Shown here: piece after piece, positions 1 to 64,000 of the stretch | Layout: each line of letters starts with the position of its first letter | Position numbering within the stretch: the stretch's first letter is position 1 | From: Streptomyces umbrinus | GTDB lineage: Bacteria > Actinomycetota > Actinomycetes > Streptomycetales > Streptomycetaceae | DNA length: 64,000 nt | Direction of reading: 5' to 3' | NCBI RefSeq assembly: GCF_030817415.1 | Contig: NZ_JAUSZI010000002.1 | Location: forward strand, 9,486,001-9,550,000 | The notes under the pieces: generated by a model | Databases searched by the model: none | Seen by the model: only the letters and a program-made list of their open reading frames with translations | Told to the model about the DNA's origin: nothing | Translations under genes and position numbers: made by a program

Positions 1-348
1 TTCCGCCGTACGTTCTGGTTCACCGCGGGCGCAGCCGCCGGTGTGTGGGCCACCACCAAGGTCAACCGCAAGCTCAGGCAGCTGACGCCCGAGAGCCTCG
101 CGGCCCAGGCAGCCAACAAGGCGCTCGAAGCGGGCCACCGCATCAAGGACTTCGCACTCGACGTCCGCGACGGCATGGTCCAGCGGGAGGCCGAACTCGG
201 CGAGGTGCTCGGGCTGAACGCCGATCCCGAACTGCCCTCCCCGCGGCGCGTCGCGGCCATCGAGAACAGCAATGACCCGAAGTACAGCAAGAACCCGACG
301 TATGTCGAGAGGTCGACGTACTCGTACAACCGGAATGAGGACCACTGA
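1..348 (+). CDS. DUF6167-like small membrane-anchored protein, 5' end cut off by window
   Basis: The open frame runs in from the left edge and ends at TGA 346-348, so only the first codon or few are missing. The visible protein is about 115 residues. A short hydrophobic N-terminus ([20 protein letters not shown]) suggests one membrane anchor, followed by a basic and charged helical region and a polar Tyr/Asn-rich tail. Position directly before alaS and the sequence pattern match the DUF6167 proteins usually found there in Streptomyces; that family name is from memory and the function is unknown. The stop overlaps the alaS start by one base (TGATG), so the two are probably translated together. 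Confidence 0.75.
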
Positions 349-3020
349 TGGAGTCGGCCGAGATTCGTCGCCGCTGGTTGAGCTTCTTCGAGGAGCGCGG
401 TCACACCGTCGTCCCTTCGGCGTCGCTCATCGCGGACGACCCGACTCTGCTCCTGGTCCCGGCCGGCATGGTGCCCTTCAAGCCCTACTTCCTGGGTGAG
501 GTCAAGCCGCCCTACGCCCGCGCCACCAGCGTCCAGAAGTGCGTCCGTACGCCGGACATCGAAGAGGTCGGCAAGACCACCCGGCACGGCACGTTCTTCC
601 AGATGTGCGGCAACTTCTCCTTCGGCGACTACTTCAAGGAAGGCGCCATCAAGTACGCCTGGGAGCTGCTCACCAGCCCCCAGGACAAGGGCGGTTACGG
701 CCTGGAGGCGGAGAAGCTCTGGATCACCGTGTACCTGGAGGACGACGAGGCCGAGCGCATCTGGCACGAGGTCGTCGGCGTGCCCAAGGAGCGCATCCAG
801 CGCCTCGGCAAGAAGGACAACTACTGGTCCATGGGCGTCCCGGGCCCCTGCGGCCCGTGTTCCGAGATCAACTACGACCGCGGCCCCGAGTTCGGCGTCG
901 AGGGCGGCCCCGCCGTCAACGACGAGCGGTACGTGGAGATCTGGAACCTCGTCTTCATGCAGTACGAGCGCGGCGAGGGCACCTCGAAGGAGGACTTCGA
1001 GATCCTCGGCGACCTGCCGAGCCAGAACATCGACACGGGCCTCGGTCTGGAACGCCTCGCGATGATTCTGCAGGGCGTGCAGAACCTGTACGAGATCGAC
1101 ACCTCCATGGCCGTCATCAAGAAGGCCACCGGGCTGACCGGCGTCGAGTACGGCAGCGGCAAGGACTCCGACGTCTCCCTGCGCGTGGTCACCGACCACA
1201 TGCGGACGTCCGTGATGCTCATCGGTGACGGTGTCACCCCGGGCAACGAGGGCCGCGGCTATGTGCTGCGCCGCATCATGCGCCGCGCCATCCGCAACAT
1301 GCGGCTGCTGGGCGCCACGGGTCCGGTGGTCAAGGACCTCGTCGACACCGTCATCGAGATGATGGGCCGGCAGTACCCGGAACTCGTCTCCGACCGTGAG
1401 CGCATCGAGAAGGTCGCCGTCGCCGAGGAGAACGCCTTCGTCAAGACGCTGAAGGCCGGCACGAACATCCTCGACACCGCCGTCACGGAGACCAAGGCCG
1501 CCGGCGGTCAGGTCCTCGCCGGCGACAAGGCCTTCCTGCTCCACGACACCTGGGGCTTCCCGATCGACCTCACCCTGGAGATGGCCGCCGAACAGGGCCT
1601 CTCCGTGGACGAGGACGGCTTCCGGCGCCTGATGAAGGAGCAGCGGGAGCGCGCCAAGGCCGACGCCAAGTCCAAGAAGACCGGCCACGCCGACATGGGC
1701 GCCTACCGCGAGATCGCGGACGCCGCCGGCGAGACCGACTTCATCGGCTACTCGGACACCGAGGGCGAGTCCACGGTCGTCGGCATCCTCGTCGACGGTG
1801 TCTCCTCGCCGGCCGCCACCGAGGGCGACGAGGTCGAGATCGTCCTCGACCGCACCCCGTTCTACGCCGAGGGCGGCGGCCAGATCGGTGACACCGGCCG
1901 CATCAAGGTCGACACCGGTGCCGTCGTCGAGATCCGTGACTGTCAGAAGCCGGTCCCAGGGGTGTACGTCCACAAGGGCGTCGTCCAGGTCGGCGAGGTG
2001 ACCGTCGGTGCCAAGGCCCAGGCCGTCATCGACGTACGCCGCCGCACGGCCATCGCCCGCGCCCACTCGGCCACCCACCTCACGCACCAGGCCCTGCGCG
2101 ACGCCCTCGGTCCGACGGCCGCCCAGGCCGGTTCCGAGAACCAGCCGGGCCGCTTCCGCTTCGACTTCGGCTCCCCGGCCGCCGTGCCCACGGCCGTCAT
2201 GACCGACGTCGAGCAGAAGATCAACGAGGTGCTCGCCCGCGACCTGGACGTGCACGCCGAGATCCTGAGCATCGACGAGGCCAAGAAGCAGGGCGCCATC
2301 GCCGAGTTCGGCGAGAAGTACGGCGAGCGCGTCCGGGTCGTCACCATCGGCGACTTCTCCAAGGAGCTGTGCGGCGGTACGCACGTGCACAACACCGCCC
2401 AGCTGGGCCTGGTGAAGCTGCTCGGCGAGTCGTCGATCGGTTCCGGCGTACGGCGTATCGAGGCCCTGGTGGGTGTCGACGCCTACAACTTCCTCGCCCG
2501 TGAGCACACGGTCGTCGCCCAGCTCCAGGAGCTGATCAAGGGACGTCCGGAGGAGCTCCCGGAGAAGGTCTCCGCCATGCTCGGCAAGCTGAAGGACGCC
2601 GAGAAGGAGATCGAGAAGTTCCGCGCCGAGAAGGTGCTGCAGGCCGCCGCCGGTCTCGCCGGGTCCGCCAAGGACGTGCAGGGCATCGCACTTGTCACCG
2701 GCCAGGTGCCGGACGGCACGGGTGCCGACGATCTGCGCAAGCTGGTCCTCGACGTCCGCGGCCGCATCCAGGGCGGACGGGCCGCCGTGGTGGCCCTGTT
2801 CACGACGGTCAACGGCAAGCCGCTGACGGTCATCGCCACCAACGAGGCCGCCCGCGAGCGCGGCCTCAAGGCGGGTGACCTGGTGCGTACGGCCGCCAAG
2901 ACCCTCGGTGGCGGCGGTGGCGGCAAGCCGGACGTCGCCCAGGGCGGTGGCCAGAACCCGGCCGCCATCGGTGACGCCGTCGACGCCGTCGAGCGCCTCG
3001 TGGCCGAGTCGGCCAAGTGA
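348..3020 (+). CDS. alaS: Alanyl-tRNA synthetase
   Basis: This 890-residue protein charges tRNA-Ala with alanine in the cytoplasm and edits mischarged Ser/Gly. It has the full domain order: class II catalytic core in the first ~250 residues, a tRNA-recognition helical region ([15 protein letters not shown]), an editing domain, and a C-terminal domain ending in a Gly-rich stretch (GGGGGGKPD). The editing-site metal ligands are present as HSATH (His573, His577) and CGGTH (Cys675, His679). Length is normal for the family. Start ATG 348 overlaps the upstream stop, and the stop overlaps the ruvX start, so this is part of a coupled gene string. Confidence 0.98.
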
Positions 3021-3502
3021 GCGAGGGCGAGCGGGTCATGCGCCGCGGCCGCCGTCTCGCCATCGACGTCGGGGACGCCCGGATCGGGGTCGCCTCGTGC
3101 GACCCCGACGGGATCCTCGCCACTCCGGTGGAGACTGTGCCGGGACGCGATGTCCCCGCCGCCCACCGGCGCCTGAAGCAGCTCGTCGAGGAGTACGAGC
3201 CGATCGAGGTCGTGGTCGGACTCCCTCGCTCCCTCAAGGGGGGCGAGGGCCCGGCCGCCGTCAAGGTCCGCGCCTTCGCAACTGACCTCGCCCGGGGGAT
3301 CGCACCCGTTCCGGTGCGCCTCGTGGACGAGAGGATGACCACAGTGACGGCCAGTCAGGGACTGCGCGCCTCGGGCGTGAAGTCCAAGAAGGGCAGATCG
3401 GTCATCGACCAGGCAGCGGCCGTGATCATCCTCCAGCAGGCACTGGAGTCCGAACGGGCGTCGGGTACATCTCCGGGCGAGGGCGTCGAAGTGGTCATCT
3501 GA
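3017..3502 (+). CDS. ruvX: Putative pre-16S rRNA nuclease / Holliday junction resolvase-like YqgF
   Basis: This 161-residue RNase H-fold protein belongs to the YqgF/RuvX family, linked to 16S rRNA 5'-end processing or Holliday-junction cleavage. The fold's acidic residues are visible: Asp in [13 protein letters not shown], then [11 protein letters not shown], then [11 protein letters not shown], and the final Asp in [18 protein letters not shown] 3017 overlaps the alaS stop (GTGA). An internal ATG at 3038 ([12 protein letters not shown]) is an alternative start. The alaS-ruvX-mltG order is widely conserved in actinobacteria. Confidence 0.93.
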
Positions 3503-3623
3503 TCGCGGTACGGTAACGTTCCGCGCGATGCGGTGGTGTTCGAATAACCTCCGCACAGGAGAGAGGCGGACGGGAGCCGAGCCACAGCCACCGCGACCGC
3601 CGCCTCGCGGCTCTAGGGGATCG

Positions 3624-5480
3624 ATGACTGAGTATGGCCGGGGCCCAGGCTCCGAACCGTGGCATCCGGAGGACCCGTTGTTCGGGGACGGCGGATGGGG
3701 AGGACAGGAGGCCGACGCGGCCCAGTCCCCCTACGGCGGCCAGCCGCAGCACCACCCGCAGGAGCCGCAGCAGCAGTACGGCGACTGGGGAGCCGCCCAG
3801 CAGGCCGGCTACGACCAGGGTCAGCAGCAGTACTACAGCCAGGGTCACCAGCAGCAGTACGTCCAGGATCAGCAGTACGGCGGTCAGGCTCCGCAGCAGT
3901 ACAACGGCCAGGGTGGGCAGGGGTACCACGACCAGGGTGGTCAGCAGTACAACGGCGGTCAGCAGTACGGCGACGGCCGGCAGTACAACGATGGTCAGCA
4001 GTACAACAACGGCCAGCAGTACAACGGTGGCTGGGACAACACGGGGCAACAGCACCAACAGCACCAGCAACACCAACAGCAGCCGCAGCATCCCCAGGTC
4101 CCGTACGGCGTCGATCCGAACGATCCCTACGGCGGCCAGGCCGCCGCGTACGGCGCTCAGCAGCCCGACTACTACGGGACCCCCGACGCGTATCCGCCGC
4201 CGGAGCCGCCGAGCCGCCGCGGAGCCGAGCCGGAGCCGCCGCAGACCGACTGGGACCCGGGTCCTGACCAGGGCGAGCACGCGTTCTTCGCGGGCGGCGA
4301 TGACGACGACGATGACGACGACTTCGAGGACGACGCCAAAGGCCGTCGGCGCGGCAAGGCAGGCAAAGGCGACAAGGGGGGCAAGGGCAAAGGCGAGAAG
4401 AAGAGCCGGAGCGGCTCTGCCTGCCTGGTCGTGACGCTCGTCCTCACCGGAGTGGTCGGCGGCGTCGGCTATGTCGGCTACCAGTTCTACCAGGATCGTT
4501 TCGGCTCAGCGCCGGACTACGCGGGCGACGGCACGAGCGACCGGGTGACCGTCGTGATTCCCAAGGGCGCCTTCGGATCGGTGATCGGCCAGAAGCTCAA
4601 GGCGGCGGGCGTCGTCAAGAGTGTGGACGCCTTCGTGTCCGCCCAGGGGAAGAATCCGGACGGGGACAAGATTCAGCCGGGCTCCTATCTGCTCAAGAAG
4701 GAGATGTCCGCCGAAAGCGCTGTCGCGCTGATGCTCGACCCCAAGAGCCAGAACAGCCTGGTCGTCAGGGAAGGGCAGCGGAACGTCACGGTCTACGCGG
4801 CGATCGACAAACAGCTGGGGCTTTCCAAGGGCACCACCGCGGATGTCGCCGAGAAGAAGTACAAGAGCCTCGGACTTCCGGACTGGGCGAACAACGACAG
4901 CGACATCAAGGACCCGCTGGAAGGATTCCTCTATCCGGCGACCTATCCCGCCGCCAAGGGGATGAAGCCCGAGGCGGTCCTGAAGGAAATGGTGTCGCAG
5001 GCCAAGCAGGAGTATGCCAAATACGACCTGGAGAAGAAGGCCAAGGAACTCAACCTGAACGACCCGTTGCAGGTCATCACGGTTGCGAGCCTCGTCCAAG
5101 CCGAAGGCATCACGCACGAGGACTTCAAGAAGATGGCCGCCGTCGTCTACAACCGCCTGAAGTCGACGAACGACGTCACCAACCAGAAGCTCGAATTCGA
5201 CTCGACCTACAATTACCTCAAGGGTCAGAGCAAGATCGACATTGCGACGAGCGAGATCCGCAACTACGACGACCCGTACAACACGTACTTCTACAAGGGT
5301 CTTCCGCCCGGGCCGATCGGAAATCCCGGCGGGGACGCGCTGAAGGCGTCGGTGAGTCCGGACGGCGGTGCGTGGATGTTCTTCATCTCCATCGACGGCA
5401 AGAAGACGGACTTCACCAAGACCCTGAGCGAGCACCAGAAACTGGTTAAGGAATTCAATGCACGGCGCAACAAGGACTGA
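3624..5480 (+). CDS. mltG: Endolytic murein transglycosylase MltG with long low-complexity cytoplasmic tail
   Basis: MltG cuts nascent peptidoglycan strands outside the membrane and so ends glycan synthesis. I place the start at ATG 3624, preceded by AGGGGA, giving 618 residues; a frame-open extension to 3528 has no better site. Residues ~30-170 are a Gln/Tyr/Gly/Asn-rich tract (QQYNGGQQYGDGRQYNDGQQ and similar). An Asp run lies near residue 226, then Lys/Gly-rich basic repeats, then one transmembrane helix at ~263-287. The C-terminal YceG domain contains VASLVQAEG with probable catalytic Glu494. The tail is far longer than in E. coli MltG. The 3' end overlaps aroE by 23 bp. Confidence 0.95.
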   Translation: MTEYGRGPGSEPWHPEDPLFGDGGWGGQEADAAQSPYGGQPQHHPQEPQQQYGDWGAAQQAGYDQGQQQYYSQGHQQQYVQDQQYGGQAPQQYNGQGGQGYHDQGGQQYNGGQQYGDGRQYNDGQQYNNGQQYNGGWDNTGQQHQQHQQHQQQPQHPQVPYGVDPNDPYGGQAAAYGAQQPDYYGTPDAYPPPEPPSRRGAEPEPPQTDWDPGPDQGEHAFFAGGDDDDDDDDFEDDAKGRRRGKAGKGDKGGKGKGEKKSRSGSACLVVTLVLTGVVGGVGYVGYQFYQDRFGSAPDYAGDGTSDRVTVVIPKGAFGSVIGQKLKAAGVVKSVDAFVSAQGKNPDGDKIQPGSYLLKKEMSAESAVALMLDPKSQNSLVVREGQRNVTVYAAIDKQLGLSKGTTADVAEKKYKSLGLPDWANNDSDIKDPLEGFLYPATYPAAKGMKPEAVLKEMVSQAKQEYAKYDLEKKAKELNLNDPLQVITVASLVQAEGITHEDFKKMAAVVYNRLKSTNDVTNQKLEFDSTYNYLKGQSKIDIATSEIRNYDDPYNTYFYKGLPPGPIGNPGGDALKASVSPDGGAWMFFISIDGKKTDFTKTLSEHQKLVKEFNARRNKD

Positions 5481-6309
5481 CGGAGACCGGAGAAGTCGAG
5501 CCGCCGTACTCGGTTCCCCGATCGCCCATTCCCTTTCCCCGGTGCTGCACCGTGCCGCGTACGAGGAACTGGGCCTCGACGACTGGTCGTACGACCGTTT
5601 CGAGGTCGACGAGGCGGCCCTGCCGGGATTCGTCGGGAAACTCGGTCCCGAATGGGCCGGGCTGTCGCTGACGATGCCGCTGAAGCGGGCGGTCATTCCG
5701 CTGCTCGACGAGATCAGCGAGACCGCCTCAGCCGTCGAGGCCGTGAACACCGTGGTGTTCACCGAGGACGGGCGGCGCCTCGGCGACAACACCGACGTCC
5801 CCGGGATGGTCGCCGCCCTGCGCGAGCGGGGGATCGAGCAGGTGGACTCCGCCGCGATCCTCGGCGCGGGCGCCACCGCCTCCTCCGCGCTTGCCGCCCT
5901 CGCGCGGATCTGCACGGGCGAGGTCGTCGCATACGTCCGCAGCCAGGCGCGCGCCGCCGAGATGCGGCAGTGGGGTGAGCGGCTCGACGTAGAGGTGCGT
6001 ACGGAGGATTGGGCGGACGCGGAGCATGCCCTGCGCGCGCCGCTCGTCATCGCCACCACCCCGGCGGGTACCACCGATGTCCTCTCGTCCGTGGTCCCCG
6101 AACGGCCCGCCACGCTCTTCGACGTGCTGTACGACCCGTGGCCCACCGCACTGGCGGCGCGCTGGTCGGCGTACGGAGGAGCCGTCGTCAGCGGCCTCGA
6201 CCTGCTGGTGCACCAGGCGGTGCTCCAGGTCGAGCAGATGACCGGACGGGTGCCGGCCCCGCTGGACGCCATGCGGACAGCGGGCGAGAAGGCGCTCGCG
6301 AGCAGGTAG
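5458..6309 (+). CDS. aroE: Shikimate dehydrogenase
   Basis: This 283-residue protein reduces 3-dehydroshikimate to shikimate with NADPH in aromatic amino-acid biosynthesis. The N-terminal substrate domain has GSPIAHSLSP and SLTMPLK (catalytic Lys), followed by GDNTDVPGM with the partner Asp. The cofactor domain has a GAGATA loop, and a late SGLDLLVHQA motif is typical of the family. Start ATG 5458 lies inside the mltG end and follows AAGGA at a good distance, which favours this start despite the overlap. Together with aroC, aroK and aroB downstream it gives four steps of the shikimate pathway. Confidence 0.96.
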   Translation: MHGATRTDGDRRSRAAVLGSPIAHSLSPVLHRAAYEELGLDDWSYDRFEVDEAALPGFVGKLGPEWAGLSLTMPLKRAVIPLLDEISETASAVEAVNTVVFTEDGRRLGDNTDVPGMVAALRERGIEQVDSAAILGAGATASSALAALARICTGEVVAYVRSQARAAEMRQWGERLDVEVRTEDWADAEHALRAPLVIATTPAGTTDVLSSVVPERPATLFDVLYDPWPTALAARWSAYGGAVVSGLDLLVHQAVLQVEQMTGRVPAPLDAMRTAGEKALASR

Positions 6310-6378
6310 GACCGGCCTATACGATTCGGCCTTCGGTTCCGCAGGGGGCGGAACACGGGGGAGCCGGGGGGCTGATCC

Positions 6379-6648
6379 ATGCATGTGACGCTGGCGTCGT
6401 GGAAGTCGGAGATATTCGAGGCAGTGCTGCGCTTCCTGCCGGACTGGGTGCAGATCGCCGTGCTCTGTCTCGTGGTGGCCGTCGTGCTCGCGACCTGGGC
6501 CTACAAGCTGAAGCGCAAGCTCGCGTATCGGCGGGCGGTGCGCGCGGGGCGGCCCGTCCACGCGGCGGCGCAGTACGGGCAGGGCCGCGGCGCCGACTAC
6601 CTGGGGTCCTACGCGCCCCCGACCCGCCAGGACGACGCCACGGCGTGA
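6379..6648 (+). CDS. Small single-pass membrane protein, unknown function
   Basis: This is an 89-residue protein starting at ATG 6379. After a short amphipathic start it has one clear transmembrane helix (VQIAVLCLVVAVVLATWAY), then a strongly basic stretch (KLKRKLAYRRAVRAGR) and a Gly/Tyr/Pro-rich tail. By the positive-inside rule the basic tail should be cytoplasmic. I do not recognise the family. Codon bias matches its neighbours and it sits between aroE and aroC in the same direction, so I take it as a real gene. Confidence 0.7.
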   Translation: MHVTLASWKSEIFEAVLRFLPDWVQIAVLCLVVAVVLATWAYKLKRKLAYRRAVRAGRPVHAAAQYGQGRGADYLGSYAPPTRQDDATA

Positions 6649-6815
6649 CCCGGCCACGTCCGCCTGATGGACCTGCGGCGGGGCAGGCGGCGCGGACGTG
6701 GGAGGATCGTTACCGGCGGGCCAGGGCCGCGCACCCGGTCGCGCCGTCGCCGTACGCGAGGACGCGCGTACGCAGGGCAGTACGCAGTACCAGGGCGCGA
6801 GCATGAGGAGCACCG

Positions 6816-9600
<2,785 letters not shown>

Positions 9601-9652
9601 CCCCCTCCGGCGACACTTGGTCTGATTTGCCTTGTGCGGAGGGGCACTTCGG

Positions 9653-9692
9653 ACCGTCCCCCGCCGTTCACCAAACGGCGGCCGGGGACGGT
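9653..9692. terminator. Strong hairpin after aroB
   Basis: An inverted repeat beginning ACCGTCCCC... and ending ...GGGGACGGT encloses CGCCGTT/AACGGCG, with a short bulge and a small loop. It lies about 50 bp after the aroB stop and before the next gene. There is no clear T run, as is common for streptomycete terminators. Confidence 0.6.
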
Positions 9693-9784
9693 ACCGTTCG
9701 GTAGGGAGTGGGGCGGGTGCCCCGCTCCCAGCGCCAAATTGCCTGCGGCGAGTCAGCCAAAGACACGAGACGGAGTGGCACCGG

Positions 9785-10693
9785 ATGCAGCACGCAGTGG
9801 GGTCTCCGCTGCCGCCGCCCCACCAGCCGGGGCACGGACCGGCCGTCGGCTGGTCGCAGGCCGCACAACACCCGGGACCGCACCACCCGGGCTCCGCGCC
9901 AGCCGGCGCGCCCCAGGGTCCCGCGCCCGTGGGCCCGCCGCCCGGCTTCGCCGGAGCGCCGACCGGGCCCGCCGCTCCCCATCCACCGGGCCACGCGCCC
10001 GCCCCGCATCACACGGTCCCGCACCACGCTCCGCCGCCGACGCCGGACACCACGGGCCACGTACAGCTGCCGCCGGGCGGTCCCGTCCCGATGCCGAGCG
10101 CGCCGCCCGCCGCTGCGGGCACGCCCGATCCGACGTGCACCACCCTCGCCGTCCTGCTCATCGGACCCGCCGGCGCCGGCAAGACCAGCGTCGCCAAGTA
10201 CTGGGCCGACCACCGCAGGGTGCCCACCGCGCACATCAGCCTGGACGACGTACGCGAATGGGTGCGCTCGGGCTTCGCGGACCCGCAGTCGGGGTGGAAC
10301 GACCACTCGGAGGCGCAGTATCGTCTCGCCCGCCGTACCTGCGGCTTCGCGGCCCGCAACTTCCTGGCCAACAACATCTCCTGCATCCTCGACGACGCGG
10401 TCTTCCCCGACCGGCCCGTCGTCGGCCTCGGCGGCTGGAAGCGGCACGTCGGTCCCGGCCTGCTGCCGGTCGTCCTCCTGCCGGGTCTGGAGATAGTCCT
10501 GGAGCGCAACGCCGAGCGCTCCGGAAACCGCCGCCTCACCGACGAGGAGGTCGCCCGCATCCACGGCCGCATGGCGGGCTGGTACGGCTCCGGCCTTCCC
10601 ATCATCGACAACTCCCAACTCGACGTGCCCCAGACGGCCCGAGTCCTGGACGACGTACTGGCACGGTCGATCGCGAGTCCGCCGCAGTGGTAG
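9785..10693 (+). CDS. P-loop ATPase/kinase-like protein with Pro/His-rich N-terminus
   Basis: The protein has 302 residues if started at ATG 9785 (GGAG upstream). The first ~110 residues are a disordered Pro/His/Gly/Ala-rich segment with no recognisable domain. The C-terminal ~190 residues form a P-loop domain: LLIGPAGAGKTS (Walker A), then SLDDVREWVRSGF, and EIVLERNAERSGNRRLTDEE resembling the lid of small-molecule kinases and zeta-toxin-like kinases. The substrate is unknown. It is separated from aroB by a terminator-like hairpin, so it is probably expressed separately. I call it an AAA/kinase-like ATP-binding protein only. Confidence 0.75.
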   Translation: MQHAVGSPLPPPHQPGHGPAVGWSQAAQHPGPHHPGSAPAGAPQGPAPVGPPPGFAGAPTGPAAPHPPGHAPAPHHTVPHHAPPPTPDTTGHVQLPPGGPVPMPSAPPAAAGTPDPTCTTLAVLLIGPAGAGKTSVAKYWADHRRVPTAHISLDDVREWVRSGFADPQSGWNDHSEAQYRLARRTCGFAARNFLANNISCILDDAVFPDRPVVGLGGWKRHVGPGLLPVVLLPGLEIVLERNAERSGNRRLTDEEVARIHGRMAGWYGSGLPIIDNSQLDVPQTARVLDDVLARSIASPPQW

Positions 10694-10744
10694 GGGACTC
10701 TTCTTAGGGAACTTCCAAGAGGGGGCTGACCCCAGCCAACTCAA

Positions 10745-10783
10745 GGGGCGCGGGGAACTGCGCGACAAGCCCCCACCGACCCG
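10745..10783. repeat. GC-rich post-stop repeat copy 1
   Basis: This copy contains GGGGCGCGGGGAACTGCGCG followed by ACAAGCCCCCACC, the reverse complement of the core GCGCAGTTCCCCGCGCCCC seen elsewhere in the window. It can fold with GGGGC/GCCCC outer and CGCG inner pairs. It lies 52 bp after the stop of the P-loop gene. Confidence 0.8.
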
Positions 10784-10886
10784 CACCCGGCACACAACCT
10801 CCGGCCGCACCCCGCCCCCCCGTCCGGAACCCCCACTCGGCCTCCCCCAACCGGCGCCAACCCCGCGAAGCTCATACGCTCGGGTC

Positions 10887-11993
10887 ATGTCAGAGGCGTA
10901 CGCGGCCCGCCGCGACCGGCTGAGAGAGCGCTGCACGGCAAGCGGCAGCGCAACCGCGCTGATCTCCCGCCCCGCCAACGTCCGCTACCTCGCGGGCGTG
11001 GCCCCCCACGGCGCCGTACTCCTGCTGGGCAAGACCGAGGACCTGCTCGTGTACGGCGGTCCCCCCGAAGCCCCGCTCGACGAGGGCAGGCCGGACGAGG
11101 CCCTCCGGACGCACACGCTGCCGAGCCCCGGCGGCGACCCCGCCGTCGCCGCGGCGGACCTCGCCTCGGCCCAGGGTGCCGACTCCCTCGCAGTCGAGGA
11201 GCATCACCTGACTGTGACCCGGCACCGGGCGATCGGCTCGGTGGCGCCCCGGCTCCGACTCGGCGACCTCGGCGCGGCCGTCGAGCAGCTGCGTGTGATC
11301 AAGGACGAGGAGGAGATCTCCTGCCTGCGCATCGGCGCGGAGATCGCCGACCAGGCGCTGAGCGAGCTCCTGGAGTCCATCCTGGTCGGCCGCACGGAAC
11401 GCCATCTCGCCCTGGAACTCGAACGCCGTCTGGTCGACCACGGCGCCGACGGCCCGGCCTTCACGACCTCGGTCGGCACGGGGCCGAACTCCGGGCACCG
11501 CGGCCACCGGCCCACCGACCGCCGGGTCGAAGAAGGAGATTTCCTCTCCGTCTGCCTCGGCGCGACCTACCGCGGCTACCGTTGCGAGATCGGCCGCACC
11601 TTCGTCATCGGGACCTCGCCCGCCGACTGGCAGATCGAGCTGTACGACCTCGTCTTCGCATCCCAGCGCGCCGGCCGGGAGGCCCTCGTACCCGGCGCCG
11701 CCTACCGTGACGTGGACCGTGCGGCCCGCCAGATTCTCGACTCCGCGGGGTATGCGGACGGCCTTCCTCCGCTGACCGGACACGGTGTGGGGCTCGAAAT
11801 CGACGAGGACCCGCAGTTGGCCCCCGCGGCCATGGGTAAACTGGACGCTTGCGTGCCGGTCACCGTCGAACCGGGGGTCCACATCCCGGGCCGGGGCGGT
11901 GTCCGGATCGATGACACGCTCGTCGTGCGCCCCGAGGCGGACGGCGGACCCGAGCTACTCACCATTACGACCAAGGAGCTGCTCGCGCTCTAG
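10887..11993 (+). CDS. Aminopeptidase P-like (M24B) protein with substituted metal ligands
   Basis: This 368-residue protein has the creatinase-like N-terminal domain and the pita-bread C-terminal fold of Xaa-Pro peptidases, and sits before efp as in many actinobacteria. Aligned by eye to E. coli PepP, three of the five metal ligands differ: Asp260 is Cys223 (FLSVCLGA), Asp271 is Glu234 (RCEIGRTF), and Glu406 is Asp342 (VRIDDTL). His299 (GHGVG) and Glu328 (TVEPG) are kept. The second active-site His (PepP His361) is Asp306 (HGVGLEID). So the fold is confident, but classical Xaa-Pro peptidase activity is doubtful. ATG 10887 is used as start. Confidence 0.85.
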
Positions 11994-12051
11994 CTTCCCG
12001 CTGTGCGCGTGTTCCGGGGTCGTCCACGTCAGTCCAGGAGATTCCGCAACC

Positions 12052-12618
12052 GTGGCTTCCACGAACGACCTCAAGAACGGCCTGGTGCTCAAGCTCGAAG
12101 GCGGCCAGCTCTGGTCCGTCGTCGAGTTCCAGCACGTCAAGCCCGGCAAGGGCCCGGCCTTCGTGCGCACCAAGCTGAAGAACGTGCTTTCCGGCAAGGT
12201 CGTCGACAAGACGTTCAACGCCGGCGTCAAGGTCGAGACGGCCACTGTCGACAAGCGTGACATGCAGTTCTCGTACATGGACGGCGAGTACTTCGTCTTC
12301 ATGGACATGGAGACCTACGACCAGCTCATGGTCGACCGCAAGGCCGTCGGCGACGCCGCCAACTTCCTGATCGAGGGCTTCACCGCCACCGTGGCCCAGC
12401 ACGAGGGCGAGGTGCTCTTCGTCGAGCTGCCGGCCGCCGTCGAGCTGGTCATCCAGGAGACCGAGCCGGGTGTCCAGGGCGACCGCTCCACCGGCGGCAC
12501 CAAGCCCGCCACCCTGGAGACCGGTTACCAGATCCAGGTCCCGCTCTTCATCACCACCGGTGAGAAGATCAAGGTCGACACCCGTTCGAGCGACTACCTC
12601 GGCCGGGTGAACAGCTAA
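12052..12618 (+). CDS. efp: Translation elongation factor P
   Basis: This 188-residue protein binds ribosomes stalled on polyproline and promotes peptide-bond formation. The start is GTG 12052, preceded by CAGGAG at 12035-12040; the frame stays open upstream into the previous gene, but that is not coding. All three beta-barrel domains are present. The tip of domain I reads KPGKGPAF with Lys33. This Pro-Gly-Lys-Gly-Pro loop is the actinobacterial type thought to work with an unmodified lysine, and no EpmA/EpmB-type genes are seen here. nusB starts 2 bp after the stop. Confidence 0.97.
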
Positions 12619-12620
12619 CC

Positions 12621-13055
12621 GTGGCTGCCCGCAATACGGCCCGCAAGCGCGCCTTCCAGATCCTCTTCGAGGGGGACCAGCGCGGCGTGGACGTCCAGAC
12701 GGTCCTGGGTGACTGGATCCGGCACTCCCGGACCGACACCCGGCAGCCGCCGGTGAGCGAGTACACCATGCAGCTCGTCGAGGGCTACGCGAAGTACGCG
12801 AAGCGCATCGACGAGCTGATCTCGCAGTACGCGGTGAGCTGGACGCTCGACAGGATGCCGGTCGTCGACCGCAACATCCTGCGTCTGGGCGCCTATGAGC
12901 TGATCTGGGTCGACGAGACCCCGGATGCGGTGGTGCTCGACGAGGCCGTGCAGCTCGCCAAGGAGTTCTCCACGGATGAGTCGCCCGCGTTCGTGAACGG
13001 TCTGCTCGGCCGGTTCAAGGAGCTCAAGTCGTCGCTTCGGCGCGACGAGGTTTGA
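12621..13055 (+). CDS. nusB: Transcription antitermination factor NusB
   Basis: This 144-residue all-helical RNA-binding protein joins NusE (S10) at boxA of rRNA operons. Family features are the N-terminal ARNTARKRAFQILFEGDQ with its Arg-rich start, DRMPVVDRNILRLGAYELIW, and the C-terminal FVNGLLGRF. It starts at GTG 12621, two bases after efp, so the two form an operon as in many bacteria. The original 3' hairpin of this operon has been split by the IS30 element. Confidence 0.96.
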   Translation: MAARNTARKRAFQILFEGDQRGVDVQTVLGDWIRHSRTDTRQPPVSEYTMQLVEGYAKYAKRIDELISQYAVSWTLDRMPVVDRNILRLGAYELIWVDETPDAVVLDEAVQLAKEFSTDESPAFVNGLLGRFKELKSSLRRDEV

Positions 13056-13093
13056 GCCTCAGCGATTCGCTCCGCGCGGTTCGATGTGAGGTG

Positions 13094-13142
13094 CGGGTCG
13101 CATTGGGCTGGTCGCGCAGTTCCCCGCGCCCCTTACGGGGCC
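13094..13142. repeat. GC-rich post-stop repeat copy 2
   Basis: GCGGGTCGCATTGGGCTGG is followed by TCGCGCAGTTCCCCGCGCCC and CTTACGGGGCC, 39 bp after the nusB stop. Orientation is opposite to copy 1. Confidence 0.8.
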
Positions 13143-13187
13143 GGACTCGCAGGACGTAGGAACGCCGGAGGGCCCCCAGCAGGACTT

Positions 13188-14486
13188 GAGTTCTAGTGGT
13201 CGTCGCAACACCCCCAGTCAGGGGATGCGATGGACTTCGAAGTACGCAAGGAACGCCAGCGGCAGGGGCCGAAGAAGCTGGACCGGGAACGGGCCGCATA
13301 CTTCCAGCTCATGCAGCAAGGCGTGAGCAGTCAGGAAGCCTGCCGAATCGTCGGCATCAACCTGCGGACCGGCAAAAGATGGCGTAACGGTTCACACGCG
13401 AACGTCGGCCGGAAGAAGGCGGCGCCTCCGATCTACCAGGAGGCGCCGCCTCCTTCTGGCCCTTCCCGCTACCTGCGCGAGGCTGACCGCATCCACATAG
13501 CCGACCGGCTCCGCGAGAGAACCACCATCCGCGCGATCGCCGCCGAGCTGGGCCGCAGCCCCTCGACCATCAGCAGGGAGATCCGCCGCAACCGGCATCC
13601 CACCAACGGCCAGTACCGGCCCCACGCCGCCCAGGCCCGCGCCGACGCCCGCCGGCCCCGCCCCAAGCCGGGGAAGATCGGCCAGAGCGCCGAACTGCGG
13701 GACTTCGTCCAGGACCACCTGACCCTGCGGTGGAGCCCGGAACAGATCTGCCACGCTCTGCGCATACGGTTCCCCAGCCGGCCGGAGATGCACGTGACCC
13801 ACGAGACGATCTACCAGGCCCTCTACGTCCAGGGACGGGGCGAACTGCGCCGGGAACTGGCCCGCGCCCTGCGCAGCGGACGCGCCCGCCGACGTCCTCA
13901 CCGGCAGGCATACAAGCGCCAGCCCCGATCGATCCCGAACATGGTCATGGTCAGCGACCGCCCGGCAGAAGCCGACGACCGGGCCGTCCCAGGACACTGG
14001 GAAGGCGACCTCATCATCGGCAAGGACCACAAATCGGCGATCGGCACACTCGTCGAACGCACCACCCGTTACGTGATGCTGGTCCACCTGCCCATCGACC
14101 ACAGCGCGGCCAGCACCCGCGACGCTCTCGTGGAAACCGTCCAAACCCTGCCGCCCCACCTGCGGCGTTCCCTCACCTGGGACCAGGGCTCGGAGATGGC
14201 CGCCCACCAGGCATTCACCATCGCCACCGACATCCCGGTCTACTTCTGCAACCCGGCCAGTCCCTGGCAGCGCGGCTCGAACGAGAACACCAACGGCCTG
14301 CTGCGGCAGTACTTCCCCAAGGGCACCGACCTGTCCGTCCACACCCGCAAGCACCTGGACGCAGCCGCCGCCGAACTCAACAGCCGCCCACGCAAAACGC
14401 TCGGCTGGGAAACCCCAGCCGAGCGCCTGTCTAAACTACTCGCGGCCTGAACAACCGACCACGTGTTGCAACGACCCCTCGAATTC
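13188..14486 (+). mobile_element. IS30-family insertion sequence, about 1.3 kb
   Basis: The two ends form an imperfect inverted repeat of about 24 bp with 20 matches: the left end reads GAGTTCTAGTGGTCGTCGCA from 13188, and the right end, reverse-complemented from 14486, reads GAATTCGAGGGGTCGTTGCA. The inner GGTCGTYGCAACAC is the best conserved part. It encloses one intact transposase gene. I could not identify a target-site duplication with confidence, so the outer borders may be off by a few bases. The gene is undamaged, so the element may still be active. Confidence 0.8.
13230..14450 (+). CDS. IS30-family transposase
   Basis: This 406-residue DDE transposase moves the surrounding element by cut-out circle formation, as is typical of the family. 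The N-terminal region carries helix-turn-helix motifs, the second being TTIRAIAAELGRSPSTISRE, which should bind the terminal repeats. The catalytic triad is complete: Asp260 in GHWEGDLIIGK, Asp318 in LTWDQGSEM, and Glu352 in WQRGSNENTNGLLRQYFPKG. The Asp-Glu spacing is right for IS30. NSRPRKTLGWETPAERL is the usual C-terminus. ATG 13230 is used; no frameshift or stop is seen. Confidence 0.96.
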   Translation: MDFEVRKERQRQGPKKLDRERAAYFQLMQQGVSSQEACRIVGINLRTGKRWRNGSHANVGRKKAAPPIYQEAPPPSGPSRYLREADRIHIADRLRERTTIRAIAAELGRSPSTISREIRRNRHPTNGQYRPHAAQARADARRPRPKPGKIGQSAELRDFVQDHLTLRWSPEQICHALRIRFPSRPEMHVTHETIYQALYVQGRGELRRELARALRSGRARRRPHRQAYKRQPRSIPNMVMVSDRPAEADDRAVPGHWEGDLIIGKDHKSAIGTLVERTTRYVMLVHLPIDHSAASTRDALVETVQTLPPHLRRSLTWDQGSEMAAHQAFTIATDIPVYFCNPASPWQRGSNENTNGLLRQYFPKGTDLSVHTRKHLDAAAAELNSRPRKTLGWETPAERLSKLLAA

Positions 14487-14549
14487 GCCGGATGCTGGGG
14501 GCCCTCCGGCGTTCTCCCGTACCTCCGGCGTCCCCGACGCCTGCAGAAA

Positions 14550-14595
14550 GCCGCCGGGGTGGCCGGAACCGTCTGGTTCCGGCCACCCCGGCGGC
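14550..14595. terminator. Strong bidirectional hairpin between nusB/IS30 and bldD
   Basis: A 21-bp perfect stem begins GCCGCCGGGGTGGCCGGAAC, closes over a GTCT loop, and ends in GGCGGC, with AAAG on the left and TTTCTTCT on the right. It lies 27 bp beyond the bldD stop on that strand and should end bldD transcripts and any read-through from the left. Confidence 0.85.
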
Positions 14596-14621
14596 ACGTT
14601 TCTTCTCAGTCCTGGTACGGG

Positions 14622-15122
14622 TCAGGCGTCCTCGTGGGAGACCGCGCGGCGCGCGTCGGCGTCCAGGACTCCCCAGCTGATCAGCTGCTCGGTGAGGACC
14701 GAGGGGGACTGGTCGTAGATGACGGCGAGCGTGCGCAGGTCGTCCTGGCGGATCGACAGCACCTTGCCGTTGTAGTCGCCGCGCTGGGACTGGATCGTCG
14801 CCGCGTAGCGCTGCAGGGGGCCCGCCTTTTCGGCCGGCACGTGGGCCAGCCGCTCAAGGTCGAGGACCAGCTTCGGCGGCGGCTCGGCGGCGCCGCCCGG
14901 AGTGGTGCCCGGCAGCAGTTCCTGCACCGGCACGCCGTAGAAGTCCGCCAGTTCGGCGAGACGCTGCACGGTCACGGCGCGGTCGCCGCGCTCATAGGAA
15001 CCGACCACGACCGCCTTCCAGCGGCCCTGGGACTTCTCCTCGACGCCGTGGAGGGAAAGGCCCTGCTGGGTGCGGATGGCGCGGAGCTTGGCCCCGAGCT
15101 GTTTGGCGTATTCGCTGGACAT
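14622..15122 (-). CDS. bldD: Developmental master repressor BldD
   Basis: BldD represses sporulation genes during vegetative growth when dimerised by cyclic-di-GMP. The start at ATG 15122 (complement) gives 166 residues beginning MSSEYAKQLGAKLRAIRTQQ; an upstream in-frame start would add five residues (MPGSY). The N-terminal HTH domain spans ~1-70 (SLHGVEEKSQGRWKAVVVGS). The C-terminal domain carries the c-di-GMP signature RGD-X8-RxxD exactly: Arg114-Gly115-Asp116 and Arg125...Asp128. It faces away from the pyr operon. A BldD-like box upstream fits the known autoregulation. Confidence 0.98.
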   Translation of the reverse strand: MSSEYAKQLGAKLRAIRTQQGLSLHGVEEKSQGRWKAVVVGSYERGDRAVTVQRLAELADFYGVPVQELLPGTTPGGAAEPPPKLVLDLERLAHVPAEKAGPLQRYAATIQSQRGDYNGKVLSIRQDDLRTLAVIYDQSPSVLTEQLISWGVLDADARRAVSHEDA

Positions 15123-15169
15123 ATAGCTCCCCGGCACTGTGTCGACGTGCGGCTCGGCCGCGCGGCTGG

Positions 15170-15183
15170 TGACTCACTGTGAG
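15170..15183. promoter_or_regulatory. Candidate BldD operator (autoregulatory box)
   Basis: TGACTCACTGTGAG lies 48 bp upstream of the bldD start. Compared with the published-style consensus TNACNC(A/T)GNGTNA it differs at one fixed position (C for G at position 8). A GTTAC follows at 15184-15188. Autoregulation of bldD is known in S. coelicolor; binding here is inferred. Confidence 0.55.
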
Positions 15184-15312
15184 GTTACGCAGCGTGACTC
15201 TGCCTCGTCAAGCCGAATGGTCCGGACCGACCCTTCCGTGGGAGCCCGGTACGGCTGGTGCCAAGGGGGTGATCAGGGGCGTTGCCGGGCTGGTACCGTG
15301 GTTGGCGCAATT

Positions 15313-15360
15313 CCGACGTCCTTTAATGATCCGTCCCGTGAGGCGGAGAAGGAGGTCCGT
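15313..15360 (+). promoter_or_regulatory. PyrR-binding leader that can mask the pyrR ribosome-binding site
   Basis: TCCCGTGAGGC at 15334-15344 fits the PyrR RNA loop consensus UCCNGNGAGGY. Flanking bases CCG 15331-15333 and CGG 15344-15346 can pair. Outside that, 15315-15323 (GACGTCCTT) can pair with 15349-15357 (AAGGAGGTC) with a single mismatch. The second strand is the Shine-Dalgarno sequence of pyrR, whose ATG is at 15366. PyrR bound to this hairpin, with UMP/UTP, would block translation, as described for mycobacterial pyrR. Confidence 0.7.
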
Positions 15361-15365
15361 TTCGT

Positions 15366-15956
15366 ATGGACTCAGAGCAGGACAAGCAGCAGTACGAGGC
15401 CGATGCCCGGCCCGTTCTGGAAGCCCCCGACATCGCGCGGGTGCTGACCCGCATCGCCCACGAGATCGTCGAACGCGCCAAGGGCGCCGACGACGTGGTG
15501 CTTCTCGGCATTCCGACCAGAGGCGTCTTTCTCGCCCAGCGGCTGGCCGCCAAGCTCGAAGAGATCACCGACCGCAAGATCCCGGTCGGCTCCCTCGACA
15601 TCACCATGTACCGCGATGACCTGCGCATGCACCCGCCGCGTGCGCTGGCCCGTACCGACATTCCCGGTGACGGCATCGACGGCCGCCTGGTCGTCCTCGT
15701 CGACGACGTGCTCTTCTCCGGCCGCACCATCCGGGCCGCCCTCGACGCGCTGAACGACATAGGGCGTCCCCGCGCGGTACAGCTCGCGGTCCTCGTCGAC
15801 AGAGGCCACCGCGAACTCCCGATCCGCGCCGACTACGTCGGCAAGAACCTCCCCACGTCGTTGCGGGAGACGGTCAAGGTCCAGCTCGCCGAGGAGGACG
15901 GTCGCGACACCGTGCTGCTCGGTGTGAAGCGGACCGCCCGGCCCGGCGAGCAGTAG
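15366..15956 (+). CDS. pyrR: Pyrimidine operon regulator PyrR / uracil phosphoribosyltransferase
   Basis: This 196-residue protein binds pyr leader RNA in response to UMP and may also make UMP from uracil and PRPP. The phosphoribosyltransferase PRPP loop is clear as [35 protein letters not shown] and [13 protein letters not shown] are typical PyrR segments. ATG 15366 follows GGAGG. It is first gene of the pyr operon and faces its own candidate binding hairpin. The gap to pyrB is 137 bp, in which I see no second PyrR-type loop. Confidence 0.97.
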
Positions 15957-16093
15957 CGGCACACAGCCGTACGTCCGCTCGTAGGACCCCGAGTGCGCTT
16001 CCGCGCGCCCGCGTCCGCCCGGCTGTGCCCTGCTGAGGGGACACCTTCCGGGCCCCCGCTTCCCGACCTGAACTGCCTTACGGAGCCTGACAG

Positions 16094-17071
16094 ATGCAGC
16101 GTCATCTCATCTCGGCCGCCGACCTCACCCGCGACGACGCCGTCCTGATCCTCGACACCGCCGAGGAGATGGCCCGGGTCGCCGACCGGCCGATCAAGAA
16201 ACTGCCGACCCTGCGCGGCCGCACCGTCGTCAACCTCTTCTTCGAGGACTCCACCCGGACGAGGATCTCGTTCGAGGCCGCGGAGAAGCGTCTCTCCGCG
16301 GACGTCATCAACTTCACCGCCAAGGGATCCAGCGTCTCCAAGGGCGAGTCCCTGAAGGACACCGCGCAGACCCTCGAAGCCATGGGCGTCGACGCCGTCG
16401 TCATCCGGCACGGCGCCTCCGGAGCCCCGTACCGGCTCGCCACCTCCGGCTGGATCGACGCCGCCGTCATCAACGCGGGCGACGGCACCCACCAGCACCC
16501 CACGCAGGCCCTGCTCGACGCCTTCACCATGCGCCGCCGGCTCGTCGGCCGGGACGCGGGCCTCGGCCAGGACCTGGCAGGCAAGCGCATCACGCTCGTC
16601 GGCGACATCCTGCACAGCCGCGTCGCCCGCTCGAACGTCGACCTGCTGCACACCCTCGGCGCCGAGGTCACCCTCGTCGCCCCGCCGACCCTGGTGCCCG
16701 TCGGCGTCGAGTCCTGGCCCTGCGAGGTCTCGTACGACCTGGACAGCACGCTCTCCAAGTCCGACGCCGTGATGCTGCTGCGCGTGCAGCGCGAGCGGAT
16801 GAACGCGGCGTTCTTCCCGACCGAGCGCGAGTACTCGCGGCGCTACGGGCTCGACGGGGACCGGATGGCGAAGATGCCCGAGCACGCCATCGTGATGCAC
16901 CCCGGGCCGATGGTCCGCGGTATGGAGATCACCGCCGAGGTCGCCGACTCCGAGCGCTGCACCGCCATCGAGCAGGTCGCCAACGGCGTCTCGATCCGGA
17001 TGGCCGTGCTCTACCTGCTTCTCGGCGGCAACGAGCCCGCCGTCACCCACACCCGTACCGAGGAGAAGTAA
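16094..17071 (+). CDS. pyrB: Aspartate carbamoyltransferase catalytic subunit
   Basis: This 325-residue enzyme joins carbamoyl phosphate and aspartate to carbamoylaspartate, the first committed step of UMP synthesis. The carbamoyl-phosphate site [13 protein letters not shown] and the [10 protein letters not shown] segment are intact, with [10 protein letters not shown] and [12 protein letters not shown] near the C-terminus. No pyrI regulatory subunit is present, as usual in actinobacteria. The start is ATG 16094. pyrC follows after 5 bp. Confidence 0.98.
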
Positions 17072-17076
17072 GTCAC

Positions 17077-18363
17077 ATGAGCAAGATCCTTATCCGTGGT
17101 GCGAAGGTGCTCGGCGGCGAGCCGCAGGACGTCCTGATCGAGGGTTCCGAGATCGCGGCCGTGGGCAGCGGCCTGTCGGCCGAGGGCGCCGAGGTCGTCG
17201 AGGCCGACGGCAAGGTGCTCCTGCCGGGGCTCGTGGACCTGCACACCCATCTGCGTGAGCCCGGCCGCGAGGACTCCGAGACGGTCCTGACCGGTACGCG
17301 CGCGGCGGCCAGTGGCGGCTACACCGCCGTGTTCGCCATGGCCAACACCTTCCCGGTCGCCGACACCGCCGGTGTCGTCGAGCAGGTCTACCGACTGGGC
17401 CAGGAGCACGGCTACTGCGACGTGCAGCCCATCGGTGCCGTCACCGTCGGCCTTGAGGGCAAGAAGCTCGCCGAGCTGGGCGCGATGCACGAGTCGGCCG
17501 CGGGCGTCACGGTCTTCTCCGACGACGGCAAGTGCGTCGACGACGCCGTGATCATGCGGCGGGCGCTCGAGTACGTGAAGGCCTTCGGCGGTGTCGTCGC
17601 CCAGCACGCGCAGGAGCCCCGGCTCACCGAGGGCGCCCAGATGAACGAGGGCGTCGTCTCCGCCGAACTGGGACTCGGCGGCTGGCCCGCGGTGGCCGAG
17701 GAGTCGATCATCGCCCGGGACGTCCTGCTCGCCGAGCACGTCGGATCGCGCGTGCACATCTGCCACCTGTCGACCGCCGGCTCGGTGGAGATCGTCCGCT
17801 GGGCCAAGTCCCGCGGCATCGACGTGACCGCCGAGGTCACCCCGCACCACCTTCTCCTCACCGACGAGCTGGTGCGCTCCTACAACCCCGTCTACAAGGT
17901 CAACCCGCCGCTGCGCACCGAGCGCGACGTCATGGCCCTGCGTGAGGCGCTCGCCGACGGCACGATCGACATCGTGGCCACCGACCACGCCCCGCACCCG
18001 CACGAGGACAAGGACTGCGAGTGGGCCGCGGCCGCCATGGGCATGGTGGGCCTGGAGACCGCACTGTCCGTCGTCCAGCAGACGATGGTCGAGACCGGGC
18101 TGCTCGACTGGGCCGGGGTCGCCGACCGCATGTCGTTCAAGCCCGCCGGCATCGGCCGGGCGCAGGGTCACGGCCGTCCCGTCTCGGCAGGCGAGCCCGC
18201 CAACCTCACCCTCGTCGACACGGCATACCGTGGAGCCGTGGACCCCGCGGGCTTCGCGTCGCGCAGCCGCAACACTCCGTACGAGGGTCGTGAGCTGCCG
18301 GGCCGTGTCACGCACACGTGGCTCCGGGGCAGGGCCACGCTCGTCGACGGGAAGCTCGCGTGA
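17077..18363 (+). CDS. pyrC: Dihydroorotase (class I)
   Basis: This 428-residue zinc amidohydrolase cyclises carbamoylaspartate to dihydroorotate. The metal-binding DLHTHLREPG and the C-terminal-side ATDHAPHPHEDK are intact, as are EVTPHHLLLTDE and the HICHLSTAGS region. Length and motifs mark the class I type paired with a separate PyrB. The stop overlaps the start of the next gene (GTGA), showing tight coupling in the operon. Confidence 0.97.
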   Translation: MSKILIRGAKVLGGEPQDVLIEGSEIAAVGSGLSAEGAEVVEADGKVLLPGLVDLHTHLREPGREDSETVLTGTRAAASGGYTAVFAMANTFPVADTAGVVEQVYRLGQEHGYCDVQPIGAVTVGLEGKKLAELGAMHESAAGVTVFSDDGKCVDDAVIMRRALEYVKAFGGVVAQHAQEPRLTEGAQMNEGVVSAELGLGGWPAVAEESIIARDVLLAEHVGSRVHICHLSTAGSVEIVRWAKSRGIDVTAEVTPHHLLLTDELVRSYNPVYKVNPPLRTERDVMALREALADGTIDIVATDHAPHPHEDKDCEWAAAAMGMVGLETALSVVQQTMVETGLLDWAGVADRMSFKPAGIGRAQGHGRPVSAGEPANLTLVDTAYRGAVDPAGFASRSRNTPYEGRELPGRVTHTWLRGRATLVDGKLA

Positions 18364-18971
18364 CATCACTCAACCCCATTGCAGCGCAGATCGCGGCGGG
18401 CATCGCCGCGGAACAGAAGTCCGCGGAAGTGACCGACTGGGCCGCCCGGATCGGCTGGCTCGTCGGCCTCGTGCTGTTCATCGCGCTCGTCTACTGGCTG
18501 ATGCGCGAGGGCTGGAAGTGGCGCGGCGCGCTCCAGGGCGACCTTCCCGAGCTGCCCACCGCGCCGGAAGAGCCCGGCGAGGCCAGACTGACTGTGCTTT
18601 CGATGAGTGGCCGCTACCACGGCTCCACCACCGCCGGGCAGTGGCTCGACCGCATCGTGGCGCACGGCCTGGGCACCCGCAGCCGGGCCGAGGTCACGCT
18701 GACGGACGCCGGACTGGACGTCGTACGCCCCGGAGCGGCCGACTTCTTCGTGCCCGTGGCGCAACTGCGTGAGGCCCGGCTCGACAAGGGCATCGCGGGC
18801 AAGGTCCTCACCGAGGGCGGGCTCCTCGTCATCACCTGGGAGCACGGCGACCGGCTGATCGACTCGGGCTTCCGCTCCGACCACGCGGCCGAGCACAACG
18901 AGTGGGTCGACACCCTGAACAACATGATCAACACGAGCGGCAAGAGCGACAAGACGGAAGGCGCACGATGA
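18360..18971 (+). CDS. Pyr-operon membrane protein of unknown function (Rv1382-like)
   Basis: The protein has 203 residues from GTG 18360, overlapping the pyrC stop by 4 bp. One transmembrane helix lies at ~28-50 ([17 protein letters not shown]), followed by a cytoplasmic or external domain of ~150 residues of beta-rich, PH-like character ([37 protein letters not shown]). A gene with one membrane helix occupies the same place between pyrC and carA in mycobacteria (Rv1382). The conserved linkage suggests a role tied to the pyrimidine or carbamoyl-phosphate enzymes, but no function is known to me. Confidence 0.8.
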
Positions 18972-20144
18972 CGACCTCCATCCAGGGAACTGCCTCACAG
19001 AGGCGAAAGGCGGCTCCCGCCGTACTCGTCCTGGAGGACGGCCGCACCTTCCGCGGCCGCGCCTACGGGGCCGTGGGGGTGACCTTCGGCGAAGCGGTGT
19101 TCTCCACCGGCATGACCGGCTACCAGGAGACCCTCACCGACCCGTCGTACCACCGCCAGGTCGTCGTGATGACCGCCCCGCACGTCGGCAACACCGGCGT
19201 GAACGACGACGACCCCGAGTCGAAGCGCATCTGGGTCGCCGGTTACGTCGTACGGGACCCCGCGCGCGTGCCCTCCAACTGGCGCTCCCGGCGCTCGCTG
19301 GACGAGGAGCTCGTCCAGCAGGGCGTCGTGGGCATCAGCGGGATCGACACCCGCGCGCTCACCCGCCATCTGCGCGAGCGCGGCGCCATGCGCGTCGGCA
19401 TCTTCTCCGGCAACGCGCTGCCGGACGAGGGCACCATGCTCGCCGAGGTGCGCCAGGCCCCCGAGATGAAGGGCGCCAGCCTCTACGAGGAAGTGGCCAC
19501 CAAGGAGACGTACGTCGTCCCCGCGATCGGCCCCGACGGCGAAGCCGTCCCGATCGGTGCCGCGAAGTACACGGTCGCCGCCGTGGACCTCGGCATCAAG
19601 GGCATGACCCCGCAGCGCATGGCCGAGCGCGGCATCGAGGTGCACGTGCTGCCCGCGACGGCGAGCGTCGAGGACATCTACGCGGTCGAGCCGGACGGCG
19701 TGTTCTTCTCCAATGGCCCCGGCGACCCGGAGAAGGCCGAGCACCCCGTCTCCCTGATGCGTGCCGTGCTGGAACGGAAGACGCCCCTCTTCGGCATCTG
19801 CTTCGGCAACCAGATCCTCGGCCGCGCCCTCGGCTTCGGCACGTACAAGCTGAAGTACGGCCACCGGGGCATCAACCAGCCCGTGCAGGACCGTACGACC
19901 GGCAAGGTCGAGGTCACCGCGCACAACCACGGCTTCGCCGTCGACGCGCCGCTCGACAAGGTCTCCGAGACCCCCTACGGGCGTGCCGAGGTCTCGCACG
20001 TCTGCCTGAACGACCAGGTCGTCGAGGGGCTGCAGCTCCTCGACCAGCCGGCGTTCAGCGTCCAGTACCACCCCGAGGCGGCGGCGGGCCCGCACGACGC
20101 GGCCTACCTGTTCGACCGCTTCGTAGAGCTCATGGAGGGCCAGC

Positions 20145-20152
<8 letters not shown>
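18968..20152 (+). CDS. carA: Carbamoyl-phosphate synthase small (glutaminase) subunit
   Basis: This 394-residue protein hydrolyses glutamine and channels ammonia to CarB for carbamoyl phosphate, feeding both pyrimidines and arginine. The class I amidotransferase triad is present: nucleophile Cys in [11 protein letters not shown], and His/Glu in [11 protein letters not shown]. The N-terminal [20 protein letters not shown] and [14 protein letters not shown] are family signatures. ATG 18968 overlaps the upstream stop; an in-frame extension to 18902 lies within the previous gene and is rejected. Confidence 0.98.
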
Positions 20153-23453
<3,301 letters not shown>

Positions 23454-23480
23454 GCGCTCCGCTTGCCGCGGGTGCTTCGT

Positions 23481-23528
23481 CTGCGGGTCCGCTGTGGCTG
23501 GTCGCGCAGTTCCCCGCGCCCTTCGGGG
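23481..23528. repeat. GC-rich post-stop repeat copy 3 (inside the pyr operon)
   Basis: CTGCGGGTCCGCTGTGGCTG is followed by GTCGCGCAGTTCCCCGCGCC and CTTCGGGG, 28 bp after the carB stop. It is the only copy lying between genes of one operon (carB and pyrD), so it might weaken read-through into pyrD-pyrF. Confidence 0.8.
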
Positions 23529-23562
23529 CTGCGGGACCAGCCTCTTCATGAGGAAACCGAAC

Positions 23563-24668
<1,106 letters not shown>

Positions 24669-24672
<4 letters not shown>

Positions 24673-25517
24673 CTGAGCCCTTCGGATCGCGGCTGCGCCG
24701 CGCCATGGACGAGCGTGGGCCGCTGTGCGTCGGGATCGACCCGCACGCCTCCCTGCTCGCCGACTGGGGCCTGAACGACGACATCGCGGGTCTTGAGCGC
24801 TTCAGCCGCACCGTCGTCGAGGCACTGGCCGACCGGGTCGCCGTGCTCAAGCCCCAGAGCGCGTTCTTCGAGCGCTTCGGTTCGCGCGGCATCGCCGTCC
24901 TGGAGAAGTCGGTCGAGGAGGCGCGAGCGGCCGGGGCGCTGGTCGTCATGGACGCCAAGCGCGGCGACATCGGCTCGACCATGGCGGCGTACGCCTCCGC
25001 CTTCCTGGAGAAGGGCTCGCCGCTCTTCTCCGACGCGCTCACCGTCTCGCCGTACCTCGGCTACGGATCGCTGAAGCCGGCGGTCGACCTCGCGCGGGAG
25101 AGCGGATCGGGACTGTTCGTGCTCGCGCTGACCTCCAACCCGGAGGGCGGCGAGGTGCAGCACGCGGTACGCCCCGAGGACACGGCCCTGCGGAACGTGG
25201 GCGCGACGATGCTGGCCCATCTCGCCGAGGAGAACGCGGGGGAGACCCCGATGGGCTCCTTCGGGGCGGTCGTCGGAGCCACGCTCGGCGATCTGTCCTC
25301 GTACGACCTCGACATCAACGGCCCGCTCCTCGCGCCCGGAATCGGTGCACAGGGGGCCACGCCGGCGGATCTGCCGGGCGTGTTCGGCGCGGCGGTGCAC
25401 CAGGTGGTCCCGAATGTCAGCCGGGGTGTTCTGCGTCACGGTCCCGACATCGGCTCGCTACGCGCGTCATCGGACCTCTTCGCGGAGCAGATCAGGGCGG
25501 CCGTGGCGTCTGCCTAG
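24669..25517 (+). CDS. pyrF: Orotidine 5'-phosphate decarboxylase (mycobacterial-type)
   Basis: This 282-residue protein makes UMP from OMP. The signature DAKRGDIGSTMAAYASAFL places it in the longer, mycobacterial/archaeal-like type; the catalytic Asp/Lys/Asp set includes Asp95, Lys97 and Asp100. The phosphate-gripper region is near the C-terminus (LLAPGIGAQGATPADL). It closes the pyr operon. pyrE, the preceding step, is not in the window, as is usual in Streptomyces, where pyrE lies elsewhere. Confidence 0.96.
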
Positions 25518-25697
25518 CGCTTTTCGTGGGCGTCCTTCAGGCGTCCCGAGTCTGAATACATCCTCAAATCCGGGGCATTTTGTCCGGAATGTCGGACTCG
25601 ATGGAGGCTGACCAGGACTTTTCCGCTGTTCTCGCTGACTCCGGCGGACTTGCCCGCTAGTCTCCGACGCAGAGTGAACGGGCAAGAGCGTTGCTCG

Positions 25698-25726
25698 TTG
25701 CTCCCCAGGTGTGGGGCGACTAGGTT
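25698..25726 (+). promoter_or_regulatory. HrdB-type promoter for the sIHF gene
   Basis: A -35-like TTGCTC (25698-25703), a 17-bp spacer and a -10 TAGGTT (25721-25726) match the streptomycete vegetative pattern TTGACN/TAGNNT. This predicts a transcript start near 25733 and a leader of about 40 bases before the GTG start. Confidence 0.55.
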
Positions 25727-25773
25727 CCTCACCGGTCCGTATCCGACAGTTCGACATCCGAGGTGACGTAGGC

Positions 25774-26097
25774 GTGGCTCTTCCGCCCCTTACCCCTGAA
25801 CAGCGCGCAGCCGCGCTCGAAAAGGCCGCCGCGGCTCGCCGGGAGCGGGCCGAGGTCAAGAATCGACTCAAGCACTCCGGCGCCTCCCTTCACGAGGTCA
25901 TCAAGCAGGGCCAGGAGAACGACGTCATCGGCAAGATGAAGGTCTCCGCCCTCCTGGAGTCCCTGCCGGGCGTGGGCAAGGTCCGCGCCAAGCAGATCAT
26001 GGAGCGACTTGGCATCTCCGAGAGCCGCCGTGTGCGCGGTCTCGGCTCCAATCAGATCGCGTCTCTTGAGCGCGAGTTCGGCGGCGGTGCTGCCTGA
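25774..26097 (+). CDS. sihF: Streptomyces integration host factor-like nucleoid protein
   Basis: From GTG 25774 (preceded by GAGGTGA) the protein has 107 residues, the length of S. coelicolor sIHF. This actinobacteria-specific DNA-binding protein (mIHF in mycobacteria) organises the nucleoid and influences sporulation and antibiotic production. A long N-terminal basic helix ([19 protein letters not shown]) precedes a helix-two-turn-helix DNA-binding domain ([20 protein letters not shown], then [19 protein letters not shown]). It lies between pyrF and gmk in the standard order. An in-frame extension to 25711 has no sensible ribosome-binding site. Confidence 0.96.
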
Positions 26098-26135
26098 CGT
26101 TCTCGGGCACCCCTGAGAACCTGGATAATCGCCGC

Positions 26136-26729
26136 ATGGCTGCAACACCCCGGGGGACGACCCCCGTACCCCCGGACGTACGTCCGCGGCTGACCGTGCT
26201 CTCCGGCCCCTCCGGGGTCGGCAAGAGCACGGTCGTCGCCCATATGCGCAAGGAACACCCCGAGGTCTGGCTCTCGGTGTCGGCGACGACCCGCAGGCCG
26301 CGCCCCGGGGAGAAGCACGGTGTCCACTACTTCTTCGTCAGCGACGAGGAGATGGACAAGCTGATCGCCAACGGCGAACTGCTCGAATGGGCGGAGTTCG
26401 CGGGCAATCGCTACGGGACACCGCGCAAGGCCGTGCTCGAACGGCTGGAGTCGGGCGAGCCGGTCCTCCTGGAGATCGATCTCCAGGGAGCCCGGCAGGT
26501 CCGCGAGTCCATGTCGGACGCTCTGCTGGTGTTCCTGGCCCCTCCCTCCTGGGAGGAGCTCGTGCGCAGACTCACCGGGCGGGGCACCGAGCCGCCCGAG
26601 GTCATCGAGCGCCGGCTGGAGGCCGCCAAGATCGAACTGGCGGCCGAGCCGGAGTTCGACATCACCCTGGTCAACACCTCCGTCGAGGACGTGGCGCGTG
26701 AGCTGCTAGCCTTGATGGAAGTTGTTTGA
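26136..26729 (+). CDS. gmk: Guanylate kinase
   Basis: This 197-residue enzyme phosphorylates GMP to GDP. It has the P-loop [17 protein letters not shown], the GMP-binding [19 protein letters not shown], and the lid region [18 protein letters not shown] 20-residue N-terminal extension ([17 protein letters not shown]) is usual in actinobacteria. The start is ATG 26136. It is 38 bp from the sIHF stop and 37 bp from rpoZ, so the three may share transcripts. Confidence 0.97.
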
Positions 26730-26766
26730 TTTTTCAGGTCATTTTCCACCTTTCGGAAGGCAGAGC

Positions 26767-27039
26767 GTGTCCTCTTCCATCACCACGCCCGAGGGCATCA
26801 TCAACCCTCCGATCGACGAGCTCCTCGAGGCAACCGACTCGAAGTACAGCCTCGTGATCTACGCCGCCAAGCGCGCGCGCCAGATCAACGCGTACTACTC
26901 GCAGCTCGGTGAAGGCCTCCTTGAGTACGTCGGTCCCCTCGTCGACACCCACGTCCACGAGAAGCCGCTCTCGATCGCCCTGCGCGAGATCAACGCGGGT
27001 CTCCTGACGTCGGAGGCCGTCGAAGGCCCGGCGCAGTAG
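26767..27039 (+). CDS. rpoZ: RNA polymerase omega subunit
   Basis: The protein is 90 residues from GTG 26767, with GGAAGG just upstream; this is the S. coelicolor length. It binds the beta' subunit and helps assemble RNA polymerase. The conserved core is [20 protein letters not shown] followed by [16 protein letters not shown]. The frame is open upstream to 26722, but that part overlaps the gmk tail and lacks support. A strong hairpin follows. Confidence 0.97.
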
Positions 27040-27064
27040 TATTTTCGGCTTGCAGTTTGCTTTT

Positions 27065-27099
27065 CCACAGGCCTGGCAGCGCGACTGCCGGGCCTGTGG
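27065..27099 (+). terminator. Hairpin after rpoZ
   Basis: CCACAGGCCTGGCAG pairs with CTGCCGGGCCTGTGG over a CGCGA loop: 14 Watson-Crick pairs plus one G-U. It lies 25 bp after the rpoZ stop and 42 bp before the coaBC start, so it probably ends the gmk-rpoZ transcript and separates it from coaBC. Confidence 0.75.
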
Positions 27100-27141
27100 T
27101 GTGTGATGGGGGCGTACGTTTTCCGAGGTCTGGGGAGAGAC

Positions 27142-28344
27142 GTGGACAAGCCGAAGGTCGTGCTGGGGGTCAGCGGTGGCATCGCCGCGTACAAGGCCTG
27201 TGAGCTGCTGCGGAGGCTGACCGAGTCGGGGCACGACGTGCGGGTCGTTCCGACCGAGTCCGCGCTGCACTTCGTCGGCGCCGCGACCTGGTCCGCGCTC
27301 TCCGGCCACCCCGTGTCCACCGAGGTCTGGTCGGACGTCCACGAGGTCCCGCACGTCCGCATCGGTCAGGGGGCCGACCTGGTCGTCGTCGCCCCCGCCA
27401 CCGCGGACATGCTCGCGAAGGCCGCCCACGGCCTCGCCGACGACCTGCTGACGAACACCCTGCTCACCGCCCGGTGCCCGGTGGTCTTCGCCCCCGCCAT
27501 GCACACCGAGATGTGGGAGCACCCGGCCACCCAGGAGAACGTGGCGACGCTGCGCCGCCGCGGCGCCGTCGTCATCGACCCCGCGGTGGGGCGCCTGACC
27601 GGTGTGGACACGGGCAAGGGGCGGCTGCCCGAGCCGTCGGAGATCTTCGAGGTCTGCCGCAGGGTGCTCGCGCGCGGCGTCACCGAGCCCGACCTCGCAG
27701 GCCGGCACGTCGTCGTCAGTGCCGGCGGCACGCGCGAGCCGCTCGACCCGGTCCGCTTCCTCGGCAACCGCTCCTCCGGGAAGCAGGGGTACGCCCTCGC
27801 GCGCACCGCAGCCGCCCGGGGCGCCCGGGTCACGCTGATCGCCGCGAACACCGGCATGCCGGACCCGGCCGGTGTCGACGTCGTACAGGTAGGGACCGCC
27901 GTGCAGTTGCGCGAGGCCGTGCTGAAGGCCGCGCCGGACGCCGATGCCGTGGTGATGGCGGCGGCGGTCGCGGACTTCAGGCCCGCTGCATACGCGGCCG
28001 GAAAGATCAAGAAGAAGGACGGCCAGGAACCGGAGCCGATCGTTCTGGTCCGTAATCCGGACATCCTCGCGGAAATCTCGGCGGACCGCGCCCGCCCGGG
28101 CCAGGTGATCGTCGGATTCGCCGCCGAGACGGACGACGTACTGGCCAACGGCCGCACGAAACTTCGGCGAAAGGGCTGCGACCTTCTCGTGGTGAACGAG
28201 GTCGGCGAACGCAAGACCTTCGGCTCCGAGGAGAACGAGGCGGTGGTGCTCGGCGCCGACGGAAGCGAGACCGCGGTGCCGTACGGGCCCAAGGAAGCCC
28301 TGGCCGAGACCGTGTGGGATCTCGTGGCGCGTCGCATCGGGTGA
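27142..28344 (+). CDS. coaBC: Bifunctional phosphopantothenoylcysteine synthetase/decarboxylase
   Basis: This 400-residue protein does two steps of coenzyme A synthesis. The start at GTG 27142 follows GGGGAGA; an in-frame ATG 27103 lies in the rpoZ terminator. The N-terminal CoaC flavin domain (~1-180) has [18 protein letters not shown] and the catalytic His in [13 protein letters not shown]. Two usual CoaC motifs differ: PAMN is PAMHTEMW, and the flap ACGD-type motif reads [14 protein letters not shown], with no Cys. I believe this is an actinobacterial variant. The C-terminal CoaB domain has [29 protein letters not shown] and KIKKK. Confidence 0.94.
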
Positions 28345-28581
28345 ATGTCTCATTCGCTTCAACAGACCCGCTGGAACCGTCGGATCGGGGTGTGGGAGCC
28401 TGGCGCAGAAGGTTCTTCGTGTCGCAGAATGCCCGTGCCGCAGGTCACAGCGCTTCCGAGAGGCGAGACAGTAGCCCGGCGGCAGAGCGCGACCGATAAA
28501 CTGTTCTCGGACGACGCCGGGCGCAGCCCCCGGGCGTCCGCCAATGATCAGCCAGCAGCCGCTGCAACCTCAGGGAGCGTT

Positions 28582-29790
28582 GTGTCCCGTCGCCTGTTCA
28601 CCTCGGAGTCTGTGACCGAGGGTCACCCCGACAAGATCGCTGACCAGATCAGTGACACCATTCTCGACGCGCTTCTGCGTGAGGACCCGCATTCCCGGGT
28701 CGCCGTGGAGACGCTGATCACCACCGGCCTGGTGCACGTGGCCGGAGAGGTCACCACCAAGGCGTACGCGCCGATCGCGCAGCTCGTGCGCGACAAGATC
28801 CTCGAGATCGGCTACGACTCCTCGAAGAAGGGCTTCGACGGCGCTTCCTGCGGCGTTTCGGTGTCCATCGGATCCCAGTCGCCCGACATCGCGCAGGGCG
28901 TCGACACGGCGTACGAGAAGCGGGTCGAGGGTGACGAGGACGAGCTCGACAAGCAGGGTGCGGGCGACCAGGGCCTGATGTTCGGCTACGCGACGGACGA
29001 GACGCCGGCCCTGATGCCGCTCCCGATCCACCTCGCGCACCGCCTGTCGCGCCGCCTCTCCGAGGTCCGCAAGAACGGGACGATCCCGTACCTGCGCCCG
29101 GACGGCAAGACCCAGGTCACCATCGAGTACGACGGCGACAAGGCGGTCCGCCTGGACACGGTCGTCGTCTCCTCGCAGCACGCGTCGGACATCGACCTGG
29201 ACTCGCTCCTGGCCCCCGACATCCGCGAGTTCGTGGTCGAGCCGGAGCTGAAGGCCCTCCTCGACGACGGCATCAAGCTGGAGACCGAGGGCTACCGCCT
29301 GCTGGTCAACCCGACCGGCCGCTTCGAGATCGGCGGCCCGATGGGCGACGCCGGCCTCACGGGCCGCAAGATCATCATCGACACCTACGGCGGCATGGCC
29401 CGCCACGGTGGCGGCGCCTTCTCGGGCAAGGACCCGTCCAAGGTCGACCGCTCCGCCGCGTACGCCATGCGCTGGGTCGCCAAGAACGTCGTCGCCGCGG
29501 GCCTCGCCACCCGCTGCGAGGTCCAGGTCGCCTACGCGATCGGCAAGGCCGAGCCCGTCGGCCTCTTCGTCGAGACCTTCGGCACCGCCAAGGTCGACGC
29601 CGAGAAGATCGAGACGGCCATCACCGAGGTCTTCGACCTCCGCCCGGCCGCGATCATCCGCGACCTGGACCTGCTCCGCCCGATCTACGCCCAGACCGCC
29701 GCGTACGGCCACTTCGGCCGTGAGCTGCCCGAGTTCACCTGGGAGAAGACGGACCGGGTGGACGCGCTGCGGAAGGCTGCGGGGCTGTAG
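28582..29790 (+). CDS. metK: S-adenosylmethionine synthetase
   Basis: This 402-residue protein makes SAM from methionine and ATP. The start is GTG 28582 (AGGGAG upstream), giving [20 protein letters not shown], the standard N-terminus; an in-frame upstream reading back to 28345 has no conserved content. [12 protein letters not shown] and [20 protein letters not shown] are the family signatures. The 237-bp leader between coaBC and metK holds a GATAAACT -10-like element near 28495 and small hairpins, but I could not match it to a known SAM riboswitch. A very strong terminator follows. Confidence 0.98.
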
Positions 29791-29817
29791 GTCCTGCTGT
29801 TTTTCGGCCAGCTGTTT

Positions 29818-29859
29818 CGGCGAGGCCCGGCACCCCCTCAGGGGCGCCGGGCCTCGCCG
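29818..29859 (+). terminator. Very strong hairpin after metK
   Basis: CGGCGAGGCCCGGC (29818-29831) and GCCGGGCCTCGCCG (29846-29859) are perfect complements, and the loop itself holds CCCC/GGGG pairs. It lies 28 bp after the metK stop and should isolate metK from the tRNA-like region and priA. Confidence 0.9.
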
Positions 29860-30070
29860 TTGTCCGCCCGTCGGATTCCGCGGGCAGACGGAGGGGCCGA
29901 CAAATGGTTGGCACGGCTGTCGTCGGACTTCGTACGCTGGCGGTCCTCCCGGTGCGCAGGTCGCGGTTACTTCGGTGGAGTGCGTCGAGTGCGTGCGGTG
30001 AATCTGGTTCATGTACCGCTGCCGTTCTGAACTCGGGAGGAGCTGACGTCGTCGCGCCCGGTGCGATGGT

Positions 30071-30170
30071 TGCGGATACTTCCGGGTTGTCCCCTCGCAG
30101 GTTCGAATCCTGCTGCCGGTCCTGGACCGGTATGGCCGAGTGGCCCATGGCAGAAGCGCCCCAGGGGCGT
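30071..30170 (+). ncRNA. Circularly permuted tRNA-like element in the metK-priA intergenic region
   Basis: The tRNA parts occur in the order 3' half then 5' half. ACTTC 30078-30082 (anticodon-stem 3' side), then variable arm GGG-TTGT-CCC 30084-30093, T-arm GCAGG-TTCGAAT-CCTGC 30097-30113, acceptor strand TGCCGGT 30114-30120, linker CCTGG, acceptor strand ACCGGTA 30126-30132 (7 pairs, one G-U), TG as bases 8-9, D-arm GCC-GAGTGGCCCAT-GGC 30135-30151, then GAAGC 30153-30157, which pairs with ACTTC at 4 of 5. Invariant bases U8, A14, G18, G19, A21, T54, T55, C56 and A58 are all present. The long variable arm resembles Ser/Leu tRNAs. No CCA is encoded. The rest of 29860-30238 shows no gene; priA begins 69 bases later. 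Confidence 0.6.
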
Positions 30171-30238
30171 TCGCGATCCGCGGCCGGCCTGATCTCGGGC
30201 GCGCGGCGGTGTCAGTGGGGTCTGGTAGGAATGTTGCT

Positions 30239-32407
30239 GTGAGCAGCACGGATGGGCGTGGTGAAGGTGGGGCCGAGGGTGCCCCGCCCGAGCAGCTTGC
30301 GTTGATTCGGGACGCCGTGCGGAAGGCGCCGCGGGCCAAGCCGCGGACCTGGCGGGGGGCCGCCGTCGCCAAGGAGCTGCCCGTGGCGCGGGTGCTCGTC
30401 GACAAGGGCGTGCTGCATCTCGACCGGTACTTCGACTATGCCGTGCCCGAGGAGCTCGACGCCGACGCGCAGCCGGGGGTGCGGGTGCGGGTGCGGTTCG
30501 GGGCCGGGCGGCATCGCGTGCGGGAGGGGCGGCGCGAGGGCGGGGGACTGATCGACGGGTTCCTGATCGAGCGGCTGGCCGAGTCCGACTACTCCGGGCC
30601 GCTGGCCGCGCTCGCTCAAGTCGTGTCGCCCGAGCCCGTGTTGAGCGAGGAGTTGCTGGGGCTCGCCCGGGCCGTCGCCGATCGGTACGCGGGGAGTCTG
30701 GCCGATGTGCTCCAGCTGGCCGTGCCCCCGCGCAACGCCAGAGCCGAGCAGAAGCCGTCGCCCGAGCCGTTGCCGGTTCCCGAGGCGCCGGGGGTGGGGT
30801 CCTGGGCCCGGTACTCGCGGGGGGCCGCCTTCGTCGAGTCGCTCGCGGGCGGCGGGGCGCCCCGGGCCGTGTGGAACGCGCTGCCGGGGCCAGGCTGGGC
30901 CGAGGAGTTGGCGCGGGCCGTGGGGGCGACGCTCGCCTCGGGCCGTGGAGCGCTCGTCGTCGTGCCGGACGGGCGGGCCGTCAGCCGGGTCGACGCCGCG
31001 CTGACCTCCGTGCTGGGCGAGGGGCGGCACGCCGTGCTCACCGCCGAGGCCGGACCCGAGAAGCGGTACCGGCAGTGGCTCGCGGTGCGGCGAGGGTCCG
31101 TACGGGCCGTCGTGGGCACCAGGGCCGCCATGTTCGCGCCTGTGCAGGATCTGGGGCTTGTCGCCATGTGGGACGACGGGGACGGCAGCCACAGCGAGCT
31201 GCACGCCCCCCAGCCGCATGCGCGGGAGGTGCTGTTGCTGCGGGCCGCGCACGACAAGTGCGCGTTCCTGCTGGGAAGTTGGAGCTGCACCGTCGAGGCC
31301 GCGCAGCTCGTGGAGAGCGGCTGGGCGGCTCCGATCGTCGCCGAGCGGGAGCAGGTGCGGGGGGCGGCTCCGCTCGTACGGACCGTGGGGGACGGGGATC
31401 TCGCGCGCGACGAGGCGGCGCGGGCCGCACGGCTGCCCACCCTCGCCTGGCAGGTCGTACGGGAAGGGCTGAAGCAGGGGCCGGTGCTGGTGCAGGTGCC
31501 GCGGCGTGGCTATGTGCCGCGGATGGCCTGTGCGCAGTGCCGGGCGGCCGCTCGCTGTCGGCACTGCGCCGGGCCGTTGGAGGGGCAGGACGCCGGCGGG
31601 CTGCGCTGCGGGTGGTGCGGTCGGGACGAGCCGGAGTGGCGCTGTCCCGAGTGCGGTGGGTTCCGGCTGCGGGCCCAGGTCGTGGGGGCGCGGCGGACCG
31701 CCGAGGAGCTCGGGCGGGCCTTTCCGGCGGTCCCTGTGCGGACGTCGGGGCGCGAGCAGATCCTGGACACCGTGCCGGGGGCACCCGCGCTGGTCGTCAG
31801 CACGCCGGGTGCTGAGCCCGTGGCCGAGGGCGGGTACGCGGCCGCGCTGCTGCTCGACGGCTGGGCGATGCTGGGGCGGCCCGATCTGCGGGCCGGCGAG
31901 GACGCGTTGCGGCGGTGGATCGGTGCGGCGGCGCTGGTGCGGGGGCAGCGGGACGGCGGGACCGTGGTGGTCGTCGCCGAGCCGACGCTGCGGCCGGTGC
32001 AGGCGCTGGTGCGGTGGGATCCGGTCGGGCACGCGGTCCGTGAGCTGGCCGAGCGGGCTGAGCTCGGTTTCCCGCCCGTGTCGCGGATGGCCGCCGTGTC
32101 CGGGACGGCGGAGGCACTCGCCGGGTTCCTCGCCGCGGTCGAACTGCCGCGTGAGGCCGAGGTGTTGGGGCCCGTGCCGGTGCCTCCGGCGGATCCCGGG
32201 CGGCCGCGGCGGACGGGGGCGCCACCCGTGGGCGAGCCGTGGGAGCGGGCGCTGATCAGGGTGCCGCCGGGGAAGGGGGCCGCGCTGGCCTCCGCTTTGA
32301 AGAACGCTCAGGCGGCTCGGATGGCTCGTGGGGGGAGCGGGGGCAGCGGTGGCGGCGGGGGGAGTGACGCGGTGCGGATTCGGGTTGATCCGCCGGACAT
32401 TGGGTGA
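30239..32407 (+). CDS. priA: Primosomal protein N' PriA, helicase motifs degenerate
   Basis: This is a 722-residue replication-restart protein. GTG 30239 follows TAGGA and is preferred; the frame is open back to 30140, through the tRNA-like element. The N-terminal 3'-DNA-binding domain (VARVLVDKGVLHLDRYFDYA) is normal, and the zinc-binding region has its eight Cys in pairs (CAQCRAAARCRHC ... CGWC ... CPEC). The helicase core is altered: the Walker A position reads ALPGPGWAEEL without GKT, and the DEEH box reads MWDDGDGSH. Actinobacterial PriA is generally held to lack helicase activity, so it probably acts as a loading platform. Confidence 0.93.
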   Translation: MSSTDGRGEGGAEGAPPEQLALIRDAVRKAPRAKPRTWRGAAVAKELPVARVLVDKGVLHLDRYFDYAVPEELDADAQPGVRVRVRFGAGRHRVREGRREGGGLIDGFLIERLAESDYSGPLAALAQVVSPEPVLSEELLGLARAVADRYAGSLADVLQLAVPPRNARAEQKPSPEPLPVPEAPGVGSWARYSRGAAFVESLAGGGAPRAVWNALPGPGWAEELARAVGATLASGRGALVVVPDGRAVSRVDAALTSVLGEGRHAVLTAEAGPEKRYRQWLAVRRGSVRAVVGTRAAMFAPVQDLGLVAMWDDGDGSHSELHAPQPHAREVLLLRAAHDKCAFLLGSWSCTVEAAQLVESGWAAPIVAEREQVRGAAPLVRTVGDGDLARDEAARAARLPTLAWQVVREGLKQGPVLVQVPRRGYVPRMACAQCRAAARCRHCAGPLEGQDAGGLRCGWCGRDEPEWRCPECGGFRLRAQVVGARRTAEELGRAFPAVPVRTSGREQILDTVPGAPALVVSTPGAEPVAEGGYAAALLLDGWAMLGRPDLRAGEDALRRWIGAAALVRGQRDGGTVVVVAEPTLRPVQALVRWDPVGHAVRELAERAELGFPPVSRMAAVSGTAEALAGFLAAVELPREAEVLGPVPVPPADPGRPRRTGAPPVGEPWERALIRVPPGKGAALASALKNAQAARMARGGSGGSGGGGGSDAVRIRVDPPDIG

Positions 32408-32470
32408 CCGTTGCCGTGTCGGGGTCGTGGGGGTGGCCGGGCGTCGGCGGGTGTTCGTTCGGGCAAACGG

Positions 32471-32500
32471 GTCTGCCCCCGAGGCTGGTCGGGGGCAGAC
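32471..32500. terminator. Bidirectional hairpin between convergent priA and the HTH gene
   Basis: GTCTGCCCCCGA and TCGGGGGCAGAC form a perfect 12-bp stem with a 6-base loop (GGCTGG). It lies between the two convergent stops (32407 and 32515). Confidence 0.85.
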
Positions 32501-32514
32501 AGGTGGGTGTGGGG

Positions 32515-34297
<1,783 letters not shown>

Positions 34298-34714
34298 GCG
34301 GTCGTTTTCGGCGGTCGGTTCGATGTGGGTGGGGTGTGAGGGGTCGGTTGTCGGGTGCGGGCCGGTGGGGGCTGGCCGCGCAGTTCCCCGCGCCCCTAAA
34401 AGATTGCGCAGTTCCCCGCGCCCCCAAAGGGTGCGCTGATCCCCGTGCCCTCAAGGTGCGCAGTTCTCGGCGCCGCCAAAGGTGCATCCGCCCCCGCGCC
34501 CTAAAAGATGCACAGTTCCCCGCGCCCCTGAAGAACGAGCCGCCCCCGCGCCTGAAAGCGTGCCGCTTCTCGCGGCCCGGAAAGGACAGGACCCGCGCTG
34601 CGCCCCCGTACCCCCCCGAAAGCATGTTGTTCCCCGTGCCCTGAGAAGGAGCACGGGCGTCAGCGCGACGTAGGCTGGGGCCGTACCTCTTCCACGATCC
34701 GGAGCACCTTTTAC
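34298..34714. other. 417-bp fmt-rsmB intergenic region filled mainly by repeats
   Basis: No gene is supported here. The stretch opens with a G/T-rich segment (34298-34370) and is then filled by degenerate tandem repeats (34378-34586, listed separately). The last ~100 bp before rsmB hold no repeat and probably its promoter: the ACCTCTTCCACGATCCGGAG segment ends 20 bp before the GTG start. Confidence 0.6.
34378..34586 (+). repeat. Degenerate tandem array of the GC-rich post-stop repeat, about 8 units
   Basis: Units of 25-28 bp follow each other without spacers. The first two read GCGCAGTTCCCCGCGCCCCT or close to it, with AAAAGATT and AAAGGGT tails (34378-34405, 34406-34432). Later units drift, for example GCGCAGTTCTCGGCGCCGCC at 34458 and GCACAGTTCCCCGCGCCCCT at 34510. 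The preceding GGGGGCTGGCC at 34367-34377 is the usual left part of a single copy. Confidence 0.8.
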
Positions 34715-36148
34715 GTGAACGAGCAGTCCCGTCGGCCCCGGCAGCAGGGCAAGCCGTACCGTCGTCCCAAGCAGGACCCCGTGCGGATGCTTGCCTTCGA
34801 TGCGTTGCGGGCGGTGGACGAGAGGGACGCGTACGCGAATCTCGTGTTGCCGCCGTTGCTGCGGAAGGCGCGGGAGAAGGGGGACTTCGACGGGCGGGAC
34901 GCGGCGCTGGCCACGGAGCTGGTGTACGGGACGTTGAGGCGGCAAGGGACGTACGACGCCGTCATCTCCGCGTGTGTCGACCGGCCGCTGCGCGAAGTCG
35001 ATCCGCCGGTGCTGGATGTGCTGAGCCTCGGCGCGCATCAGCTGCTCGGGACGCGGATCCCGACGCATGCCGCCGTGTCCGCGTCGGTCGAGCTGGCGAG
35101 GGTCGTGCTCGGGGACGGGCGGGCGAAGTTCGTCAACGCCGTGCTGCGGAAGATCGCGCAGCACGATCTCGACGGCTGGCTCGAGCTGGTCGCGCCGCCC
35201 TACGACGAGGACCCCGAGGACCATCTCGCCGTGGTGCACTCGCATCCACGATGGGTCGTCTCGGCGCTGTGGGACTCGCTGGGGGGCGGGCGCGCCGGGA
35301 TCGAGGATCTCCTCGAAGCCGACAACGAGAGGCCCGAGGTGACCCTCGTGGCCCGCCCGGGGCGCTCCACCGCCGATGAGATCCTCGGCGCGCTCGGTGA
35401 CGAGAACGCGCTGCCGGGGCGCTGGTCGCCGTACGCCGTGCGGCTGTCCGAGGGCGGCGAGCCGGGCGCCATCGACGCCGTACGCGAAGGGCGTGCGGGC
35501 GTGCAGGACGAGGGCAGCCAGCTCGTGGCGCTCGCCCTCGCCAACGCGCCCCTCGACGGACCGGACAAGGCATGGCTCGACGGCTGCGCCGGACCCGGCG
35601 GCAAGGCGGCCATGCTCGCCGGACTCGCCGCCGAGCGAGGAGCCGTACTGCTCGCCTCCGAGAAGCAGCCGCACCGCGCCGGCCTCGTCGCCAGGGCGCT
35701 CGCCGGGAACCCGGGGCCCTACCAGGTCATCGCCGCCGACGGGACACGGCCGCCGTGGCGTCCGGGCACGTTCGACCGCGTACTGATGGACGTGCCCTGC
35801 ACGGGTCTTGGCGCGCTGCGTCGTCGTCCCGAGGCCCGCTGGCGGCGGCGCCCCGACGACCTGGACGGGTTCGCGCCGTTGCAGCGCGGACTGCTGCGTA
35901 CGGCACTCGACTCGGTGCGGGTCGGCGGTGTCGTCGGGTACGCCACCTGCTCGCCGCACCTCGCCGAGACCCGGGCCGTGGTCGACGACGTGCTCAAGCA
36001 GCACGGCGGCGGCTCGGCCGAACTCCTCGACGCCCGCCCGCTCTTCCCCGGCGTACCGGCGCTGGGCGACGGCCCCGACGTACAGCTGTGGCCGCATCTG
36101 CACGGGACCGACGCCATGTATCTGGCGCTCATCCGCCGGACCGCCTGA
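34715..36148 (+). CDS. rsmB: 16S rRNA cytosine-5 methyltransferase RsmB (Sun/Fmu)
   Basis: This 477-residue SAM-dependent enzyme should methylate a 16S rRNA cytosine. The N-terminal ~170 residues are a NusB-like RNA-binding domain (MLAFDALRAVDERDAYANLV ... ELVYGTLRRQGTYD). The methyltransferase part has WLDGCAGPGGKAAML (SAM site), the motif IV Cys in MDVPCTGLGALRRRPEARWR, and the motif VI nucleophile Cys in YATCSPHLAET. GTG 34715 is the start. A basic, Gln-rich leader of ~20 residues precedes the NusB-like domain. Confidence 0.95.
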   Translation: MNEQSRRPRQQGKPYRRPKQDPVRMLAFDALRAVDERDAYANLVLPPLLRKAREKGDFDGRDAALATELVYGTLRRQGTYDAVISACVDRPLREVDPPVLDVLSLGAHQLLGTRIPTHAAVSASVELARVVLGDGRAKFVNAVLRKIAQHDLDGWLELVAPPYDEDPEDHLAVVHSHPRWVVSALWDSLGGGRAGIEDLLEADNERPEVTLVARPGRSTADEILGALGDENALPGRWSPYAVRLSEGGEPGAIDAVREGRAGVQDEGSQLVALALANAPLDGPDKAWLDGCAGPGGKAAMLAGLAAERGAVLLASEKQPHRAGLVARALAGNPGPYQVIAADGTRPPWRPGTFDRVLMDVPCTGLGALRRRPEARWRRRPDDLDGFAPLQRGLLRTALDSVRVGGVVGYATCSPHLAETRAVVDDVLKQHGGGSAELLDARPLFPGVPALGDGPDVQLWPHLHGTDAMYLALIRRTA

Positions 36149-36182
36149 GGTCGGTCGACCGGCGCCTACGGGCCGGGCCGGC

Positions 36183-38396
36183 CTACTCCGACGGGGCCGA
36201 CGGGCCTCCCGGAGTCGATGCCGGTGCCGGTGTTGGCGCGGGAGACCCGGATCCGGTCCCGGTGGCCGTCGGCGGACCCGCCGTGCCCCCGTCCTCGTGG
36301 GCCAGCCGGTGCGGCCACCACACCTTCGCGCCGACGTCCAGGAACAGGGACGGCACGAGGACCGAGCGCACGATGAACGTGTCGAGCAGTACGCCGAGGG
36401 CGACCGCGAAGCCGATCTCGGCGAAGGCGACCATGGGGAGCGTGCCGAGGGCGGCGAAGGTTCCGGCGAGGACCAGGCCCGCCGAGGTGATGACCGCGCC
36501 GGTGGTGGCCAGGCCCGTCACCACGCCCTTGCGGGTGCCCTGGCGGCCGGCCTCCTCGCGGATGCGGGTGGTCAGGAAGATGTTGTAGTCGATGCCCAGG
36601 GCGACCAGGAACACGAAGACGAACAGCGGGAAGTCCGTGGCCTCGCCCGCGTAGTCGAAGATGTGGCGGAACGCGAGCGCACTGATCCCCAGCGCGGCGG
36701 CGAAGGACAGCACCACCGTGCCGATCAGCAGCAGCGGGGCGATCAGGGCGCGGAGCACGCCGCACAGGATCAGCAGGACCACGATGAGCACCAACGGGAT
36801 GATCAGGATGTTGTCGTGGGTCGTCGCCTCGTCCATGTCGAATAGTGAGGCCGTGCCGCCGCCCACCTGCGCGTCGGCGTCGGGTACGTCGTGCACGGCG
36901 TCCCGCACCCGCTCCACCGTCTGTTTCGCGGCCTCGCTGTCCGCGGGGGCGGTCATGGTGGCCTCGAAGAGGACCTTGCCCTCGAACTCGGGTTTCGTGC
37001 CCGCTGGCAGGCCGAGTGATTCCGGTACGACACCGCGGGTGGCCGCGACCGCCTGGCCGACGTCCTCGGCCTGGGCGCGGTTGCTGACGATGACGAGCGG
37101 ATCGCCGCTGCCCGCGGGGAAGTAGCGCGCGGACACCTCCTGGCCGACGATCGAGTCGGGTTTGCCGGTGAAGGCGTCGGCGTTGCTGATGCCCTCCGCG
37201 CGGAGCTGGATGAGGCCCAGCGAGAGCAGCGCGAGCGCCGCCGCCGTGACAGCCCAGATCATGCGCGGGCGGATGGAGATACGGCGGCCCATGCGTGCCC
37301 AGACACCGCTCTCGGTCGGGTCGGCGGAACCGAAGTGCGGGATCACCGGCCAGAAGATCCAGCGGCCGAAGATCACCAGCAGGGCCGGGAAGAGGGTCAT
37401 CATCGCGGCCAGTGCCACGGCGACACCGATGGCGGCGACCGGGCCGAGGCCGCGCGTCGAGTTCATCTCGGCGGCGAGCAGCACCAGCATGCTCAGTACG
37501 ACGGTCGCGCCGGACGCGAGCACCGCAGGGCCCGCCCGGTGCAGGGCGAGCGCCATCGCCTCGTGGCGGTCCTCGTGGCGGCGCAGTTCCTCCCGGTAGC
37601 GGGCCACCAGGAGCAGGGCATAGTCGGTCCCCGCGCCGAAGACGAGGACGGTGAGAATGCCCGCGCTCTGGCCGTTGACGGTCAGGCTCGCGTGCTCGGC
37701 GAGGAAGTAGATCACCGCCTGCGCGGTGAACAGTGCGGCGACCACGCCGAGCAGCGGCACCAGCAGCAGGGTCGGACTGCGATAGGTCACCAGCAGCATC
37801 ACGATGACGACGGCCATCGCCGAGAACAGCAGTGTGGAGTCGATGCCCTCGAAGGCCTCGGAGAAGTCCGCGGACGTACCGCCCGGGCCCGTCACATGCA
37901 CGGCGAGCCCGTCGCCGCCCTTGCCGGTCACGTCACGGATCGAGTCGACGGCGGGCGAGATCTCCTCCCAGCCCTTCTCGTCCATCCTGATGGGGACGTA
38001 GATCTGGGCCGCACGCGGGTCGGTCTGCCGGTCGAAGACCGGGCCACGGGTCTCCGCTCCGAGGATGCCGTGCGCCCGCAGTTCCTTGATCTGGCGTGCG
38101 TCCTCGTTGATCTGCGCCCGTTCCTCGGCCGTCAGGCCGCTCTCACGGGCGTACACGACCACCGCTGGGATCTGTTCCGGCCTGAAGTCCTCGGAGATCT
38201 CCAGGACTTGGGTGGACTCGGCGGATCCGGGCAGCCAGGACGCGGCGTCGTTGTCCTGCGCGTCGGTGAGTTTCGAGGCGAAGGGCGCGGTGAGGAACAG
38301 CAGCACCAGCCACAGTCCCACCACGATCCATTTGCTGCGTCGGCCGCACACCAGCCAGCCGATGCCGCGTCCCTGCTTCCCCTGTGCGTCCGTCAT
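36183..38396 (-). CDS. MMPL/RND-family membrane transporter
   Basis: This 737-residue polytopic protein reads from ATG 38396 (complement). It has two repeats, each with a helix, a large external loop and about five further helices. The conserved RND segments are GAGTDYALLLVARYREEL and the paralogous GIDYNIFLTTRIREE. The substrate is unknown; relatives export lipids, drugs or siderophores. The C-terminus is a Pro/Thr/Gly-rich cytoplasmic tail. It is convergent with rsmB and divergent from rpe; a palindromic element lies in the shared upstream region. Confidence 0.93.
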   Translation of the reverse strand: MTDAQGKQGRGIGWLVCGRRSKWIVVGLWLVLLFLTAPFASKLTDAQDNDAASWLPGSAESTQVLEISEDFRPEQIPAVVVYARESGLTAEERAQINEDARQIKELRAHGILGAETRGPVFDRQTDPRAAQIYVPIRMDEKGWEEISPAVDSIRDVTGKGGDGLAVHVTGPGGTSADFSEAFEGIDSTLLFSAMAVVIVMLLVTYRSPTLLLVPLLGVVAALFTAQAVIYFLAEHASLTVNGQSAGILTVLVFGAGTDYALLLVARYREELRRHEDRHEAMALALHRAGPAVLASGATVVLSMLVLLAAEMNSTRGLGPVAAIGVAVALAAMMTLFPALLVIFGRWIFWPVIPHFGSADPTESGVWARMGRRISIRPRMIWAVTAAALALLSLGLIQLRAEGISNADAFTGKPDSIVGQEVSARYFPAGSGDPLVIVSNRAQAEDVGQAVAATRGVVPESLGLPAGTKPEFEGKVLFEATMTAPADSEAAKQTVERVRDAVHDVPDADAQVGGGTASLFDMDEATTHDNILIIPLVLIVVLLILCGVLRALIAPLLLIGTVVLSFAAALGISALAFRHIFDYAGEATDFPLFVFVFLVALGIDYNIFLTTRIREEAGRQGTRKGVVTGLATTGAVITSAGLVLAGTFAALGTLPMVAFAEIGFAVALGVLLDTFIVRSVLVPSLFLDVGAKVWWPHRLAHEDGGTAGPPTATGTGSGSPAPTPAPASTPGGPSAPSE

Positions 38397-38481
38397 GGCG
38401 ACCCCCGTAGCCGCGTGTGGAGCTGGTGAGCCGACAAGGATGGCACGGGCCGCGAAGCCGGTGCAGTCCCTCGGCAGGATT

Positions 38482-38504
38482 GGTATATACCGACCGGTTC
38501 GGGT
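38482..38504. promoter_or_regulatory. Palindromic element between the MMPL gene and rpe
   Basis: GGTATATACC (38482-38491) is a perfect palindrome, followed directly by GACCGGTTCGGGT, which continues an ATACCGACCGGT-like half-site often bound by TetR-type regulators. TATATA could also serve as a -10 on either strand. No TetR gene is adjacent. The binding protein is unknown. Confidence 0.4.
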
Positions 38505-38569
38505 CGAGGACCTCGGGGACCTCGACGACCGGGGAGAACAACCGGCGCCGGACATGGCAGGCTTAACGC

Positions 38570-39256
38570 ATGGCCGCGCAGATCAACCCCAGCATCCTGT
38601 CCGCCGACTTCGCCCGCCTTGCCGAGGAGGCAAAGGCGGTGGAAGGGGCTGACTGGCTCCATGTCGACGTGATGGACAACCATTTCGTCCCGAACCTCAC
38701 GCTAGGTGTGCCGGTCGTAGAGTCTCTGGCGCGTGCTACGGACACGCCGCTGGACTGCCATCTGATGATCGAGGACGCCGATCGGTGGGCACCGCAGTAC
38801 GTAGAAGCGGGTGCCGGTTCCGTCACCTTCCACGTCGAGGCGGCCGCCGCACCCGTGCGGCTCGCCCGTGAGATCCGGGCCAAGGGCGCCCGGGCCTCCA
38901 TGGCCCTGCGGCCCGCGACCCCCATCGAGCCGTACGAGGATCTGCTCCCCGAGCTCGACATGTTGCTGATCATGACCGTCGAGCCGGGCTTCGGAGGCCA
39001 GGCTTTTCTCGACATCATGCTGCCGAAGATCCGCCGCACCCGCGAGTTGATCAACAAGCACGGCCTGGAGCTGTGGCTGCAGGTCGACGGCGGGGTCTCG
39101 GCCTCCACCATCGAGCGCTGCGCCGAGGCGGGCGCCGACGTCTTCGTCGCCGGTTCGGCGGTGTACGGGGCGGCCGACCCCGCCCAGGCGGTACGTGCAT
39201 TGCGCACGCAGGCGGAGGAGGCGACGGCCCAGGCAGCATGGGCATGCGACCACTGA
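38570..39256 (+). CDS. rpe: Ribulose-phosphate 3-epimerase
   Basis: This 228-residue TIM-barrel enzyme interconverts ribulose- and xylulose-5-phosphate in the pentose phosphate pathway. Motifs are [13 protein letters not shown], the metal/catalytic [40 protein letters not shown] and LQVDGGVSA with the catalytic Asp. The usual MDG of the VDVMDG motif is MDN. The start is ATG 38570. The unusual C-terminal tail is Ala/Gln-rich ([13 protein letters not shown]). Confidence 0.96.
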
Positions 39257-39358
39257 GCCAAGGGAACGTGAACGCCGCCCCTCAGGGCTGATCAAGTACG
39301 CCGGATCTGCAAGGATGAACGGCGAATCCAGAGTGTGAACAGCAGTGAGGAGATCGCC

Positions 39359-40378
39359 GTGTCGGGTATGTCGGCGGGCCGGTCGGCCATGCGGATGGGA
39401 CCCGCTGAGCTGGTGCAGGCGGCGGCCATGGCCCGCCGTTTCTACCTAGAGGGCAAGTCCAAGATCCAGATCGCCGAGGAGTTCGGCGTCAGCCGCTTCA
39501 AGGTGGCCCGGGTCCTGGAAACCGCCCTCGAACGGGATCTCGTGAGGATCGAGATCCGCGTCCCCGCCGAGCTGGACGCGGAGCGCTCGGACGCGCTGCG
39601 CGCCCGTTACGGCCTGCGGCATGCCGTCGTGGTGGAGTCCCCGGCCGAGGCCGAGGAGTCGCCCGACCCGGAGAACCTCGGTGAGGTCGCCGCCGACCTG
39701 CTCGGTGAACTCGTCGCCGAGGGCGATGTGCTCGGCCTCGCCTGGGGCCGCTCCACCATCCACATGGCGGCCGCGCTCGACCGGCTGCCGCCGTGCACGG
39801 TGGTGCAGTTGACGGGTGTCTACGACGCCGGGACGGCCGAGCGCGGCTCGGTCGAGGCGGTCCGCCGGGCCGCCCAGGTCTCCGGCGGGGACGCCCATCC
39901 CATCTACGCGCCGATGCTGCTCCCTGACGTGGCCACCGCGGCCGCGCTGCGCAGCCAGACGGGGATCGCCCGCGCCTTCGAGTACTTCGACAAGGTCACC
40001 GTCGCCTGCGTGTCGATCGGCTCCTGGGAGGCGGGCATCTCGACGGTGCACGACATGCTCACCGAGGAGGAGCGCGCCCACTACGCCACCCTCGGTGTGG
40101 CCGCCGAGATGTCCGCGCACCTCTTCGACTCCGAGGGCCGTCGCGTCGGCCGGGACCTGGGCGAGCGGTGCATCACCGTCGAGGCCGACCGGCTGCGGCG
40201 GATCCCCGAGGTCGTCGCGATCGCAGGCGGTCAGCGCAAGGCGGCTGCCATCGACGCGGTACTGCGCTCCGGCCTCGTCACCAGCCTGGTGACGGACACG
40301 GCGGCCGCGGACTACCTGATGACGGCGGGTTCGACCCCGCGCCCCGCCCTGAACCGGGCGGACCCGGACGGGCCCTGA
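39359..40378 (+). CDS. SorC/DeoR-family sugar-binding transcriptional regulator
   Basis: The protein has 339 residues from GTG 39359, chosen because GAGGAG lies 4 bp upstream; an in-frame GTG at 39335 is weaker. The N-terminal HTH reads YLEGKSKIQIAEEFGVSRFK (residues ~30-55). The rest is the SorC effector domain that binds sugar phosphates (GLAWGRSTIHMAAAL, VVQLTGVYDAG, then VVAIAGGQRKAAAIDAVLRSGLV). No sugar-uptake or catabolic operon lies next to it, so its targets may be distant or include rpe just upstream. Confidence 0.92.
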   Translation: MSGMSAGRSAMRMGPAELVQAAAMARRFYLEGKSKIQIAEEFGVSRFKVARVLETALERDLVRIEIRVPAELDAERSDALRARYGLRHAVVVESPAEAEESPDPENLGEVAADLLGELVAEGDVLGLAWGRSTIHMAAALDRLPPCTVVQLTGVYDAGTAERGSVEAVRRAAQVSGGDAHPIYAPMLLPDVATAAALRSQTGIARAFEYFDKVTVACVSIGSWEAGISTVHDMLTEEERAHYATLGVAAEMSAHLFDSEGRRVGRDLGERCITVEADRLRRIPEVVAIAGGQRKAAAIDAVLRSGLVTSLVTDTAAADYLMTAGSTPRPALNRADPDGP

Positions 40379-40445
40379 GCCCGCAACGCTCCGACGGCGG
40401 CTCGGCGACGCGCCGCGTGGGGACGGCTGTGGCAGCATCGACGAC

Positions 40446-40889
40446 ATGCTGCTCCGGTCCGTCCCCCGCCTGTTTCCGGGGCTGTTCCTCTGTCTCGTCG
40501 GGTGTCTCGTCGCGGTGCTGCTGACCGGCTGTTCGTCGTCGGACACCACGACAGGGACAGGCGTCGGCACCGGGTCGGCCACGAGCGCCTCGGCCCCCTC
40601 CTGGGCCGCGGGGAAGGGGGCGGTCGAGGAGGCGCGGCTTCCCGCCGAGGCCCGTCGGACACTCGCCCTCATCGACGAAGGCGGCCCCTTCCCGTACGCC
40701 AAGGACGGCTCCGTGTTCGGGAACTTCGAGCGGGAGCTGCCGCGGCACGAGCGCGGCTACTACCGGGAGTACACGGTGCGGACGCCCGGCGAGCGGAACC
40801 GCGGAGCCCGGCGCATTGTCATGGGGCAGGGCGGCGAGGTCTACTACACCGATGATCACTACAACTCCTTCAGGGCGGTGCTGAGATGA
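40446..40889 (+). CDS. Secreted lipoprotein guanyl-specific ribonuclease (RNase Sa/barnase type)
   Basis: The protein is 147 residues. The N-terminal hydrophobic segment ends in a lipobox LLTGC (Cys29), predicting a membrane-anchored exported lipoprotein with a Ser/Thr linker. The C-terminal ~90 residues match RNase Sa from Streptomyces: DGSVFGNFERELP, YYREYTVRTPGERNRGARRI, YYTDDHYNSF. By eye the catalytic set is kept: Glu108 (Sa Glu54), Arg119 and Arg123 (Arg65, Arg69) and His138 (His85). It should cut RNA after G. The stop overlaps the start of the barstar-like gene (ATGA), as expected for a toxin and its inhibitor. Confidence 0.9.
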   Translation: MLLRSVPRLFPGLFLCLVGCLVAVLLTGCSSSDTTTGTGVGTGSATSASAPSWAAGKGAVEEARLPAEARRTLALIDEGGPFPYAKDGSVFGNFERELPRHERGYYREYTVRTPGERNRGARRIVMGQGGEVYYTDDHYNSFRAVLR

Positions 40890-41218
40890 CGTACGACGTG
40901 GCGGGCCGCCACGTGGTCGCGCTGGACCTCGACGGCGTCGCGGACAAGGCGGGCCTCATGGAGCGCTGCGTAAGCGCCCTGGAGCTGCCGGACTGGTTCG
41001 GGCGCAACTGGGACGCGCTGGCCGACAGCCTCGGCGATTCTTCCGTCTGGCCCGCGCCCGCCACGGAGAAGGGGCTGCTCGTCGTCGTCACCGGCTGGCA
41101 GCCGTACGCGAAGGCGCGGCCCGACGAGTGGGAGACCGCGAGGGACGTGTTCGCCCAGGCGGCGGACGGCACCCCGGCGCTCACCGTGGCGCTGGTCCTT
41201 GGAGGATCCCACCAGTAG
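40886..41218 (+). CDS. Barstar-family ribonuclease inhibitor
   Basis: This 110-residue cytoplasmic protein should bind and block the barnase-like RNase encoded just upstream. The barstar pattern is visible: DLDGVADKAGLMERCVSALE, then the helix with LPDWFGRNWDALADSLGD, whose Asp/Trp-rich face inserts into the RNase active site, and a final VALVLGG strand. ATG 40886 overlaps the RNase stop by 4 bp, so the inhibitor is made in step with the toxin. No other RNase gene is nearby. Confidence 0.92.
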   Translation: MTYDVAGRHVVALDLDGVADKAGLMERCVSALELPDWFGRNWDALADSLGDSSVWPAPATEKGLLVVVTGWQPYAKARPDEWETARDVFAQAADGTPALTVALVLGGSHQ

Positions 41219-41226
41219 CCCCCTGA

Positions 41227-42789
<1,563 letters not shown>

Positions 42790-42877
42790 CGCAACTCCCT
42801 TCCGTACGGCCCTCGTTGTCCCGCACGCCGGGAGAACGGGGGCCGTGCCGTGTCCCGATGTCGCTAGGGTCGGGCGG

Positions 42878-43402
42878 ATGAGGATCGACATCTGCAGGGC
42901 CGAGGACATCGCGGTTCTGGAGCGGTTCATGCCCTCGCACAGCGTGGACGGGAGTCACGGGGCACGGTTCGCGCGGCAGGAGGCCGGTGACAGCAGCTAT
43001 CTGATCCCCTGGCTCGACGGCCTGCCCGTCGGTCACGCGGAGGTCCGCTGGACCGGTTGCGAGGCTCCCGAGGTGCGGGCGGCCCGGCCGGGCTGTCCCG
43101 AGCTCAACGGGCTCTTCGTCTGGCCCGCGTCGCTCCGCTCGCGGGGCATCGGAACGGCGCTGGTGCGTGCCGCCGAGGAACGGGCGGTCGCCCGCGGAAC
43201 CGGGCTCATGGGGCTCGGCGTGGGCGACGACAACCCACAGGCCGCGCGGCTCTACGCACGGCTCGGCTACCGGCCCGCCGTGTCGTACGTCGACCGCTGG
43301 GCGTATCTCGACGTGGACGGGGAGCGTCGCGAGTGTGCCGACCCGTGTGTCTTCCTGGTCAAGGATCTGTCGTCAAGCTCCCTTGACGTCAAGCCTGCCT
43401 GA
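42878..43402 (+). CDS. GNAT-family N-acetyltransferase
   Basis: This 174-residue protein reads from ATG 42878. The acetyl-CoA-binding core is GLFVWPASLRSRGIGTALVR (motif A, R-x-x-G-I-G-x-A) followed by GLGVGDDNPQAARLYARLGY (motif B), which is typical of GNAT enzymes acting on small molecules or protein N-termini. The substrate cannot be told from sequence. It follows guaB1 after 88 bp and precedes a small HTH gene by 15 bp, so the two may be co-transcribed. Confidence 0.9.
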   Translation: MRIDICRAEDIAVLERFMPSHSVDGSHGARFARQEAGDSSYLIPWLDGLPVGHAEVRWTGCEAPEVRAARPGCPELNGLFVWPASLRSRGIGTALVRAAEERAVARGTGLMGLGVGDDNPQAARLYARLGYRPAVSYVDRWAYLDVDGERRECADPCVFLVKDLSSSSLDVKPA

Positions 43403-43417
43403 CGGGATGCTGGGGCC

Positions 43418-43813
43418 ATGACGACACCGCAGAGCATCGAGCTCCAGTACACGCTGCTGACCGCCGTGGCCCGTCTCGACGCGCTGCGCATACGGGAGTC
43501 GCTGGCCGGGGCGGGGAGCGACGAGGAGGCCCTCGACCGGGGCGAGCTGCTCGAACTGCTCGCGCTGAGCGAGGTGGTGGCCCGCAAGGCCGCGTACGGG
43601 CGGCAGTTGAGCGTGCGCGCGGCGCGTCGGGCCGGGGCGTCCTGGTCGCAGATCGGGGCGGCCCTGGGTACCAGCAAGCAGGCCGCCTGGGAGGCCCACA
43701 ACCGGTGGATCGACGAGCAGGCGGCGGTTCACGGGCGGCCGGGGCAGTTGGGTTTCGACGAGGACGACGTGGCCGAGGCGCGGGCCCTCGCGGGGGATCC
43801 GGACGGGGTCTGA
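43418..43813 (+). CDS. Small HTH DNA-binding protein, related to the gene at 32515
   Basis: This 131-residue protein reads from ATG 43418. The N-terminal half is helical (LQYTLLTAVARLDALRIRES; ELLELLALSEVVARKAAYGR). A helix-turn-helix GASWSQIGAALGTSKQAAWE lies at ~75-95, nearly the same as the HTH of the protein at 32515-33063. The tail is acidic. Function is unknown; a DNA-binding role is inferred. Confidence 0.78.
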   Translation: MTTPQSIELQYTLLTAVARLDALRIRESLAGAGSDEEALDRGELLELLALSEVVARKAAYGRQLSVRAARRAGASWSQIGAALGTSKQAAWEAHNRWIDEQAAVHGRPGQLGFDEDDVAEARALAGDPDGV

Positions 43814-43864
43814 CGAGTCCTGATCGGGCGGGCCCCGGGGCCTGTCCTGCGATGGGGGGGCGGG

Positions 43865-44085
43865 CGGAGGGGCGTCCTGAGTGGGTGGCTTTCGGGGCTG
43901 CCCTGCCGTCGGGCGAGAGCGGTTTGCTGGGCCTGCGCGGCGGTCGAGCGAAGGGTTCCGGCGGCGGGCCGAGGGACGTTCTGCGTGGGTGGCTCGGGCC
44001 TGCCCTGCTTCCGGCGGAGGGCAGGCGCGAAGGGCCTCCCGAGCCTGTGCGGCGGCCCGGGCCAAGGGCTTCGGCGGTGGCCTGA
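43865..44085 (+). repeat. Degenerate direct duplication, about 110 bp per unit
   Basis: Unit 1 (about 43865-43970) and unit 2 (about 43971-44085) share the same order of blocks: CGTCCTGAGTGGGTGGCT against CGTTCTGCGTGGGTGGCT, then GGGCTGCCCTGC against GGGCCTGCCCTGC, then GCGCGGCGGTC against GTGCGGCGGCC, then GCGAAGGGTTCCGGCGG against GCCAAGGGCTTCGGCGG. Spacers have small length differences. Confidence 0.65.
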
Positions 44086-44170
44086 CGGCGGGCCGCGCCC
44101 GACCCGACGGGGGGCCCGCGCAACGGTCGAAAGGCCCCGCGCAACGAACACGCGCCTGTCCGCGATCAAC

Positions 44171-44201
44171 GCAACGATCTTGCGGAGGCGCGCAAGGTTG
44201 C
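44171..44201. promoter_or_regulatory. Candidate Lrp-type operator upstream of the permease
   Basis: GCAACGATCTTGCG (44171-44184) is followed by CGCGCAAGGTTGC (44189-44201). Each contains GCAA...TTGC, and together they form a larger inverted repeat. An Lrp/AsnC regulator is encoded just after the permease, so this is a reasonable binding site, though unproven. Confidence 0.4.
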
Positions 44202-44343
44202 TGCATTACGGCTGGAAAGGCTGTCCTCGTAGAGTCATGCGCTGAACGTAGTGTGGCGGGGACCCCGTGCACGGTGGTCCCCTTCCTTCGGACTGCCGTG
44301 GGGCCGCGCCGCCCTGACCGGCAGCGATGAAGGAGCCAGCCGC

Positions 44344-45810
44344 GTGCTCGACCACGGCGCACCCCCGCAGTCCCGCAGTCACCCCACCCCCGAGCCCCCG
44401 GGAGCCGGCGCGCGTCTGATGCGCCGCAAGCCCGTGGAGAGCCTGGTCGCGGAGGGTGGCCAGGGCGAGGGCGGCAGCCTGCGGCGCTCCCTCGGCCTCT
44501 GGCAGCTGACGATGATCAGCATCGGCGCCACGCTCGGCACCGGCATCTTCGTGGTGCTCGGCGAGGCCGTCCCCAAGGCGGGCCCGGCCGTCACCGTCTC
44601 CTTCGTGATCGCCGGCCTTACGGCCCTCTTCTCCGCCCTCTCGTACGCCGAGCTGGCGGGCACCATCCCGGTCGCCGGATCCTCGTACTCGTATGCGTAC
44701 GCAACCATGGGCGAGCTCATCGCCTGGATCTGCGGCTGGTGTCTGGTCCTGGAGTACGGAGTCTCCGTCGCGGCCGTCGCCGTCGGCTGGGGCGAGTATC
44801 TGAACGAGCTGCTCGACGGCACGATCGGCGTCACCATCCCGGACGCGCTCTCGGCGCCACCCGGTGACGGCGGCGTCTTCAACCTGCCCGCGCTCATCGT
44901 CGTACTGCTCGCCATGGCGTTCCTGCTCGGCGGCGCCCGCGAGTCCGCGCGCGCCAACACCGTCATGGTCGTCGTGAAGATCGCCGCGCTGCTGCTGTTC
45001 TGCGCGATCGGCATCCAGGGCTTCCGCTCCGGCAACTACGAGAACTTCATGCCGCTCGGCATGGCGGGCGTCAGCGCCGCCGGAGCGACCCTCTTCTTCT
45101 CGTACATCGGGTTCGACGCAGCCTCCACTGCGGGCGAGGAAGCCAAGAACGCCCAGCGTGACCTGCCGCGCGCGATCATGCTCTCCCTGATCATCGTGAC
45201 CGCGCTGTACGTGCTCGTCGCGGCCGTCGCCGTCGGCGCCAAGCCCTGGCAGGGCTTCACCGACTCGGAGGCCGCGCTCGCCGGGATCATGAAGGACGTC
45301 ACCGGAGACGCCTTCTGGGGCACGCTGCTCGCGGCCGGCGCGGTCATCGCCATCGCCAGTGTCGTACTGACCGTGCTCTACGGGCAGACCCGCATCCTCT
45401 TCGCCATGTCCCGCGACGGGCTCGTGCCCAAGGTCTTCTCGCGCGTCCACCAGAAGACCGGTACGCCCCGCGTCAACACGGTCATCGTGTCCCTGTTCTG
45501 CGGTGTCCTCGCCGCCGCGATTCCGCTCGGGCAGCTCGCCGACGCGACCAGCATCGGCACGCTGTTCGCTTTCGCGCTGGTCAATGTGGCCGTCGTGGTG
45601 CTGCGGCGTACGCGTCCCGAGATGCCCCGTACGTTCCGGGTGCCGCTGTCGCCGGTGATGCCCGCGCTGGGCTTCGCCTTCTGTGTGTGGATGATGGGCA
45701 GCCTCGACACCGTGACCTGGGTCGTCTTCGGGGTCTGGATGGCCGTCGGGCTCGTGTTCTACTTCAGTTACGGCTATCGCCGCTCCCGTCTCGCCACTCC
45801 AGAGAAGTGA
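44344..45810 (+). CDS. APC-superfamily amino acid permease (cationic amino acid transporter-like)
   Basis: The protein has 488 residues from GTG 44344, with AAGGAG ten bases upstream; the longer frame from 44251 has no site. About 12 membrane helices follow a ~45-residue polar N-terminus. The APC signature IGATLGTGIFVVLG is in helix 1, with FFSYIGFDAASTAGEEAKNAQRDLPRAI in helix 6 and the loop after it, as in CAT-type carriers. Arg, Lys or ornithine are possible substrates, but this is not certain. An Lrp regulator starts 10 bp after it. Confidence 0.93.
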   Translation: MLDHGAPPQSRSHPTPEPPGAGARLMRRKPVESLVAEGGQGEGGSLRRSLGLWQLTMISIGATLGTGIFVVLGEAVPKAGPAVTVSFVIAGLTALFSALSYAELAGTIPVAGSSYSYAYATMGELIAWICGWCLVLEYGVSVAAVAVGWGEYLNELLDGTIGVTIPDALSAPPGDGGVFNLPALIVVLLAMAFLLGGARESARANTVMVVVKIAALLLFCAIGIQGFRSGNYENFMPLGMAGVSAAGATLFFSYIGFDAASTAGEEAKNAQRDLPRAIMLSLIIVTALYVLVAAVAVGAKPWQGFTDSEAALAGIMKDVTGDAFWGTLLAAGAVIAIASVVLTVLYGQTRILFAMSRDGLVPKVFSRVHQKTGTPRVNTVIVSLFCGVLAAAIPLGQLADATSIGTLFAFALVNVAVVVLRRTRPEMPRTFRVPLSPVMPALGFAFCVWMMGSLDTVTWVVFGVWMAVGLVFYFSYGYRRSRLATPEK

Positions 45811-45820
45811 TCCACCCGCA

Positions 45821-46273
45821 GTGCTGAACGATCTCGACGAACGCATCGTGCACGCCCTCGCCGAGGACGCCCGCCGCTCCTATGCCGACATCGGGCAGGA
45901 GGTGGGGCTGTCCGCGCCCGCGGTGAAACGGCGGGTGGACCGGTTGCGGGCGACCGGGGCGATCACCGGGTTCACCGTTCGGGTCGACCCCGCCGCGCTC
46001 GGGTGGGAGACCGAGGGGTTCGTCGAGATCTACTGCCGGCGGAACACCTCGCCGGAGACGATTCAGCGGGGGCTTGAGCGGTATCAGGAGGTTGTGGCCG
46101 CGTCCACCGTCACGGGGGAGGCGGATGCGATGGTGCAGGTTTTCGCTTCTGACATGCGGCATTTCGAGCGGGTGCTTGAGCGGATCGCGGGCGAGCCGTT
46201 TGTGGAGCGGACCAAGTCCGTGTTGGTGCTTTCGCCTTTGTTGCGGAGGTTTTCTTCGGGGTCGCCCACGTAA
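45821..46273 (+). CDS. Lrp/AsnC-family transcriptional regulator
   Basis: The protein has 150 residues from GTG 45821. The N-terminal winged HTH is LDERIVHALAEDARRSYADI followed by GLSAPAVKRRVDRLRATGAI. The C-terminal RAM domain, which binds amino acids and oligomerises, includes VVAASTVTGEADAMVQVFAS. Its place 10 bp after an amino-acid permease suggests it senses the transported amino acid and controls that gene. The operator-like repeat at 44171 is the obvious candidate target. Confidence 0.93.
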   Translation: MLNDLDERIVHALAEDARRSYADIGQEVGLSAPAVKRRVDRLRATGAITGFTVRVDPAALGWETEGFVEIYCRRNTSPETIQRGLERYQEVVAASTVTGEADAMVQVFASDMRHFERVLERIAGEPFVERTKSVLVLSPLLRRFSSGSPT

Positions 46274-46320
46274 GTGGTTGTGCGGGGTGGTGTTGCGGCT
46301 GCGGGTTCGTTGTGGCTGGT

Positions 46321-46420
46321 CGCGAGTTCCCCGCGCCCCTGAAGATTGCGCAGTTCCCCGCGCCCCTGAAGATTGCGCAGTTCCCCGCGCCCCTGAAGAT
46401 TGCGCAGTTCCCCGCGCCCC
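46321..46420 (+). repeat. Clean tandem array of the post-stop repeat, about 3.7 units of 27 bp
   Basis: Units at 46321-46347, 46348-46374 and 46375-46401 are GCGCAGTTCCCCGCGCCCCT plus GAAGATT, the first with CGCGAGTT in place of GCGCAGTT. A partial fourth (46402-46420) ends CCTTGAGG. The units are almost identical, so this expansion is recent. It begins 47 bp after the Lrp stop. Confidence 0.9.
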
Positions 46421-46451
46421 TTGAGGGGCGCCCCCCGTTCGTAGTCGTGTG

Positions 46452-46500
46452 CGGGGCGGTGAGGGCTGAGCGCGCAGTTCCTCGCGCCCCTGGAGGGGCC
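46452..46500 (+). repeat. Further single copy of the GC-rich repeat
   Basis: GGGCTGAGCGCGCAGTTCCT is followed by CGCGCCCCTGGAGGGGCC. It lies between the array and the end of the convergent GntR gene, 4 bp past the latter's stop. Confidence 0.7.
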
Positions 46501-46504
46501 GGGG

Positions 46505-47254
46505 TCAGAAGTCGGACTGGCCTGATTGGCGGGCCAAGGCGTTGTTGGCTATGGAGTTGTGGACGCTGAAGGTGATGGCGTCCGGGCGGTAGCGGTCGTC
46601 GGACCATTCGACCGGGCGGCCCTCGCGGGTTGTCGTGACGCGGCGGACGCGTAGGAGAGGGCTGGTGCGGCGGACGTCGAGGAGTTCGGCGTCCTGGGCG
46701 CCGGCGGCCACCGCGTCGATGACGTGCTCGCCGTAGGCGAAGACGAGGCCGGTGTCCTCGTACAGGCGCTGGGTGACCGAGGGGCAGTCCGGTTCGACGG
46801 CCTCGACGGCGGGGGAGATCCAGGCCGCGTAGACCGTGCGCTCCAGGAGGACCGGGTCGCCGTCCAGGCCGCGTACGCGCAGGACGTGCAACACCGGGGT
46901 GCCCGCGGGCAGTTGGAGGCGGACGGAGTCCTCGGGTGTGGCCGGGCGGTACTGCGACGACACCACGTGGCCCGTCGCCTCGCGGCCCATCGCGCGGGCC
47001 CACTGGGCGAAGGAGCGCAGCTCCTCGAAGGACTGGCTGCGGCGGCTCGCGAGGACCACGCGGCGTGCGCCCTGCCGGGAGCCGATGAGGCCCTCGGCGG
47101 TCAGGGCGGCGACGGCCTGGCGGACGGTACCGCGGGAGACGCCGTAGCGGGACGCGAGGTCGGTCTCGGTGGGCAGTCGACTGCCCACCGTGTACTCCTC
47201 GCGGTCGATCGCCTGCCTGAGTTCCTCGGCGATCTCCTCGTGTCGCGTCGCCAT
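46505..47254 (-). CDS. GntR/HutC-family transcriptional regulator
   Basis: The protein has 249 residues from ATG 47254 (complement). The N-terminal winged HTH carries YTVGSRLPTETDLASRYGVS and RGTVRQAVAALTAEGLIGSR. The C-terminal UTRA effector domain includes LERTVYAAWISP and ends SVHNSIANNALARQSGQ. It is divergent from the ABC transporter operon that starts at 47477, with a palindromic operator in between, so it most likely represses that operon until the imported compound or a derivative is present. Confidence 0.93.
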   Translation of the reverse strand: MATRHEEIAEELRQAIDREEYTVGSRLPTETDLASRYGVSRGTVRQAVAALTAEGLIGSRQGARRVVLASRRSQSFEELRSFAQWARAMGREATGHVVSSQYRPATPEDSVRLQLPAGTPVLHVLRVRGLDGDPVLLERTVYAAWISPAVEAVEPDCPSVTQRLYEDTGLVFAYGEHVIDAVAAGAQDAELLDVRRTSPLLRVRRVTTTREGRPVEWSDDRYRPDAITFSVHNSIANNALARQSGQSDF

Positions 47255-47404
47255 GCTCCCCCTCTGTGCGCAGATGTGTACCCCTTGATCAGCCTAGACG
47301 AGGATCGCTGGTGACACGTGCGCCCGGCGAGTGGCAGCGAAATCAAGGGTCACGGTTTCGACAATGTTTACGAACAGGTCATCAATGGCGGGCCTACTGG
47401 GGCC

Positions 47405-47422
47405 AACTTGTTCAGACAAGTT
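47405..47422. promoter_or_regulatory. Candidate GntR/HutC operator
   Basis: AACTTGTTCAGACAAGTT has perfect 6-bp arms around TTCAGA, the same architecture as other GntR/HutC sites (ACTGGTCTAGACCA-like). A further half-site CTGACAAG follows at 47426-47433. It lies 55 bp before the substrate-binding protein gene. Confidence 0.6.
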
Positions 47423-47476
47423 CTGCTGACAAGCTCTGCGTCTCGTGTGATCCCTGCGCGCCCCCTGGAGAAGAAC

Positions 47477-48622
47477 GTGACCGTGTCCCTGCCCAGAACA
47501 GCCGTCTTCGTCGGCGCCGCCGCACTCGCCATGAGTGCCTGCGGCGCGGCCCCCGACGACGCGTCCACCACCACCGACGGCAAGAGCGCCGCCACCGCGA
47601 CCTCCGCCGAGGCCTTCGGCGGCATGGACGCACTCGTCAAGGCGGCCAAGAAGGAGGGCACGCTGCAGGCGATCGCTCTGCCCCGCGACTGGGCCAACTA
47701 CGGCGCCCTCATCGACGGCTTCCAGAAGAAGTACGGCATCAAGATCGAGGTCGAGAACCCCGACGGCAGCAGCCAGGACGAGATCAACGCCGTGACGTCG
47801 CGGAAGGGACAGGACCGGGCGCCCGACGTCCTCGACCTGGGCAGCTCCTTCGCGCTCAGCGCCGCCCAGCAGGGACTCCTCGCGCCCTACAAGGTCGCGG
47901 GCTTCGCCGACATCCCCGAGGGACAGAAGGACGCGAAGGGCCGCTGGTTCAACGACTACGGCGGCTACATCTCCATCGGCTGCGACGCCAAGCGCGTGAA
48001 GACCTGCCCGACCACCTTCGCGGACCTGCTGAAGCCGCAGTACAAGGGGCAGGTCGCGCTCAACGGCAACCCCACCAAGTCCGGTTCGGCCTTCGGCGGC
48101 GTCTGGGCGGCCTCCCTCGCGAGCGGCGGCTCCTTCGACGACATCCAGCCCGGCCTCGACTTCTTCGCCAAGCTGAAGAAGAACGGCAACTACACGCCCG
48201 TCGAGTCGACTCCCGCCACGGTCGAGAAGGGCGAGACGCCGATCAGTATCGACTGGGACTATCTCAACGCCGGGTACGCCGACGAGTTCAAGAAGAAGGG
48301 GCTCGACTGGAAGGTCGCGGTCCCGTCCGACGGCAAGTTCTCCCAGTACTACTCGCAGGCCATCAACAAGGACGCACCGCATCCGGCGGCCGCCCGCCTG
48401 TGGCAGGAGTACCTCTACAGCGCCGAGGGCCAGAACCTCTGGCTCAAGGGCTACGCCCGCCCGGCCCTGATGACCGCCATGGAGAAGGCGGGCACGCTCG
48501 ACAAGACCGCGGCCGCCAAGCTCCCCGAGGTCTCCGGGACGCCCTCCTTCCCGACCGAGGCCCAGCAGAGCAAGGCCAAGACCGTGCTCGGCCAGGGCTG
48601 GGGCAAGGCCGTCGCCGGATGA
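47477..48622 (+). CDS. ABC transporter substrate-binding lipoprotein
   Basis: The protein has 381 residues from GTG 47477 (GGAG upstream; GTG 47483 is an alternative). The signal sequence ends with MSAC (Cys22), so it is a membrane-anchored lipoprotein. The mature part begins with a Thr/Ala linker and resembles the SBP_bac_6 group (iron, spermidine/putrescine or 2-aminoethylphosphonate binders): ALVKAAKKEGTLQAIALPRD, DVLDLGSSFALSAAQQGLLA, GETPISIDWDYLNAGY. The ligand is not known; the downstream phosphohydrolase fusion hints at an organophosphate. Confidence 0.9.
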   Translation: MTVSLPRTAVFVGAAALAMSACGAAPDDASTTTDGKSAATATSAEAFGGMDALVKAAKKEGTLQAIALPRDWANYGALIDGFQKKYGIKIEVENPDGSSQDEINAVTSRKGQDRAPDVLDLGSSFALSAAQQGLLAPYKVAGFADIPEGQKDAKGRWFNDYGGYISIGCDAKRVKTCPTTFADLLKPQYKGQVALNGNPTKSGSAFGGVWAASLASGGSFDDIQPGLDFFAKLKKNGNYTPVESTPATVEKGETPISIDWDYLNAGYADEFKKKGLDWKVAVPSDGKFSQYYSQAINKDAPHPAAARLWQEYLYSAEGQNLWLKGYARPALMTAMEKAGTLDKTAAAKLPEVSGTPSFPTEAQQSKAKTVLGQGWGKAVAG

Positions 48623-49518
48623 CCGCGACCCTCACCCGTGTGGACGTGGCGCCCGTCGCTTCCCCGAAGCGGCGGCGCCACGCGCCCGGCTGGCTCGCCG
48701 TGGTCCCGCTGCTCGCCTTCGTGGCGCTCGCCTTCGGGATCCCCGCGCTGGCCATGCTGAACGGCGCGTTCACCGTCAAGGACCCGGCCACCGGGGCGAC
48801 TTCGTACACCACGGCGAACCTGACCGCCTCGCTGAAGGGCGCGTACCTCACCGCCCTGCTCGGCAGCGTCAAGCTGTCGGCCGTCTCGGCGGTCATCTCG
48901 ACGGTGTTCGGCCTGCTGGTCGCCCAGGCCGTGGTGACCTCCCGCTTCCGCGCGCTGCGCGAGGCCGTGCTCACCGCGTCCGGCGTGCTCGCCAACTTCG
49001 GCGGTGTCCCGCTGGCCTTCGCGTTCGTCGCCACCCTCGGCAACTCCGGTGTCCTGACCCGCCATCTGGGCCTCGCCGACAAGGGCTGGAGCCTCTACAG
49101 CTTCTCGGGTCTGGTGATCGTCTATCTCTACTTCCTGATCCCGCTGATGGTCCTCACCATCACCCCCGCCCTCGACGGACTGCGCGTCCAGTGGCGTGAG
49201 GCCGCGCGGAACAACGGGGCCACGGCCGTCCAGTACTGGCGGCACATCGCCCTGCCCGTCCTCGCGCCCTCCCTCCTCGGCGGATTCGTGCTGCTCTTCG
49301 GCAGCGCCTTCGCCGCGTACGCCACCGCCGCGGCCATGGTGGGCAGTTCCGTCCCGCTGGTCACCCTCCAGATCGCCGACGCCATCTCCGGCAACGTCCT
49401 GGTCGGCCAGGAGAACGTGGCGCTCGCCCTCAGCCTCGACATGGTCCTCGTCGCGGGCCTGGTGATGGCCGTGTACCTGCCCCTGCAACGACGGAGCGCG
49501 CGATGGCTCGACAACTGA
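48619..49518 (+). CDS. ABC transporter permease 1
   Basis: This 299-residue protein reads from ATG 48619, which overlaps the upstream stop (ATGA). It has six predicted membrane helices and the EAA loop EAARNNGATAVQYWRHIALP that docks the ATPase. An unusual basic N-terminus (SPKRRRHAPG) precedes helix 1. It pairs with the second permease to form the channel. It overlaps permease 2 by 16 bp. Confidence 0.92.
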   Translation: MTATLTRVDVAPVASPKRRRHAPGWLAVVPLLAFVALAFGIPALAMLNGAFTVKDPATGATSYTTANLTASLKGAYLTALLGSVKLSAVSAVISTVFGLLVAQAVVTSRFRALREAVLTASGVLANFGGVPLAFAFVATLGNSGVLTRHLGLADKGWSLYSFSGLVIVYLYFLIPLMVLTITPALDGLRVQWREAARNNGATAVQYWRHIALPVLAPSLLGGFVLLFGSAFAAYATAAAMVGSSVPLVTLQIADAISGNVLVGQENVALALSLDMVLVAGLVMAVYLPLQRRSARWLDN

Positions 49519-50330
49519 ACCGGTCCGTACGTCCCTGGCGCGGGGCCGTCCTCGCCGGCGCCGCGCTCTACTTCCTGGTGCCGCTGGCCGCGTCCGTCGT
49601 CTTCACGGTCGACGTGCCGGGGCAGGGCGTCACCTTCGACGCGTACACGCAGATCTTCGGCACCGACGGGTTCGTCTCCAGTCTGCTGCTCTCGCTGGAA
49701 CTGGCCGCCGCCACCATCGCGATCGTGCTGCTGCTGATGGTGCCCGCCATGGTCGCGCTGAGGCTCGGCGCTCCGAAGCTGCGGCCCGTCGTCGAGATCG
49801 TCTGCTCGCTGCCGCTCGTCGTCCCGCCCATCGCGTTCGTCGCCGGGATCGGCACGGTCCTGAAGTGGGGACCCGAACACCTCTCCCGCACCCCGCTGTT
49901 CCAGACGTTCGTGTCGATCCAGAACCCCGACTTCCCGTTCGTCCTCGTCCTCGCGTACGTCGTGATGGCGCTGCCGTTCGTGTACCGGGCCCTGGACGCC
50001 GGGCTGCGCGCGATGGACGTACGCACCCTCGTCGAGGCGGCCCGCAGCTGTGGCGCGGGCTGGCCGCAGGCGCTCGTACGGGCCGTGCTGCCGAACCTGC
50101 GCGGGGCGCTGCTCAACGCGTCGTTCCTCACGCTGGCCCTGGTGCTCGGCGAGTTCACCGTCGCCCAGCTGCTCGGCTTCCAGCCGTTCGCCGTGTGGAT
50201 CGTCAACGTCAGCGGTTCGCAGGCCCAGTTGTCCGTCGCCGTCTCCGTGCTCAGCCTGCTCGTCACGTGGGCACTCCTTCTCGCGCTCGCCGGGTTCGGC
50301 GGGCGCTCCCGTACCGCTCCCCGGGGATGA
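49503..50330 (+). CDS. ABC transporter permease 2
   Basis: This 275-residue protein reads from ATG 49503 inside the end of permease 1. It has six predicted helices and the EAA loop EAARSCGAGWPQALVRAVLP. It is the same type as permease 1 and of the spermidine/phosphonate-type importer family. The ATPase gene starts 3 bp after the stop. Confidence 0.92.
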   Translation: MARQLNRSVRPWRGAVLAGAALYFLVPLAASVVFTVDVPGQGVTFDAYTQIFGTDGFVSSLLLSLELAAATIAIVLLLMVPAMVALRLGAPKLRPVVEIVCSLPLVVPPIAFVAGIGTVLKWGPEHLSRTPLFQTFVSIQNPDFPFVLVLAYVVMALPFVYRALDAGLRAMDVRTLVEAARSCGAGWPQALVRAVLPNLRGALLNASFLTLALVLGEFTVAQLLGFQPFAVWIVNVSGSQAQLSVAVSVLSLLVTWALLLALAGFGGRSRTAPRG

Positions 50331-50333
50331 ACC

Positions 50334-51404
50334 ATGACCGCAACCACGCTTGAGAAGGCGGCCACGACGGCCGCGACCGTCGAATTCCGGGGCCTGCGCC
50401 GGGAGTTCGGCCGGACCGTCGCCCTCGACGGGCTCGACCTGACCGCACGGCCCGGCGAACTCCTCGCCCTGCTCGGCCCGTCCGGCTGCGGCAAGACCAC
50501 TGCCCTGCGGATGCTCGCCGGGTTCGAACACCCCGACTCCGGCGAGGTGTTGGTCGACGGCGAGGACGTCACGCGCGTCCCGGCCCACCGCCGCGACGCC
50601 GGGATGGTCTTCCAGTCGTACAGCCTCTTCCCGCACCTCAGCGCGCTCGACAACGTCGCCTTCGGGCTGCGGATGCGCAAGGTGCGTACGACCGAACGGC
50701 AGGCGCGCGCGGCCGAGTTGCTCGAACTCGTCGGGCTCGGTGACAAGGGCGGGAACTTCCCGCACCAGCTCTCCGGCGGTCAGCAGCAGCGCGTCGCGCT
50801 CGCCCGCGCGCTCGCCCTGCGGCCCCGTGTCCTGCTCCTGGACGAACCGCTGTCGGCACTCGACGCCAAGGTGCGGCTCACCCTGCGCGAGGAGATCCGC
50901 CGGCTCCAGCAGGAACTCGGCATCACCACCCTGTTCGTGACACATGATCAGGAGGAGGCGTTGTCGATGGCGGACCGGGTCGCCGTGATGCGCGCCGGGC
51001 GGCTCGAACAGTGCGCCGCTCCGGCCGAGTTGTACGGCCGGCCCGCGACCGCGTTCGTCGCCGAGTTCGTCGGCACGATGAGCCGCATACCGGGGCGCGT
51101 GGCCGACGGGACGGTCGACGTGCTCGGGCAGCGGCTGCCGGTCGACGGTGAGGCGCCAACCTCGCCCGAGGTGGACGTGCTCGTACGGCCCGAGGCGGTG
51201 CGGGTGACGGCCGAGGATGCCTCGGACGCCCGGGTCGTCGCCTCCGCCTTCCTCGGCGCGGCCACCCGCGTCACCGTCCGGCTCGCCGACGGCACCGAGG
51301 TGAAGGCCGACCTGCCGACCCACGAGGCCGCCGCACTGGGAGCGGGCGCCGCCGTGACCGTGAGCCTGCCGGAGCGTCCCGTCCTGGTCGCCGACCGCCT
51401 GTGA
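50334..51404 (+). CDS. ABC transporter ATP-binding protein
   Basis: This 356-residue protein reads from ATG 50334. It has Walker A LLGPSGCGKTTALRML, Q-loop MVFQSYSLFPHL, signature LSGGQQQRVALARAL, Walker B RVLLLDEPLSALD, and H-loop FVTHDQEEAL. A C-terminal TOBE-type regulatory domain (~250-356) is present, as in PotA/FbpC-type ATPases. It completes the importer. The stop overlaps the start of the phosphohydrolase fusion (GTGA), so the two are coupled. Confidence 0.95.
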   Translation: MTATTLEKAATTAATVEFRGLRREFGRTVALDGLDLTARPGELLALLGPSGCGKTTALRMLAGFEHPDSGEVLVDGEDVTRVPAHRRDAGMVFQSYSLFPHLSALDNVAFGLRMRKVRTTERQARAAELLELVGLGDKGGNFPHQLSGGQQQRVALARALALRPRVLLLDEPLSALDAKVRLTLREEIRRLQQELGITTLFVTHDQEEALSMADRVAVMRAGRLEQCAAPAELYGRPATAFVAEFVGTMSRIPGRVADGTVDVLGQRLPVDGEAPTSPEVDVLVRPEAVRVTAEDASDARVVASAFLGAATRVTVRLADGTEVKADLPTHEAAALGAGAAVTVSLPERPVLVADRL

Positions 51405-53002
51405 GAGAGAGCCGCGTGCCCCCCCACATCCCCCACACCACCCCTGCCACCGACACCCCTCGCCGCCCCCAACAGCCTCTCCAGGCCGTCCTGTTCGACA
51501 TGGACGGGACCCTCGTGGACACCGAGCGGCTGTGGTGGGAGGCGGTCGAGCACGTCGCGGCGGGGCTCGGCCGGTCGCTCACGGAGGCCGACGAGGAGGA
51601 CGTGCTCGGGCGGCCCGTCGAGCACACCGCCGAGATGCTGAGCCGGGCCACGGGCGCCCCGTTGGCCGAGGTCGCCGCCGATCTGCACCGGGAGTTCGCC
51701 GTCCGGGTGCGCTCCGGTGTCGTGGCCAGGCCCGGCGCGCTCCGGCTCCTCGACGCGTTGGCCGCAGACGGCGTGCCCACCGCTCTGGTGACCGCGTCGC
51801 CGCGCGTCATCGCGGACCTCGTCGTCGAGGGCCTGGGCGCAGGCCGCTTCGCGGTCACCGTCACCGCCGACGACACCCCGCGCACCAAGCCCGCCCCCGA
51901 CCCGTATCTCGCCGCCTGCCGCGCCCTCGGCGTCGAACCCGCCTCCTGCGTGGCCGTCGAGGACACCCGGACCGGTGTCTCCTCGGCGGAGGCGGCGGGC
52001 TGCGCGGTACTCGCGGTGCCCTCGCTCGCCCCGATCGCCGCCGCGCCGGGCCGCACGGTCCGGGAGAGTCTGGAGGACGTGACCCCGGCCGGACTGCGCG
52101 ACATGATCACCACCCGTGAGGCGCCTGAAGCGTCTGACTCTTCCGGCCTGCGTGAACTTCGCGTGATGAGCTGGAACCTCTGGTACGGCGGCACCAAGGT
52201 CCGCCATCACCGTGAGAAGCAGCTCAAGATCATCCTGGGGTCCGGAGTCGACGTGGTCGGCCTGCAGGAGACGTACGGCACCGCCGCCCGGGAACTCGCC
52301 GAAGCGCTGGGCTGGGCGTACCACCAGGCGGGCGAGAACCTCGGCGTCATCAGCCGGTATCCGATCACCGGCCGGCTGGGCGCCGCGGACCTCGGCTTCT
52401 ACGGGGGGACCGGCGTACGCGTCACGCTCGGCGCGGACCAGGACGTCGTGCTGTGGAGCGCCCACCTCGACTACACGCCGTACGGCCCGTACGAGGCCTC
52501 CTTCGACGGGCTCGCCGGGCCCGAACTGGCGGCCCACGAGTCGGTACGGCTGGGGCAGATGCGGGAGATCCTGGCCGCGATGGCCCCGGACCTGGCGGCG
52601 CGCGACACCACTCCGGTCCTCCTGGTCGGCGACTTCAACGCACCCTCCCACCTGGATCGCGACGACTCCGAGTGGCCGGTGACCAGGGCAGCGGAGGAGG
52701 CCGGCCTGCGCGACTCCTACCGGGAGGCGCACCCCGACCCGGTCCGGAGCCCCGGCCACACCTGGTCGCCGGTCCACACGGAGCACGAGGACGGCAGCGG
52801 ACGCCCGGAGCCGCAGGACCGGATCGACTACGTCCTGTACGCGGGCGCCGGACTCAGGGTCCTCGGCTCCCGGACCCTCGTCACCGGCACTCCGCGCACC
52901 TGGCCCGACGTCGAGGACAACGACTGGCCTTCGGACCACGCGGCGGTGATCACGACGTTCTCGCTGGGCGGGGGAGACAGGTCCCGCCCGAGCGCCCTGT
53001 AA
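51401..53002 (+). CDS. HAD phosphatase fused to an endonuclease/exonuclease/phosphatase-type phosphodiesterase
   Basis: This is one continuous 533-residue frame. Residues ~28-235 are a HAD hydrolase of the beta-phosphoglucomutase type: Asp33 and Asp35 in FDMDGTLVDTE, LVTASPRV, and VEDTRTGVSSAEAAGC. Residues ~250-525 are an EEP-fold domain with all motifs: MSWNLWYGG (Asn259), VVGLQET (Glu290), LVGDFNAPSH (Asp411, Asn413), QDRIDYVLY, WPSDHAAVI (Asp512, His513). The second HAD Asp argues for phosphatase or mutase rather than phosphonatase activity. The simplest reading is a two-step enzyme that cleaves an imported phosphodiester and then removes phosphate. No signal peptide is seen. Confidence 0.9.
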   Translation: MRESRVPPHIPHTTPATDTPRRPQQPLQAVLFDMDGTLVDTERLWWEAVEHVAAGLGRSLTEADEEDVLGRPVEHTAEMLSRATGAPLAEVAADLHREFAVRVRSGVVARPGALRLLDALAADGVPTALVTASPRVIADLVVEGLGAGRFAVTVTADDTPRTKPAPDPYLAACRALGVEPASCVAVEDTRTGVSSAEAAGCAVLAVPSLAPIAAAPGRTVRESLEDVTPAGLRDMITTREAPEASDSSGLRELRVMSWNLWYGGTKVRHHREKQLKIILGSGVDVVGLQETYGTAARELAEALGWAYHQAGENLGVISRYPITGRLGAADLGFYGGTGVRVTLGADQDVVLWSAHLDYTPYGPYEASFDGLAGPELAAHESVRLGQMREILAAMAPDLAARDTTPVLLVGDFNAPSHLDRDDSEWPVTRAAEEAGLRDSYREAHPDPVRSPGHTWSPVHTEHEDGSGRPEPQDRIDYVLYAGAGLRVLGSRTLVTGTPRTWPDVEDNDWPSDHAAVITTFSLGGGDRSRPSAL

Positions 53003-53068
53003 GGGGCGCGGGGCCGTATCGATATGCGGCTCCGCCGCGGGGCGCGACCAGCCCCCACCGGGCCGCAG
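53003..53068. repeat. Long-form GC-rich repeat, copy directly after the HAD-EEP stop
   Basis: It begins GGGGCGCGGGGCCGTATCGA immediately after the stop codon and ends GGGGCGCGACCAGCCCCCAC plus CGGGCCGCAG, with GCGGCTCCGCCGC in the middle. It matches the copy at 58145 almost base for base over ~66 bp. It can fold with GGGGC/GCCCC ends. Confidence 0.85.
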
Positions 53069-53097
53069 AATCACCAGCGCGCCCCCAGCGGAGCGCC

Positions 53098-53192
53098 TAG
53101 CATTGCTGTCATGACCTGGCGACATTGATCCACCAGCCGTGCCTCCCGAGGGGCCCGAGGACCGCCTCGGACGCCGTATCTCCGGCGTCCGA
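53098..53192 (+). promoter_or_regulatory. Possible leader with short upstream ORF and hairpin before the MFS gene
   Basis: TAGCAT (53098-53103) fits a streptomycete -10. Eight bases later ATG 53111 opens a 5-codon frame (MTWRH, stop at 53126-53128), possibly leaderless. A perfect 10-bp hairpin TCGGACGCCG/CGGCGTCCGA with loop TATCTC lies at 53167-53192, 31 bp before the MFS start. The arrangement resembles an attenuator but is unproven. Confidence 0.35.
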
Positions 53193-53223
53193 ACTGTCCC
53201 TGCGGTCCCTGCGGGAAGGCCTC

Positions 53224-54585
53224 ATGACTCTCTCACCTGCGCGTGCGCCCGGCACCGGCCCTGGCTCCGGCCCCGCCGTCCGGCGGCTGACGGCCACGCT
53301 GTACGGCTACGCGTTCCTCGACGACTTCGTCCTGCTCTACCCGGTCTACGCCCTGCTGTTCAGCGACACGGGGCTCACCGTCTGGCAGATCTCCTCGCTG
53401 TTCTGCCTGTGGGCGCTGACCGGCGTCCTGCTGGAGATCCCGTCCGGCGCCTGGGCCGACGCCGTCTCGCGGCGTCTGCTGCTGTGGTTCGGACCGCTGC
53501 TCACGTCCGCCGGATTCGCCCTGTGGGTACTCGCCCCGACGTACTGGGCCTTCGCCCTCGGCTTCGTCCTCTGGGGCGCCAAGGGAGCGCTCGGCTCCGG
53601 CGCGCTGGAGGCGCTGGTCTACGAGGAGCTGGACCGGCTCGGCGCGGCCGACCGGTACGGGGCCGTCATGGGCCGGGCCCGCGCGGCCGGGCTCGTGGCC
53701 GTGATGGCGGCGATTCCGCTGGCCGGGCCGGTGTACGCGTTCGGCGGTTACCCGGCCGTCGGGCTCGCCAGTGTGCTGGCCTGCCTCCTGACGGCGGCCA
53801 CCGCGACACGGTTCCCGGAGCACCGGGAACCGGCCGCCGCGGCGAAGGACGGTGAGGCGCGCCGCGAGGGACTGGGCGACGACCTGGACGAAGGACTGGG
53901 CGACGACCCCGGCGAGGGCCTGGCCGACGGACCTGGCGACGCGCTCGGTGACGGCTGGACCCGGACGCTGCGGGCCGGACTCGCCGAGGCCCGCAGCGAC
54001 CGGTCCGTCCGTGGTGCCCTGCTACTGGTCCCGGCCGTCACCGCCGTGTGGGGCGCCCTCGACGAGTACACACCGCTGCTCGTCCGCGACACGGGTGTCG
54101 CGGAGAGCGCGGTGCCGAACTGGCTGTTGCTGATCTGGGCGGGCGCGACGGCAGGTGGCCTGCTCGCCGGTGTCGGCCGACGGCTGGGCACGGGCGGGTT
54201 CGCCGGGCTGCTCGCGGTCTCCGCGGTGGCGCTGGCCGCGGGGGCGTGGGTGCGGACCCCGGCCGGTATCGGCCTTGTGGCGCTCTCCTTCTGCGGGTTC
54301 CAGCTGGCGAGCGTGCTGGCCGACGCCCGGCTCCAGGACCGGATCGGCGGAACAGGCCGGGCCACCCTGACCTCGGTGGCCGGGGTGGGCACCGACCTGA
54401 CCACCATCGCCGTGTACGGCGCCTACGGGGTGATCGGGTCGGCAACCACGCACGGCGCGGCCTTCGCCCTGTTCGCGGTGCCCTACCTCGTGACGGCCGC
54501 GCTGCTGGCGGCAGTCGGAAAGGGGGCCGCCGGGAAGGGAGCCGCCCGCGCCGCTAGAACTTCGGGTTCCAGGGCACGACCGTGA
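53224..54585 (+). CDS. MFS transporter with acidic repeat loop
   Basis: The protein has 453 residues from ATG 53224 (GGGAAGG upstream); an in-frame TTG at 53125 would add 33 residues with no support. There are about 12 membrane helices; the usual MFS loop after helix 2 is modified (EIPSGAWADAVSRR). The central cytoplasmic loop carries a four-fold acidic repeat around GLGDDLDEGLGDDPGEG. The substrate is unknown. The last 32 bp overlap the convergent secreted-protein gene. Confidence 0.88.
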   Translation: MTLSPARAPGTGPGSGPAVRRLTATLYGYAFLDDFVLLYPVYALLFSDTGLTVWQISSLFCLWALTGVLLEIPSGAWADAVSRRLLLWFGPLLTSAGFALWVLAPTYWAFALGFVLWGAKGALGSGALEALVYEELDRLGAADRYGAVMGRARAAGLVAVMAAIPLAGPVYAFGGYPAVGLASVLACLLTAATATRFPEHREPAAAAKDGEARREGLGDDLDEGLGDDPGEGLADGPGDALGDGWTRTLRAGLAEARSDRSVRGALLLVPAVTAVWGALDEYTPLLVRDTGVAESAVPNWLLLIWAGATAGGLLAGVGRRLGTGGFAGLLAVSAVALAAGAWVRTPAGIGLVALSFCGFQLASVLADARLQDRIGGTGRATLTSVAGVGTDLTTIAVYGAYGVIGSATTHGAAFALFAVPYLVTAALLAAVGKGAAGKGAARAARTSGSRARP

Positions 54586-55198
54586 AGTCGCCCGTGCCCT
54601 TCTTGACCTTCTCGAAGGGCGCGGAGCCGACGCACTTGGGCAGGTCCTTCGTCTCGACGGGGTTCCCGGTGGAGGCCCAGCTGTAGCCGAGCCGGTCCTG
54701 CCGTCCGGTGTCGTGGACGGTGATGCCGACCCGCTTTCCCTTGGCGCCCGGCAGGTCCGAATCGGTGACGACCCCGGAGACGACGGCCACCTTTCCGCCG
54801 GTGACGAGGCAGTCCACCTCGGCCTTCGCCCAGGCACCGTCGCCGCCGGCGTAGTGGCTCCACTCGAAGGTGCCGGTGGCCTTCAGCGGATCGTCATTGT
54901 CCTTCGCCGCCAGATGCGCGTCGAAGGAGAACGCGATGTCGTCCCCGGCCGACCGGTACAGCTTCGCCCTGCCGGTGAGCGCGGCGGCCTCACGCTGCCG
55001 CTCACCGGCCGCGGAGGCGACGGAGGGCGCTGAGACGGCGGAGGCAGCGGAAGCAGCGGCGGGCATGGCGGGTGTTGAGGTCACTCCGGTGGCGGTCGAC
55101 GTCGTGGTGGAGGCGGAGGCGGACGCGACGGCCCCGGTTGCCCCGGCGGTCACGAGCAGAGCGGCACCGAGCACGGCGGTCTTCGTACGGCGGTTCAT
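54554..55198 (-). CDS. Secreted protein of unknown function
   Basis: The protein has 214 residues from ATG 55198 (complement) with GAAGGG upstream. A Sec signal peptide spans ~1-30 (MNRRTKTAVLGAALLVTAGA), then an Ala/Ser/Thr-rich low-complexity linker (~30-70), then a beta-rich domain of ~140 residues (YRSAGDDIAFSFDAHLAAKD; GTFEWSHYAG; VDCLVTGGKVAVVSGVV). Two Cys (DCLV and PKCVG) may form a disulfide outside the cell. I do not recognise the family, although many streptomycete repeat-type secreted proteins look like this. It overlaps the convergent MFS gene end. Confidence 0.8.
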   Translation of the reverse strand: MNRRTKTAVLGAALLVTAGATGAVASASASTTTSTATGVTSTPAMPAAASAASAVSAPSVASAAGERQREAAALTGRAKLYRSAGDDIAFSFDAHLAAKDNDDPLKATGTFEWSHYAGGDGAWAKAEVDCLVTGGKVAVVSGVVTDSDLPGAKGKRVGITVHDTGRQDRLGYSWASTGNPVETKDLPKCVGSAPFEKVKKGTGDFTVVPWNPKF

Positions 55199-55546
55199 GT
55201 CGGCCCTTCGTGGTTCGTTCGGTGGTTCGACGGCGGGTGCTGGACAGCACTCACTGTCCCGGCGCCGACGCCGCGCCACATCGCGCCGCAGGCTGCACCG
55301 GGCCTCCGCCGCCCGGCGGGGGAGTACACCCCTGCCCCGCGCCCCTGGGAGGACCGGCACTCATGCCAGGGGCGCAGGCCAGGAGAGGGCATGCCAGGGG
55401 GTGCGCAACGAATCGCCGCCGCACCGCCGACGGACGCAACGATTCGTTCACCGGCGCGCAACGGCTCCTCCTTGTCCGCCCGAGCCCGCCGCCCGTACCG
55501 TCTACGTGGCCCCCACAACCACCCTTCCGTCCGGTGAGGAACACGC
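55199..55546. other. 348-bp divergent intergenic region
   Basis: It lies between the secreted-protein gene and the nitrilase gene and should hold both promoters. The middle (55260-55400) is GC-rich with no clear gene. The only striking element is the inverted repeat listed at 55407-55448. Confidence 0.5.
55407..55448. promoter_or_regulatory. Inverted repeat upstream of the nitrilase-monooxygenase pair
   Basis: AACGAATCG (55407-55415) and CGATTCGTT (55440-55448) are perfect inverted copies 24 bp apart. Each half is preceded by GC, giving GCAACGAATCG and GCAACGATTCG, similar to the GCAACGATCTTGC at 44171. It may be an operator, possibly for the same Lrp-type regulator. Confidence 0.4.
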
Positions 55547-56335
55547 ATGCGCACCGCCCTGCTCCAGAGCTCCGGCCGTCCCGGCTCGGTCGTCGAGAAC
55601 CTCAAGGTCCTCGACGAGGCCGCGGGCCGGGCCGCCGCCGCGGGCGCCGGGCTCCTCGCCGCCCCGGAGATGTTCCTGACCGGCTACGCGATCGGCGCCG
55701 ACGCGCACCGGCTCGCCGAGCCCGCCGACGGGGACTCCGCGGACGAGATCGCCGAGATCGCCTCCCGGCACGGCGTGGCCATCGTCTACGGCTACCCGGA
55801 GCGCGCGGCGGAGCTGGTCTTCAACTCGGCCCAGCTGATCTCCGCCGACGGCACGCGCCTCGCCAACTACCGCAAGACGCACCTCTTCGGCTGCTTCGAG
55901 CAGGAGTGGTTCACCCCCGGCGACGAGCCGGTCGTCCAGGCCGAGCTCGACGGCCTCCGCGTCGGCCTGATGATCTGCTACGACGTGGAGTTCCCGGAGA
56001 ACGTCCGCGCGCACGCCCTCGCCGGCACCGACTTCCTCGTGGTGCCCACGGCCCAGATGCACCCGTTCCAGTTCGTCGCCGAGTCCGTCGTACCGGTGCG
56101 CGCCTTCGAGAACCAGATGTACGTGGCGTACGTCAACAGGGTCGGTACGGAAGGGGAGTTCGAGTTCGTCGGGCTCTCCACACTGGCCGGCCCCGACGGG
56201 GGCGCCCGGGCCCGCGCCGGCCGCGGGGAGGAACTCGTCCTCGGTGACGTGGACCCCGCTCTCCTCGCCGCCTCGCGCGAGGCCAACCCGTATCTGAAGG
56301 ACCGCCGCCCAGGCCTCTACGGGTCCCTCGTCTGA
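55547..56335 (+). CDS. Carbon-nitrogen hydrolase (nitrilase superfamily), probable amidase
   Basis: This 262-residue protein reads from ATG 55547. The Glu-Lys-Cys triad is complete: Glu41 (APEMFLTGY), Lys110 (YRKTHLFG), Cys144 (MICYDVEFPE). Length and the WFTPGDEP segment fit the amidase branches (R-amidase or omega-amidase-like) more than true nitrilases. The next gene, 71 bp on, encodes an amino-acid monooxygenase-like flavoenzyme whose product would be an arylacetamide. The natural inference is that this enzyme hydrolyses that amide to the acid and ammonia. Confidence 0.9.
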   Translation: MRTALLQSSGRPGSVVENLKVLDEAAGRAAAAGAGLLAAPEMFLTGYAIGADAHRLAEPADGDSADEIAEIASRHGVAIVYGYPERAAELVFNSAQLISADGTRLANYRKTHLFGCFEQEWFTPGDEPVVQAELDGLRVGLMICYDVEFPENVRAHALAGTDFLVVPTAQMHPFQFVAESVVPVRAFENQMYVAYVNRVGTEGEFEFVGLSTLAGPDGGARARAGRGEELVLGDVDPALLAASREANPYLKDRRPGLYGSLV

Positions 56336-56406
56336 CACCCCCGGACGGCTGACACCCCCAGCCACACCCGCCTCACCCCAGCTTTCCCGCAAGGAGTCCG
56401 TACCCC

Positions 56407-58113
56407 ATGACGTCCACGGTGCCCCCCGCCGTCCCGCACACCGACGCGCAGCCGCCGATCACCATGTTCGGCCCGGACTTCCCGTACGCGTACGACGACT
56501 TCCTCGCGCACCCCGCGGGCCTGGGCCAGATACCGGCGACCGAGCTCGGCACCGAGGTCGCCGTCATCGGCGGCGGTCTGTCCGGCATCGTGGCCGCGTA
56601 CGAGCTGATGAAGATGGGCCTCAAGCCCGTCGTGTACGAGGCCGACAAGATCGGCGGCCGGCTCCGGACAGTGGGCTTCGACGGCTGCGACCCCTCCCTC
56701 ACCGCCGAGATGGGCGCGATGCGCTTCCCGCCGTCCTCCACGGCGCTCCAGCACTACATCGACCTGGTGGGGCTGCGGACCGAGCCGTTCCCCAACCCCC
56801 TTGCCGAGGCGACCCCTTCGACCGTGGTCGACCTCAAGGGTGAGTCGCACTACGCGACCAGCGTCGACGACCTGCCGCAGGTCTACCGCGACGTGATGAA
56901 CGCGTGGAACGCCTGCCTCGAAGACGGCGCCGACTTCTCCGACATGAACCAGGCCATGCGCGAGCGCGACGTGCCGCGCATCCGCGAGATCTGGGCGAGG
57001 CTCGTCGAGAAGCTCGACAACCAGACCTTCTACGGCTTCCTCTGCGAGTCGGAGGCCTTCAAGTCCTTCCGGCACCGCGAGATCTTCGGCCAGGTCGGCT
57101 TCGGCACGGGCGGCTGGGACACCGACTTCCCGAACTCCATCCTGGAGATCCTGCGCGTCGTCTACACCGAGGCCGACGACCACCACCGCGGCATCGTCGG
57201 CGGCAGCCAGCAGCTCCCGCTGCGCCTGTGGGAGCGCGAGCCGCAGAAGATCGTGCACTGGGCGTACGGGACGTCGCTGGCCACTCTCCACGACGGGACG
57301 CCGCGGCCCGCGGTGACCCGCCTGAACCGTACGGCCGGCAACGGGATCACGGTCACCGACGCCTCCGGCGACATCCGTACGTACCGGGCGGCGATCTTCA
57401 CCGCCCAGTCCTGGATGCTGCTGTCCAAGGTGGCCTGCGACGACGCGCTCTTCCCGATCGACCACTGGACGGCGATCGAGCGCACCCACTACATGGAGTC
57501 GAGCAAGCTCTTCGTGCCGGTCGACCGGCCGTTCTGGCTGGACAAGGCCGTCGACGACAGGGGAAATCCGACCGGGCGGGACGTCATGTCGATGACGCTC
57601 ACCGACCGCATGACGCGCGGCACCTACCTCCTCGACGACGGGCCGGACAGGCCCGCCGTCATCTGCCTCTCCTACACCTGGTGCGACGACAGCCTGAAGT
57701 GGCTGCCGCTGTCCGCGAACGAGCGGATGGAGGTCATGCTGAAGTCGCTCGGCGAGATCTACCCGAAGGTCGACATCAGGAAGCACATCATCGGCAACCC
57801 GGTGACCGTGTCCTGGGAGAACGAGCCCTACTTCATGGGCGCGTTCAAGGCCAACCTGCCCGGCCACTACCGCTACCAGCGGCGCCTGTTCACCCACTTC
57901 ATGCAGGACCGGCTGCCCGAGGACAAGCGGGGCATCTTCCTCGCGGGCGACGACATCTCCTGGACGGCCGGCTGGGCCGAGGGAGCCGTACAGACCGCTC
58001 TCAACGCAGTCTGGGGCGTCATGCACCACTTCGGCGGCGGCACGGACCCGGCCAACCCGGGCCCGGGCGACGTATACGACGAGATCGCCCCGGTGGAACT
58101 GCCGGAGGACTGA
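56407..58113 (+). CDS. Flavin amine oxidase, tryptophan-2-monooxygenase / phenylalanine oxidase-like
   Basis: The protein has 568 residues from ATG 56407 with AAGGAG upstream. The FAD-binding Rossmann motif is VAVIGGGLSGIVAAYELMKM (~50-75), with EADKIGGRLRT and EMGAMRFPPS after it. The flavin C-terminal motif is FLAGDDISWTAGWAEGAVQT. The N-terminal TMFGPDFPYAYDDFLAHP and the overall length resemble IaaM tryptophan monooxygenase and bacterial phenylalanine oxidase, which turn an amino acid to its acetamide by oxidative decarboxylation. The true substrate is open. The nitrilase-type gene before it supports a two-step arylacetate pathway. Confidence 0.88.
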   Translation: MTSTVPPAVPHTDAQPPITMFGPDFPYAYDDFLAHPAGLGQIPATELGTEVAVIGGGLSGIVAAYELMKMGLKPVVYEADKIGGRLRTVGFDGCDPSLTAEMGAMRFPPSSTALQHYIDLVGLRTEPFPNPLAEATPSTVVDLKGESHYATSVDDLPQVYRDVMNAWNACLEDGADFSDMNQAMRERDVPRIREIWARLVEKLDNQTFYGFLCESEAFKSFRHREIFGQVGFGTGGWDTDFPNSILEILRVVYTEADDHHRGIVGGSQQLPLRLWEREPQKIVHWAYGTSLATLHDGTPRPAVTRLNRTAGNGITVTDASGDIRTYRAAIFTAQSWMLLSKVACDDALFPIDHWTAIERTHYMESSKLFVPVDRPFWLDKAVDDRGNPTGRDVMSMTLTDRMTRGTYLLDDGPDRPAVICLSYTWCDDSLKWLPLSANERMEVMLKSLGEIYPKVDIRKHIIGNPVTVSWENEPYFMGAFKANLPGHYRYQRRLFTHFMQDRLPEDKRGIFLAGDDISWTAGWAEGAVQTALNAVWGVMHHFGGGTDPANPGPGDVYDEIAPVELPED

Positions 58114-58144
58114 GGACAGGACGAGTCGGACCCACCCCGCCCCG

Positions 58145-58213
58145 TCAGGGGCGCGGGGCTGGATCGATTTGCGGCTCCGCCGCGGGGCGCGACCAGCCCC
58201 CACCGGCCCGCAG
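58145..58213. repeat. Long-form GC-rich repeat, second copy
   Basis: GGGGCGCGGGGCTGGATCGA, then TTTGCGGCTCCGCCGC, then GGGGCGCGACCAGCCCCCAC, then CGGCCCGCAG. It is near-identical to 53003-53068 and lies 32 bp after the monooxygenase stop, between two convergent genes. It continues into ATCACCGCGCTCCCAGCGG, the end of the DUF5995 gene. Confidence 0.85.
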
Positions 58214-58218
58214 ACAGA

Positions 58219-58929
58219 TCACCGCGCTCCCAGCGGAGTGCTCAACGGCGTAAGCAGACAACGGCCGACCAGGCCGACCCCCGTGTCGAGCCGCTCCACG
58301 AACTCCTCGGCCAGATCAGGGAACTCACGCAACGCCCACACCGCCCGCGCGGCGGACCACGCCGCATCCCGTGCCCGGTCCAGGCTCCACGCGCCGAGCA
58401 GATGGGTCAGCGGGTCGGCGATCTGGAGGAGATCGGGGCCCGGCATCAGATCTTCGCGGATGCGCTCCTCCAGCGAGACGAGGACATCACCCACGCGATC
58501 GAACTCGTCCTCCAGCTCGGCCGGTTCGCAGTCGAGCGTACGACAGGTGTCCACGACCGCGAGCGCCAGATCGTGCCCGATGTGCGCATTGATGCCCGCA
58601 AGGGCGAACTGCAGCGGACGTACTCCGGGATGGCGTCGGAGCTGGAAGAGCGGCCGCCAGCAGGCGGGCGGACGGCGCTCGTCCGCGACCGCCTCGACGG
58701 CGTCCAGATAGCGCTCCGCGAACCGCACGTCCAGCGTGATCGCGGCGCGGGCATCGGTGAAGTGCCCCGTCTCCAGGCGCCGGTCGACCTCCTCGGTGAC
58801 GGCGAGATAGACACGGTTGAAGACCGCGACACCGTCCCGCTCGGGCCAGGCCGCACCGAGCGCACGCATCCGGTGCACCACCGCGTCGACGCTGTGCACG
58901 CGAGCTGTGAACTGTTCCAACGGCACCAT
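58219..58929 (-). CDS. DUF5995 family protein
   Basis: This 236-residue, mostly helical protein reads from ATG 58929 (complement). Typical segments are LAVTEEVDRRLETGHFTDAR, LDVRFAERYLDAVEAVADER, LQFALAGINAHIGHDLALAV and LEDEFDRVGDVLVSLEERIR. The INAHIGHDL motif with His/Asp residues hints at a metal site or enzymatic role, but none is known to me. The family name is from memory. It is divergent from the GH6 gene with a 101-bp gap. Confidence 0.8.
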   Translation of the reverse strand: MVPLEQFTARVHSVDAVVHRMRALGAAWPERDGVAVFNRVYLAVTEEVDRRLETGHFTDARAAITLDVRFAERYLDAVEAVADERRPPACWRPLFQLRRHPGVRPLQFALAGINAHIGHDLALAVVDTCRTLDCEPAELEDEFDRVGDVLVSLEERIREDLMPGPDLLQIADPLTHLLGAWSLDRARDAAWSAARAVWALREFPDLAEEFVERLDTGVGLVGRCLLTPLSTPLGAR

Positions 58930-59030
58930 GGGGGCAGGGTCCCAGGCCTAGGCTGTGCCGAGGGCCGCCGGGCCGAGGGCTTCCCCAGAACGGGGGAACA
59001 CGCGGGACCCGGCGGAGGGGGGAGCACCAC

Positions 59031-60224
59031 GTGTCAGGGCAACGTGCCCATCGCCTGGCCGCACGCAGGGCCGAGCGCAGGCGCGCCGCCCGGCGCGGCG
59101 CCATGGTCGCCGTGGCGTCCGCGGTCGTCGCGGTCGGCACCGTGACGGGGATGATGTCCGCGTTCGACGACGGCCGCGGCAGCGACGAGGCGCGCCCCGA
59201 CGTCACCAGCTCACCGCTCCTGCAGCCGCTGCCAGGTGTGCCCACGCCGTCGCCCTCGAAGACGTCCGCCTCACCGTCCCCGTCGCTCTCCCCGTCCAAG
59301 GCGAAGCCGAGCCCGAAGCCCTCGAAGAGCGCGTCGACGAAGCCGAGGACGGAGCCTGTGTCCGTGCAGCTGTACCGGCATCCCGAGTCCCAGGTCCTCG
59401 ACTGGGTCCGCGACCACCGCGACGACCCGCGCCGCCCGCTCATCGAGTCCCGGATAGCCGACCGGCCGGCCGCCGTGTGGTTCGCGGACTACACGCCGTC
59501 GAACATCACCGCCCGGGTCAGGGCGGTCACTTCGGCCGGCTCGGCGAAGGACAGGGTCCCGGTCGTCGTCCCGTACGCGATATCGAACCGCGACTGCGGA
59601 GGGGCCTCGCAGGGCGGTGCGCCGGACCTCGGGGCGTACGACGGGTGGATCGACAAGTTCGCGGCGGGCCTCGGTTCCGAGGAGGTCATCGTGGTCCTGG
59701 AGCCGGACGCCATCGCCCAGTCGGACTGCCTGTCCGAAGGCGACCGGGCCGCCCGGTTCGCCTCGCTGGCCCGCGCGGGACGCGTCCTCAAGGCGGCGAA
59801 CCCGAAGGCGCGGGTCTACTTCGACGCGGGCCACTCCGACTGGAACACCCCGGAGAAGCAGGCCGGGCTGCTGCGCCGGGCCGGTGCCGCGTCCGCCGCC
59901 TCCTCGGACGGCATCTTCAGCAACGTCTCCAACTTCAACCGCACGGGCGACGAGATCTCGTACGTCCGCCGGACCCTCGACGCCCTCGACGGCCCCGCGA
60001 GCCTGGGCGCCGTCATCGACACCAGCCGCAACGGCAACGGCGCCCCGGCCGACGGCGAGTGGTGCGACCCCGCGGGCCGCAAGCTCGGCCAGGCGCCGAC
60101 CATGAGCACCGGAGAGGCACGGATCGACGCCTATCTGTGGGTGAAGCTGCCCGGCGAGTCCGACGGCTGCAAGGGCGCACCGGGGACGTTCACCCCGGAC
60201 TACGCCTACGACTTGGCGCGCTGA
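59031..60224 (+). CDS. Secreted glycoside hydrolase family 6 (cellulase/cellobiohydrolase) protein
   Basis: The protein has 397 residues from GTG 59031. The N-terminus has an Arg-rich stretch, one hydrophobic segment (MVAVASAVVAVGTVTGMM; signal peptide or anchor), then a Ser/Pro/Lys linker (~70-105), then the GH6 domain. The catalytic motifs are AISNRDCGG (Asp188) and VVLEPDAIAQSDC (Asp226, the likely acid), with FDAGHSDWNTP and YLWVKLPGESDGC toward the end. No carbohydrate-binding module is seen, so it may act on soluble or cell-associated beta-1,4-glucan. Its end overlaps the convergent permease by 19 bp. Confidence 0.92.
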   Translation: MSGQRAHRLAARRAERRRAARRGAMVAVASAVVAVGTVTGMMSAFDDGRGSDEARPDVTSSPLLQPLPGVPTPSPSKTSASPSPSLSPSKAKPSPKPSKSASTKPRTEPVSVQLYRHPESQVLDWVRDHRDDPRRPLIESRIADRPAAVWFADYTPSNITARVRAVTSAGSAKDRVPVVVPYAISNRDCGGASQGGAPDLGAYDGWIDKFAAGLGSEEVIVVLEPDAIAQSDCLSEGDRAARFASLARAGRVLKAANPKARVYFDAGHSDWNTPEKQAGLLRRAGAASAASSDGIFSNVSNFNRTGDEISYVRRTLDALDGPASLGAVIDTSRNGNGAPADGEWCDPAGRKLGQAPTMSTGEARIDAYLWVKLPGESDGCKGAPGTFTPDYAYDLAR

Positions 60225-61654
60225 CCGCCCGCCGAGCCGGAGCCGGAATCGGATCCCGGGACCGATGCCGAGTCGGCTTCAGAGCCGGAGCCGTACGAGG
60301 ACGTGCCCTCGTCGAGCAGCGGCTCCTGCGACTTGAGGTGCGCCGGGGCCATGGCGCGCAGCGCGTGGTAGCCGATGATGACGACGAGCGTGCCGAGCGC
60401 GATGCCGCTCAGGGAGAACGTGTCGGTGAACTCCAGCGTGACGTTGCCGACGCCGATGATGATGCCCGCCGCGGCCGGCACCAGGTTCAGCGGATTGCGC
60501 AGGTCCACCCCGGCGTTGAGCCAGATCTGCGCGCCGAGAAGGCCGATCATGCCGTACAGGATGACCGTGATCCCGCCGAGCACTCCGCCCGGAATGGCGG
60601 CCACGATCGCGCCGAACTTCGGGCAGAGGCCGAAGAGCAGCGCGAAGCCGGCGGCGGCCCAGTAGGCGGCCGTGGAGTAGACACGGGTCGCGGCCATCAC
60701 ACCGATGTTCTCGGAGTACGTCGTGTTGGGCGGGCCGCCCACGGCGGTGGAGAGCATCGAGCCGACGCCGTCCGCGGAGATCGCCGTGCCGAGCTTGTCG
60801 TCGAGCGGGTCGCCGGTCATCTCGCCGACCGCCTTCACATGGCCCGCGTTCTCGGCGACCAGTGCGATGACGACGGGCAGTGCCACGAGGATCGCCGACC
60901 ACTCGAAGGACGGGCCGTGGAAGTTCGGCAGCCCGATCCAGTCGGCCCGGCCCACGGCGGACAGGTCGAGCCGCCAGTGGTCGGTGAGCTTGCCGCTCGC
61001 GTCGACCGAGTGGATCCGCCCGAAGACGCGGTCGAAGACCCAGGAGATCCCGTACCCGAAGACCAGCCCGAGGAAGACCGCGATCCGTGACCAGAAACCG
61101 CGCAGGCACACCACGGCCAGAGCGGTGAACACCATCACGAGCAGCGCCGTCCACTGGTCCTGCGGCCAGTACGTGGAAGCGGTGACCGGCGCCAGGTTGA
61201 AGCCGATCAGCATGACGACCGCGCCCGTGACGATCGGCGGCATCGCGGCGTGGATGATCCGCGCCCCGAACCGCTGCACCGCGAGACCCACGAGGAACAG
61301 CGCGACCCCGACCACGAAGACGGCACCGGTCACGGTGGCGCTGCTGCCGCCCTGCGCGCGGATCACCGCGGCGACGCCCACGAAGGACAGCGAGCAGCCC
61401 AGATAGCTGGGCACCCGGCCTCGGGTGGCGAGCAGGAAGATCACCGTCGCGACGCCCGACATCATGATCGCGAGGTTCGGGTCCAGGCCCATCAGGACGG
61501 GCGCGACGAAGGACGCCCCGAACATCGCCACCACATGCTGGGCGCCGAGCCCGGCCGTACGCGGCCACGACAGCCGTTCGTCGGGGCGGACGACCGCCCC
61601 CGGCGCGGGCGTGCGCCCGTCACCGTGCAGCTTCCAGCGCACGCCGAGGTCCAT
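60206..61654 (-). CDS. Uracil-xanthine permease (NCS2 family)
   Basis: The protein has 482 residues from ATG 61654 (complement). It has 12-14 predicted membrane helices. The NCS2 motifs are clear: VAENAGHVKAVGEMTGDPLD in helix 8 and SENIGVMAATRVYSTAAY, matching the ENxGxxxxTR signature. It resembles UraA/PyrP-type uracil carriers, so uracil uptake is likely but xanthine cannot be excluded. The C-terminal tail is Ser/Gly-rich. Convergent overlap with GH6 leaves no room for a terminator. Confidence 0.9.
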   Translation of the reverse strand: MDLGVRWKLHGDGRTPAPGAVVRPDERLSWPRTAGLGAQHVVAMFGASFVAPVLMGLDPNLAIMMSGVATVIFLLATRGRVPSYLGCSLSFVGVAAVIRAQGGSSATVTGAVFVVGVALFLVGLAVQRFGARIIHAAMPPIVTGAVVMLIGFNLAPVTASTYWPQDQWTALLVMVFTALAVVCLRGFWSRIAVFLGLVFGYGISWVFDRVFGRIHSVDASGKLTDHWRLDLSAVGRADWIGLPNFHGPSFEWSAILVALPVVIALVAENAGHVKAVGEMTGDPLDDKLGTAISADGVGSMLSTAVGGPPNTTYSENIGVMAATRVYSTAAYWAAAGFALLFGLCPKFGAIVAAIPGGVLGGITVILYGMIGLLGAQIWLNAGVDLRNPLNLVPAAAGIIIGVGNVTLEFTDTFSLSGIALGTLVVIIGYHALRAMAPAHLKSQEPLLDEGTSSYGSGSEADSASVPGSDSGSGSAGGQRAKS

Positions 61655-61766
61655 GGTGGGGTTCCGCTTTCTCTGTACGTCGAGATCCTGACGTCGACGG
61701 ACCGACGTCAAGATCCGTAAGTGAAGATCAGCGCCATGGTAGGGCGGAGCGGGAGGAGCGGACGGT

Positions 61767-62981
61767 TCAGGGCCGACGATCCGGAACCGGCGCATCCGCC
61801 GTGCTGAGCTTCCCGCCGGCCTCGCGGCCGCTGGCACGCAGCACGTTCGCGAACGAGGCGAGGCCGAGGGTCAGCACCGTCACGAGGACGAAGGACGTCA
61901 CCAGGCTCGTCGCGTCCGCCACGGCCCCGATCGCGGACGGCGCGATCAGGCCCGAGGTGTACGTGATGGTGGCGACGCCCGCGATGGCCTGGGACGGGTT
62001 GGGGCCGCTGCGACCGGCCGCAGCGAAGCAGAGCGGGACGACGACGGCGATGCCGAGGCCCAGCAGGGCGAAGCCGGCCATGGCCATCGGGGCGTTCTGG
62101 GCCACCACGACGAGCAGCGCGCCGAGGGTCGCGAGGGCGCCGCTGACCCGTACCGTGCGGACCGGGCCGAAGCGGTCCACCACCGCGTCGCCGGCGAACC
62201 GCGCGATCGCCATAGTGAGAGTGAAAGCCGTGGTGGACGCGGCCGCGACCCCGGCCGAGCTGTCCAGGACGTCCCGCAGGTACACCGCCGACCAGTCCAG
62301 GCTCGCCCCCTCCGCGAACACCGCGCAGAAGCCGATCGCGCCGATGAGCAGCGCGGACTTCGGAGGCAGCGCGAAGCGTGGGGGCGGTTCCTCGTCCTCG
62401 GTGGGACGCAGGTCCAGCACCCACTGGCAGGCGGCCACGCCGATCAGCGTGAGCGCCACGGCGGCGAGCGCGTGGTGCAGGCGCGCGTCCGAGCCCAGAT
62501 GGGCGGCGACGGTGCCGGCCGCCGAGCCGACCAGGGCGCCCGCGCTCCACATCCCGTGCAGCCCGGACATGATCGACTTGTCGAGCCGGGTCTCGATCTC
62601 GACACCCAGGGCGTTCATCGCCACATCGGCCATGCCGGCCGTCGCGCCGTAGACGAAGAGGGCCATGCACAGGGTGACCAGGTTCGGCGCCAGTGCCGGG
62701 AGGGTGAGTGCGAGCGTCCACAGCGCTATCAGGCCGCGCAGGGCCGCGCGGGCGCCGAAGCGGTGGCTGACGCTGCCCGCGAGCGGCATCGCGACGGACG
62801 CGCCGATCGCCGGGAACGCGAGCGCCAGGCCGAGCTGGCCCGCGCTCACGGAGGCGTGGTCCTGGATCCACGGGACGCGGGTCGCGAACGAACCGGTGAC
62901 GGCGCCGTGCACGGCGAACACCGTCGCCACGGCGTACCGGGAGCGCTTCACCTCGCGCTGGTCGTAGACCACTTCACCCAT
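61767..62981 (-). CDS. MFS transporter (YbjJ-like)
   Basis: The protein has 404 residues from ATG 62981 (complement); the in-frame extension to 63116 covers the operator region and the ROK gene start and is rejected. It has twelve predicted helices. The MFS loop 2-3 motif reads GSVSHRFGARAAL, and the second half has DAVVDRFGPVRTVR. The substrate is unknown. It is divergent from a ROK regulator with a perfect palindrome between them, so a sugar or sugar derivative is the likely inducer or substrate. Confidence 0.88.
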   Translation of the reverse strand: MGEVVYDQREVKRSRYAVATVFAVHGAVTGSFATRVPWIQDHASVSAGQLGLALAFPAIGASVAMPLAGSVSHRFGARAALRGLIALWTLALTLPALAPNLVTLCMALFVYGATAGMADVAMNALGVEIETRLDKSIMSGLHGMWSAGALVGSAAGTVAAHLGSDARLHHALAAVALTLIGVAACQWVLDLRPTEDEEPPPRFALPPKSALLIGAIGFCAVFAEGASLDWSAVYLRDVLDSSAGVAAASTTAFTLTMAIARFAGDAVVDRFGPVRTVRVSGALATLGALLVVVAQNAPMAMAGFALLGLGIAVVVPLCFAAAGRSGPNPSQAIAGVATITYTSGLIAPSAIGAVADATSLVTSFVLVTVLTLGLASFANVLRASGREAGGKLSTADAPVPDRRP

Positions 62982-63025
62982 TTTCCCGGCCCCTCCCTGT
63001 CCTCTCCCCACTGTGCCGCCGTAAA

Positions 63026-63048
63026 CTATCAGGAACCCTGCCTGATAG
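63026..63048. promoter_or_regulatory. Palindromic operator between the MFS and ROK genes
   Basis: CTATCAGG-N7-CCTGATAG is a perfect 8-bp inverted repeat with an AACCCTG spacer. It lies 45 bp from the MFS start and 56 bp from the ROK start, the expected place for ROK autoregulation and control of the transporter. Confidence 0.65.
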
Positions 63049-63103
63049 ATAGGCGGTATTGGGCCCGGCCGCCCTGGCGCCCCCGATCTGGAAGGATCCC
63101 GGC

Positions 63104-64000
63104 ATGCCCGCATCACCGAGCACCGCCCGGGCCATCAACGACCGGCTCGCCCTGCGCCTCCTCCAGCAGGAAGGCCCTTTGACGGCAGGGCAGTTGAAGC
63201 AGTTCACCGGCCTGTCCCGGCCCTCCGTCGCCGACCTGGTGGAACGCCTCGCCGCGGCCGGACTCATAGGCGTCGTGGGGGAGTCGGGCGAACAGCGACG
63301 CGGCCCGAACGCCCGGCTGTACGGGATCGTCGCCGACCGCGCGCACCTGGCCGCACTGGACGTACGGACCGAGGGCGTGACCGTCCTCGTGTCGGACCTG
63401 CTGGGCTCGGTGCTGGCCGAGGCGTCGGTGCCGATCGGCGACGGGACGGACACCGGACCTGCCGTCGAGCAGGCGGTCACGCTGGTCGAACGTACGGCCA
63501 AGGAGGCGGGCGTCGAGCGGCTGCACACCATCGCCGTCGGAGCCCCCGGGCTGATCGACCCCGCCACCGGCGAACTCCGCGACTCCTCGGGCCTGCCCGA
63601 ATGGCACCGCCGGCTCGCCGCGGCGTTGCAGGAGCGACTCCCGGCCCGCGTCCTCGTCGAGAACGAGACCAACCTCGCGGCGCTGGCCGAGCAGCGCGAC
63701 GGGGCCGCGCAGGATCGCGACACCTTCGTCCTGCTCTGGCTCGGTCACGGCATCGGCGCGGCCGTCGTCCTCGACGGCGTCCTGCGCCGGGGTGCCTCCG
63801 GCGGTACGGGCGAGATCGGCTTCCTGCCGGTGCCGGGCACAAGCGGCCTGCCGTCCGCGACGGGCTGCGACGGTGGCTTCCATTCGCTCGCGGGCGCCGC
63901 CGCGATCACCGAACTGGCGGCGCGCTACGGGATCGTGGCGCCCGCCGAGCCCCACGAACCGTATGCGGCGGCGCTGGTGCGGGAGGCCGTGGCGCGGGTC
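63104..64000 (+). CDS. ROK-family transcriptional regulator, 3' end cut off by window
   Basis: ATG 63104 follows GGAAGG; the frame is open to the window edge (299 residues seen). The N-terminal winged HTH is LLQQEGPLTAGQLKQFTGLS followed by RPSVADLVERLAAAGLI. The sugar-kinase-like ROK domain follows with VGAPGLIDPATGEL, VENETNLAALAEQ, LLWLGHGIGAAVVLDGVLRR and GASGGTGEIGFLP. The Zn-site and C-terminal part begin around GLPSATGCDGG but are truncated. It is divergent from the MFS transporter, which it probably represses through the palindrome between them. Confidence 0.92.
   Translation, partial: MPASPSTARAINDRLALRLLQQEGPLTAGQLKQFTGLSRPSVADLVERLAAAGLIGVVGESGEQRRGPNARLYGIVADRAHLAALDVRTEGVTVLVSDLLGSVLAEASVPIGDGTDTGPAVEQAVTLVERTAKEAGVERLHTIAVGAPGLIDPATGELRDSSGLPEWHRRLAAALQERLPARVLVENETNLAALAEQRDGAAQDRDTFVLLWLGHGIGAAVVLDGVLRRGASGGTGEIGFLPVPGTSGLPSATGCDGGFHSLAGAAAITELAARYGIVAPAEPHEPYAAALVREAVARV

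Follow-up and report, generated by a model that had tools for sequence, protein, structure and literature searches.

Introduction

Bacterial Ro60 partners Y RNAs that combine a protein-binding stem with a tRNA-like domain, the latter made up of acceptor, D- and T-arms; the Y RNA of Deinococcus tethers Ro60 to PNPase (PMC8394870, PMC7790460). One such RNA, YrlA, is a partner of the TROVE/Ro60 protein (PMC8394870), and Hughes et al. raised the idea that a tRNA-like domain of this kind might competitively inhibit an anticodon nuclease (PMC7790460). Mimicry of tRNA by bacterial Y RNAs is already established. In the literature searched, no paper joined Y RNA, Ro60 and Streptomyces; one mentions the TROVE domain and Streptomyces together, with TROVE discussed for mycobacteria.

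Here we analyse a 64-kb stretch of the Streptomyces umbrinus genome (the window), in which the intergenic region between metK and priA holds two related RNA units, referred to as A and B. Taken together, matches of an independent stem model to both units and the co-occurrence of the RNA family with TROVE across genomes make it most likely that 29944-30204 holds two Y RNA genes, side by side, that belong to the bacterial Ro60 system and are unlinked to the Ro60 gene, a reading to which we give a probability of roughly 0.87. Expression, Ro60 binding and function of the two units are inferred.

Results

The metK-priA intergenic region

The first-pass annotation had placed a circularly permuted tRNA-like element at 30071..30170. 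The location was correct and the length too short: the element runs from 30053 to 30204, and a related unit precedes it at 29944-30042. The features of the region are as follows.

28582..29790, + strand: metK (S-adenosylmethionine synthetase), upstream neighbour, with Pfam S-AdoMet_synt N, M and C domains
29820..29858, + strand: metK terminator-like hairpin (GCGAGGCCCGGC..GCCGGGCCTCGC), read off the sequence
29933..29938, + strand: TACGCT, a -10-like box 5' of unit A, putative promoter element
29944..30042, + strand: unit A, Y RNA-type, without a tRNA-like part (model R2, 51.2 bits, E 7.4e-10)
30053..30204, + strand: unit B, Y RNA-type with a permuted tRNA-like module (R2, 31.1 bits, E 4.9e-5; R1 family)
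30210..30232, + strand: TGTCAGTG-N8-TAGGAAT, a promoter-like element of priA lying 3' of unit B and just 5' of the priA start codon
30239..32407, + strand: priA, GTG start at 30239, downstream neighbour, with Pfam PriA_3primeBD

Hairpins like that at 29820..29858 also lie 3' of metK in the metK-priA gaps of relatives that were inspected; the hairpin itself was absent from the output of a terminator scan. The TAnnnT pattern occurs within 20 bases upstream of unit A in 14 of the 15 loci examined, and a sigma-70 consensus scan found no promoter. Units A and B share a 26-nt direct repeat that is 85% identical. At gathering scores the sole Rfam match was the Streptomyces-metK RNA (RF03063, 120 bits) at 28463-28577, upstream of metK, with none in the metK-priA region, and ARAGORN called no tRNA anywhere in the window. 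Pfam detected only the 3' DNA-binding domain in PriA (30239-32407) and not the helicase domain.

Of 42 loci, 40 have the pattern TGTCAG-N8-GGTA just 5' of the priA start, whether or not they carry the RNA element; the two that miss it (L023 and L054) do have priA. The element at 30210-30232 may resemble the RecA-independent DNA-damage promoter motif (PafBC, the mycobacterial RecA-NDp); if this likeness is right, priA would be damage-inducible in Streptomyces.

Structure and covariation of unit B

Unit B mounts its tRNA-like part on a two-part stem, P1/P2. The tRNA-like part begins with the variable arm and the T-arm, continues with the 3' and then the 5' strand of the acceptor, and ends with the D-arm.

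30053..30060, + strand: P1 5' strand, outer stem, pairing with 30196-30203
30061..30067, + strand: internal loop GTGCGAT, 5' side, facing 30186-30195
30068..30077, + strand: P2 5' strand, inner stem, pairing with 30176-30185
30084..30093, + strand: class II-like variable arm, stem 30084-30086/30091-30093
30097..30113, + strand: T-arm (GCAGG/CCTGC, 7-nt loop), from covariation
30114..30132, + strand: acceptor hairpin of 3' strand, 5-nt loop CCTGG and 5' strand (30114-30120 with 30126-30132)
30133..30152, + strand: D-arm TGGCCGAGTGGCCCATGGCA, D-stem 30135-30137/30149-30151
30157..30169, + strand: tail hairpin 3' of the D-arm, at the position of the anticodon arm, from the covariation alignment
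30176..30185, + strand: P2 3' strand, from the covariation alignment
30196..30203, + strand: P1 3' strand, immediately 3' of GATCT, from the covariation alignment

All the parts of a class II tRNA that had been named at the outset are present in permuted order, including the perfect T-arm, the acceptor stem of seven pairs, the variable arm and the D-arm, the numbering of D-arm bases as A14, G18 and G19 being the analyst's reading. Unit B lacks an anticodon loop, and its acceptor end is not free, being closed by the 5-nt loop. This joining loop has 5 nt in 14 of 24 relatives and 6-10 nt in the other 10.

An alignment of 24 homologous units (A4; 25 were extracted and L059 omitted) was used to assess the helices. 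Standard pairs fill 90.8% of its helix cells; with the partner strand shifted 1-3 columns out of register the share falls to 38-51%. Double-sided changes occur in 16 of 41 pairs (10.3 in shuffles) and in 65 cells (27.6 in shuffles), and for neither count was any of 500 shuffles as high; the number of further pair types, 38, does not stand out from that in shuffles (35.3; 59 of 500 shuffles reach 38). The earlier judgement that so many matches exceed chance is borne out by these figures, and the compensatory changes in the 24 units show selection on the structure.

Individual helices differ in how well they are kept among the 24 units. Every cell of the T-arm is paired (100%), with double changes in 2 of 5 pairs; the acceptor hairpin follows (97.6%; 4 of 7 pairs), then the D-arm (97.2%), P1 (89.1%; 3 of 8 pairs) and the variable arm (86.1%; 2 of 3 pairs). 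P2 is paired in 83.7% of cells with double changes in 3 of 10 pairs, 6 of the 24 rows being misaligned or gapped there, and the tail hairpin in 83.1% of cells where present, 7-14 of the 24 rows being gapped. The check for compensatory changes across Streptomyces that the first-pass annotation had proposed thus came out in its favour for the T-arm, acceptor and variable arm, and the tRNA parts are kept in the 24 relatives. Its suggested anticodon stem, GAAGC with ACTTC, fared otherwise: the pairing had seemed better in the first eight sequences only, and across the alignment it stands at 71.7% paired against 71.9% in shuffles with no double-sided change.

The motif GGTGCG is invariant in the 24 units of A4 and in the 14 of a second alignment (A5), although the unit finder itself demanded it. 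The internal loop at 30061..30067 is the probable region of Ro60 contact. When 30051-30205 was folded alone, RNAfold recovered P1 and P2, the variable and T-arms and both the acceptor and the tail hairpin; the D-arm region paired in a different register. The stability of this fold has a z of only -1.96, with 8 of 200 shuffles folding equally well. The RNAalifold consensus contains P1, the variable arm, T-arm and acceptor, lacks P2 and again places the D-arm in another register. Compared with the D-arms of this genome's tRNAs, that of unit B scores a similarity of 11, the best of 300 shuffles reaching 10. It is closest to Cys tRNA and only then to Ser and Tyr, so "Ser-like" is a loose label for it.

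An independent stem model and Ro60

For covariance model R2 we used 14 tRNA-less units (A5) of Ro60-type arrays, 13 of which have a Ro60 gene in the fetched flank and one of which (L080) does not; no metK-priA sequence entered it. Its two best matches in the 64-kb window are unit A and unit B, the next having E 0.063. Across the 12.4-Mb genome at E<=1 it returned two matches only, the Ro60 locus and unit A, and did not recover unit B. Among 23 further unit-B loci, R2 at E<=0.01 matched unit A in 13, the whole of unit B in 10 and a part of unit B in one. As the tRNA part plays no role in this model, its matches on units A and B mean that their stem is homologous to that of Ro60-linked RNAs. The case for this is strong with unit A; with unit B taken by itself it is moderate. 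The paired ends form a stem with the internal loop of Ro60-adjacent RNAs, and this stem would bind Ro60. The permuted module of T-arm, acceptor hairpin and D-arm is present in unit B and lacking in unit A. As a side observation, the 26 bases at 30178-30203 (P2 and P1 3' strands) have 96-100% matches elsewhere in several genomes; R2 found no match on locus L029, the one such copy that was fetched.

The Rfam YrlA model (RF02553) scored 20.9 bits at 30069-30180 of the window against a cut-off of 69, and 42.5 bits (E 1.2e-6) on L072, a locus that adjoins Ro60 and has the same permuted order as the window. The gathering score of 69 was reached neither in the window nor in two tested sets of eight and four loci, Ro60-adjacent ones included (best 42.5). 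R1 matches at other places have in common the scaffold GGTGCG..GG / GATCTCGGG, built around a permuted tRNA-like module. Eighty of the loci studied were hand-picked from the R1 matches listed rather than sampled at random. In 17 of the 50 loci L031-L080 the unit has a Ro60-related gene next to it on the downstream side; the product at L061 has a TROVE domain (E 4.2e-13). Ro60 loci often carry a row of three units, the middle one without a tRNA part.

Distribution and co-occurrence with Ro60

Searched at the DNA level, 8 of 199 Streptomyces genomes, S. umbrinus included, contained a match to most of the query. Model R1, a covariance model from eight copies of the tRNA-like element, gave matches at E<=0.01 in 180 of 392 Streptomyces genomes and in 68 of 121 Streptomycetaceae genomes (9 of 17 genera); its searches over more than 40 genomes used stricter filters, with weak matches lost. 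At 68 bits or more there are 24 matches, each in a separate genome among the 392; their fetched flanks include priA in 23 cases and metK in 22. Inspection of 26 metK-priA gaps found unit B in 7 and absent from 19, locus L009 having unit A alone. Unit A is missing from 10 of the 24 loci that have unit B (the window and 23 further loci). Separately, L008 (G049, minus strand, ~1620-1717) shows a tandem duplication, at a 49-base spacing, of the 5' portion of unit B. In the metK-priA place of L054 (G204), a Leu-like D-arm TGGCGGAAC stands instead, so tRNA style can change at one locus.

TROVE was found in 190 of the 392 genomes. R1 and TROVE/Ro60 occur together in 161, R1 only in 19, TROVE only in 29 and neither in 183 (Fisher p 3e-56), counts that ignore the relatedness of genomes and whose agreement comes mostly from Ro60-linked copies. 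Among genomes with a unit of at least 68 bits, TROVE is present in 21 of 24, against 169 of 368 others (p 7e-5). The three without it are G159 and G333, which carry Ro60 fragments, and G316, in which none was detectable. When 11 of the 19 R1-only genomes were probed with a Ro60 protein, five showed partial or interrupted Ro60 and six nothing. Partial or interrupted Ro60 genes alongside Y RNA-type units were seen in G159, G333, G302, G125 and G346 (L090-L096), which suggests recent loss of the protein preceding that of the RNAs. In G243, a three-unit Ro60-type array (L080, G243:C1:5817641-5821749) has no Ro60 gene in its fetched flank, and the same genome also has a unit beside Ro60 (L057).

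Model searches placed Y RNA-type units at three places in the S. umbrinus genome (contig coordinates).

8846572, 8846723 and 8846814: matches to the units of the Ro60 locus
9515944 and 9516057: matches to the units of the window
9719996: an Asp-like unit

The sole Ro60 match in this genome is at 8847006-8848586, ~669 kb from the window element. The window units are therefore not encoded beside Ro60, while co-occurrence at the genome level is strong. Known bacterial Y RNAs have generally been found by their adjacency to Ro60, which is not a property of the RNA.

Diversity of the tRNA mimics

Units were parsed by requiring at least 4 T-stem and 5 acceptor pairs, tRNA loci L097-L146 being excluded; this gave 167 units, or 160 without duplicates. 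By D-arm, class I-like units are the largest group among the 160 distinct tRNA-type units (65), followed by Leu-like (37), Ser-like (33) and Asp-like (24) units and one other. In five units tested for D-arm similarity to this genome's tRNAs, none of 300 shuffles equalled any. The Asp-like D-arm scored 10 against a best shuffle of 9.5, a narrow margin like that of the window unit, and the Leu-like D-arm is nearest to tRNA-Leu(GAG).

A complete anticodon arm, for which U33, C32 and A38 were required, was found in 62 of 160 units, and the anticodon varies. The loops include CTCATAA (14), CTGATAA (11), CTGTCAA (9), CTCTCAA (9), CTCTTAA (4), CTGTTAA (3) and others. With the U33 filter alone there are 70 arms, of which 63 have C32, 60 have A37 and 64 have A38. 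First units of Ro60 arrays (L061 1759-1857, L075 1758-1862 and similar) have loops CTNNTAA, in which the anticodons include CAU, GAU, CUU and GUU; their U36-A37-A38 would be compatible with t6A modification.

The cyclic order of tRNA arms appears to be kept, with the circle seemingly opened at differing points around the anticodon arm. The opening would lie between D-arm and anticodon arm in Asp-like and part of the class I-like units, within the anticodon arm in Leu-like units (L061 CCAAGT/ACTTGG, L063 CCAGTT/AACTGG, L069 CCTGA/TCAGG), and between anticodon and variable arm in Ser-like units, where the tail hairpin would take the anticodon position. A permissive 5-base search for a split anticodon stem was positive in 35 of 37 Leu-like units, but was not specific, being positive too in Ser-like (20 of 33), class I-like (40 of 65) and Asp-like units (8 of 24). 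ARAGORN called a tRNA in 62 of the 62 anticodon-arm units when de-permuted and in 0 of 62 in natural order; it also called 62 of 62 when the D-arm of the de-permuted units was shuffled, and the test is thus uninformative on the D-arm.

Seven loci (L062 2001-2101, at G000:C2:9719996-9720096, L064, L065, L070, L071, L076 and L077) hold solitary Asp/Glu-like units of Y RNA type, with a complete anticodon arm 5' of the T-arm and no Ro60 gene within the fetched 2-kb flanks. R2 matches five of them (L062, L064, L065, L070 and L071) and not L076 or L077. With more flank, ARAGORN called three of the seven in natural order as tRNA-Asp (L064, L065 and L071), and on these calls some solitary Asp-like units may be misannotated as tRNAs.

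Discussion

A working scheme for the two probable Y RNA genes can be proposed, the likeliest mechanism being a Ro60-bound RNA that recruits a tRNA-binding protein through its tRNA-like end. Unit A would be a Ro60-binding stem alone, and unit B that stem with a tRNA-like module added, in which a tRNA circle opened beside the anticodon position would be joined to the inner stem P2. Ro60 would bind the stem of P1, internal loop and P2, and the module would act as a handle for a tRNA-binding partner. This might be PNPase, as the Deinococcus case suggests, or else an enzyme that modifies or cleaves tRNA. More speculatively, the whole anticodon arms in Streptomyces would suit inhibition of an anticodon nuclease. 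Tentatively, the Streptomyces repertoire may be one in which a single Ro60-binding stem shows class II Ser/Tyr-like, Leu-like and class I-like mimics and complete permuted tRNAs with drifting anticodons (CAU, GAU, CUU, GUU; GUC, CUC), Ro60 serving as a multi-adaptor for separate tRNA-binding enzymes or the RNAs serving as decoys for anticodon nucleases.

Four origins had been offered for the element in the first-pass annotation, and a tRNA-mimic RNA is the one that fits; a permuted tRNA gene, a priA leader and fused tandem tRNAs were not upheld. The alternative that survives best, itself improbable, is that of a decaying copy, a once functional Y RNA now kept by chance as an orphan between metK and priA. 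It draws on the minority distribution (of the 392 Streptomyces genomes, 24 have a unit that reaches 68 bits), on persistence in three genomes without an intact Ro60 gene and on the 10 of 24 unit-B loci without unit A, but has to contend with the compensatory changes in the 24 units, the -10-like box 5' of unit A in 14 of 15 loci, and TROVE in 21 of 24 genomes.

A cis-acting leader or sensor of tRNA state for priA, or a 3' element of metK, is a good deal less probable than decay. Synteny speaks for it, with priA in the flank of 23 and metK in that of 22 of the 24 units; however, promoter-like sequence lies between the element and priA, 19 of 26 gaps do without the element, and the same RNA type precedes Ro60 genes and occurs at other loci.

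Slightly lower still, at the edge of what we would credit, is a functional circularly permuted tRNA gene whose transcript would be cut and rejoined into a mature class II tRNA. Such genes are known in algae and archaea (PMC3978253, PMC3218864), and the T-, D- and acceptor parts are intact in permuted order, yet unit B has no anticodon loop, its candidate GAAGC/ACTTC stem does not covary, and a 5-nt loop joins the acceptor strands. Ser, Leu and Tyr tRNAs are already in the genome, and the covarying P1/P2 stem, which is common to RNAs without a tRNA part, would be left unexplained. Fusion of two tandem tRNAs was rejected, as it cannot account for the covarying stem of the whole unit or for the same layout at Ro60 loci.

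Comparison with known systems

Two-piece (permuted) tmRNA resembles unit B in having a tRNA-like domain in permuted order. The tmRNA covariance model found no match in 29780-30300 of the window at E<=10, and among relatives gave two weak partial matches, with 17.7 bits at L072 and 13.4 bits at L061 against a cut-off of 47. Algal and archaeal permuted tRNA genes likewise place the 3' half before the 5' half; their precursors are processed and re-ligated to a working tRNA (PMC3978253), whereas unit B has neither anticodon loop nor free acceptor end.

The likeness to YrlA (RF02553) goes further, as in its Rfam consensus the ends pair as a stem and the module runs T-arm, acceptor hairpin, D-arm. 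Unit B differs from YrlA in scoring far under the Rfam threshold, in possessing a tail hairpin and a variable arm of class II type, in its distance of ~669 kb from the genome's only detected Ro60 gene and in being preceded by a tRNA-less unit. The Ro60-adjacent arrays (L061, L072 and L075) share with the window the scaffold GGTGCG..GG / GATCTCGGG, the permuted layout and a tRNA-less middle unit resembling unit A; they differ in their Met/Ile/Lys-like units with a whole anticodon arm, their Leu-like and class I-like units, and in having three units rather than two.

Among the titles and abstract openings listed, none concerned Y RNAs that lie apart from Ro60 or that mimic diverse isotypes. In the papers searched, neither a class II mimic unlinked to Ro60 nor the present diversity was found, and prior mention is possible. 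The distance from the Ro60 gene and the several tRNA types mimicked within Streptomyces look new. A known, little-studied system would account for the oddity of a permuted tRNA between metK and priA. These units suggest that Y RNAs need not adjoin Ro60, and searches of Ro60 neighbourhoods would miss such copies. With several tRNA mimics on one stem, and multiple mimics per genome, what the tRNA-like part of a Y RNA recognises becomes a testable matter.
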